Positions 1-37,276 of a stretch of DNA of 37,276 nucleotides are shown here, one piece after another; within the stretch, counting starts at the first letter, position 1, and the number at the start of each line of letters is the position of its first letter. The notes under the pieces were generated by a model that saw only the letters and a program-made list of their open reading frames with translations, had not been told where the DNA came from and searched no databases. Both the position numbers and the translations under genes were made by a program. Source of the stretch: Microcaldota archaeon (lineage in GTDB: Archaea > Micrarchaeota > Micrarchaeia > Micrarchaeales > CABMGC01); the NCBI GenBank assembly GCA_027328425.1, contig DAHVUT010000001.1:1-37276 (forward strand), given 5' to 3'.

Positions 1-685
1 TCCTTCCGTCGGAGAGCGTAGCGAATGTATTCAATCCCATGTCGATGCCGACTGGATTAGTATCCTTAACCTTCGGAGGCGCAATCTCCGAAACTGTGGA
101 GAAGATTGCGAAATACTCACCTGCCTCCCTCTTTATCGTGAGCGTCTTTATCATTCCTGCGATTGGCCTATGGAGTTCTATCTTCATGCCTCCTATCTTC
201 GAGACACAGAGCATATGGTGCTTCCTCTCTTTGTTTATGGTGAAACCGAATTGAGGGTAGGTTATTGACGTATATCTGTCCCTCGCTTTGAAGCGTGGGA
301 AGCCCGCCTTCACCTTCTTCCCTGCCTTCCTCTCCTTCACTCGCCTGAAGAAGTTCTGGTATGCCTTGATGAGCCTGTCCCTGATTTCTTGCCTTGTCTG
401 TGAATAAATACGATTGAATTCCTTGTTCTCTTTCAGTAATCGCTGAAGGGTCCTGTTGAAGAAACTTCTTTTAGGCGTTGCTGTTTTGTCCTTCTCGTAC
501 GCCTTCTTCATCTCTTCGAGGAATCTGTTGTAGAGAAGACGTGCAATTTCTATCTGCTCGTCTATCTCTTTCTGTCGTTTAGAATCAGGGTAAAGCATGT
601 ATCGGTAGGCTCTTGAAGCATCCACGTCTTCCATTGCGGTCTTCGACTTATTATTCCTTTTGCTGTTATATGCGACCGTGTTCAT
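1..685 (-). CDS. tnpB: IS200/IS605-family TnpB RNA-guided nuclease (partial, N-terminal 228 residues)
   Basis: The minus strand encodes an open frame that runs off the window at base 1, so only the first 228 residues are visible. An N-terminal helical, Lys/Arg-rich region (about 25-140) is followed by a beta-rich segment and then GIDMGLNTFATLSDG at about 213-227. This is the RuvC-I motif of TnpB, with catalytic Asp215. TnpB proteins are transposon-encoded, omega-RNA-guided DNA endonucleases related to Cas12. The remaining RuvC motifs, the zinc ribbon and the right end with the omega-RNA would lie before base 1. No TnpA is visible. Start chosen at the ATG at 685; an ATG at 634 is an alternative. 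Codon use (CGA, CGT, AAA) and lower GC differ from the neighbours, which suggests horizontal arrival. The family is clear; activity is unknown. Confidence 0.88.
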   Translation of the reverse strand, partial: MNTVAYNSKRNNKSKTAMEDVDASRAYRYMLYPDSKRQKEIDEQIEIARLLYNRFLEEMKKAYEKDKTATPKRSFFNRTLQRLLKENKEFNRIYSQTRQEIRDRLIKAYQNFFRRVKERKAGKKVKAGFPRFKARDRYTSITYPQFGFTINKERKHHMLCVSKIGGMKIELHRPIAGMIKTLTIKREAGEYFAIFSTVSEIAPPKVKDTNPVGIDMGLNTFATLSDGR

Positions 686-712
686 TTTCCTTTTCGTCCC
701 GCTTTCATCCCA

Positions 713-729
713 CCCATAAATGGTATGGG
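713..729. repeat. Short hairpin upstream of tnpB, possible IS left-end structure
   Basis: CCCATA and TATGGG form a perfect 6-bp stem around a 5-base loop, 28 bases upstream of the tnpB start. IS200/IS605 elements carry subterminal hairpins recognised by TnpA, so this could be part of the left end. The element boundary cannot be fixed from one copy. Confidence 0.3.
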
Positions 730-766
730 ATTTCTCGCTAAGCAAAGCTAAAGAAGCTTAACTGGC

Positions 767-774
767 GTATATTT
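767..774 (+). promoter_or_regulatory. TATA box for the PLD-like membrane protein gene
   Basis: GTATATTT is centred about 30 bases before the ATG at 801. That spacing would give an almost leaderless transcript, as is common in archaea. Assigned by position and composition only. Confidence 0.4.
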
Positions 775-800
775 GCGCCGCTTGCGGCAAGATTGGGAAT

Positions 801-1823
801 ATGCCAGGAGAAGGGGAGGGAAGCAAAACGTACAAGTACATAGTCGTGCTTCTGGGCATAGCATCGGTGCTGATGGCTGCCGCAACAGTGTATGTTATGG
901 GGGTGGTGAGCCTCAACTATGGAGCGGGCTTGGCGATAGTGGGCCTGGCGAACAACGGCGGCCTTGTGAATTCAACCGCTGCCAACATACCTCTGATATC
1001 GAGCGAGATAGGTGCGCTTCACAGCGCCATGGATGAGATATACGTGCTTGCGCTGATCTCCTTCGCTATGCTTGGCGTGTCGTTCGTGCTTTACACTGGA
1101 AGGGCAGCGAGGCACGCCGCGTTTACAAGGAGGTACACGCTCCTGCACACCGTGCTTACCCTCATCTATGCGGGCCTGCTCTACCTCGTGCTCTCAAGCA
1201 TCTCCATAAGCTACACCAGTCTGTATTTCCTTTCCTTGTTCGCGGCGATAGCTGTCGCAATAGCGATAGATGCGTATCTCGAGGTGAGCATACATATAAA
1301 CTACGGGACGGGCAGGGTGCGCAATAGGGGCACGTTGCGCATAGAACCCGATGCCCCGTACAGCAACCTGCTCAACCTCCGCGACACAGTGTTCTCGAAG
1401 CTTCAGGGCGAAGTCAGGATAGTGGACAAGCACTTCAACTCGGGCGCGCTCTCCAACCTTTACAGGCTCCTGGAGACCAACATGCGTGGCATAAAGAGGC
1501 TCGAGGTGCTCGCCTCGGGCGAGATGCTGGACGCGAAGTTCAGCGACAACTACACCGACTTCAAGAACGAGCTGAACGCGGCAGGCATAGAGCTGAATTT
1601 CATGCTAATGAGCAGCGGGAACGCCACGGAGCAGCACGAGCGCTTCATCTTCGATGATTCAAGGGCCTACAAGATACCCCCGCTCAACATAATAAACAGG
1701 AAGAGCGAGCACATAGTGCCGCTCAGCATCTCGGAGGCCAGGCGCAGGTTCAACGCGCTCTCCAAGGACGCCACCAAGTACGAGAATTACGTAGTGAAGC
1801 AGGCACGCGGCCCCGCTCCGTAG
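801..1823 (+). CDS. Membrane protein with C-terminal PLD-like domain
   Basis: The protein has 340 residues. Four hydrophobic segments (about 12-38, 81-99, 114-134 and 142-160) are followed by a soluble C-terminal domain of about 180 residues. That domain contains HERFIFDD at 279-286, resembling the H-x-[KR]...D signature of phospholipase D-like folds, in particular the divergent single-motif versions that mediate nucleic acid or phosphoester chemistry. A single HKD-like motif implies dimerisation or loss of catalysis. The gene sits alone between the TnpB element and a convergent operon. It shares the host codon style (ATA, AGG), so it does not look like part of the mobile element. The PLD assignment rests on one motif and the fold context; the substrate is unknown. 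A membrane-anchored sensor or nuclease role is possible but unproven. Confidence 0.6.
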   Translation: MPGEGEGSKTYKYIVVLLGIASVLMAAATVYVMGVVSLNYGAGLAIVGLANNGGLVNSTAANIPLISSEIGALHSAMDEIYVLALISFAMLGVSFVLYTGRAARHAAFTRRYTLLHTVLTLIYAGLLYLVLSSISISYTSLYFLSLFAAIAVAIAIDAYLEVSIHINYGTGRVRNRGTLRIEPDAPYSNLLNLRDTVFSKLQGEVRIVDKHFNSGALSNLYRLLETNMRGIKRLEVLASGEMLDAKFSDNYTDFKNELNAAGIELNFMLMSSGNATEQHERFIFDDSRAYKIPPLNIINRKSEHIVPLSISEARRRFNALSKDATKYENYVVKQARGPAP

Positions 1824-1845
1824 GCCTATGGCGGAGCTGAACCTC

Positions 1846-2295
1846 CTATGCCTTCGGCTTCCTGCCGGGCGGCTTGGGCAGCTTCAGGCCTGGAAACGCC
1901 TTCTCCAGCATCTCCGCGTTCACGTCGAAGTCAAAAGAGAGGCCCTGCACCGTCCTCCTGAAAAGATAAGTGGAAGCGATCTCATTGAGCTCCTGTTTCG
2001 AGTTGGTAGCAGCCGTTATCGTCTCCTTTGCCTCGCCCGTGCCGAGCTTCTGCACGATCTGGGCGAGCGTGTTGTAGCTCTTCCTCGAGCCTGATGTCAG
2101 CCGCGCCGCATAGGCGTCGAGTTTTGCTGTGTCTATGCCGAGCAGCTCGAATGCCTTTTTGTCTATGCTCTGCCTTATTCCGGAGAGCTGGGCCGCTATC
2201 TCCTCTGGCTTGGTGTTTGCGTCTATGCGTATCTTCTTTACCGCCACCCAGTCCTTGTACTTGGCAAGAAACTCTATGGAGTCGCTGTCGTCCAT
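1846..2295 (-). CDS. Conserved hypothetical protein, helical, basic C terminus
   Basis: A 149-residue soluble protein that I do not recognise. It is mostly predicted helical and ends in a Pro/Lys-rich tail (PKPPGRKPKA). It has no Cys pairs, signal peptide or membrane segment. It lies 12 bases after the stop of the small winged-helix gene, at the end of the leftward leuS-rpl40e run, so it is probably co-transcribed. The basic tail and the company of translation genes would fit a nucleic acid or ribosome-associated role, but that is inference. ATG start at 2295. Confidence 0.7.
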   Translation of the reverse strand: MDDSDSIEFLAKYKDWVAVKKIRIDANTKPEEIAAQLSGIRQSIDKKAFELLGIDTAKLDAYAARLTSGSRKSYNTLAQIVQKLGTGEAKETITAATNSKQELNEIASTYLFRRTVQGLSFDFDVNAEMLEKAFPGLKLPKPPGRKPKA

Positions 2296-2307
2296 GCTTT
2301 TGTCCTT

Positions 2308-2529
2308 CTAGGCCTGCTGCATCAGGTAGTAGCCCGCTGCCTTCTCGCGAGCGACGCGTTTGACCACGTTCTTCTGGGAGAGCATCACAAGGGCATTGGT
2401 GACCATGCTCTTAGGCCTGTTGCACTTCTTCGCTATGTCGTCGGCTGTCTTGAGCGAGCTGTCTTTTGTCGCGCCAAGCTCCTTCATGGCGTTCACTATC
2501 AGCTGCTCTACCTGGTTCAGGTCTGCCAT
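2308..2529 (-). CDS. Small winged-helix DNA-binding protein
   Basis: A 73-residue protein consisting of little more than one winged helix. N-terminal helices lead into a helix-turn-helix around residues 27-48 (DIAKKCNRPKSMVTNALVML). A wing strand pair follows, ending in GYYLMQQA. The open frame extends to a TTG at 2541, but the ATG at 2529 is preceded by a GTGAT ribosome-binding sequence and is preferred. It lies between rpl40e (39 bases upstream) and a hypothetical gene (12 bases downstream). It is probably a transcription factor or nucleoid-type DNA binder; its target is unknown. Confidence 0.7.
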   Translation of the reverse strand: MADLNQVEQLIVNAMKELGATKDSSLKTADDIAKKCNRPKSMVTNALVMLSQKNVVKRVAREKAAGYYLMQQA

Positions 2530-2568
2530 AATATCACGCAAGCATAAACAACGCCGTTATATTAATAC

Positions 2569-2721
2569 CTACTTCTTGACCCTGATCTCTCTCCTCTTGG
2601 GCCTGAGGTACCGCGACCCGCACTTCCTGCACTTGGCTGCGCCCGCCTTGTTTCTGGCCTTGCACTTCCTGCAGACCCATATCTTTGCGAGCGCCTCGTC
2701 CGCCAGCTGGAACCTTCCCAT
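2569..2721 (-). CDS. rpl40e: 50S ribosomal protein L40e
   Basis: A 50-residue protein with an N-terminal hydrophobic stretch, then CRKC (17-20), KARNKAGAAKC and CRKCG (31-35), and a basic tail (RPKRREIRVKK). The two CxxC knuckles with the ARN...GA.KCRKCG spacing are the signature of archaeal and eukaryotic eL40, a zinc protein of the large subunit. GGTGA lies nine bases upstream of the ATG at 2721. It is co-directional with leuS, consistent with a translation operon. Confidence 0.93.
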   Translation of the reverse strand: MGRFQLADEALAKIWVCRKCKARNKAGAAKCRKCGSRYLRPKRREIRVKK

Positions 2722-2772
2722 TTCTCTTCACCAGAATAAGTGCATAGAGTTGGTCGCTAAGGTATAATAAGC

Positions 2773-3129
2773 TTAAGCCTTCCTTGATCTGAGCCATTTC
2801 ATTACGTCCTTGAACACGTCGAAGCCGCTGTAATCAAGCACCATGAGCTTCACTCCCTTGTAGCTGCCGTCCTCGAGCTCCACCGATTCGCTGTACTTGG
2901 GCATGTCCGCGTACAGCAGCGCGTCCCAGTGCCATGTGCCCTTGAAGTACTCCTCCCTGTCAAGATCCGTGTTGTTGGTGAAGTACACGAAGAGCACGCC
3001 GTCGCACCAGAATACGGGCTTGTTCTGCCCAAAGCCCACGATGCGCTTCGCCAGCTCTTCCTTGCTGCCAAACCTGTATACCTGGTGCACCACGACCTTC
3101 TTGTCCGGCACGAACTCGACGTTGACCAT
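2773..3129 (-). CDS. Hypothetical protein downstream of leuS
   Basis: A protein of 118 residues from the ATG at 3129. A longer frame begins at a TTG at 3141, which overlaps the leuS stop; GTGAT just before the ATG favours the shorter start. It is soluble and acidic/aromatic, alternating strand and helix, with a Trp-rich patch (GTWHWDALLYAD, about residues 68-79) and a basic C-terminal helix. I do not recognise the family. Eight bases separate it from leuS, so the two are almost certainly co-expressed. No catalytic motif is visible. Confidence 0.7.
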   Translation of the reverse strand: MVNVEFVPDKKVVVHQVYRFGSKEELAKRIVGFGQNKPVFWCDGVLFVYFTNNTDLDREEYFKGTWHWDALLYADMPKYSESVELEDGSYKGVKLMVLDYSGFDVFKDVMKWLRSRKA

Positions 3130-3137
3130 GTTATCAC

Positions 3138-5987
3138 TCAAAACGCAATGTCAAGGCTGGGTTTGAGGGGCATCGCCCTCCAGGCGCGCTCCGATTTCGA
3201 TGCAGCCTCCTTCTCCACCTCGACCCTGCAGCCGAGCTGCTTCGCCATGTACTCTGCAGCATCCGCGAAGCCCGCGTATTCGTCCTGTTGCGCGGTGTCT
3301 ACGGGCCGCAGCTCGTTCATGCGTTTAGCGAGCATCGCTGCTATCCTAGAGGCTATCTCTGTGTTGACCCCCGCTTCCCCCCTTACGCTGGCTATCGCCT
3401 TGTCTACCCTCCTCTCCTTTGCGAGAGTGCCAACGAGCTTCCTCTTCCAGTCCTCGGCTATCATGAGCTTCAGTGCGGCTGCCTTCCTGCCGCTCTTCTT
3501 CTCCATGAGCGCGATTGCCTGCCTTGCATCCTCCAACGTCTTCTCTATCGCCTCCTCCATGCTCTCCGCCTTCGCGTCGATCATGTCCTTGTCGGCTTCG
3601 GGCCATTTCTCCAGTGATGCGAAGCTGCCGTTGCCGAGCGCGTGCCACATCTCCTCAGCGAAGTGTGGCGTCATCGGCTGCAGCATGAGCGCTACTCCGG
3701 ACAGGAAGTCCTTGACCACTATGCCGTTCCCGCCGCCCCTTGCAAAATACCTCCTGAGCTCCAGGACCGAGTCGTAGAATATCGATATGTATGCGTCGCG
3801 CAGTTCCAGCTTCTCCATCGCGATCGTTGCCTTGCCTATCTTGCCGTTCAGCCTGGAGTAGAGCCAGTAGTCTATGCTCTTCAGCTCCCCCGAGCTGAGC
3901 TTGTCGAGCCCCATAGCCGCATTGTACAGGTACTCGAGTCTTTCCTGTATGCCCCGTACAGCAGTCCCGCTGAAGTCGGAATCGCTGTACAGGTCGGCAC
4001 CGGCTATCACGTTCATCCTTGAAGGGTCGGCGCCGTACTTCTCGAGCGCATCGGACAGCGGCACTATGTTGCCCAGGCTCTTGCTCATTTTCTCGCCTTC
4101 GCTCATGACGAAGCCGTTGATCACTATCTGCTTCGGCCAGTACGCGTTGTCGAATACCGCTGTGTGGTTGTATATGTACATCACAAGGTGGTTGAATATC
4201 AGGTCGGGCCCGGAGCCTCTCGACGTGTCCCTGTACCAGTACTCGAACGACTCCCTGCATTTCTTGATAATGGAATAGTCGATGCCCGTAGATGCAGCCA
4301 CCTTGTCGGCGTCTCCAATCCCCCTGAACACGAAGTCGAAGAATTCGGGCTTCAGCTTCTCCGGCGCTATGTCTTTGACAAAGTTGGATATGGTGTAGAA
4401 CGACATATAGATCGTAGAGTCGGATAGGCTCTCTATTATCTTGGTCTTGTCGAGAGGGAACACTGTCCCCAGTCCCTGGGCCCTGGCCACAGCGCGCATG
4501 TCTATCCAGCCCATCGCAGCGTCGAAGGCGTTCCTCGCCCTGTCTGGAAGCAGTTTCATCCGACCGAGCGCTTTCTTCGCCTCCTCCTTCCACGCCTTAT
4601 CGCCGTAGTTTATGAACCACTGGTCCTCCACGACCTTGACCACAACTTCGTAGCCGCACCTGCAGTATACGGGCGTGTTCTGGAGCACGTATATGCTGAT
4701 TGCATTACCTCCGGATGCTAGTTCCTTCTTCATCCTCTCCCTAGCCTCCGGTTCGCTCATGCCTTCATAGCCTTTGGCAAGCATCTTGCCCCAGTGGCTC
4801 TCCTCCCTGTACTCAAGCTTCGTGGCGAACTCCAGCATGTCGTCTATAGCGTCGACGTTCGTGTGCAGAATTTCAAGATACGCAAGCGCAGGCACGTCGA
4901 GGTGCTCTGGCTTGGCATCGCCCGTGCTCACATCGCTCAGCGACCTTCCTATCTTGACGTCCAGCATTTTTATGGGCTTGATCTCCTGCTGCAGCCTGCC
5001 TTCCTTCCTGAGCCGCTCCAGCGCGGCATAGTCGAACGGGGCGTGCGCAGGCACGCTCATCACTACGCCGGTCCCCACGCCCTCTTTCACGAAGAAGCCG
5101 GGCAGCACCGGGAGCTTGCTGCCGTTTATAGGATTGATGCACGTCTTAGCGAGCAGCTTGTCAGCGCCAATCTCCTCGATCACCTCTACCTTGGTTTGGT
5201 ACTTCAGCATGCTCGCCGCTGCCTTGGATATGTAGTATCGCTTGCCATCGTCCCCTATTCTGCAGGCAACGTACTGCGACTTTTCGTTTACGAACATGTT
5301 CGTGACCCCGAAGAGCGTCTCGGGCCTGTACGTGGTGCACAGCACATACGCGTCCTCCCCGTCTACCCTGAACAGCACCGCAATCTCCTCCTCTATCTCG
5401 GGCTCGACGTCGTGCTTCGTGTCGTGCATCCCGACCGCGTTGTTCTCGTTCGGGCACCATCCTACAGGATGCCTGCCTTTGGTGAGGTACCCCTTGCTGT
5501 TGAGTATCGCGAATTGCCACTCTACCATTTTGCTGAACTGCGGGTCCGTGGACACGAAGCTCCGCCTCGGGTCCATGCTGAAGCCCGACCTGCCGTAGAG
5601 CTGCCTGCTCTCGTTCGTGAAGTATGCTGCTATGTATGCCGGCTCCGTCATCTTCTGTATCTCGGCATCGGGCACGTGGAATACTTTGAGTTCCTCCACT
5701 ATCTCACCGTCCCCATTCTTTATGCGTTTTGCGAACGCAAGCACAGGCGTGCCTGTCGCGTGGAAGCCCATCGGGTAAATGACGTTGAACCCGCGCATCC
5801 TCTTGTACCTGGCAAGCACATCCGATGTTCCAAAAGCGCGCAAATGGCCTATGTGGAGCGGTGTGTTGACATAAGGCCAGGCAGCAGTAACCATGTAGGC
5901 CGGCTTGTCATTTACGTCGCTCTCGAATATTCTTGCATCTGCCCATGCCTTCTGCCACTTCGCCTCCATCCCATTGTAGTTTATCAT
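3138..5987 (-). CDS. leuS: Leucyl-tRNA synthetase (archaeal type)
   Basis: A protein of 949 residues that charges tRNA-Leu with leucine. The class I signature HIGH is at 45-48 (NTPLHIGHLRAF) and KMSKS at 633-637, followed by LGN. The CP1 editing domain lies between them, with TYRPETLFG and the VPAHAPFDY block that carries the editing Asp. The C-terminal anticodon-binding region is helical and ends in a small archaeal-type domain. The frame stays open up to 6230, but homology begins at the ATG at 5987 (MINYNG), about 30 bases after a strong TATA box. It heads a leftward operon with the small unknown gene, rpl40e and the winged-helix gene. An inverted repeat overlaps the promoter and suggests regulation. 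Confidence 0.96.
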   Translation of the reverse strand: MINYNGMEAKWQKAWADARIFESDVNDKPAYMVTAAWPYVNTPLHIGHLRAFGTSDVLARYKRMRGFNVIYPMGFHATGTPVLAFAKRIKNGDGEIVEELKVFHVPDAEIQKMTEPAYIAAYFTNESRQLYGRSGFSMDPRRSFVSTDPQFSKMVEWQFAILNSKGYLTKGRHPVGWCPNENNAVGMHDTKHDVEPEIEEEIAVLFRVDGEDAYVLCTTYRPETLFGVTNMFVNEKSQYVACRIGDDGKRYYISKAAASMLKYQTKVEVIEEIGADKLLAKTCINPINGSKLPVLPGFFVKEGVGTGVVMSVPAHAPFDYAALERLRKEGRLQQEIKPIKMLDVKIGRSLSDVSTGDAKPEHLDVPALAYLEILHTNVDAIDDMLEFATKLEYREESHWGKMLAKGYEGMSEPEARERMKKELASGGNAISIYVLQNTPVYCRCGYEVVVKVVEDQWFINYGDKAWKEEAKKALGRMKLLPDRARNAFDAAMGWIDMRAVARAQGLGTVFPLDKTKIIESLSDSTIYMSFYTISNFVKDIAPEKLKPEFFDFVFRGIGDADKVAASTGIDYSIIKKCRESFEYWYRDTSRGSGPDLIFNHLVMYIYNHTAVFDNAYWPKQIVINGFVMSEGEKMSKSLGNIVPLSDALEKYGADPSRMNVIAGADLYSDSDFSGTAVRGIQERLEYLYNAAMGLDKLSSGELKSIDYWLYSRLNGKIGKATIAMEKLELRDAYISIFYDSVLELRRYFARGGGNGIVVKDFLSGVALMLQPMTPHFAEEMWHALGNGSFASLEKWPEADKDMIDAKAESMEEAIEKTLEDARQAIALMEKKSGRKAAALKLMIAEDWKRKLVGTLAKERRVDKAIASVRGEAGVNTEIASRIAAMLAKRMNELRPVDTAQQDEYAGFADAAEYMAKQLGCRVEVEKEAASKSERAWRAMPLKPSLDIAF

Positions 5988-5998
5988 CTGAGCACGAC

Positions 5999-6014
5999 AA
6001 CGATACCTATCGTT
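5999..6014. promoter_or_regulatory. 16-base inverted repeat between leuS TATA box and start (candidate operator)
   Basis: AACGATA-CC-TATCGTT is a perfect 7+2+7 inverted repeat. It touches the TATA box (6013-6020) and lies upstream of the expected leuS transcription start near 5990, so it is positioned as a DNA operator rather than an RNA hairpin. A repressor bound here would block TBP or polymerase. The binding factor is unknown. Confidence 0.45.
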
Positions 6015-6020
6015 ATATAA
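6013..6020 (-). promoter_or_regulatory. leuS TATA box
   Basis: TTATATAA is centred about 29 bases upstream of the leuS ATG. A perfect 12-base palindrome, AATAGCGCTATT, lies just upstream at 6025-6036, near the BRE/activator side. Confidence 0.6.
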
Positions 6021-6083
6021 CATTAATAGCGCTATTGTTTCTGGCCGAGCTTTTGCCTGCACAAACCGCCTTGGACGGCAAGC

Positions 6084-6093
6084 TTTATATATT
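6084..6093 (+). promoter_or_regulatory. TATA box of the PadR-ABC operon
   Basis: TTTATATATT is centred 27 bases before the ATG at 6115. It predicts a leaderless transcript for the PadR-family gene. Confidence 0.65.
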
Positions 6094-6098
6094 TGGTC

Positions 6099-6111
6099 TA
6101 GTTTTAAACTA
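6099..6111. promoter_or_regulatory. 13-base inverted repeat, candidate PadR autorepressor operator
   Basis: TAGTTT-T-AAACTA is a perfect inverted repeat. It lies between the TATA box and the first codon of the PadR-like gene, over the likely transcription start. PadR-family repressors usually bind AT-rich palindromes in their own promoter, so autoregulation is the natural reading. Not proven. Confidence 0.5.
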
Positions 6112-6114
6112 AGC

Positions 6115-6495
6115 ATGGAGAAATGCCCAGAGCATGCTCTGCCATTCAAGGACTTCGGCACCATGGGCGAGAGCATGCTGAAGAACGTGCACTCCATAAT
6201 AGTGCTTGTGCACGTAGACGCGAAGAGCACCTATCCCTATGCGCTGCTAAAGAGGTTCAGGGCGAGCAGGCACCCCATGGTAAGCAGCATAGACAAGAGC
6301 GAGCTCTACAACATACTCAACTCGCTGGAGCACAAGGGCTACGTGAGGAGCAGGACGGTGCGCGCCGGGGGCAAGCTCCAGAGGGTATACGTTGTAACGC
6401 CAAAAGGCGGTGTCCTGGCCAAGAAGTTCAGGAGGACGTTCTTCAGGTTTGCAAGCAAGATGTCGAGCATGATGCGGGGTGCGTTTGCTGAGTGA
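6115..6495 (+). CDS. PadR-family transcriptional regulator
   Basis: A protein of 126 residues. The N-terminal winged helix (about 22-105) has the PadR layout: a helix ending in an aliphatic run, YPYALLKRF, a recognition region SSIDKSELYNILNSLEHKGYV, and a wing with RVYVVTPKG. The short C-terminal helix probably dimerises. PadR proteins are typically repressors of neighbouring transporter genes. Here the gene overlaps the ABC ATPase gene by 17 bases, so the two are translationally coupled. A palindrome sits in its own promoter. ATG at 6115; expected to be leaderless. The inducer is unknown. Confidence 0.85.
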   Translation: MEKCPEHALPFKDFGTMGESMLKNVHSIIVLVHVDAKSTYPYALLKRFRASRHPMVSSIDKSELYNILNSLEHKGYVRSRTVRAGGKLQRVYVVTPKGGVLAKKFRRTFFRFASKMSSMMRGAFAE

Positions 6496-7486
6496 TTACG
6501 CCATTGAGATAGAGGACATTGTGAAGAAGTTCGGGAACTTTACTGCTGTCAACGGGGTGAGCCTCGGCATAAAAGGGGGCGAGATCTTCGGACTGCTGGG
6601 GCCGAACGGAGCCGGAAAGAGCACCACTATAAACATGCTCCTAGGTCTATTGGCTCCCACGGCCGGCAGGATCCACATAAACGGCGTGGATATGTTGAGG
6701 GAACCGGAGAAGGCAAAGGGCCAGATAGGGATAGTGACACAGGAGACAGTGGTGGAGCCTGACCTTACCGCCGAGGACAACCTCATGATATTCGGCAGGC
6801 TTTACCAGATCCCCGAGAACGAGCTGCAGAAGGGCATAGAGTTCGCGCTGGAGCTCTCGGACCTGAAGGGATTCAGGAAATCCTACGCCGGGACGTTCTC
6901 GGGCGGCATGAAACGCAGGCTCGAGACTGCAAAGGCGCTGATGCACGCCCCAAAGATACTTCTCCTGGACGAGCCTACGACAGGCCTTGACGTTCAGAAC
7001 AGGTCGCAGATATGGGAGCTGCTGAGGAAGATAAACAAGGAGCAGGGCGTAACTATACTCATGACCACCCAGTACCTGGAGGAGGCCGACCAGCTCTGCA
7101 ACAGGATAGGCATAATAGATCACGGCAAGCTCATCGCGCTGGGCACCCCTGCGGAGCTTAGGCAGAAGATAGGGATGAGCACGGTGCTCGAGGTGGAGGC
7201 GGAAAGGGAATCGCTGCCGAAGGTGGAGCAGATATTCAGGAAGCTGGGTATGGAGCCCAAAATCTCAGGCAACAAGGTGATAGCTCCGGCGGGCGCCAAG
7301 CCTGTGGAGAGGGTGGAGAAGGTGCTGCAGCTGCTTTCCGCGGGCAGGATAGATGTGCACAACGTGAACATGCACGAGCCCACTATAGACGACGTATTCC
7401 TGAAGCTCACCGGCTCCGCCGTCCGCGACCAGACAGGCGACTACCAGGGTGGGAGGCAGGGCATGATGATGGGAAGGGGCAGATGA
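6479..7486 (+). CDS. ABC transporter ATP-binding protein (DrrA/ABC-2 type)
   Basis: A protein of 335 residues. Walker A GPNGAGKST is at 41-49, a Q-loop around 88, signature SGGMKRR at 141-147, Walker B LLLDEP at 161-166, and then a switch region. A C-terminal domain of about 100 residues after the nucleotide-binding domain is typical of DrrA-like ATPases that power drug, lipid or polysaccharide export. It ends in a Gly/Met/Arg-rich tail. The start is a GTG at 6479 overlapping the PadR gene; a TTG at 6485 is also possible. The membrane partner follows directly. The substrate cannot be read from the sequence. Confidence 0.92.
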   Translation: MRLLSDYAIEIEDIVKKFGNFTAVNGVSLGIKGGEIFGLLGPNGAGKSTTINMLLGLLAPTAGRIHINGVDMLREPEKAKGQIGIVTQETVVEPDLTAEDNLMIFGRLYQIPENELQKGIEFALELSDLKGFRKSYAGTFSGGMKRRLETAKALMHAPKILLLDEPTTGLDVQNRSQIWELLRKINKEQGVTILMTTQYLEEADQLCNRIGIIDHGKLIALGTPAELRQKIGMSTVLEVEAERESLPKVEQIFRKLGMEPKISGNKVIAPAGAKPVERVEKVLQLLSAGRIDVHNVNMHEPTIDDVFLKLTGSAVRDQTGDYQGGRQGMMMGRGR

Positions 7487-7487
7487 G

Positions 7488-8624
7488 ATGGGGCTGCTTG
7501 AAGACACGTACACTCTTTTCCTCAGGGACATACTGATATTCAAGAAGAACCTTGGGGTGAACGTAGTCAGGTCGCTCATATTCCCGTTGATATTCATAAT
7601 ACTGCTCGGAGCGTTCGGCAGCACGCCGAAGAATGTTCCCATCGCGATTGTGAATTACGACAACGGGCCGGCGGCGCTGCAGTTCATAAACATGCTCCAG
7701 TCTGGGAACAGCCTGCAGGTGGTGAGCGTCACCACGCAGCAGGAGGCTATGTCTATGCTCTCCAAGGGCAGCGTGGCCGCTGTTGTTGTCATACCCCAGG
7801 GCTTTTCCAATGCGCAGCTTCCCAAGCCTAACGTGTACGTGTATCTTGACAACTCCCAGCCGCAGTCGGCGACGATAGCCGCTGAGGTGGTGAATCAGGC
7901 AGCCGCGCAGCTTGGGGCGCAGGCTTCTTCCGGCGCCATGCCGGGCTCCACAACGCTCTCGCATCCCGTACCAGTAATCACGAACTACGCATACGGCGCT
8001 TCGAGCAACTACGAGAGCTTCGTGGTCGGGGGCCTGGTGATAATGGTCGCAGCCTTCGGTTCCGTATTCAGCTCCGGCTTCACTGTGATAAGCGACAGGG
8101 AGCTTGGCAACCTGAAGGCGTTTCTCACCACTCCGATAAACAAGTTTTCCATACTGCTCAGCAAGATAGGCTACGGAACTGTGCAGTCCCTGTTCAGCGC
8201 GTACATAGGCCTTGTAATAGGCCTGCTGCTCGGTGCAACGATAGCAGCAGGCGTCGTAGGCCTGCTCGAGCTCATATGGATAGTGTTCCTGGTGGGCCTA
8301 GGCTTCAGCTCGCTGTCAATAGCACTGGCTGTAAGGACGAAGCAGCTCCAGACATACGCGCTCGTGGCCCAGACCATAGTCATGCCGACTGCATTCCTAG
8401 GCGGCGCCTTCGTGCCCACCACGCTCCTTCCGAAGGTGCTGCAGTCGGTTGCCGTAGTGAACCCGCTGACGTACGCTGTGAATGCGGTGAGGGACATAAT
8501 GATAAAGGGTTCGCTGCCCCTGAGCGACCTGGTGCTGGACAGCGCGGTGCTTCTGGTGTTCGCCGGGGTGATGGTGGCCGTCGCATTCGTGCTCTTCAGG
8601 AACACGAGCGAACAGCTGTCTTGA
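7488..8624 (+). CDS. ABC-2 type transporter permease
   Basis: A protein of 378 residues. One N-terminal membrane helix (about 27-45) is followed by an extracytoplasmic domain of about 140 residues, then five more helices from about 178 to the C terminus. This is the YhgE/Pip/ABC-2 layout. The external domain has the usual IVNYDNGPAA and VVIPQGFS features of the family, in which lipid, polysaccharide or drug efflux is common. It begins one base after the ATPase stop, so the two subunits are coupled. It probably forms a homodimer with two ATPase subunits. Confidence 0.9.
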   Translation: MGLLEDTYTLFLRDILIFKKNLGVNVVRSLIFPLIFIILLGAFGSTPKNVPIAIVNYDNGPAALQFINMLQSGNSLQVVSVTTQQEAMSMLSKGSVAAVVVIPQGFSNAQLPKPNVYVYLDNSQPQSATIAAEVVNQAAAQLGAQASSGAMPGSTTLSHPVPVITNYAYGASSNYESFVVGGLVIMVAAFGSVFSSGFTVISDRELGNLKAFLTTPINKFSILLSKIGYGTVQSLFSAYIGLVIGLLLGATIAAGVVGLLELIWIVFLVGLGFSSLSIALAVRTKQLQTYALVAQTIVMPTAFLGGAFVPTTLLPKVLQSVAVVNPLTYAVNAVRDIMIKGSLPLSDLVLDSAVLLVFAGVMVAVAFVLFRNTSEQLS

Positions 8625-8649
8625 TGTTGTTATGCTATATGGTGAAAAA

Positions 8650-9861
8650 ATGAGAACAAAGATCTTATTGGCGCTTGCTGCTGTGCTTGTGGCAAGCGGA
8701 ATGGCCGGAGCGCAGTATACAGGAGCGCTCACGCTGGCGAATATCTCCATATCGCCAAGTCCTGTCATCGCAGGCGGCAACGCCACGATAACGTTCAGGC
8801 TCTACAACTCTTACGGCATGTTCCTGGATAACGTGAACCTGCAGCCCGTGGGCAGCTACCCGATAGTCAACGTGTCCCCCGCGGGCGGCAGGGTAGTGGG
8901 CACGCTCAATGGAGGCATCAGCGGCAACTACTTCACATACACGTTTGCGATACCCAACACCACGCCCTCGGGCACATACACAGTGGACTTCGACGCCACA
9001 TACCTGGCGTTCGGTGCATCCGCTTCGGTGGCTACATCGACAATGCCAGTGAGCTTCTATGTGCGGAACAGGCCTGTGATAAATGCGGTCGCGGTGGACC
9101 CGCAGCCTTCTGTGCTCTACTCGGGCCACAACCAAACGATACAGATCGCCATAGAGAACGCAGGCTATGGGACGGCCAGAAACGTTACTGTTTCTGTTGC
9201 GGCAGGGCAGGGGCTCAGCATACTGAGCTCGGTTAGCACGTTCTTCATAGCTAATCTTACCATGGGATCCGTCGTGGATGAGCCTCTGCTCGTGGCTGCG
9301 AAGGGTCTCGGCAGCGGAAGCCTGGCTGTGAGCGCAAGCTACTACTCCTCGAACTTCGGGCAGAGGTTCTCCGGCTTGCGGGTGGTCAATCTTTCGGTGG
9401 CGCCTTCGGCGCAGTTCAACTACACATACCTGGGCGACAACCTAGGCATAGGCAGCTCCGACGTGCCTGTAGGCTTCAGGATAACGAATACGGGCACAAC
9501 GATGGCGCAGGAGCTGCAATTAAGTCTGCAGACGTCGTATCCAGTTACGCCCGTGGCCACCACGGCCTACGTGGGCAGCCTCGCGGCCGGGGCATCGGCG
9601 AACGTCATCTTCATGGTCAGCGTGGACTCCGCAGGGGTGAACGGCAATTACCCTGTCACAATATATGAGCAGTGGAAGCAGGCGAACGGGGCCGCCGATC
9701 AGCAGTTCACCGCGAGCAGCAACTTCTTCGTAACTGTGGGCGGCCAGCCGAACATCCTGACGCTTGTTGTAGAGGCAGCGATAGCGGTGGCCGTGCTTGC
9801 CGTGCTTGCATATAAGATGGCTCCGCGCCTCATGAAAAAGCGGGCGAAGAAGAAGCAGTGA
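8650..9861 (+). CDS. Exported CARDB-like repeat protein with C-terminal anchor
   Basis: A protein of 403 residues. GGTGA at 8641-8645 selects the ATG at 8650 over an upstream ATG at 8632. Signal peptide residues 1-22 end in AGAQ. The body is three or four Ig-like beta-sandwich modules of the COG1361/CARDB kind, with repeated phrases such as ISPSPVIAGGNATITFRL and IENAGYGTARNVTVSV. A C-terminal membrane helix (about 372-392) is followed by a Lys/Arg-rich stop-transfer tail. It lies 25 bases after the permease and is probably the fourth gene of that operon. It may bind or receive what the ABC pump exports, or be an S-layer-like component; both are inference. Confidence 0.8.
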   Translation: MRTKILLALAAVLVASGMAGAQYTGALTLANISISPSPVIAGGNATITFRLYNSYGMFLDNVNLQPVGSYPIVNVSPAGGRVVGTLNGGISGNYFTYTFAIPNTTPSGTYTVDFDATYLAFGASASVATSTMPVSFYVRNRPVINAVAVDPQPSVLYSGHNQTIQIAIENAGYGTARNVTVSVAAGQGLSILSSVSTFFIANLTMGSVVDEPLLVAAKGLGSGSLAVSASYYSSNFGQRFSGLRVVNLSVAPSAQFNYTYLGDNLGIGSSDVPVGFRITNTGTTMAQELQLSLQTSYPVTPVATTAYVGSLAAGASANVIFMVSVDSAGVNGNYPVTIYEQWKQANGAADQQFTASSNFFVTVGGQPNILTLVVEAAIAVAVLAVLAYKMAPRLMKKRAKKKQ

Positions 9862-10016
9862 CGCGCGCCTGAGGCCCGCATCCATGCGCGCGGGGCAGGG
9901 TGCGCATGGTCGGCGGGTGCCCCTTTTCAGACCCTGAGCGTATCGGAAGCTCCCGCAAACGCGATTTGCGCTGCTTTATTAAATGCTGCATGCTAGCACT
10001 GAGCAATGATGGTTGA

Positions 10017-10787
10017 ATGGTTTTGAAAGTAGTTGATATTGTAAAGGACAGCTACTCCACTCTTTTCCGCAATAGGACTGTGCTGGCGTACGTTGTTATA
10101 ACTGCCGTAATCTCCTCAATCTTGGTCAGCTCTGTAACTTCTTTGGTGGGGATAAGCCCTGGCGTGGCCTCCGCTTCCTCCCTTGCAGCGGTGCATGCCA
10201 ACCTCGCGCTTCTGGTGGCGATGGTGGTTGTGGGGTTCCTTGTTTCCGTGTTCTTTGCAGGGGCCGTGCTGACAGCTGCGCAGGCAGGCTGGAAGGGAGG
10301 CTTTGCTGACGCTGCCAGGAACTCGCTGTCCAGGTATCTGTCGCTTCTAGGTGCTGACCTGCTCAGCGCTGTGATAATAGCGGTTCCATTCGTAGCTTTC
10401 TATGTGTTCGGTCTGCTGGTGCTGTTCTCTTCCGTTTCGTTTGTAAGCGTTATCCCGTTCATCTTCGGCATTTTGCTTATACTGGTAGGCGTTATGTTGC
10501 TGGCGCTGCTCGGAGTGAGGTTCAGCATCTCACTGGTCGGTGCGATCAACGGCAACATGCGCGCCGTGCAATCGGTGAAGCACAGCTGGCAGGCCACCAA
10601 GGGCAGCTACTGGCGCGTCTTCGCCATATTGCTTGTTATAGGTATAGTCATGCTGGTCATAGGCGACGGGCTCGCGATCGCGCTGCGCACCTTGGACCTT
10701 TCTGCAATAGGCTACTTCGTGCTTGCGATTCTCGGCGGAGCCGGCAGCGTGGCCATAGTGCGCGTCTACGAGGCGCTACCCCGCTAA
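10017..10787 (+). CDS. Six-helix membrane protein, GlpQ-membrane-domain-like
   Basis: A protein of 256 residues with about six membrane helices (near 23-45, 65-90, 112-138, 140-168, 200-217 and 228-250). The segment SVKHSWQATKGSYWRVF, just before helix 5, resembles the family of uncharacterised archaeal membrane proteins related to the membrane domain of glycerophosphodiester phosphodiesterase. No enzyme domain is attached. Its role is unknown. It follows a 155-base gap containing a GC-rich inverted-repeat stretch and an AT-rich TATA-like element (CTTTATTAAAT, about 9973-9983). ATG start at 10017. Confidence 0.75.
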   Translation: MVLKVVDIVKDSYSTLFRNRTVLAYVVITAVISSILVSSVTSLVGISPGVASASSLAAVHANLALLVAMVVVGFLVSVFFAGAVLTAAQAGWKGGFADAARNSLSRYLSLLGADLLSAVIIAVPFVAFYVFGLLVLFSSVSFVSVIPFIFGILLILVGVMLLALLGVRFSISLVGAINGNMRAVQSVKHSWQATKGSYWRVFAILLVIGIVMLVIGDGLAIALRTLDLSAIGYFVLAILGGAGSVAIVRVYEALPR

Positions 10788-10842
10788 CAGGCATGTATCG
10801 CGATGTTTTTTAATCTGCGCGTAACAAACAGCAGTGGTAATC

Positions 10843-10995
10843 ATGGCACTGTACACGCCGCAGCAGCAGGCAGGCATACTCAGCTTCTACGATGCGCCGG
10901 AGCGCGGGCCGAAGGTGACGGCCAAGACGCTGGTAATAATAGTCGCCGTTTTCGCGGTGTTGGTTATAATACTGGATCATCTGGCCACTGTCTGA
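10843..10995 (+). CDS. secG: Sec61-beta / preprotein translocase subunit SecG (archaeal)
   Basis: A 50-residue protein. The short cytosolic N terminus contains GILSFYDAPERGPKVTAK, followed by a single membrane helix to the C terminus (about 30-47). The AGI..FYD...G.K......V motif before one tail-anchoring helix is diagnostic of archaeal Sec61-beta, the small subunit of the SecYE-beta translocon. ATG at 10843. A T-rich TATA-like element is present about 35 bases upstream. Confidence 0.9.
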   Translation: MALYTPQQQAGILSFYDAPERGPKVTAKTLVIIVAVFAVLVIILDHLATV

Positions 10996-11047
10996 GCGCT
11001 CTATTCTTCCTTATCCCTAACGGAATGCATTTACTGCGGAAGAGCGC
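10996..11047. terminator. Imperfect hairpin after secG, possible terminator or RNA 5' domain
   Basis: GCGCT (10996-11000) plus CTTCC (11006-11010) pair with GGAAGAGCGC at 11038-11047, leaving a small bulge and a 27-base loop. It begins immediately after the secG stop codon. It may stabilise the end of the mRNA, or be the first helix of the RNA-like segment that follows. Confidence 0.25.
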
Positions 11048-11059
11048 CCATCCGCTTGC

Positions 11060-11090
11060 GGCGGGGTTGCAAATTTCGAGGAAAGTCTCA
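11060..11090 (+). other. RNase P RNA CR-I-like fragment
   Basis: GAGGAAAGTCTC at 11078-11089, preceded by GGCGGGGTTGC, resembles the conserved P4/CR-I segment of RNase P RNA (GAGGAAAGUCC). No CR-V partner (ACAGAANNNGGC type) is seen within the following 450 bases. The next 450 bases are a leftward protein gene. It is either chance, or a truncated or displaced 5' piece of an RNase P RNA gene. Confidence 0.2.
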
Positions 11091-11095
11091 AAAAA

Positions 11096-11554
11096 TCAAC
11101 TACTTGACGCCCCAATGCTTGCCTTGGGATTTTTTACCTGCTTTTCTACTAGCTTCTGAACTAGGCGCCTGATTCTTTTTGCCCTTTTTACCAACGGTGC
11201 ATTTACTCTTGCGTTCCGCATGTCTCTTACGTTCCAGAAGACAGTCTTGCTTCTGAATTTCTTGAAATATGCAGGCAATTTCCTTCTTTCCGAAGGTGTC
11301 ATAAGTATTATGACCCTCTTTGAAGCGTTCAGCATTCGTGTAGTGACTTGTTTCCTTTTTTTCTTTGAAATGTCTATCCCAAAACAGTTTCTCATTATTT
11401 CTATTGTTTTAGCTCCAGGGGACGAGCCCATGTATAGGGTTTTTGATACATCTATGCCTGCGCTTTTGACCGATTGATTCGAGTATTCCTGAAAGAATGC
11501 TTCGGCCATCTGACTCCTGGCGCCGTTGCTTCTGCACACGAACAACACTTTCAA
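11096..11554 (-). CDS. Low-molecular-weight protein tyrosine phosphatase / ArsC-like
   Basis: A protein of 152 residues. The N terminus VLFVCRSNGARSQMAEAFF holds the CX5R phosphate loop (C7...R13). The family's late acidic loop is present as WNVRDMR rather than the usual DP form. The fold covers low-molecular-weight phosphatases and thioredoxin-linked arsenate reductases; which activity applies cannot be decided. The start is a TTG at 11554, because an in-frame TAG (the stop of the upstream AbrB gene) lies nine bases before it. It is AT-richer and uses more AAA codons than its neighbours, which suggests later acquisition. The C-terminal half is very basic. Confidence 0.85.
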   Translation of the reverse strand: MKVLFVCRSNGARSQMAEAFFQEYSNQSVKSAGIDVSKTLYMGSSPGAKTIEIMRNCFGIDISKKKRKQVTTRMLNASKRVIILMTPSERRKLPAYFKKFRSKTVFWNVRDMRNARVNAPLVKRAKRIRRLVQKLVEKQVKNPKASIGASSS

Positions 11555-11563
11555 TGGTATCGC

Positions 11564-12433
11564 CTAAATGAGCGTGAAAACGTCCTTTCTCCTCTCGCTG
11601 ACGTCGCCTTGTTCCGAGAGTAGGTAGAGCATAGCCCTCACCCCGTCCTCGTCTAGCCCTGCGTTCTTGGCCACCTCTTCCACCTTCCTTGGCCCCTGCT
11701 TCAGCTCCTTTATCACCTTGCCGCTGTTCTTCTCGAAGAAGCTGCGCAGAACTATGTAAAACTTCTTGTTGAATGCCCTTATGCCCAGCACTTTGCCGGA
11801 TCTTATACTGTCCTCCAGCACTGCCGACAGGCTCATCGCCTCCGGCTGGGTCTGCAGAACTACGAAGCCCTCCTTCTCCAGTCTCTCTATGTTCTCGTTC
11901 TCGACCTTGATCGGCAGCAGTTGCGCCGCAGCTGCAGGTGCCTCCTCTGTGCCAGCCTCTGCCTCCTGCCGCTTCTGCTGCTCTGGCCTGGCGCGCGTGC
12001 CCATCAGGAACTTCTCGTACACGCCCCTGTCTATGCTGTACGCTCCCTTGAAGACCCAGACAACGCGCTTGCCCATGAGCCCCTGCAGTATCTTTTTCTC
12101 CTGCTCGTTGAGCAGGCCCCCGACTTTTGCTGCCGTCCTGTCAGCGTATCTGAGCGTGTCTAGCTTCCTCAGCACTCTTATCTCGGGCAGAGTCAGGCTG
12201 GCTATAATGTTCTTGCTCGCCCCGGGGCTCATCGCCCATGTCCCCGTGTCTGTCGTCTTCCTCGTGTTGTTGAGCAGCGTTTCGGGTATGTCCCCTTTCT
12301 TTGCGAATATGAAAGATTTGTTGTTGAGCCTGAAGAAGTCCACTTCCTCGTCGCCCTTCAGCCCAAGCTGTTTGATGACCTCGAAAGGAAGGTAGACGAT
12401 GAGCTTGCCTCCCTTGTTGCTGTATACCTTCAT
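11564..12433 (-). CDS. AbrB-domain and winged-helix DNA-binding protein
   Basis: A protein of 289 residues. An N-terminal SpoVT/AbrB-like swapped hairpin (about 1-50: KGGKLIVYLPFEVIKQLGLKG) is followed by a middle helical region, a Gln/Glu/Ala-rich linker (about 150-175), and a C-terminal winged-helix segment. The latter has the pattern GPRKVEEVAKNAGLDEDGV and ends in a strand pair. It is probably an archaeal transcription regulator or chromatin-associated protein. GGGGGCAC before the ATG at 12433 favours this start over a TTG at 12445. It is divergent from argS, with about 100 bases between the starts. The downstream phosphatase gene follows after nine bases. Confidence 0.7.
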   Translation of the reverse strand: MKVYSNKGGKLIVYLPFEVIKQLGLKGDEEVDFFRLNNKSFIFAKKGDIPETLLNNTRKTTDTGTWAMSPGASKNIIASLTLPEIRVLRKLDTLRYADRTAAKVGGLLNEQEKKILQGLMGKRVVWVFKGAYSIDRGVYEKFLMGTRARPEQQKRQEAEAGTEEAPAAAAQLLPIKVENENIERLEKEGFVVLQTQPEAMSLSAVLEDSIRSGKVLGIRAFNKKFYIVLRSFFEKNSGKVIKELKQGPRKVEEVAKNAGLDEDGVRAMLYLLSEQGDVSERRKDVFTLI

Positions 12434-12506
12434 TCGTGCCCCCAATATACATATAGTGCAAGAAATAAAAGAGGTGCGTTGGAGCTGTCCAATGCAAGCG
12501 GCACGC

Positions 12507-12517
12507 CTTTATTTATG
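12507..12517 (+). promoter_or_regulatory. argS TATA box
   Basis: CTTTATTTATG is centred about 24 bases before the ATG at 12535, predicting leaderless argS mRNA. It supports this ATG over the GTG at 12517. Confidence 0.5.
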
Positions 12518-12534
12518 TGCGTCCAATATCGTGC

Positions 12535-14445
12535 ATGGCCGGTCAGCATTCAGGTGGCCCTTCCCCTAGCTCTACCATTAGGCAGGAATTCGCATCATCG
12601 TTAAAAAAAGCGATAGTGTCCGTTTATCCGGAGGCAAAACCGGATGATGAGGAGCTCATGCTTAGCATAACGGCCCCTCAGGGGCAGGAATGGGACATGA
12701 GCTCTTCCGTTGCTTTCAGGCTGGCGAAGAAACTGGGGGCGAACCCAGCGGAGATAGCAGGCAAGCTTTCCGGGCTGATGACGGAAGGCAGCTACGTGTC
12801 CAAGACAGAGGTAACGAACGGCTACCTGAATGCGCGGCTGGATGAGCGCAAGTATGCATCGCTTGTCCTTGCGCGGGTAAGGGACCATGGCGATGCTTAT
12901 GGCACGAGCTCCATCGGGGAGGGCAGAAAGGTCATAGTGGAATCTCCGAGCGCCAACCCTGCGCACCCCTGGCACGTGGGCACACTGAGGAACGCGCTGC
13001 TTGGCAACGTGGTATCCAACCTGTTTGAGGCGTGCTCCTACGAAGTGGAGCGCGAAGATTACATCGACGATCTGGGCCTCCAGGTGGCCACCGCACTCTG
13101 GGGGTGGATCAACATAAGCAGCAAGCCGGACAAGAAGTTCGACCAGTGGCTCGGAGAGCTCTACGTGCGCGTGAACAGGGAGATGGAGCAGAGACCCGAG
13201 GTGAAAAAGCAGGTGGAGGCACTCAACAAGGAGATGGAGGACGGAGTGTCGCAGCAGGCACGCGAGGGCAGGGAGATGGCCGAGAAATGCGTCATGGCGC
13301 ACCAGCAGACAGCGTTCGACTACCGCATATACCATGACGTAATGGTGTGGGAGAGCGACATAGTGAGGAGCCACCTCCTTAGCAAGGTGCTTGACATCTC
13401 CAGCGACATACTTGAGAAGCCGGGCGATGGCAAGTACGCCGGGGCCATAGTGATAAAGCTCAACAGGATAACGCCGTTCGCCAGGGAGCTCGAGGGAAGC
13501 AGGGAGGACGCCAAGGTGATAATAAGGAGCAACGGTGCCGCCACGTACATGGGCAAGGACTTCGCGTTCCACGCGTGGAAGTTCGGGCTGGTGGATGCAG
13601 GCTTCAAGTACAGGAAGTTCATGGACCAGCCCAACGGCAGGCCCGTATACTGCACTTCGCCCGAGGGCTCTCCGATGCAATTCGGAAATGTGAGACGCGC
13701 AATAAACGTGATAGGCGGAGAGCAGGCGTACGAGCAGCAGATAATGCGCGTCATGTTCTCGCTGATAGGCCACGAGGAGGTCACCAAGAACATATTCCAT
13801 CTTGCGCACGGCAGGGTCAACATTGAGGGATCAAAACTGAGCGCCAGGAGCGGCAACTGGCTGGGTGACGGCAGGAACTACACCGCCGATGACCTGCTCG
13901 TTGAGGCGACAAAGCGCGCCATGGAGATAGCGCAGAAGAGCGAGAAGATAACAGACAAGCAGAACCTGGAATCGATATCCAGGGCTGTGGCGCTGGGCGC
14001 CATAAAGTTCGAATACCTGAAGATAGCCACCGAGAAGGACATCACTTTCTCGTGGCAGAACGCGCTCAACCTGGAGGGCAACAGCGGCCCCTACGTGCTC
14101 TACACCTATGCAAGGGCCAAGCGCATACTTGGCAAGTCTGGGGACGTGCCGCCGCTGTCTGACGCTGATGCGCAGCAGATAACGCGCGGCCATGACTTCC
14201 AGCTGGTCAAGCTTATGGGCATGGCCCAGGATGTGGTGGAGAAGGCGTGCGCAGAACTGAGGCCCAGCGTGCTCACAGACTACCTGCTCGGGCTATCGTC
14301 CCTATTCAGCAAGTTCTACGAGAGCATGCCTGTTGTCAAGGGAGGGGACGCAAAGGGTGTCAGGCTCGAGATAGTGCGCTCGTTCACGATAGTTTTGGCC
14401 AATATGCTGTCGCTGCTCGGCATAGCGACTCTGAGCGAGATGTAA
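12535..14445 (+). CDS. argS: Arginyl-tRNA synthetase
   Basis: A protein of 636 residues that attaches arginine to tRNA-Arg. It has an N-terminal Add-1-like domain (about 10-110), a catalytic Rossmann domain with SPSANPAHPWHVGTLRNAL (class I signature at 147-150), and YIDDLG. The KMSKS-equivalent loop is KLSARSGN, and the helical anticodon-binding domain begins near NLEGNSGPYVLYTYARAK. The signature reads HVGT instead of HIGH, so the second catalytic His is replaced. The second lysine of the KMSKS loop is also absent, which is usual for ArgRS. A tRNA-Arg gene starts 33 bases after the stop. Start chosen from the TATA position. Confidence 0.93.
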   Translation: MAGQHSGGPSPSSTIRQEFASSLKKAIVSVYPEAKPDDEELMLSITAPQGQEWDMSSSVAFRLAKKLGANPAEIAGKLSGLMTEGSYVSKTEVTNGYLNARLDERKYASLVLARVRDHGDAYGTSSIGEGRKVIVESPSANPAHPWHVGTLRNALLGNVVSNLFEACSYEVEREDYIDDLGLQVATALWGWINISSKPDKKFDQWLGELYVRVNREMEQRPEVKKQVEALNKEMEDGVSQQAREGREMAEKCVMAHQQTAFDYRIYHDVMVWESDIVRSHLLSKVLDISSDILEKPGDGKYAGAIVIKLNRITPFARELEGSREDAKVIIRSNGAATYMGKDFAFHAWKFGLVDAGFKYRKFMDQPNGRPVYCTSPEGSPMQFGNVRRAINVIGGEQAYEQQIMRVMFSLIGHEEVTKNIFHLAHGRVNIEGSKLSARSGNWLGDGRNYTADDLLVEATKRAMEIAQKSEKITDKQNLESISRAVALGAIKFEYLKIATEKDITFSWQNALNLEGNSGPYVLYTYARAKRILGKSGDVPPLSDADAQQITRGHDFQLVKLMGMAQDVVEKACAELRPSVLTDYLLGLSSLFSKFYESMPVVKGGDAKGVRLEIVRSFTIVLANMLSLLGIATLSEM

Positions 14446-14478
14446 GCGTAAATAATCTTTCGTGCGGAATGGTATCGA

Positions 14479-14553
14479 GGGCCCGTAGCTCAGCTTGGAC
14501 AGAGCAGCACCGTCCTAAGGTGATGGTCGCGGGTTCAAATCCCGCCGGGCCCG
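14479..14553 (+). tRNA. tRNA-Arg (anticodon CCU)
   Basis: A 75-base cloverleaf. The acceptor GGGCCCG/CGGGCCC is fully paired, the D stem is GCTC/GAGC, and the anticodon loop GTCCTAA gives CCU. The T arm GCGGG-TTCAAAT-CCCGC is canonical, and the discriminator is G. The 27-43 pair is a G-A mismatch. No CCA is encoded and no intron is seen. It decodes AGG, the preferred Arg codon of this window, and lies directly behind argS. Confidence 0.95.
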
Positions 14554-14611
14554 TAGCGTTTGTAAACAAATAAATAGCTTCCATGGCACATTTAAGCCAA
14601 ACCGGGGTTTG

Positions 14612-15640
14612 ATGAAGCAGGAAAAGAGAAGCAAGGAACCGCAGATAATAGTGAAGCCGCTGGGCAGGTTCGGCGGACTGGACAACCTGCACATAACGCT
14701 CGCCGTGGTAGTGGTCCTGCTTATTGCGCTGCTGCTCGTAATCTCATACTCAAAGCCCATCCTTGTCTTGCCAGCAAACAACACAACGTCGGCGCTGGCT
14801 CCCGTGCACAATGCAACGCAAGTCAGGGCCGTGGTGGAGCAGGAGCTTGCGAGCTACGGCGGTGTGAATGGGTCGCTCTCCCTGCTGCCGTACATAAGCA
14901 ACGTGAGCAGCATGAAACTTGGCTACTCCAACTCCAGCCATGATTGGTATGCAACGGTATCGGCGACCAATCCAGTAGGCAATGTAGCGTTTAATGTGTC
15001 GTTCATAATTAGCGATGCCAACATGTCTGTAACGCCGTTCTTGCAGACCGCGAAGCCCTCGCAGCTTTCGATGAACAGGGTCGTGGCCACTGGCGTTGTG
15101 CAGCTCAACGGCAAGTATGAATGCACCAGCAACGCGACGCGCGTGTACTGGTTCATGGACCCGTATGCCACCGGATCCGTTAGGAGCCTGCTCAACGCGA
15201 CAGCGCTCGAGGCGAGGTATGGCAGCGCACTCAACCTCACATTCAAGATGATAACTGGGCCCAGCACGCAAAGCGTTGCTGCCTCGGCAGGGCTGCAGAA
15301 CGCACTCTACCTATCAAAGTACATATTGTGTGCGTCGCAGCAGCCGCGGTTCGGCGCCTTCGCCGCAGACCTGAACAGCGAATATTCCAACCGGTATGCG
15401 CCGCAGAGTTCGCTCCAGAGCTTGGCCAACGTCGCGGGCCTGGACAACGCCACCCTCTCGAGCTGCATCGCGAACTCCACGTCCCTTCTCAACAACCAGG
15501 CGCTTCTCGCCGCGTACTACAACATAACGCAGACGCCGAGCGTCATCGTGGCGTGCGCGTACATGGCGCTGCCCCAGACTGCAGGCTCGGCCATCTCTTA
15601 CGCCAATTCGGCCAGCTATCCTGGCAATTCCACGCGCTGA
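14612..15640 (+). CDS. Membrane-anchored DsbA/thioredoxin-fold protein lacking CXXC
   Basis: A protein of 342 residues. One N-terminal membrane helix (about 28-48) is followed by an Asn/Ser-rich external region. The part from about residue 160 follows the DsbA pattern: a strand plus VYWFMDPYATGSVR in place of FxDPxCPxC, a helical insertion, a late Cys (SSCIAN), and TQTPSVIVACAYM with the cis-Pro loop. The active-site CXXC is missing (YATG), so it cannot be a classical oxidase. Chaperone, isomerase partner or structural roles remain possible. The TTG at 14609 is ignored in favour of the ATG at 14612. It is followed after four bases by the COG2433-like gene. Confidence 0.6.
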   Translation: MKQEKRSKEPQIIVKPLGRFGGLDNLHITLAVVVVLLIALLLVISYSKPILVLPANNTTSALAPVHNATQVRAVVEQELASYGGVNGSLSLLPYISNVSSMKLGYSNSSHDWYATVSATNPVGNVAFNVSFIISDANMSVTPFLQTAKPSQLSMNRVVATGVVQLNGKYECTSNATRVYWFMDPYATGSVRSLLNATALEARYGSALNLTFKMITGPSTQSVAASAGLQNALYLSKYILCASQQPRFGAFAADLNSEYSNRYAPQSSLQSLANVAGLDNATLSSCIANSTSLLNNQALLAAYYNITQTPSVIVACAYMALPQTAGSAISYANSASYPGNSTR

Positions 15641-15644
15641 TTCG

Positions 15645-16136
15645 TTGAGGTACGTAATAGCGGGCATAGACACGGGCAAGACGGCTGCGGTAGCGTGCGT
15701 AGACCTCGATGGCATTCTCGTGAGCGCGAACTCGGGGAGGTTTGCAGGCATGCAGTGGTTCGTGGACTCGCTCAGGAGCGCGGGCTCGCCAGTGATAGTC
15801 GCTAGCGACAAGAGGGAACCTGACAAGACGGTTGAGAAGCTCGCAAGCATATTCGACGCCGTCCTGTTCACGCCCGAGAGCGACATAAGCCTGGAGAGGA
15901 AGAGGGAGCTCGCCGCGGGCAGCGTGGCGAACCCGCATGAGCGTGACGCGCTCTCCGCAGCTCTCACGGCCTACAATGCATATGCTGCCAAGCTCAGGCA
16001 TGCTGCGAAGATAGCAGGCGCGAGCGACGCGCCAGCAGACCGCGTAAAGGCGATGGTGATAAGGAAGTACTCGGTGCACGAGGCGATAAGCGGCGGCCGC
16101 GTGGGCAGGCGGCTCGTCAGGAAATCGCGGGGTTAG
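15645..16136 (+). CDS. Stand-alone RNase H-fold domain of COG2433 (DUF460)
   Basis: A protein of 163 residues. The N-terminal strand AGIDTGKTAAVACVDLDG carries the first acidic residue of an RNase H/RuvC-like core. Later come VIVASDKREPDKTVEKLA, LFTPESDISLERKREL and NPHERDALSAALTAY, all typical of the archaeal COG2433 N-terminal domain. Full-length relatives are much longer, with coiled-coil and C-terminal parts; here only the nuclease-like core is present. The start is a TTG at 15645, five bases after the previous stop. It is probably a DNA or RNA processing nuclease of unknown substrate. Confidence 0.75.
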   Translation: MRYVIAGIDTGKTAAVACVDLDGILVSANSGRFAGMQWFVDSLRSAGSPVIVASDKREPDKTVEKLASIFDAVLFTPESDISLERKRELAAGSVANPHERDALSAALTAYNAYAAKLRHAAKIAGASDAPADRVKAMVIRKYSVHEAISGGRVGRRLVRKSRG

Positions 16137-16147
16137 CGTTAAGAATC

Positions 16148-16156
16148 TTTATATAA
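16148..16156 (+). promoter_or_regulatory. alba TATA box
   Basis: TTTATATAA lies about 65 bases before the alba ATG. This implies a 5' leader of about 35-40 bases, unlike the leaderless genes nearby. A GGTG-type site lies in the leader at about 16209. Confidence 0.55.
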
Positions 16157-16217
16157 TGCGGCACACGAATAGTAGCGAGGAGTGCGCAGCAGACGTTGAC
16201 GCTTAAATGGTGTAAGA

Positions 16218-16532
16218 ATGGCTGAAGAACAAGCAAGAAACGAGGAAGTAAAGACAAGCACGATGCCTGAGAACGTGGTCTACATAGGCAAGAAGCCCGC
16301 GATGAACTACGTGCTCGCCGTAGTGACGCAGTTCAACTCCGGGGCTAAGAGCGTGAAGATACGCGCGAGGGGCAACACTATCTCCAGGGCCGTTGACGTT
16401 GCCGAGATAGCGAGGAACAGGTTCATGCGCGACGCAAAGGTAGGCACTATAGCAATAAACTCAGAGGAGCTGCAGAATGAAGACGGCACAAAGTCAAAGG
16501 TAAGCACCATAGAGATCACGCTGAACAGGTAG
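16218..16532 (+). CDS. albA: Alba (Sac10b) chromatin/RNA-binding protein
   Basis: A protein of 104 residues. An acidic N-terminal tail of about 15 residues precedes [17 protein letters not shown], with the conserved lysines of the Alba DNA-binding loop. [20 protein letters not shown] and the final [10 protein letters not shown] strand complete the fold. Alba dimers coat DNA and RNA in archaea. The strong TATA box fits high expression. Confidence 0.96.
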
Positions 16533-16566
16533 TTGGCGCTTCCGGACTGCCTTCGGGCAGGCAGGT

Positions 16567-17250
16567 GTGTTTCGAGTGGTCGCTTCTGTAATTTTGGGCG
16601 GCAGGCAGGCGAAGAGTGTAGTGAAACTTCTCGAACGGGCGTACTGGAATGCAGGCTACTACCTGGAATTCGGCACACCGCTGGAGCTGATGGTTGCTGC
16701 CATACTCTCCGCGCAGACCCGCGACGAGGTAGTCAATGCAATAACGCCAGGGCTGTTCAAGCGCTATAGGACGGCCCGGGACTACGCCGATGCCACGCCT
16801 GAGGAGCTGCTCGTGTACATAGGCAGGGTAAGCTTCGCTGGCGCCAAGGCTAAGAACGTGATAAACGCATGCAGGATACTTGTGGAGAAGCACAGCAGCA
16901 AGGTGCCCAGGAAGATGGAGGAGCTCATAGAGCTGCCCGGCGTAGGCAGGAAGACGGCCAACACAATACTCATCAATGCGTATGGCGTAGTGGAGGGCAT
17001 ACCTGTGGATACGTGGGTGATCAAGCTATCAGGCAGGATAGGCTTCAGCAAGAGCAGCAAGCCGGATGAGATAGAACAGGACCTTATGCGCATAGTTGAC
17101 AAGGAGCATTGGCGCAACTTCAGCTATGTGCTTAAGGCTCATGGCAAGGCGGTCTGCCAGTCCCGGGTGCCGATTTGCAGCAAGTGCATCATAGGGCCGG
17201 AAAGCCAGACGCCGTTGTGCCCGAGGAACGGCGTGGCAGAGAGCACATAA
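16567..17250 (+). CDS. nth: Endonuclease III (DNA glycosylase/AP lyase)
   Basis: A protein of 227 residues acting in base excision repair of oxidised pyrimidines. LSAQTRD (48-54) is followed by the helix-hairpin-helix ELPGVGRKTAN with catalytic Lys129, and VDTW with catalytic Asp148. A C-terminal Cys set is at 197, 204, 207 and 218. The spacing X6, X2, X10 differs from the usual X6, X2, X5 of the [4Fe-4S] loop. The GTG start at 16567 is uncertain because a good ribosome site is not obvious. It lies 34 bases after alba. Confidence 0.93.
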   Translation: MFRVVASVILGGRQAKSVVKLLERAYWNAGYYLEFGTPLELMVAAILSAQTRDEVVNAITPGLFKRYRTARDYADATPEELLVYIGRVSFAGAKAKNVINACRILVEKHSSKVPRKMEELIELPGVGRKTANTILINAYGVVEGIPVDTWVIKLSGRIGFSKSSKPDEIEQDLMRIVDKEHWRNFSYVLKAHGKAVCQSRVPICSKCIIGPESQTPLCPRNGVAEST

Positions 17251-17353
17251 TCAGTCGCGGCCCGCGCGTGGAGCACACTTGCCCGGCGTCCTTCCGGAGG
17301 GCTCGGCAGCCCACCGAATCAAGGACCGGAGACAATAACCGGCTTATTGCAAA

Positions 17354-17364
17354 AACCTTAAATG
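17354..17364 (+). promoter_or_regulatory. TATA-like box of the secreted Lon-like protease gene
   Basis: AACCTTAAATG is centred about 27 bases before the ATG at 17386. It favours that start over the ATG at 17362, which lies inside the box. The upstream gap from 17251 holds GC-rich inverted repeats and nothing else recognisable. Confidence 0.4.
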
Positions 17365-17385
17365 CGTTCTTGTGGCAAACTGTTC

Positions 17386-19164
17386 ATGGCAACACCAAAA
17401 CCAGCGTTACTGCTACTTTTGATTCCTCTAATCATGGCCAGCGCGGGCGCATACACTACTAGCATGCACGCTCCGGCTGTGCTTGCAAACGCGAGCAACG
17501 ACACGGCTGGGGCGCTGACCACCATAATGCTCAACCTTACCCCCGGAACAGGCGCCGTGGTCGTAGGAGGCCCCTCGAGCGTGGCATCGAGCACGCTTGA
17601 TTCGGCCGTCACAGCCGCGGCGGCGGCATCGGCATACATGCATGTGAATGAGTCCAAGTATGATTTCAACTACACCATAATGGATAGGAACATAAGCGTG
17701 TCTGGGCCCAGTGCGGGCCTTGTGTTCACGCTGCTCGCAGTGTCGGCGTTTGAGCACAAGCAGATACAGCACAACTTCACGGCAACGGGCACAATATCGG
17801 GCGCGGGCCAGGTCGGCCTAATAGGCGGAGTGCTCAACAAGGTGTCTGCGGCGAAGGCGCACGGCATGGGTTTTGTGCTCGTTCCCTACGCAGGCGGCAA
17901 GGGCTTCGAGAACATGCTGTACTACATAGCCCAGCAGACGTATGGGATACCCCTGGTCCAGGTCTCCAATGTATCGCAGGCGCTTGGGTACATAAACGGC
18001 CTGGTTCCGCTGCAGCCTACGCAGCCGAACATAACTGTCTCGTATCCGCTCGCCTCAATAGGCGATTCCAACGTAACGTGCAGCGGCTGCAATGCGAGCG
18101 CGTTCGGGGGGCTTGTTGGATTCACGCTCAACTTCACCAACAGCACTATTTCAAGCATAGGCGGCAGCTACTCCGGAGCGAAGAGCGAACTGGCATCTGA
18201 CAGCAGGCTGTTCGGGCAGATTGCGGGCATGGGCTACCTGTACACTGCAGCAGACTTCGCGTTCCTTGACTTTATGCAGGCATTCACCCTGGCCAACACG
18301 GCCAACTACACTGTAGCGGGCGCATCCAACCTGATAAACAGCACCTCCAACTACTGTGCCTCTGTGGTTGCGCCGGAGCTGACAAGCTCCAACTACGAGT
18401 ATGTGCTGGGCGGCGAGCTTAGGCAATACTGGGCCAACGCCACGCTCAATCAGTCGCAGCAGACCCTCGGTGCGGTTCAGGATGCCGATGGGCTGGTCAA
18501 CAGCGTCTACCAGACAGCCAGCTCCGTAGGATGGTGCAAGGCAGCGGCAGAGCTCTATTCCATAGCGCCTGGCAATGGCACGTACGTGCAGACGTCAGTG
18601 GGCCTCAAGACTGCGGCCGCAAGCGCCATAAACCAGGCGAGGAGCTACGGCAGCAGCATGTATCTGCAGGCAGCGATTGATGCGTACAATAGCGGCGACT
18701 ACGCAGTCGCGCTCTACTCTGCGACGTACGCGAGCGTGTTCACGCCTGGCGCGCCGAACGTGAGCGAGGCGCAGATGTACGGCGACATATCGGCGAACAT
18801 AGCAAACGCGACACGCGGCCTGTGGCCGCCGCAGTTTGCGTCGCAGGCCGAGTTCTACATGCGCAGCTCCCTAGCCTCCAAGGGCGCGAACAGCAGCGTC
18901 TACGCCGCTGACGCCTACACAACCTCGCTGCTCGCCGTGCGGCTGCAGAAGGACAACTCCGTGATAAATGCGTCGTTCGTGCCCGTGTCCGGGCCTGGCG
19001 TATCCGGAGCACAGGTGCTCGCGCTCGAGCAGGAAGTTTCGCAGCTTGGTGCGATACTCGTTGTGAACACTCTGCTGCTGTTCGTAGCGCTGGTGGTGCT
19101 CCTCTACATGGCACTCAACCATAGGCGCAGCCGTGCGCCCGGGCGCAGGCGCAGGGCAAGGTAA
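17386..19164 (+). CDS. Secreted Lon-like serine protease (S16, COG1750 type), membrane-anchored
   Basis: A protein of 592 residues. A signal peptide (1-22) is followed by an S16 proteolytic domain with catalytic Ser109 in SGPSAGLVF. The strand GTISGAGQVGLIGGVLNKVSAAKAHG holds catalytic Lys152. This is the Ser-Lys dyad of Lon without any AAA+ domain, as in archaeal COG1750 proteases. A long Ala/Ser/Asn-rich helical region (about 230-550) follows, then one membrane helix and a tail of repeated Arg. The active site lies outside the cell or in the outer space, and cleavage there cannot be ATP-driven. Substrates may be other surface proteins; this is inference. Its end overlaps the longer frame of the HIT gene. 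Confidence 0.85.
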   Translation: MATPKPALLLLLIPLIMASAGAYTTSMHAPAVLANASNDTAGALTTIMLNLTPGTGAVVVGGPSSVASSTLDSAVTAAAAASAYMHVNESKYDFNYTIMDRNISVSGPSAGLVFTLLAVSAFEHKQIQHNFTATGTISGAGQVGLIGGVLNKVSAAKAHGMGFVLVPYAGGKGFENMLYYIAQQTYGIPLVQVSNVSQALGYINGLVPLQPTQPNITVSYPLASIGDSNVTCSGCNASAFGGLVGFTLNFTNSTISSIGGSYSGAKSELASDSRLFGQIAGMGYLYTAADFAFLDFMQAFTLANTANYTVAGASNLINSTSNYCASVVAPELTSSNYEYVLGGELRQYWANATLNQSQQTLGAVQDADGLVNSVYQTASSVGWCKAAAELYSIAPGNGTYVQTSVGLKTAAASAINQARSYGSSMYLQAAIDAYNSGDYAVALYSATYASVFTPGAPNVSEAQMYGDISANIANATRGLWPPQFASQAEFYMRSSLASKGANSSVYAADAYTTSLLAVRLQKDNSVINASFVPVSGPGVSGAQVLALEQEVSQLGAILVVNTLLLFVALVVLLYMALNHRRSRAPGRRRRAR

Positions 19165-19168
19165 TATT

Positions 19169-19624
19169 TTGCAGGACGCATTCTGCGACGAAAGCGTGGC
19201 CAAGCCTATTTACTACGAGAGCGGACGCTTCATCGTGTTCCTGGACAAAAGGCCCCTCCTGCCGGGGCACAGCCTTATAGCTCCGAAAAGGCACGTGCTC
19301 TACCTGACGGAGCTCAACAAAAGCGAGATGCTCGAGCTCAGGGAGCTGCTGGGCTACATGCTGCCCAGGCTGTTGCGCGCATACGGCGCAGATTCGTACA
19401 ATATATCTGTAAACGCAGGCGAGCATGCGGGCATGGCGGTCGAGCACCTGCACCTGCATGTGGTGCCGAGGAGCGCGGGCGACCCGTATCAGGGTAATGT
19501 GTTCACGTTCTACAGGCGGCTGCAGGGCGAAAGGCTGGAGTACGCAAGGGATGTGAGCAAGGAGGCCGCGCGACTCAGGAAACTCTTCATATATAAAAGG
19601 AAAGGAAGGCAGAGGCCAGTATAG
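19169..19624 (+). CDS. HIT-family nucleotide hydrolase/transferase
   Basis: A protein of 151 residues from the TTG at 19169, which follows AGGTAA. A GTG at 19133, overlapping the protease gene by 32 bases, is the alternative. The body has FIVFLDKRPLLPGHSLIAPKRHV and the HIT triad HLHLHVVPR, whose central His forms the nucleotidyl intermediate. Family members hydrolyse AMP-linked or dinucleotide substrates. The last 38 bases overlap the convergent UbiA gene. Confidence 0.9.
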   Translation: MQDAFCDESVAKPIYYESGRFIVFLDKRPLLPGHSLIAPKRHVLYLTELNKSEMLELRELLGYMLPRLLRAYGADSYNISVNAGEHAGMAVEHLHLHVVPRSAGDPYQGNVFTFYRRLQGERLEYARDVSKEAARLRKLFIYKRKGRQRPV

Positions 19625-20480
19625 CCAGCAGCGCGAGGCCCATCGCAAGCAGCGAAAGGTCCCTGGCCCTGTCGAAGAAACGAGCCGAGGTCCTCCTCTG
19701 GCGCTCGCTTTTTCCAGTCTTCCGCACATAGCCCAAGCTTACGTAGAGCAGCAGCGCGTCGCTCGCAAGCACCACAGCTCCGAATATCGTGTTGAATGCA
19801 AAGGGCCTGACGAAGAGGAACAGGTATGCGCTGATTGCTATCGCAACCAGGTAGAGCGCCAGCGAGACCGCAGCGGAGCCGCGCAGGCCTATGACACGGG
19901 GCAGCGAAACCACGTTCCTTACCTTAGTGTCGCCGCCGAAATCCCGTATGCTGCCGTGTATCTCCCTGCCCAGTCCGCTAGCGAATATCATGGCGCATAT
20001 CAGTGCTATGCCGGTGCCGAGCGTATTGCCGACAACATAGCTGCCGAATATGAATGGTATGACCATAGTCAGGGCTATGTACACATTGCCGAGCAGCAGC
20101 ATTTCCTTCAGTCTGTAGCTGTACAGCACTGCAAGTGCGGTGAAGACCACAACTATCACGAATGCGTATGTGTTTATAGCGGCACTGGCCGCTATGCCAG
20201 CAGTGAAAGCAGCCGCTGATATGTAAAGCGCCTGCACAGGCTTCAGCTCTCCGGTAACCAGGGGCCTGTTTTTCTTGTTCAGCTTGTCCACCTTTATGTC
20301 GAAGTAGTCGTTTATGGCGAAGGAGGCCATGCTCACCAGCACAGGCGCGATGAGGCTCAGTACGAGCGTTCCTATTCCGGGCAGGCCTCCGGCAAGCTGC
20401 TCCGCCGCGAGCACGGCTATCGCCAGCATAGCGCTGTGCTCTACCCTCGTGAGCCTGAGCACTGCACCCAACTTGTGCAT
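19587..20480 (-). CDS. UbiA-family prenyltransferase, probable digeranylgeranylglyceryl phosphate synthase
   Basis: A protein of 297 residues with about eight or nine membrane helices. NDYFDIKVD (57-65) and REIHGSIRDFGGD are the two Asp-rich motifs that bind Mg-prenyl diphosphate. In archaea this subgroup attaches the second geranylgeranyl chain in ether lipid synthesis, which is the most likely role, though other prenyl acceptors are possible. The ATG at 20480 lies 26 bases from the TATA box and is preferred over the ATG at 20501. The C terminus overlaps the HIT gene tail to tail. Confidence 0.85.
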   Translation of the reverse strand: MHKLGAVLRLTRVEHSAMLAIAVLAAEQLAGGLPGIGTLVLSLIAPVLVSMASFAINDYFDIKVDKLNKKNRPLVTGELKPVQALYISAAAFTAGIAASAAINTYAFVIVVVFTALAVLYSYRLKEMLLLGNVYIALTMVIPFIFGSYVVGNTLGTGIALICAMIFASGLGREIHGSIRDFGGDTKVRNVVSLPRVIGLRGSAAVSLALYLVAIAISAYLFLFVRPFAFNTIFGAVVLASDALLLYVSLGYVRKTGKSERQRRTSARFFDRARDLSLLAMGLALLAILASAFLSFYI

Positions 20481-20501
20481 GCACCAATTCCGCAAAAGCA
20501 T

Positions 20502-20510
20502 AATATATAA
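20502..20510. promoter_or_regulatory. TATA element between UbiA and agmatinase genes
   Basis: AATATATAA is almost symmetric. It is placed correctly for leaderless transcription of the leftward UbiA gene (start 20480). Used rightward, it would initiate near 20532, inside the longest agmatinase frame. Confidence 0.5.
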
Positions 20511-20522
20511 CTAGCATGAGTA

Positions 20523-21440
20523 ATGTGCATCTTGCCAGCAGTTGATAGTGTGCAGGACAATGTGCCGCTCAACAGGATGCCTCCCTTCAACCTCTTCGGG
20601 CTTGAGGAACAGGACTACTCGAAGGCGAAGGTAGCGGTGCTTCCTGTGCCGTACGACTCCACGCTTACGTACAAGACCGGAGCGAGGGAGGGGCCAAACG
20701 CCATAATAGATGCGAGCAGGAACATCGAGCTCTACAGCCATGAGCTCGGCAGGGACATAAGCGAGCTCGGCATATACACGCTGCGGGCGATGGCGCCAGA
20801 CCTCAGCTCGCCAGAGAACATGATTGCAGGCATAAAGAGGGAAGTGGGCCTGCTGCTCGACGATGGCAAGCTGCCGCTGCTCCTCGGCGGGGAGCACACC
20901 ATAACATTGGGTGCGCTTCAGGCGTTCAAGGAGAAGGGGGTGGAGCTCAGCATACTGGATTTCGACGCCCACACCGACTCAAGGCAGGAGATATTCGGGA
21001 GCAGGTACACTCACGCAACTGTAATGGCGAGGAGCACGGAGCTGTACCCGAACATTTTTCAAGTTGGTATAAGGAGCATGGATGCCGCCTCGTCGGCCTC
21101 GCTTGACAGGAGCAAGACGATAACACGCGATGACGTGCGCGAAAAGGGAACAGACGCGATAGTTTCGCAGATAGTGGAGGGCACGGGCGACGCGCTGTAT
21201 CTTACGTTCGATATGGATGCCCTCGACCCTGCAGAGATGCCGAGTGTAGGCACGCCGGAGCCCGACGGCCTGAGGTTCGCTGAAGCGATGGACATAATAA
21301 AAGGCGTGGGCAGGAAGAAGAAGCTGCTGGGCGCAGACTTCGTGGAGCTCTCCCCCATACCGCACATGCATGCGCCAGACTTCCTTGCTGCAAAGCTTAT
21401 TTACCTTACGCTCGGATATTCCATGTTTGGAGGCAAATGA
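20523..21440 (+). CDS. speB: Agmatinase / ureohydrolase family enzyme
   Basis: A protein of 305 residues in the longest form. The binuclear Mn site is complete: GGEHT (His125), DFDAHTD (Asp148, His150, Asp152) and TFDMDALDP (Asp230, Asp232). VPYDST and GAREGPNAI are also family features. It would hydrolyse agmatine to putrescine and urea in polyamine synthesis, though arginase or another guanidino substrate cannot be excluded. The ATG at 20577 (MPPFNLFG) is an alternative start that fits the shared TATA position better. The following exported protein starts one base after its stop. Confidence 0.85.
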   Translation: MCILPAVDSVQDNVPLNRMPPFNLFGLEEQDYSKAKVAVLPVPYDSTLTYKTGAREGPNAIIDASRNIELYSHELGRDISELGIYTLRAMAPDLSSPENMIAGIKREVGLLLDDGKLPLLLGGEHTITLGALQAFKEKGVELSILDFDAHTDSRQEIFGSRYTHATVMARSTELYPNIFQVGIRSMDAASSASLDRSKTITRDDVREKGTDAIVSQIVEGTGDALYLTFDMDALDPAEMPSVGTPEPDGLRFAEAMDIIKGVGRKKKLLGADFVELSPIPHMHAPDFLAAKLIYLTLGYSMFGGK

Positions 21441-21441
21441 T

Positions 21442-22281
21442 ATGGCATATGCACACGGCGCATACATGGTGGTGCTTTCGCTTCTCCTGCTGTCGTTCAC
21501 AGCGTCCGCGGGCACGGTGGTGCTCACGGGCACATGCATAGCGCCCCCTGCCAACAGCTCCACGGTCATGTTCAATATAGCCAACTCGGGGAACGACACG
21601 GCCACGCAGATGGTGATCAACCCGCTGGTGGTTGGAGCCAACATCTCTTCGCGCTCCGTCAGCATAGGCCAGCTGGCGCCCGGGGCCAACACCACCATCA
21701 GGGTCAATATCACCGGTTTGAGCGAGCCTGGCGTGCACGCAGGATATTTCACAGCCGTTTACCAGCAGGGCGGCTCCATAATATCGACCGTGTTCCCATG
21801 CCTTATGCCAGTGCATGCGAGCACCAACTCGTCGCTGGAGCTCACCGCAAATTCAAGCCTGTCGCGTTCGGGCACGGGCACTATAAAAGTGACCGTGTAT
21901 AATGCAGGCTTGCCAGTCACCGCAAAAGTGTTCCTGGCGCTCGCGCCGATGTTCAACTACATGGGTCCCAGCTCCTACAACGTCTCGCTCGCCCAGTATG
22001 CTTCGGAGAACCTTACGTTCACAGTTTCGTTCCCTGCTTCGCTGCAGCTGAGCTACGGCGCGGGGGCGTTCGCCACGTACTCGTCCGGCAACGAGTCGTA
22101 TGCGTCGCTGGGCATATTCACGCTCGTATCGCAGGGGCAGCAGCAACAGACCACATCGTCCCAGAGCGATTCGTCGCTCCTGCTCTACGGGATGGTGGCC
22201 ATAATGGCGGCAGTGGTCCTGCTCCTTGCGGTCTCCATGTCCAGGCGCAGGCGAAGGAAGGAATCAGGTGTAGTTAAGTAG
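21442..22281 (+). CDS. Exported Ser/Asn-rich beta-sandwich protein with C-terminal anchor
   Basis: A protein of 279 residues. A signal peptide (about 1-24) is followed by two beta-sandwich-like modules rich in N-glycosylation-type NxS/T sites. A Gln/Ser linker (GQQQQTTSSQSDSS), one membrane helix (about 248-267) and a short Arg-rich tail complete it. It resembles the exported protein at 8650 in plan but not in close sequence. The ATG at 21442 follows the agmatinase stop by one base. The last 18 bases overlap the convergent glycosyltransferase gene. Function unknown; a surface role is inferred. Confidence 0.75.
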   Translation: MAYAHGAYMVVLSLLLLSFTASAGTVVLTGTCIAPPANSSTVMFNIANSGNDTATQMVINPLVVGANISSRSVSIGQLAPGANTTIRVNITGLSEPGVHAGYFTAVYQQGGSIISTVFPCLMPVHASTNSSLELTANSSLSRSGTGTIKVTVYNAGLPVTAKVFLALAPMFNYMGPSSYNVSLAQYASENLTFTVSFPASLQLSYGAGAFATYSSGNESYASLGIFTLVSQGQQQQTTSSQSDSSLLLYGMVAIMAAVVLLLAVSMSRRRRRKESGVVK

Positions 22282-23994
22282 CCTGTAGAATTGTGTGCTC
22301 CTGTTGCTCACGTTGACCGAGTAGGGTATCAGCGGCTGCATCTTGAACCTGTTCATGTAGGCGTTGCAGAAGAACGGGGGCACAAGGCACCAGTAGCCGA
22401 AATCCATGACCTTGCAGCTGTAGTCGCTTATCGTATTGTTCATGCTCCGGTTGCTTGCGTCCAGGTAATCGAGCTGGATAGAGTTGTAACCCTGCTCCAG
22501 CCAGGTGTCGGGCGTGTTGGAGAACACGAGGCAGTTGCGCGGCACGTCAGTGTAGTTTGAATAGAAGTTGCTCATCGCTGGCGCGATCACCACCTGCTGC
22601 GGCATCGCGCTCGGGAGCACTGTAGTAAGATTGAGCACGAGCGCGAAAGGCACCACTATGAGGGCCGCAGAGGCGATCGCAAGCACGGTGTAGAAGACGA
22701 GTTTGGTTTCAGTGCCGCCGATCCTCTTGCGCATGCGTTTCGCGGCCGCTACCGCAATATCGCCCATGCCGAGCAGCGCGAACGACGCAAGGAGCACGAG
22801 CGGCGGCATCACCTGCAGCATGAACCTGGAGTCCACGCCGTAGGTGGCGTAGCCCGCGAAGAAGGAGGTGTAGAAAACGAAGTAAGTGAGGAACCACATG
22901 CCTGTGAGCAGCAGTATCCCGTACCTGTTCCTTGCCCTGTTGCGTAACAGGAGCGCGGCTATGCCCAGCACAGCCAGCGGCGCTATGGTGTAGCTGAAGA
23001 CAGCCGGATAGAAGGAGAGCTGGTTGTAGTAGCCTATGAGGTAAAGCAGATTTGTGCTTATGTTCGCCCTGAAGTTGGTCAGCGAGACGACAGTTTGGTT
23101 GGCCGCCTGGCCGTAATCAGGACTCTGGTACTGCACGCCTACGTAGTAGACCTGTGTGGCTATCAGGAGCAGCGCCACAAGCAGGAGCGCGAGCACCTTG
23201 CTGTTGTTCAGCAGCGCGCCAGTGGCGGCCCGTACGTTCTTCCTGAGTGTGTTCTTTACCCCCTCTTCGCCGAAGGTGAGGAGCAGGATAAGGAACAGGG
23301 GCACGAGCAGTATGGCCTCGGTACGCATGTAGCTTATGAATACCACGCTGAAGCTGAAGGCGGCGAGCGAATTGAAGTTCCTCCTTTTGACGAATATGGC
23401 GAAAAGCAGGAATGACAGTATCACAAGCATCATGAACGGAAGGTCGGCGTCAGCCTGCGTCCTAGCCCAGACCGAGAGCAGCGGCATCATCGCAAGCGAG
23501 AAGGCCGAGAGCACGGCGAACTCCTTCCTCTCCGAAAGCAGGCTGGCGAGCAGGAACAGGAAGACTATCGAGAGCACGCCTGTAAGCAGCTCCAACGCGA
23601 ACGCCGTCTGTATGCCAGCCCCAAAAATGGCGAAGGCGATGGCTATGAACGCAGACCAGCCCACTGGATCGTGGTAGAGCGAATTGACGTAGCATGTTTG
23701 CACCAGGCCTGTGCCGAACTGACACCAGAGCGACTGTCCGCTGTGCAGTATGTTGAGCGCTATCGCCTGGTATATGTTTTCGTCGAAGTAGAGCTGCTCG
23801 AGCGGGCTCACGTACACGAGCTCGAACACAAGGAAGAAAATAAGCACAAGCGCCAGCGTTGCCAGCGAATACTTGCTGAAGCGCCTGCGCATCAGGCTCG
23901 CCATGCCCTTCCTGTCAGCTATTACGAACGCGAGCATCAGCGCGAATGACGCATATACGGATACTGTGAGCGCATAGCCTATCAACAACGTCAA
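22264..23994 (-). CDS. GT-C-type membrane glycosyltransferase (PMT/ArnT-like)
   Basis: A protein of 576 residues with about twelve membrane helices. The first external loop holds YFDENIYQAIA (about 68-78), the acidic pair typical of GT-C enzymes that use polyprenyl-phosphate sugars. A soluble external C-terminal domain of about 110 residues follows, with CLVFSNTPDTWLEQG. It overlaps the stop of the carbamoyltransferase gene by four bases (ATGA), so the two are coupled. Likely acceptors are surface proteins or glycolipids; neither sugar nor acceptor can be read from the sequence. Confidence 0.8.
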   Translation of the reverse strand: MTLLIGYALTVSVYASFALMLAFVIADRKGMASLMRRRFSKYSLATLALVLIFFLVFELVYVSPLEQLYFDENIYQAIALNILHSGQSLWCQFGTGLVQTCYVNSLYHDPVGWSAFIAIAFAIFGAGIQTAFALELLTGVLSIVFLFLLASLLSERKEFAVLSAFSLAMMPLLSVWARTQADADLPFMMLVILSFLLFAIFVKRRNFNSLAAFSFSVVFISYMRTEAILLVPLFLILLLTFGEEGVKNTLRKNVRAATGALLNNSKVLALLLVALLLIATQVYYVGVQYQSPDYGQAANQTVVSLTNFRANISTNLLYLIGYYNQLSFYPAVFSYTIAPLAVLGIAALLLRNRARNRYGILLLTGMWFLTYFVFYTSFFAGYATYGVDSRFMLQVMPPLVLLASFALLGMGDIAVAAAKRMRKRIGGTETKLVFYTVLAIASAALIVVPFALVLNLTTVLPSAMPQQVVIAPAMSNFYSNYTDVPRNCLVFSNTPDTWLEQGYNSIQLDYLDASNRSMNNTISDYSCKVMDFGYWCLVPPFFCNAYMNRFKMQPLIPYSVNVSNRSTQFYRLLNYT

Positions 23995-25688
23995 GCACCC
24001 TTGTTCTCCACGTAGAAGCCGCCGAGGAACATGTGCCTCGTCCTCGTCTTCCTCATCGTGGCGAGCGCATCCTCGGGGCTAAGCACTATGGGCATGCCGT
24101 GTATGTTGAAGCTGGTGTTCAGCACAACGCCATAGCCGTTGTCGTGCTTTACCCTCTCCAGCATGCGCTTGTACTCCTTGTTCTCATCGCCCACCATCTG
24201 CGGCCTTGTCGTGTTGTCGACGTGCACCACCGAGCGCATGTATTCGATCATGCCATCCCTGGCTCTGTACGCCATAGTCATGAATCTGTCTATGCCCTTG
24301 GAGTACTCGAGCAGTTTCGGCGCTTCGGTGGCGAGCATAGAAGGTGCGAAAGGCTGGTACCATTCGCGCTGCTTCACGTACATGTTGAGCTTGTCCTTGA
24401 CTGTCTCAGAGGCCGCGTTGGCTATTATGCTCCTGTTGCCTAGCGCCCTCGGCCCGTACTCCATCCTGCCCTGGTACCAGAACACGTAGTTGTCCTTGCC
24501 GAGCAGCTCCGAAGCGTGCGATGCCTTGCTGCTGTCCTCCTCGAAGCTTATGCCCTTCTCTTTCTTGAGCAGCTTCTCGATGTATGAGTCGCTGTACGCG
24601 TCGCCGAGGTACGCGCCATCGAACTTGTAGTCCGAAACGCCGTTGAGCTCGTAGTTTATGTGCATCGCAGCGCCGAGCGCTATGCCTCCGTCTCCCATGT
24701 GCGGGAACACGTACCATTTCTTCAGGCCTTCCAGTTCCCTTATCTGCATGTTGGCCTTCACATTGCCGAAGAGCCCGCCGGCCATGGCTACGTTGCTGCT
24801 GCCGTATTTCTCTATCGCATTGTGCACGAACTTAGACATCACGTGCTCCGCGAGCTGCTGTGCCATGTACGAGAACTGCTCGCGCGGCATTCCCCATGCC
24901 ATCCTGCTTAGCATGTCGTACTGCTTGAGGGGCGGGTACCTGGCCCTTATCCTAGTGCCTTCCACCTCGAAGAAATCACTGAGCCTGTTTTCCTCGAACT
25001 TGAACGGATATGAGTAGTTGGCCATCGCCATGACCTTGAGTTCGTCCTCCAGCTCGCGCATGCCCACTATGTTCGTTACCTGCTCGTAGAAGATGCCGAG
25101 CGAGTCCCTGGCTGGTATTGTCTCCCTGCGCACCAGCTTGCCCTTCTCGAGCGTGCTTATAGAGCCGCAGAGCCCGTCTCCGAGCCCGTCGAGCGTCACG
25201 ACGAGCGCCCTGCCGAAGCCGGATGTGAATGCAGCTCCGGCCGCGTGGGATGCATGGTGGTCTACTGCATGGAGCCTGAAATTGGCGAAGCCCATGTGCC
25301 TCAAGTTGCTTGCGACCGCTGCTTTGCTCACAGCGGCGCACAGGGGCAGGACGCCGATGCTGGTCATGCTGTACTTCGTGCAGTGCATGAGGCCCTCGAG
25401 CCTCGGCCTCAGCATTTTCCTGCGCCTGAACCTGTAGTATGCTTCCTGCTGGTACGGGAACACTCTTGATAGCGTCTTCGTGAACTCTGTGGTGGGAAAC
25501 GCCACCTCCTCCACATCATTTGGCTTTATGCCAGCATAAGACAGCGCCGCAGCTATGGAGTTGTACGGAAACTTTATCTCCAGCTTGCGCTTGGTGTAGC
25601 GCTCCTCATTCGAGGCGAAGAGTATCTTGCCGTCCTCGAGCAGCGCCGCGCCCGCATCGTGCCCGTCCCATACCCCCAATATGTACAT
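23991..25688 (-). CDS. Carbamoyltransferase of the NodU/CmcH family
   Basis: A protein of 565 residues. The N-terminal Kae1-like domain contains GVWDGHDAGAALL and the metal-binding DHHASHAAG (143-151). The C-terminal domain includes GRMEYGPRALGNRSI, REWYQPFAPS and LNTSFNIHGMPIV. The family makes carbamoyl-adenylate from carbamoyl phosphate and ATP and transfers the carbamoyl group to a hydroxyl, often on a sugar. With a GT-C downstream and a radical SAM gene plus GT2 upstream, modification of a surface sugar is likely. A TTTAAAA promoter lies about 37 bases upstream. Confidence 0.92.
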   Translation of the reverse strand: MYILGVWDGHDAGAALLEDGKILFASNEERYTKRKLEIKFPYNSIAAALSYAGIKPNDVEEVAFPTTEFTKTLSRVFPYQQEAYYRFRRRKMLRPRLEGLMHCTKYSMTSIGVLPLCAAVSKAAVASNLRHMGFANFRLHAVDHHASHAAGAAFTSGFGRALVVTLDGLGDGLCGSISTLEKGKLVRRETIPARDSLGIFYEQVTNIVGMRELEDELKVMAMANYSYPFKFEENRLSDFFEVEGTRIRARYPPLKQYDMLSRMAWGMPREQFSYMAQQLAEHVMSKFVHNAIEKYGSSNVAMAGGLFGNVKANMQIRELEGLKKWYVFPHMGDGGIALGAAMHINYELNGVSDYKFDGAYLGDAYSDSYIEKLLKKEKGISFEEDSSKASHASELLGKDNYVFWYQGRMEYGPRALGNRSIIANAASETVKDKLNMYVKQREWYQPFAPSMLATEAPKLLEYSKGIDRFMTMAYRARDGMIEYMRSVVHVDNTTRPQMVGDENKEYKRMLERVKHDNGYGVVLNTSFNIHGMPIVLSPEDALATMRKTRTRHMFLGGFYVENKGA

Positions 25689-25720
25689 CGTATCGACTTT
25701 CTGATACTTGTGTCGCAGAT

Positions 25721-25730
25721 GTTTTAAAGC
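25721..25730 (-). promoter_or_regulatory. TATA-like box of the carbamoyltransferase-GT operon
   Basis: Read leftward it is GCTTTAAAAC, about 37 bases before the ATG at 25688. It lies within the 56-base gap after the radical SAM gene, so the carbamoyltransferase may have its own promoter. Confidence 0.4.
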
Positions 25731-25744
25731 TTGCTTTGCATGCC

Positions 25745-26794
25745 TCAGATTTTTATCAACGAAGCAAGTATGGATTGATAGCTTTCGCAGGCCGTGAAGT
25801 GCTTCTCCTTGTCGTTCTTCAGCCCGTATTCGGCAAGCATGCGCCCTATGCGCATGCCTCCCTCGCGTATGCTGCCAAGCTTCTGCGTAGTCATTATGGA
25901 CGGAAACACGTTGCCGTAGCTGTCCAGGAATATGCTGAGCTCTCCGTCGCGATTGGGCACCGAGCTCTTGCCCGTCTTCAGGAACACGAGCAGATCCTCC
26001 AGGTACCGCAGCTCCAGGTACGTCTTCGCGCTGCCCACCATGTCCTTCTCCCTGACCTTCCTCATGTTAGCTAGCAGGAATTCGACGTCCTTGGTCGCCA
26101 GTTCGGAGTTGGCGGCTATCGGATTGGCCGCATTGGCGTAGTAGTTGTCGCTCACCTGGCCTATGTTGATGTGGAAGTCAGAGTAGCTGATTCCGGGCAC
26201 ATCCTTCGTGACTTCGCCCACAGTCCTCTCAAACTGCCCCGCATTCGCGCTTATCACAGTGAAGCCGAAGACACAACGCAGGTTCCTGTACCTGGTTCCC
26301 AGTTCTTTTATGCCCTTGAACATGCGTATTGCATTGTCGTAATTGCCGGGCACGCCCCTTATCCTGTCCTCCAGTTCCCTATAGCCATCCAGCGAGACTG
26401 TTATTACCACATTCGGTATGCCAAGCTGAGCTATCTCCTCTATCTTCCTTATCTCCATGTCGTAGCTGCAGAGCGAGTTGGTGGGCATGGTAAGCAGATA
26501 GAGGCCCCTGCATCTGTCCCTGAACGCCCTCGCTATTTCCACTATGTCGCTCCTCAGGAACGGCTCGCCCCCGGTGAGCTCTATCCACTTGAAATAACTG
26601 TTCTGCCTTGCGAAATCATTAATCTCGTCAAGCGTCAGTTCGCCATGCGGATGTATTTTCCAAATCGCGCAGTGGGAACAGCGGCTTTGGCACATGTATG
26701 TTATGGAGAAATTGAGCTTGTAGGGCCTGCCGAGCCTTGCGACGTTGCTCTTCAGTATCGTGGCCAGCATGCCTGCCAGCTTCGCTCCCGCCAT
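25745..26794 (-). CDS. Radical SAM enzyme
   Basis: A protein of 349 residues. C35-x3-C39-x2-C42 (CQSRCSHC) binds the [4Fe-4S] cluster, and TGGEPFL (74-80) binds SAM. The barrel continues with VVITVSLDG. The C terminus keeps a single Cys in ACESYQSIL, where relatives with SPASM-like ends carry more, so an auxiliary cluster is doubtful. Position between a GT2 gene and a carbamoyltransferase suggests sugar or lipid-carrier modification; the reaction is unknown. The ATG at 26794 is about 27 bases from a TATA box shared with the divergent GT2 gene. Confidence 0.88.
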   Translation of the reverse strand: MAGAKLAGMLATILKSNVARLGRPYKLNFSITYMCQSRCSHCAIWKIHPHGELTLDEINDFARQNSYFKWIELTGGEPFLRSDIVEIARAFRDRCRGLYLLTMPTNSLCSYDMEIRKIEEIAQLGIPNVVITVSLDGYRELEDRIRGVPGNYDNAIRMFKGIKELGTRYRNLRCVFGFTVISANAGQFERTVGEVTKDVPGISYSDFHINIGQVSDNYYANAANPIAANSELATKDVEFLLANMRKVREKDMVGSAKTYLELRYLEDLLVFLKTGKSSVPNRDGELSIFLDSYGNVFPSIMTTQKLGSIREGGMRIGRMLAEYGLKNDKEKHFTACESYQSILASLIKI

Positions 26795-26816
26795 CGTAAT
26801 TCATACGCAGCCCTGC

Positions 26817-26825
26817 TTTATATTA
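26817..26825. promoter_or_regulatory. Shared divergent TATA element (radical SAM / GT2)
   Basis: TTTATATTA reads TAATATAAA on the other strand. It is about 27 bases from the radical SAM start (26794) on one side and about 31 from the GT2 start (26852) on the other. One TATA sequence may serve both directions. Confidence 0.5.
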
Positions 26826-26851
26826 GTTGTTTTAATAGTACATGCGATTGG

Positions 26852-27547
26852 ATGCAGCAAGCGCACGGCAAGCACGAACTGGTCTCCGTGGTCATACCCA
26901 CTTTCAATGAGGCGAAGAACATGGCCGAGGTGATAGAAGGCGTCAAGGAGAACCTCAAGGGCTACGATTACGAGATAATAGTGGTAGACGACGTGAATAG
27001 CAGCGACGGCACAAGCTCGATCGCGAGGAGGCATGGCGCCAGGGTGCTGCGCGACGACGTGGGCAAGGGCTCAGCACTGCTCAAGGGGCTGAAGGCAGCC
27101 AGGGGCGACGTGCTCGTTTCCATGGACGCGGACCTGTCGCACGAGCCGAAGGAGCTCAGGCTGCTCATCGACGCCATAAACATAGGCTACGACGTCTGCA
27201 TGGGATCGAGGTTCATAACAGGCGGAGGTTCCGAGGACATACCGCCCTTGCGCGTGTTTGGCAACAAGGCATTCGTGTTGCTTGTCAATCTCCTCTTCGG
27301 CGCGCACTACACGGACATGTGCTATGGCTACAGGAGCTTCAGGAAGGGCGTGCTCGCGAAACTGGGCCTCAAGGAACACGGATTCGGCATAGAGACCGAG
27401 ATAAACATAAAGGCAGTGAAGCGCGGCCTGAAGGTGATAGAGGTGCCCAGCACGGAGAAGAAGCGCGCTGCCGGCGACGCAAAGCTGCACACGTTCCGCG
27501 ACGGCTGGGTGATACTGGGCACCATACTCAGGAACGTGCTCGTATAG
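26852..27547 (+). CDS. Family 2 glycosyltransferase (dolichol-phosphate mannosyltransferase-like)
   Basis: A protein of 231 residues. GT-A features are VSVVIPTFNEAKN, EIIVVDDVNSSDGT and the metal-binding DAD at 92-94 (SMDADLSHEP). Later come GSRFITGG and the family's MCYGYRSFRK. No C-terminal membrane helices are present, so it is the short soluble DPM1-like form. It would charge a polyprenyl phosphate with a hexose, which the GT-C enzyme nearby could use. The frame is open upstream to 26171, but that part is antisense to the radical SAM gene; the ATG at 26852 fits the TATA box. Confidence 0.9.
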   Translation: MQQAHGKHELVSVVIPTFNEAKNMAEVIEGVKENLKGYDYEIIVVDDVNSSDGTSSIARRHGARVLRDDVGKGSALLKGLKAARGDVLVSMDADLSHEPKELRLLIDAINIGYDVCMGSRFITGGGSEDIPPLRVFGNKAFVLLVNLLFGAHYTDMCYGYRSFRKGVLAKLGLKEHGFGIETEINIKAVKRGLKVIEVPSTEKKRAAGDAKLHTFRDGWVILGTILRNVLV

Positions 27548-27589
27548 CGTGCAATTTTAAACTGTGGCTGCGTATGTGGTTGGATGCTC

Positions 27590-28108
27590 ATGGCGCAGGA
27601 ATATTATGGTGATGACGAGCCGAAGAAGGCTACGCCGCAGAAGCAGCGCAGCCACGTGGACATAGGCGCACCTGTGACCGCCTGGCTTGTGCTCCTTTTT
27701 GTAGCCCTCGCGCTCAAGTTCCTGGCCGCCAACGCTCCTGCGTCCAACGGCGCATACGTCTTGTTCGCAGCCATAGCGAACTTCATACTCTACGCTCCGG
27801 GCGACGTAATACTGCCGCTCGTGGTAGGCGCGGCGATAGGTGCCGAGATAGGCAAGCGCGCCGGGACCCTGAGGAAGGCGCAGATCGCAGGTGTGCTGAA
27901 CGGCGTCTATGCCTCCATCGTGTACGCTATAGGGATAATAGTGATATACGAGGTGCTTAACTACGGTGTGCTGGATGCGGCCAGTGCCGGCGTTGCGCTG
28001 TCGCTGGGCTTCCTGCTCCTTTCATGGATCGCAATACCCATGGCGATATGCGTGCTGCTCACAGTGCTCTTCGCCACGCTCTCATACTCCAGGAAGGTAA
28101 GCCCGTAG
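27590..28108 (+). CDS. Four-helix membrane protein of unknown function
   Basis: A protein of 172 residues. A polar N terminus of about 28 residues is followed by hydrophobic segments near 30-48, 55-85, 105-125 and 135-165. It contains GAAIGAEIGKRAG, a Gly/Ala-rich helix turn. I do not recognise the family. An ATG at 27584 is an alternative start two codons upstream. It is co-directional with the GT2 gene at a 42-base distance that includes an AATTTTAAAC element, so it may have its own promoter. Confidence 0.7.
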   Translation: MAQEYYGDDEPKKATPQKQRSHVDIGAPVTAWLVLLFVALALKFLAANAPASNGAYVLFAAIANFILYAPGDVILPLVVGAAIGAEIGKRAGTLRKAQIAGVLNGVYASIVYAIGIIVIYEVLNYGVLDAASAGVALSLGFLLLSWIAIPMAICVLLTVLFATLSYSRKVSP

Positions 28109-28130
28109 CCCGGCGCAGCCAGAGCGGCCG

Positions 28131-29297
28131 TTACTTCACGGCGCTGACTATCCTTATCACGTCACCGTCCCCGAGCGCGTAATCCTTAGCCACCTTTAGC
28201 CTCTTCTTTGCATCGATTGCATAGAGCATGTGCTGTGCAAGGTCCGTGTGTATTTTCGCCGCAAGCTGCAGCGCGGTGGTCCCTCTCTGGACGAGCAGCG
28301 CGTCAGGAAGGACGTTGCCGAAGTGGTCCGTGTACTTGTTCTCGTCCTCGACAGGGTATACTACTATGTTGTCGAGCAGCCCGAATACGGCTGTGTTGAG
28401 TATCTGCTGCACTCCTGTGCCCTTGTTGCGCCTGACGAAATCGGCCATGTAGTCCAGCGCCCTGCTCTGTTCGCCGGTCACTTCCTTCTTCACAGCGAAT
28501 GAGGTGGCGCCAGGCGCGTAGTCTATTATGCCGCCTTCCGCCGCTTTCCTCAGTGCGAGCTCCATCGCCGCGGAGCAGCCGAGCACAACGTAGCCCTGCA
28601 ACTTCTTTTTTAGGTTCTCCAGGCTCTCCGGGCCTGCCATGTCGAGCTTGTTCGCCGCCACTATGGTGGGCTTGCTCGCGGCGAGCAATGTGTCCGCGAA
28701 TGCATACGCCTCTCCATCGTCCCACGATATGTGCGACGTGCTTAGGCTGCTCTTCTCTGCAGCACTCCCTATCTGCTCCTCGCCCAGTCCGAATCCCGAG
28801 AGCAGTTCCACAAGCGCCCTGCCCCCGTCGCTCCTCTTTGAAAGCTGGCCGCTGTGCTTCTTTATTATGCCCGCGAGCCACATTGCAATCTCCTTTCTTA
28901 CTGCGATGACATCGTCTGCAGGATCCCCGCTGCCCGCATCGCCGCGTATGTCGGTGGTGCCGCTCAGGTCTACTACCTGCACGAACGCGCTCGCTCCGGC
29001 GAGATCGCTGAGGAACTGGTTGCCCATCCCCTTGCCGAGGTGTGCACCAGGCACCAACCCCGCCACGTCGGTCACGTTGACCGGTATCTCTCTCGTGCCG
29101 TTTATGCAGAGCCCGTTCCTTGGCTTGCACTTTGTATCAAGCTCCTTCTCGGCGCACTCTCTGGTGGCGTACGCCACACCTAGATTTGGTTTTATGGTAG
29201 TGAACGGGTAGTTGGCTATCTCCGCATTCGCCATCGTCAATGCCGAGAACAGCGTGCTCTTGCCCTTGTTCGGCGCCCCTACTATGCCTACCAGCAC
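28131..29297 (-). CDS. YchF/OBG-family GTP-binding protein with TGS domain
   Basis: A protein of 388 residues. The P-loop is GAPNKGKST (7-15), G3 is DVAG, G4 is NKLD and G5 is CSA, with a C-terminal TGS domain (about 305-388). The archaeal form has an insertion of Cys-bearing sequence (CKPRNGLCINGT) after the switch. These P-loop proteins associate with ribosomes and translation factors. The start is a GTG at 29297, with no in-frame ATG nearby. It follows the APC transporter gene by ten bases on the same strand. Confidence 0.92.
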   Translation of the reverse strand: MLVGIVGAPNKGKSTLFSALTMANAEIANYPFTTIKPNLGVAYATRECAEKELDTKCKPRNGLCINGTREIPVNVTDVAGLVPGAHLGKGMGNQFLSDLAGASAFVQVVDLSGTTDIRGDAGSGDPADDVIAVRKEIAMWLAGIIKKHSGQLSKRSDGGRALVELLSGFGLGEEQIGSAAEKSSLSTSHISWDDGEAYAFADTLLAASKPTIVAANKLDMAGPESLENLKKKLQGYVVLGCSAAMELALRKAAEGGIIDYAPGATSFAVKKEVTGEQSRALDYMADFVRRNKGTGVQQILNTAVFGLLDNIVVYPVEDENKYTDHFGNVLPDALLVQRGTTALQLAAKIHTDLAQHMLYAIDAKKRLKVAKDYALGDGDVIRIVSAVK

Positions 29298-29307
29298 GCA
29301 AACACCA

Positions 29308-30639
29308 TTAATCGAAGAGCTTTATCCTGACTATCTTTTTCTTCCTTATCTCCCTTAGAGCGTAGTAGACGCCTATCAGCGCCATTATGAGCACCACGCC
29401 TATCATGAGCGCCTTGGCAGGCATGCCTGCGAACAGTGCAAACAGCAGTGCTATGCTGAACAGGGGCAGATACGGATACAGTGGCGTGCGGAACGGGGCT
29501 TGCATGTTTCGCATGCGTACGTGCACGACGTCGAAGCCGACAACTACGTAGACAAACATGAGTCCGAAATTGGAGATCGCAGCTATTATGTATATGTTGC
29601 CAGCGAACAGCACGAGCACCGCTATCACAGCTGATATCATTACTCCGTTGATGGCCGCATCGGTGCGCGCGTTATACTTCCTCAGGAACCTCGGCAGCAG
29701 CCTGTCCTCGCTCATCTGGTACAGGGATCTCGAGGCCGTGAGTATCATGGCCAATGCCGCCGAGGCAGTCGCTACGAGCGCGCCTATGTCCACTATCGTA
29801 AAGAGCCAGAACGGCGCGTTCGCGTGCAGGAGCGCCGAGGAGAGCGGGTCTGCCGCAATCTTGTACGCCGAGGCTGGCAGCAGGAGCAGCATGGCCACCA
29901 CGACAAGCACGTAGAGCACTATGCTTATCACGACGGCGGAGAGTATCGCTCTGATGTAGCCTCTCGTGCCGTTGCTTATCCTGTCGGTAAGGCTGGATAT
30001 CGCCTGGAAGCCTGTGTATGCGAAGAAGACAGCAACGCTGGCGGCGAATATGCCGCCGAGGGTTCCGCCGGAGGCCGAGAAGGAGAGGTTGGACGTGCCT
30101 ATGCCAGGCGCGGCAAGCGCCACATAGAGCGCGAAGCCTACGAATACAAGCAGCACGCTTATCTTGATTATAACGAGCCAAAGGTCAGCCTGTGCCGCCT
30201 TCTTCACGCCGCATATGTTTACAATGGAGAGCACTAGTATGAGGGCTATGGCGAACGGTATAGCATAAGCGCCAGTGCTCACACCGATGAAGCTGGAGAG
30301 ATACGAGCCGAAGCCCAGCGCTATCGCGCCTATGGCGGTGGAGAAAGAGACGTAGCCCAGTATGCCAGTTATGAAACCGAGCTCGCTGCCGAGCGTCTTG
30401 TATGTGTAAGAGTATGCGGCGCCTTTCACGTTCGGGAACAGGGAGCCGAGTTCCCCGAGCTCCATCGCTATTATGAACGCGAGCACGCCGACGAGCAGGA
30501 ATGCGGCGAGAGCGTATGCGCCAGCGAGCGCGATTGCGGTGCCGCTCAGCACGAATATGCCTGCCCCTACTATGGCGCCCAGGCCCACCGCCGTTGCGGC
30601 CGCCACGCTTATCTTCTTGCCCACATCCACAGCATTCAA
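29308..30639 (-). CDS. APC-family amino acid permease
   Basis: A protein of about 443 residues with twelve membrane helices. The start of helix 1 has VGLGAIVGAGIFVLSG, the unwound substrate-binding motif of APC amino acid transporters. PNVKGAAYSYTYKTLG and the loop with MSEDRLLPRFLRKYNART are also family features. The substrate is not readable. The frame begins with a TTG at 30639; a GTG at 30630 fits the T-rich promoter element near 30651 slightly better. Uptake of amino acids would suit a DPANN cell with limited biosynthesis, which is inference. Confidence 0.92.
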   Translation of the reverse strand: MNAVDVGKKISVAAATAVGLGAIVGAGIFVLSGTAIALAGAYALAAFLLVGVLAFIIAMELGELGSLFPNVKGAAYSYTYKTLGSELGFITGILGYVSFSTAIGAIALGFGSYLSSFIGVSTGAYAIPFAIALILVLSIVNICGVKKAAQADLWLVIIKISVLLVFVGFALYVALAAPGIGTSNLSFSASGGTLGGIFAASVAVFFAYTGFQAISSLTDRISNGTRGYIRAILSAVVISIVLYVLVVVAMLLLLPASAYKIAADPLSSALLHANAPFWLFTIVDIGALVATASAALAMILTASRSLYQMSEDRLLPRFLRKYNARTDAAINGVMISAVIAVLVLFAGNIYIIAAISNFGLMFVYVVVGFDVVHVRMRNMQAPFRTPLYPYLPLFSIALLFALFAGMPAKALMIGVVLIMALIGVYYALREIRKKKIVRIKLFD

Positions 30640-30702
30640 CGCTCAAGAATAAAAATGCATCAAGGCAAAGGTAAAAGAGGATTAGCGAAGCAATGGAGAT
30701 GC

Positions 30703-30788
30703 GCGGGGGTGGCAGAGCTTGGTCAAATGCGGCAGGTTCAGGGCCTGTTACCCTAGTGGTTGCAAGGGTTCAAATCCCTTCCCCCGCA
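30703..30788 (+). tRNA. tRNA-Leu (anticodon CAG)
   Basis: An 86-base class II tRNA. The acceptor GCGGGGG/CCCCCGC is fully paired, with discriminator A. The anticodon arm GCAGG-TTCAGGG-CCTGT gives CAG, the long variable arm runs near TACCCTAGTGGTT, and the T arm is AAGGG-TTCAAAT-CCCTT. The discriminator A and long variable arm agree with leucine identity. No intron and no encoded CCA. Confidence 0.95.
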
Positions 30789-30873
30789 AACCTTTGCGCA
30801 GCTGGCCGGCACTGCGAAACATTTGCCATAGCTCTTTAAGCCTTTTGATTGTAATAGGAAGAGGTGTTTGAGA

Positions 30874-31137
30874 ATGGCGAAGAGCATGCCACACGACAGT
30901 TTTGATAGGATGCTTGCGTACAACGAAAGACACGGCGGCTGGATAATATTCAGGTCAGTGTACTGGGCCGTATACTTGCTGCTGCTCGGTGTGCTGCTCC
31001 TGTACTACAGCGTAAACAACATAAGCGTATCGCTGCAGGTGTTCTTCGGCTGGGCGTTCACGGTGCTGGCCATAATGCTGATACTCTACGGTGCTGCGGA
31101 GACTCTGCACCACAAGCTGATGCGCAGGTACGGCTGA
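30874..31137 (+). CDS. Small two-helix membrane protein
   Basis: A protein of 87 residues with two hydrophobic segments (about 26-46 and 53-74) and a basic C terminus (HHKLMRRYG). The ATG at 30874 is preferred over a TTG two codons earlier. An AT-rich element (CTTTAAGCC, 30833-30841) lies about 35 bases upstream. Family not recognised. It follows tRNA-Leu and precedes secF but has its own promoter-like sequence. Confidence 0.6.
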   Translation: MAKSMPHDSFDRMLAYNERHGGWIIFRSVYWAVYLLLLGVLLLYYSVNNISVSLQVFFGWAFTVLAIMLILYGAAETLHHKLMRRYG

Positions 31138-31173
31138 CAGGTTTCGGGTACGGGTCTGCGGTCCGGCACAGGG

Positions 31174-31213
31174 GCCTTCACACAGAAGCCTTCACACAGA
31201 AGCCTTCATATAG
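31174..31213. repeat. 14-base tandem direct repeat upstream of secF
   Basis: GCCTTCACACAGAA occurs twice back to back (31174-31187, 31188-31201). A third partial copy, GCCTTCA, runs into the TATA-like TTCATATAG. This is a possible regulator binding array or a slippage product. Confidence 0.6.
31205..31213 (+). promoter_or_regulatory. secFD TATA-like box
   Basis: TTCATATAG lies about 55 bases before the secF ATG at 31264, giving a leader of about 25-30 bases. It is fused to the third partial copy of the direct repeat. Confidence 0.4.
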
Positions 31214-31263
31214 ATTAGTTGGCAATACGTATAGCCTGCAAAACTGGAGCTTCGCTGATAAGA

Positions 31264-32424
31264 ATGTTGAAACTGCCTAACATATACGAAAGGAAGGACC
31301 TGAGGCCGCTGGTACTAGTGCCGCTTGTCCTGCTGGTGATAGGTGCACTGCTCTCTACACAGATAGTGCTCGATTCCTCCCTGAAGGGCGGGGTCAGCAT
31401 AACGCTGCAGACCAACGCCAGCATCTCAGCATCCGCGCTTGCGGGAGAGCTCAGCGCCGTGCTGCATGTGCAGGCACCGGAGGTGACGACGAGCACGGGC
31501 CAGGTGTCGATAACGTTCGCCACCAACCAGAGCCTCGCGGACACGGAGGCGTACCTGCTCCAGTTCTACGCGTACAACGCGAATTACTCCAAGTACCTTG
31601 TCAATGCCACTACAATATCGATAGCGTTGCAGCGGAGCCCCGGCAATGCGACGCTGCTCGCCGAGCTCGGGGCGGCCAACTCCGGCATTAATTCGTCGAT
31701 GGCGCAGATGCAGGGAGCTGTTTCCAGCGAGCTTGCAGCTGCATCGCCTTTCGTGTCCGGCTACAGCACCGTCGGCCTAAGCAGCGCTTCCGATCTGCAG
31801 GCCGTGGCCCAGGCCGCATACGCTAACGCAAGCAATGTGTACAAACAGCAGGTGGTCGCCGGCCTGCAGAGGCTCGTGCCGTTCACCTCGTACTCATACC
31901 AGCAGGTCACGCCCACTCTAGGCAGTTTCTTCCTCTCCCAGCTCGCCGATGTGATAATAGCGGCGTTCGTCCTCGTCTTCATAGTAGTGCTGATAATATT
32001 CAGGTCTCCGGTGCCCTCCGCAGTGGTTGTCTTCGGGGCAGCCAACGACATGATAATCGCTCTGGGCGTTATGGGCCTGTTCAGGATACCTCTCGGCGTC
32101 GCGAGCATAGCCGGCCTGCTCATGATAATAGGCTTCGCGATGGACACCGACGTCATGGCGGCCATAAGGATACTTAAGAGGCACGAGGGCGCCCCCGAAG
32201 CGCGCGCCTTCGCGAGCATGCATACAGGCATAACGATGGCGAGCACTGCCATAGTGTCGTTCGGGGTGCTCTTCATGGTGTCGATAATAGTGTACGTGCC
32301 TACGTACTACGAGATAGCCGGGGTGGTGCTCGCAGGCCTGGTGGGTGACGTCATAACCACCTGGCTAGGCAATGCTCCGATACTGCTGATGTACAAGAAC
32401 AGGAAGGAGAGGAGGATGTTATGA
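31264..32424 (+). CDS. secF: Protein-export membrane protein SecF
   Basis: A protein of 386 residues. Helix 1 (about 13-35) is followed by LDSSLKGGVSI, the start of the external P domain. That domain is long and Ser/Asn/Ala-rich (to about 225). Five more helices follow, including the conserved GFAMDTDVMAAIRILKR. SecDF uses the proton gradient to help translocated proteins leave the channel. ATG at 31264; the frame is open to a TTG at 31219. It overlaps secD by four bases (ATGA), and secF precedes secD as in other archaea. Confidence 0.94.
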   Translation: MLKLPNIYERKDLRPLVLVPLVLLVIGALLSTQIVLDSSLKGGVSITLQTNASISASALAGELSAVLHVQAPEVTTSTGQVSITFATNQSLADTEAYLLQFYAYNANYSKYLVNATTISIALQRSPGNATLLAELGAANSGINSSMAQMQGAVSSELAAASPFVSGYSTVGLSSASDLQAVAQAAYANASNVYKQQVVAGLQRLVPFTSYSYQQVTPTLGSFFLSQLADVIIAAFVLVFIVVLIIFRSPVPSAVVVFGAANDMIIALGVMGLFRIPLGVASIAGLLMIIGFAMDTDVMAAIRILKRHEGAPEARAFASMHTGITMASTAIVSFGVLFMVSIIVYVPTYYEIAGVVLAGLVGDVITTWLGNAPILLMYKNRKERRML

Positions 32425-34016
32425 GCGCGCTATCATACCTTAGGGATCCGAGATTTGCGGTGCTGGTGGCCCTGCTTGTGGTGCTCATCTCTCTCGTCTA
32501 TCTGAATCATGGCCTGAACCTGGGCATAGAGTTCGTTGGCGGATCGCAAATACCGGTGCAGCTTGAGACTGCTGTGAATCCGGCGACGATGAACAACGTG
32601 ACTGCAATACTGCAGGAGCGCCTGACCACCTTCGGGCTCAAGGAGGTCACCGTGGAGGGGATAGGCGATTCTGAGGTTTATGTGACTATACCCAATGCGA
32701 CCAACTCGGAAGTGCAGCGTATGATAGATGTCATAGAGAGCCAAGGCGTCTTCCAGGGAATAGTCGGCGGCAGGGAAGCTATAAACGGGAGCGACATACT
32801 CTCGGGCAGCGTGGGCGCGGCGCAGCCCACGCTGTCCAGCAACGTATCCTGGGCCGTTAGCTTCTACATAACGGCCCCGGCCGCCAGCAAGTTCGCCAAG
32901 GTGGTGTTCGGTCAGGCCAACAAGCCATTGTACATGTTCTTGGACAGGCCTACCAGTTCGGCAGTGCTTATAAATTCGTCAATGGTGTCGAGTGCCGCAA
33001 CCCAGGCCGGCATAAACCAGACGACGGCGCTGCAGGACATGCGCCAGGCCATGTCGTTCGGCAACAGGACGATAGCGATAGAGATGTTTGACCCGAGCCT
33101 TAGCAATGCGGCCGCAGCGCTCGCCTTCTTTGCGTCGAACAACGCGCTCTACAGGAAGGTGGTGCTTGCAGACAACACGCCGGCGAGCCTGGCTGCGAAC
33201 CTCACGGCCTTGAACTATACGCTCGACTACGTCTCGGTCCGCAACATGACGCCCTCGTTCTCCAGCGCCACCACGCAGGCGGGCACGGAGAGCATGGTGA
33301 GCTCCTGGCCCGCGGTGGGCCTGCTGTCGTCGCCGATACTCAACCCAGGCATAACCAACGGCACTGTGGAGCAGAGCTACCAGATAAGCGGATTCGCTCC
33401 GTCCACGCTCCCGCCGCAGGCGCAGCTCGCGTACGCGACCAACCAGTCCACGCTCATAACGAGCATATTGAAGGGGGGCGCGCTGCCTGTGCACGTCATA
33501 GTCGGCACGCCCACTAACATACCAGCCACGCTGGGCGCGAACTCGGAGTTCATAAGCATAGCGGCCATAGTGGCGGCCGTGATAGCAGTCTCCGCCTATA
33601 TAGCATTCAGGTACAGGAAGCTGTTCCTCGTTGTGCCTATACTCTTCACGACGATGGCGGAGCTCTTCATAATACTGTCCATAATAGGCCTCATAGGCAC
33701 CATAGACCTCTCCGCAGTGGCCGGCATGATAGCGGTAGTGGGCACGGGCGTGGACGCGCAGATAATAATAACGGACGAGGTGCTCTCCGGAGCCAGCGAG
33801 CACACGATAAAGCAGAAATTAGGCAACGCTTTCTTCATAGTCTGGGCGGATGCAGGCCTGCTCATAGTGGCGATGCTGCCGCTCCTCTTCTCCACTACGC
33901 TCATAACTATGATAGGCTTCGCTGAGTCCACTGTGCTCGGCGTGCTCTTCGGCGCGCTGATAACCAGGCCTGCCTACGGCTACATAATATCAAGGCACTA
34001 CCTTTCGCCGAAGTGA
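32421..34016 (+). CDS. secD: Protein-export membrane protein SecD
   Basis: A protein of 531 residues. One N-terminal helix is followed by LNLGIEFVGGSQIPV, then two external P1-like regions (about 40-370) and five C-terminal helices. These include VVGTGVDAQIIITDEVL, the conserved proton-path motif. It is coupled to secF. The external domain is richer in Ser/Thr/Asn than in most archaea, in line with other exported parts in this window. Confidence 0.94.
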   Translation: MSALSYLRDPRFAVLVALLVVLISLVYLNHGLNLGIEFVGGSQIPVQLETAVNPATMNNVTAILQERLTTFGLKEVTVEGIGDSEVYVTIPNATNSEVQRMIDVIESQGVFQGIVGGREAINGSDILSGSVGAAQPTLSSNVSWAVSFYITAPAASKFAKVVFGQANKPLYMFLDRPTSSAVLINSSMVSSAATQAGINQTTALQDMRQAMSFGNRTIAIEMFDPSLSNAAAALAFFASNNALYRKVVLADNTPASLAANLTALNYTLDYVSVRNMTPSFSSATTQAGTESMVSSWPAVGLLSSPILNPGITNGTVEQSYQISGFAPSTLPPQAQLAYATNQSTLITSILKGGALPVHVIVGTPTNIPATLGANSEFISIAAIVAAVIAVSAYIAFRYRKLFLVVPILFTTMAELFIILSIIGLIGTIDLSAVAGMIAVVGTGVDAQIIITDEVLSGASEHTIKQKLGNAFFIVWADAGLLIVAMLPLLFSTTLITMIGFAESTVLGVLFGALITRPAYGYIISRHYLSPK

Positions 34017-34020
34017 GTGC

Positions 34021-34692
34021 ATGAAGCACTGCCCTATATGCGACAGGACAAGCGACAGGTTTGCGTTTTTCGGCGAGATATGCGAAGTGTGCGCCGGCAA
34101 GAAGCTCGCGGAGAAACTGCCCAATGAAGTCAGGGTGCCGCTCTGCAGAGACTGCGGCAGGATACGCGTAGCAGGTGTCTTCGTAGAGCCGGGCAAGGCG
34201 AGCATGCAGCGGCTGCTCTCCGGGTCGATGAGGCGGTACAGGGTTAAGCTCCTTGACGCCGACAGGGAAGCGGCGCGCGTTAGCGTCACTGAGGAGGGCA
34301 CAGGGCAAGCAATCGAGCACGAGGTCAAGCTGCTCTTCGAGCGCACGCTCTGCGACGATGACAGCAGGAAAAGGGCTGGCTACTATGAGGCCGTCGTGCA
34401 GTTCAGGGGTGACGGGAGCAAGGTGGAAAGGGCCGCGGCCGCGCTGCAGAGATACGTGGAGCGCAACGGCGGCTTCGTGACCAAGACAGAGCAGAAGCAG
34501 CACGGCGTGGATGTGTACGTTAGCTACAAGAGGATAGTGCGTGCGTTCCTGGAGGCAAGACACATCAAATCCGAATCCTCGTTCAAGCTGCAGGGGGAGA
34601 AAGGGGGCAGGAGGCTGTACAGGAACACGTATTTCGTAACCCTAGGGTACACGCCGAGGCGCCCCGGGGCGCAGGGTCCGGAGCCGTCATAA
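34021..34692 (+). CDS. NMD3-family 60S/50S export or ribosome maturation factor (short archaeal form)
   Basis: A protein of 223 residues. The N-terminal zinc region has CPIC (4-7), CEVC (21-24) and CRDCG (42-46). The NMD3 core includes TLCDDDSRKRAGYYEAVVQF and a final RLYRNTYFVTLGY strand set. Eukaryotic NMD3 is an adaptor of large ribosomal subunit export. Archaeal forms keep the ribosome-binding part and probably act in subunit maturation. This copy is short and ends without a long C-terminal extension. It follows secD by four bases, so it is in the secFD transcription unit. Confidence 0.88.
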   Translation: MKHCPICDRTSDRFAFFGEICEVCAGKKLAEKLPNEVRVPLCRDCGRIRVAGVFVEPGKASMQRLLSGSMRRYRVKLLDADREAARVSVTEEGTGQAIEHEVKLLFERTLCDDDSRKRAGYYEAVVQFRGDGSKVERAAAALQRYVERNGGFVTKTEQKQHGVDVYVSYKRIVRAFLEARHIKSESSFKLQGEKGGRRLYRNTYFVTLGYTPRRPGAQGPEPS

Positions 34693-34718
34693 GCACTGAC
34701 GCAAGGCTCGCATTGCGC

Positions 34719-34730
34719 AATATTTAATAA
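34719..34730 (+). promoter_or_regulatory. TATA box of the Hint-domain surface protein gene
   Basis: AATATTTAATAA lies about 48 bases before the ATG at 34772. GGGAGG at 34750-34755 lies 16 bases before the start, slightly far for a ribosome site. Confidence 0.45.
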
Positions 34731-34771
34731 TGTGCATTGCAAGATACAAGGGAGGCAGGGCGTGGCTTTCA

Positions 34772-37276
34772 ATGGCTAATAGGGGCCGGAATAATAGGGC
34801 TGGGCGCACCAGGGCCAAGAAGGCGCAGTCCGCGGTGGAGTACCTTGTCACGTACAGTTGGGCGATACTGATAGTCGCCATAGTGGTGGCAATCCTATAC
34901 CTCTTCGTATCCGCACCCCAGAGGATAGTGCCCTCGTCGTGCGTCTTCAGCATAGGCGCTTACTGCAACCAGCTTGTGTTCGGTTCTAATTCAGTCACAT
35001 CGAGCGTGGCCATGTTCCTGACAAATAGGGAAAGCTATCCCATAGCTTATCCGAGCCTCGTGCTCAACTACAGCGGCCTGGCGCCAATAACGGGCACGTG
35101 CAAGCCCAATCTCGTCCTCCAGGGCGGTGCAATAATATGCAACGTCACCATTTCGCAGCAGGCGATAGCGCTTGGCGCGCTCGTTTCGGGCAAGCTGTTC
35201 CTGACCGCAACACCGTGCCCCAGCGCCAACCTGCTTTCGTGTCAGGGTGCTGCTTCGCAGACATACGTAGGCTCGTTCAACACGCATATTTCTCCGCTGC
35301 TTACCTCAACCCCTACCACTGTGACGCTCGGCGTGGCCAATTCTACGCAGGCAGGTGACGGTGCCATGGACATGCTTACCGCCACAGTGAAGATGCAGGG
35401 CACGCCACTGGCCGGAGCAACAGTCAACTTCACGATGAACAACAGCATAGCCACGCTCTCTCCTGCCATAACGACCACAGACAGCGCTGGAGTTGCTACA
35501 TCCTACATTTCAAGCACCGGCACAGGCAACGTGCTGGTGACCGCCGCATTCGCCGGCGAGACGGCCAACGTGCCTGTGGCGTTCGTAACGCCAGCCGCCA
35601 CCACTGTGGGCCTGGGGTCCAGCGTATCCGGCCAGATGTGCACCAGCGGCAACCCCAACCAGGTGGTCGTCACCATAGCCGGAGTGAATTATGCTTGCTC
35701 CCAGCTACCTGTAACGCTGAACTGGCAGCCGGGCTCGCAGCACAGCTACTGCTTCACCAGCCCCATAATCAACTCGAGCAACGGCTACGTGCGCTACGTG
35801 TTCAGCTCTGTTTCGGGCTGCGGCGCTACGGGCACGCAGTGCGGTACCTTCACTGCAGGCTCGTCAGGTTCCAGCTGCCCCATCATTGGAAACTATATAG
35901 TGCAGTACTACCTGAATGATTACGCCAGCCCCAGCACGGGCGGCAGCGCAAGCCCGGCCACAGGCTTCTACAACGCAGGCTCGGCGCTCACGCTGAACGC
36001 AGTGGCCAACACCAACTACTTATTCTCGCAATGGCAGGGCACAGGTTCAGGCAGCTACACAGGCACCAGCGGCACGCAAGGCATAACGCTCAACAATCCT
36101 GTGACTGAGGAGGCGCTCTTCTCCGGCCAGGTGTCTTCCTCCTCCACCACTACCTACATCTCCTCGTCATCCTCCACCACCACCATCATCATGCTCCCTC
36201 CCACCCTCGTCTCTTCCACCTCCGTCACCTCCTTGTCCTCCACCACCACCATCATCACGCTCCCTCCCACCCTCGTCTCTTCCACCTCCGTCACCTCCTT
36301 GTCCTCCACCACCACCATCATCACGCTCCCTCCCACCCTCGTCTCTTCCACCTCCGTCACCTCCTTGTCCTCCACCACAACAATAACGCCCGCTGCCGGC
36401 CAATGTGCTTCTGCTGCAGTCTGTGGTTTCAGCACCACGTGCTCAGCTGGCATATGCGGGACTGTAGCCGTGAGCCACTTCGATGAGGTAAATGGCGTGT
36501 GCGCGCTGAGCGGCGGGCCTTACTCGGTCTACAACTGCCAAGTTTCAACAACTACGATTACGCCTTCCGCCGGCCAATGTGCTTCTGCTGCAGTCTGTGG
36601 TTTCAGCACCACGTGTTCGGCTGGCGTATGTGGGGGCGCAGCCGTGAGCCACTTCGATGAGGTAAATGGCCAGTGTGTGGTGAGCGGCGGGCCTTACGCG
36701 GTCTACAACTGTCAAGTATCATCTTCAACAACTACAATTACGCCTTCTGCTGGCCAGTGTGCATCGAGCGCAGTTTGTGGCTATAGCACCACGTGCTCGG
36801 CTGGCGTATGTGGGGGCGCAGCCGTGAGCCACTTCGATGTGGTAAATGGTCAGTGTGTGGTGAGCGGCGGGCCTTACGCGGTCTACAACTGTCAGGTTTC
36901 TACCACCACTTACCAATCTACCACCACCTACCGGTCCACCACAACCTACCGGTCCTCCACCACCACTTACCAATCCACCACAACCTACCAATCTACCACC
37001 ACTTACCAATCTACCACAACCTACCAGTCCTCCACCACCACCTACCGGTCTTCCACCACTATCACTTCATCCAGCAGCTTCGGCTCCGCTACTGCAGTGC
37101 TCATGGCGAGCGGCGCCTATGAGCCCATATCCTCCATCGTGCCCGGCGACATAGTGATGTCGTACGACACGCAGACCGGCGCATTCGTGCCGAACATAGT
37201 GGCAAAGGTGCTAACGTACAACGTCAGCAAGGAATACATAATAAACGGCGTCATTGTTACCGACGCCAACGAGTAC
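34772..37276 (+). CDS. Large surface protein: pilin-type signal, Ig-like, InlB-like, Cys-rich repeats and Hint domain (partial)
   Basis: At least 835 residues, open to the window end. Residues 1-48 carry a class III (pilin-type) signal: a basic head, KKAQSAVEYL, and a hydrophobic helix that PibD-like peptidases would cut before Gln19 or nearby. Next come an Ig-like module (about 180-273; LAGATVNFTM and DSAGVATSYIS) and an InlB B-repeat-like module (about 373-451; YNAGSALTLNAVANT). A Thr/Ser/Pro repeat (about 467-532), three six-Cys modules (about 543-709) and a TTTYQS linker (to about 763) follow. From Ser769, FGSATAVLMASGAYEPI and IVPGDIVMSYDTQTG match the start of a Hint fold, with Ser at the nucleophile position. 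It is probably a pilus-like or adhesin structure with autoprocessing; its function is unknown. Confidence 0.85.
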   Translation, partial: MANRGRNNRAGRTRAKKAQSAVEYLVTYSWAILIVAIVVAILYLFVSAPQRIVPSSCVFSIGAYCNQLVFGSNSVTSSVAMFLTNRESYPIAYPSLVLNYSGLAPITGTCKPNLVLQGGAIICNVTISQQAIALGALVSGKLFLTATPCPSANLLSCQGAASQTYVGSFNTHISPLLTSTPTTVTLGVANSTQAGDGAMDMLTATVKMQGTPLAGATVNFTMNNSIATLSPAITTTDSAGVATSYISSTGTGNVLVTAAFAGETANVPVAFVTPAATTVGLGSSVSGQMCTSGNPNQVVVTIAGVNYACSQLPVTLNWQPGSQHSYCFTSPIINSSNGYVRYVFSSVSGCGATGTQCGTFTAGSSGSSCPIIGNYIVQYYLNDYASPSTGGSASPATGFYNAGSALTLNAVANTNYLFSQWQGTGSGSYTGTSGTQGITLNNPVTEEALFSGQVSSSSTTTYISSSSSTTTIIMLPPTLVSSTSVTSLSSTTTIITLPPTLVSSTSVTSLSSTTTIITLPPTLVSSTSVTSLSSTTTITPAAGQCASAAVCGFSTTCSAGICGTVAVSHFDEVNGVCALSGGPYSVYNCQVSTTTITPSAGQCASAAVCGFSTTCSAGVCGGAAVSHFDEVNGQCVVSGGPYAVYNCQVSSSTTTITPSAGQCASSAVCGYSTTCSAGVCGGAAVSHFDVVNGQCVVSGGPYAVYNCQVSTTTYQSTTTYRSTTTYRSSTTTYQSTTTYQSTTTYQSTTTYQSSTTTYRSSTTITSSSSFGSATAVLMASGAYEPISSIVPGDIVMSYDTQTGAFVPNIVAKVLTYNVSKEYIINGVIVTDANEY
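36170..36367 (+). repeat. Three 66-base tandem repeats (22-codon Thr/Ser/Pro units)
   Basis: Copies begin at 36170, 36236 and 36302, and a short fourth remnant begins at 36368. Copies 2 and 3 are identical; copy 1 differs by one base (ATG for ACG). Each encodes a unit containing TTTII, LPPTLVSS and TSVTSL. The length is a multiple of three, so copy number can change without shifting the frame. It works as a mucin-like stalk segment. Confidence 0.95.
36398..36900 (+). repeat. Three six-cysteine modules (58-60 codons each)
   Basis: Units beginning at GQC are spaced 174 and 180 bases apart (Cys codons near 36404, 36578 and 36758). Each holds the pattern QC-x5-C-x5-C-x3-C...C...NCQV, with phrases AGQCAS, STTCSAG, CGG and GGPYAVYNC. 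The DNA is more than 85 percent alike by eye, which indicates recent duplication. Six Cys per unit suggests three disulfides. Confidence 0.9.
36901..37060 (+). repeat. TTTYQS/TTTYRS low-complexity linker
   Basis: About eight 18-21 base units encode STTTYQ or STTTYR variants, directly before the Hint domain. CAA/CAG and CGG alternate within otherwise similar units. This is a flexible, probably O-glycosylated linker. Confidence 0.9.

Follow-up and report, generated by a model that had tools for sequence, protein, structure and literature searches.

A Hint-fold domain with Ser, Asp and Glu at its catalytic positions terminates a pilin-signal surface protein in Micrarchaeales

A Hint domain at the end of an archaeal surface protein raises the question of whether such a protein processes itself and, if so, by what chemistry. 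Hint catalysis is usually conceived as the work of a Cys or Ser at position 1 together with a TxxH motif. The stretch of DNA analysed here (the window, 37,276 nucleotides of a Microcaldota archaeon, contig DAHVUT010000001.1) breaks off inside a gene of this kind, for which a first-pass annotation had proposed canonical autoprocessing, that is, splicing, Asn cyclisation or hedgehog-type transfer with TxxH. A literature search on archaeal surface Hint domains found no paper.

The open reading frame begins at an ATG at position 34772 of the + strand (alternative start 34730) and is still open where the window ends at 37276. A search of the source genome recovered the rest of the gene, as the first-pass annotation had advised: another contig, C24, opens with 141 bases that repeat the window's final 141 exactly (37136..37276, +), and the frame is kept. 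An overlap of exactly one such length is typical of k-mer assemblers. The completed gene encodes a protein of 901-902 codons, with the stop 67 codons beyond the window, and its Hint domain is whole, the C-terminal half lying at positions 1-342 of the C24 locus (L004) including the overlap (new coding part 142-339, stop to 342). Because close relatives, 41-52% identical, align continuously over the junction, we take the join to be right; a wrong join is ruled out by this alignment together with the kept frame.

Judged by its sequence, the completed product is confirmed as a pilin-signal surface fibre protein ending in a Hint fold. Residues 1-47 (34772..34912, +) have the features of a class III (pilin-type) signal, namely a short basic leader, a cleavage motif (KKAQ, then SAVEYL) and a hydrophobic helix with Glu5; cleavage would fall between KKAQ and SAVEYLVTYSWAILIVAIVVAILYLFV. 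This signal type, QSA[VLM]EYL..Y.WA, is common to nearly all full-length relatives. There follow, all on the + strand, a Big_1 bacterial Ig-like domain (35321..35587; Pfam PF02369, E 4e-10), a Flg_new_2 or divergent InlB B-repeat domain (35927..36124; PF18998, E 1.4e-5), a Ser/Thr-rich, mucin-like stalk (36134..36391), three tandem Cys modules of about 58 residues (GQCAS.AVCG.STTCSAG.CG..., 36392..36901) and a second stalk rich in Ser, Thr and Tyr (36902..37075) that reaches the Hint domain. The adhesin-like modules, stalks and Cys modules named by the first-pass annotation are thus all seen, in the sequence or by Pfam. A run of 51 bases elsewhere (G000:C7:15170-15220, L003) is 88% identical to the Ser/Thr stalk repeat and probably belongs to another stalked surface protein.

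The Hint domain begins at 37076, its N-terminal half filling the window to 37276 (+) and the rest lying on C24, as delimited by the sequence, by Pfam and by the fold modelled for a relative with 50% identity. Once completed it has 142 residues and is the last domain of the protein, whose C-terminus reads YGYLADAISG-stop, about five residues past YLAD. Only 2 residues follow the Hint profile match in the window's protein, and 0-4 in relatives with intact 3' ends; the cargo domain that the annotation had suggested looking for does not exist, and the hedgehog-like layout that it described is borne out.

The window's own domain matches the Pfam model PT-HINT with an E-value of 8.6e-6 and 26.5 bits, slightly below the 27.7-bit cut-off, and that of the 50%-identical relative (in genome G005) scores 30.2 bits, above the curated cut-off. 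An AlphaFold model of the relative, built on 53 sequences, has a mean pLDDT of 92.5, and its best Foldseek match in the PDB is a bacterial-intein-like (BIL) domain, BIL2 (E 2e-10, TM 0.87), other BIL domains, inteins and hedgehog being matched as well. By this model, the domain is predicted to have the horseshoe-shaped beta fold of Hint proteins. Ser769 (37076..37078, +) falls exactly at position 1, so the annotation was correct in both fold and first residue.

The remainder of the active site is altered. We gathered 47 related domains, including that of the window, from the order and the phylum (group 1); their pairwise identity has a median of 37% and a minimum of 22%, and they form 31 clusters at 60% identity. 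Without exception they carry Ser at position 1, Asp at the block-B Thr position (Asp831, 37262..37264, +) and Glu at the block-B His position (Glu834, 37271..37273, +), such that the canonical TxxH has become DxxE in 47/47. Aligned with a canonical Hint domain, L096, they show no gaps between the conserved Asn and the strand that follows (IN-GNLVVDAGE versus IN-DKIRATGEH), and homology suggests that the three residues lie close together in space. In the seven-residue linker that precedes Ser1, no position has Ser in more than 12/47 domains (about 26%), against 47/47 at Ser1 itself. Conservation at positions -7 to -1, which are small residues anyway, is uninformative. The invariance of Ser1 supports a role for its hydroxyl. 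In the completed window domain the terminal His-Asn and a C-extein nucleophile are absent, LVHN being represented by LAD-x; the last Asp, which replaces the penultimate His, occurs in 30/45 group 1 domains and Thr in 11. The domain is also low in charge and in His, which could reflect a general acid adaptation of surface proteins.

Since block-B Thr and His and the terminal His and Asn are all absent, canonical splicing, Asn cyclisation and textbook hedgehog-type catalysis are excluded. The first-pass annotation is therefore upheld in its fold, its Ser1 and its layout, whereas its simple version fails on the very residues, those of blocks F and G, whose loss it had named as decisive. Ser at position 1 and a terminal Hint domain with no cargo, as in hedgehog, do speak for canonical autoprocessing, but with no block-B Thr/His, no terminal His-Asn and no C-terminal extein we regard it as very improbable. 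A wrong join could rescue only the C-terminal block; with Asp831-x-x-Glu834 inside the window, the canonical reading is already contradicted, and the main finding is independent of the join, on which only the C-terminal block relies. So far as the sequence goes, the losses leave room for attack by Ser769 on the N-terminal flank. Having looked for TxxH and HN and found neither, we claim no membership in the catalytic Hint families; we see in the domain a departure from the usual Hint fold, in which either the known site works with a new residue set or the site has been reused.

Several known systems resemble this domain in part. BIL domains, the top structural matches (Tetrahymena BUBL1 BIL2, 6y75/6tmm, TM 0.87; Clostridium thermocellum, 2lwy, TM 0.84), are of similar length and are likewise self-standing Hint domains outside an intein context, but they retain Cys1, TxxH and usually the terminal His-Asn, where the archaeal surface domain has Ser1 and DxxE and lacks HN. 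Hedgehog/Hog domains (1at0, 6tyy) share the Hint fold and likewise close a secreted protein, with only a short tail after them; the archaeal domain, however, is without Cys1, TxxH and the sterol-recognition region, and any transfer by it is putative. Class 1 inteins have the same fold and block layout, permit Ser1 and tolerate replacement of the block-B and penultimate His (PMC7664689), yet the surface domain stands at the very end of its protein, with no C-extein and no canonical terminal His-Asn, and an intein in the strict sense is ruled out on these grounds. PT-HINT (PF07591), the pretoxin Hint, is the closest Pfam model but differs in position and partners; a polymorphic toxin is ruled out, no toxin domain following the Hint. 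The closest canonical relative found is L096 (G300:C27), which comes from a different family within the class; it is a C-terminal domain adjoining a surface-like protein, which keeps Cys1, TGEH and VHN and scores 108 bits against the group 1 profile. An in-frame TGA lies two codons before its Cys1 (STGG-TGA-GCFLKG, L096:1568-1573), which may be a sequencing error, a pseudogene or recoding.

Cytoplasmic inteins of the same phylum serve as a control. In a PT-HINT search, Cys1 and [T/S]xxH were kept in 18 of 19 of them (the exception is L143), their hosts including SufB, eRF1, RtcB, an Mrp-like ATPase and others. Both kinds sometimes occur in one genome: G144 has TEEH in its SufB intein (L148) and also carries a surface Hint domain (L094) of a second clade. 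This clade, group 2, comprises seven domains from the same order (L033, L091-L095) with another altered active site (Cys1, TPxDQP and LVD-type ends), which are likewise without block-B His and terminal Asn. In the tree, group 1 forms one clade with support 0.85 and group 2 another with support 0.99.

Gene conversion also appears to touch these domains. Two contigs of one genome (L089 and L090; G150:C41, C42) end at the same point within nearly identical Hint domains, yet the fibre proteins that carry these domains plainly differ, with 45% identity where they align. This pattern points to gene conversion or cassette exchange; it would also account for assembly breaks at Hint domains. The paralogous domains L087a and L088a (G093) have identical second halves against 76% identity of the whole proteins, suggesting local gene conversion.

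The setting in which these domains work is probably acidic. The relatives' contigs match public Micrarchaeota MAGs, some labelled Marsarchaeota, with the names SKS, MAS, FK, TL, YP and KMA. Among these six names, FK, TL and MAS are mine sites with documented pH: acid mine drainage (AMD) sediments at TL (Tongling) and MAS have a pH of 2.5-2.8, and the Fankou core ranges from extremely acidic to near neutral (PMC7779479). The Micrarchaeales are described as acidophilic (PMC12892359), and we infer low-pH life for the window's organism as a member of that order.

We tentatively favour, at somewhat less than an even chance, acid-adapted chemistry in which an N-to-O acyl shift at Ser769 releases the tip or transfers the stalk, and prefer it to a dead domain. 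The Hint domain would form the distal tip of a fibre anchored by its pilin signal and would still act at its N-terminal junction, Ser769 attacking the peptide bond before it while Glu834 and Asp831, which titrate at low pH, transfer protons. The ester formed by the stalk might then be hydrolysed, and the tip shed; alternatively, a nucleophile on the surface of a partner or host might take it over, in a hedgehog-like transfer with no splicing. At pH 2-3 His is always protonated, while Glu and Asp are able to exchange protons, and acid favours the N-to-O acyl shift at Ser in peptide chemistry. The replacement of Cys/Ser-Thr-His by Ser-Asp-Glu would parallel, within the Hint fold, what sets subtilisin (Ser-His-Asp) apart from the acid-active sedolisins (Ser-Glu-Asp). 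These serine-carboxyl peptidases, which work at low pH and are separated from subtilisins by this very residue set (PMC11593635), have an unrelated fold and offer an analogy for the swap only. An autocatalytic ester-bond domain of adhesins, again unrelated in fold, similarly accepts a carboxylate for His: its His-to-Glu variant reaches up to 87% of wild-type efficiency and is explicitly described as sedolisin-like (PMC12679949). Chemistry on the preceding peptide bond best explains why Ser1 is conserved together with both block-B sites. Counting against acid-adapted cleavage, the domain has lost TxxH, which is the best-conserved catalytic motif in Hint domains, and group 2 has a different residue set within the same order. 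The low charge and low His content, with the more general cause that they could have, count on this side too.

The most serious competitor is a catalytically dead Hint domain retained for its stable beta structure as an adhesive tip or spacer module, sometimes duplicated, that binds a partner, a host or the products of the two downstream genes (A and B, below); we lean against it but consider it a real possibility. None of the order's surface copies retains TxxH or HN, the domain is always the last one, as fits a tip module, and the partners are conserved ectodomain proteins. The Hint domain also occurs in triple copies and, in about half of the proteins, in tandem. Such repetition makes little sense if the first copy is shed, and nothing else speaks as strongly for a role without catalysis. 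The first (a) and second (b) group 1 domains of tandem proteins mostly fall in separate groups of the tree, and the Ser-Asp-Glu trio is kept in both. Passive decay should have led to drift, yet the three catalytic positions are invariant, and in one fast-evolving copy they are lost together: in L076b and L086b, close relatives on a long branch that represent one event, the trio has changed jointly to Thr or Ala, Tyr and Gln, which looks like the loss of a shared function.

Alternatively, the old active site may have become a metal site, in which Ser1, Asp, Glu and frequently the last Asp bind Ca2+ or another divalent ion and stiffen the tip or bridge a ligand. Three to four oxygen ligands replacing Cys, Thr, His and His would suit such a site, and AMD water is rich in metals. 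We nonetheless think it distinctly unlikely, given that the last Asp is variable (30/45, with Thr in 11) and that carboxylates are poor metal binders at pH 2-3.

The fibre gene heads a conserved three-gene surface operon. Among about 35 loci where the sequence continues beyond the Hint gene, 28 have a one-TM ectodomain protein (A) next, at -17 to +130 nt, and 26 have a second single-TM ectodomain protein (B) after it. In the window's genome the two lie on C24 at L004:351-1049 and L004:1054-1644, and neither matched any Pfam family. By BLAST, the A proteins form families that span 15 and 8 genomes, and the B proteins belong mainly to one of 13. The model of partner A is of moderate quality (pLDDT 75.7), with weak best matches to TiME, DcrB, EagT6 and PsbP (E about 2e-3, TM 0.2-0.4), and a Mog1/PsbP-like fold is only a lead. 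By appearance only, TnpB-like reading frames lie near the window's start, at positions 2-745, and on the adjoining contig, at L004:5883-7127, both on the - strand.

The partners A and B could mean that the Hint domain serves at the C-terminus as a signal for targeting or assembly, read by A or B at export or anchoring, any cleavage taking place in trans. One common C-terminal domain on fibres with differing middles, and an operon shared with two membrane-anchored ectodomain proteins, would be expected of such a signal. It would, however, leave unexplained why exactly Hint position 1 and the block-B sites are conserved, and we judge it quite improbable. The transfer branch of the preferred acyl-shift reading can be taken further: the Ser-Asp-Glu Hint domain would form an ester at the tip of a DPANN fibre and hand the stalk over to an operon partner or a host archaeon, either of which would supply the nucleophile; this would be a covalent and autocatalytic attachment of a symbiont's fibre. 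We put this specific version forward as an unlikely but coherent one. ARMAN cells contact Thermoplasmatales via pili-like structures (PMC5864196), and the Hint operon names proteins that could be tested for a part in this contact.

A surface clade in which the whole catalytic set has given way to invariant Ser, Asp and Glu, while inteins in cytoplasmic proteins of the same phylum have kept the old set, would amount to a natural experiment on moving an autocatalytic site to low pH. Alternatively, the same clade may show how an enzyme fold turns into something else.
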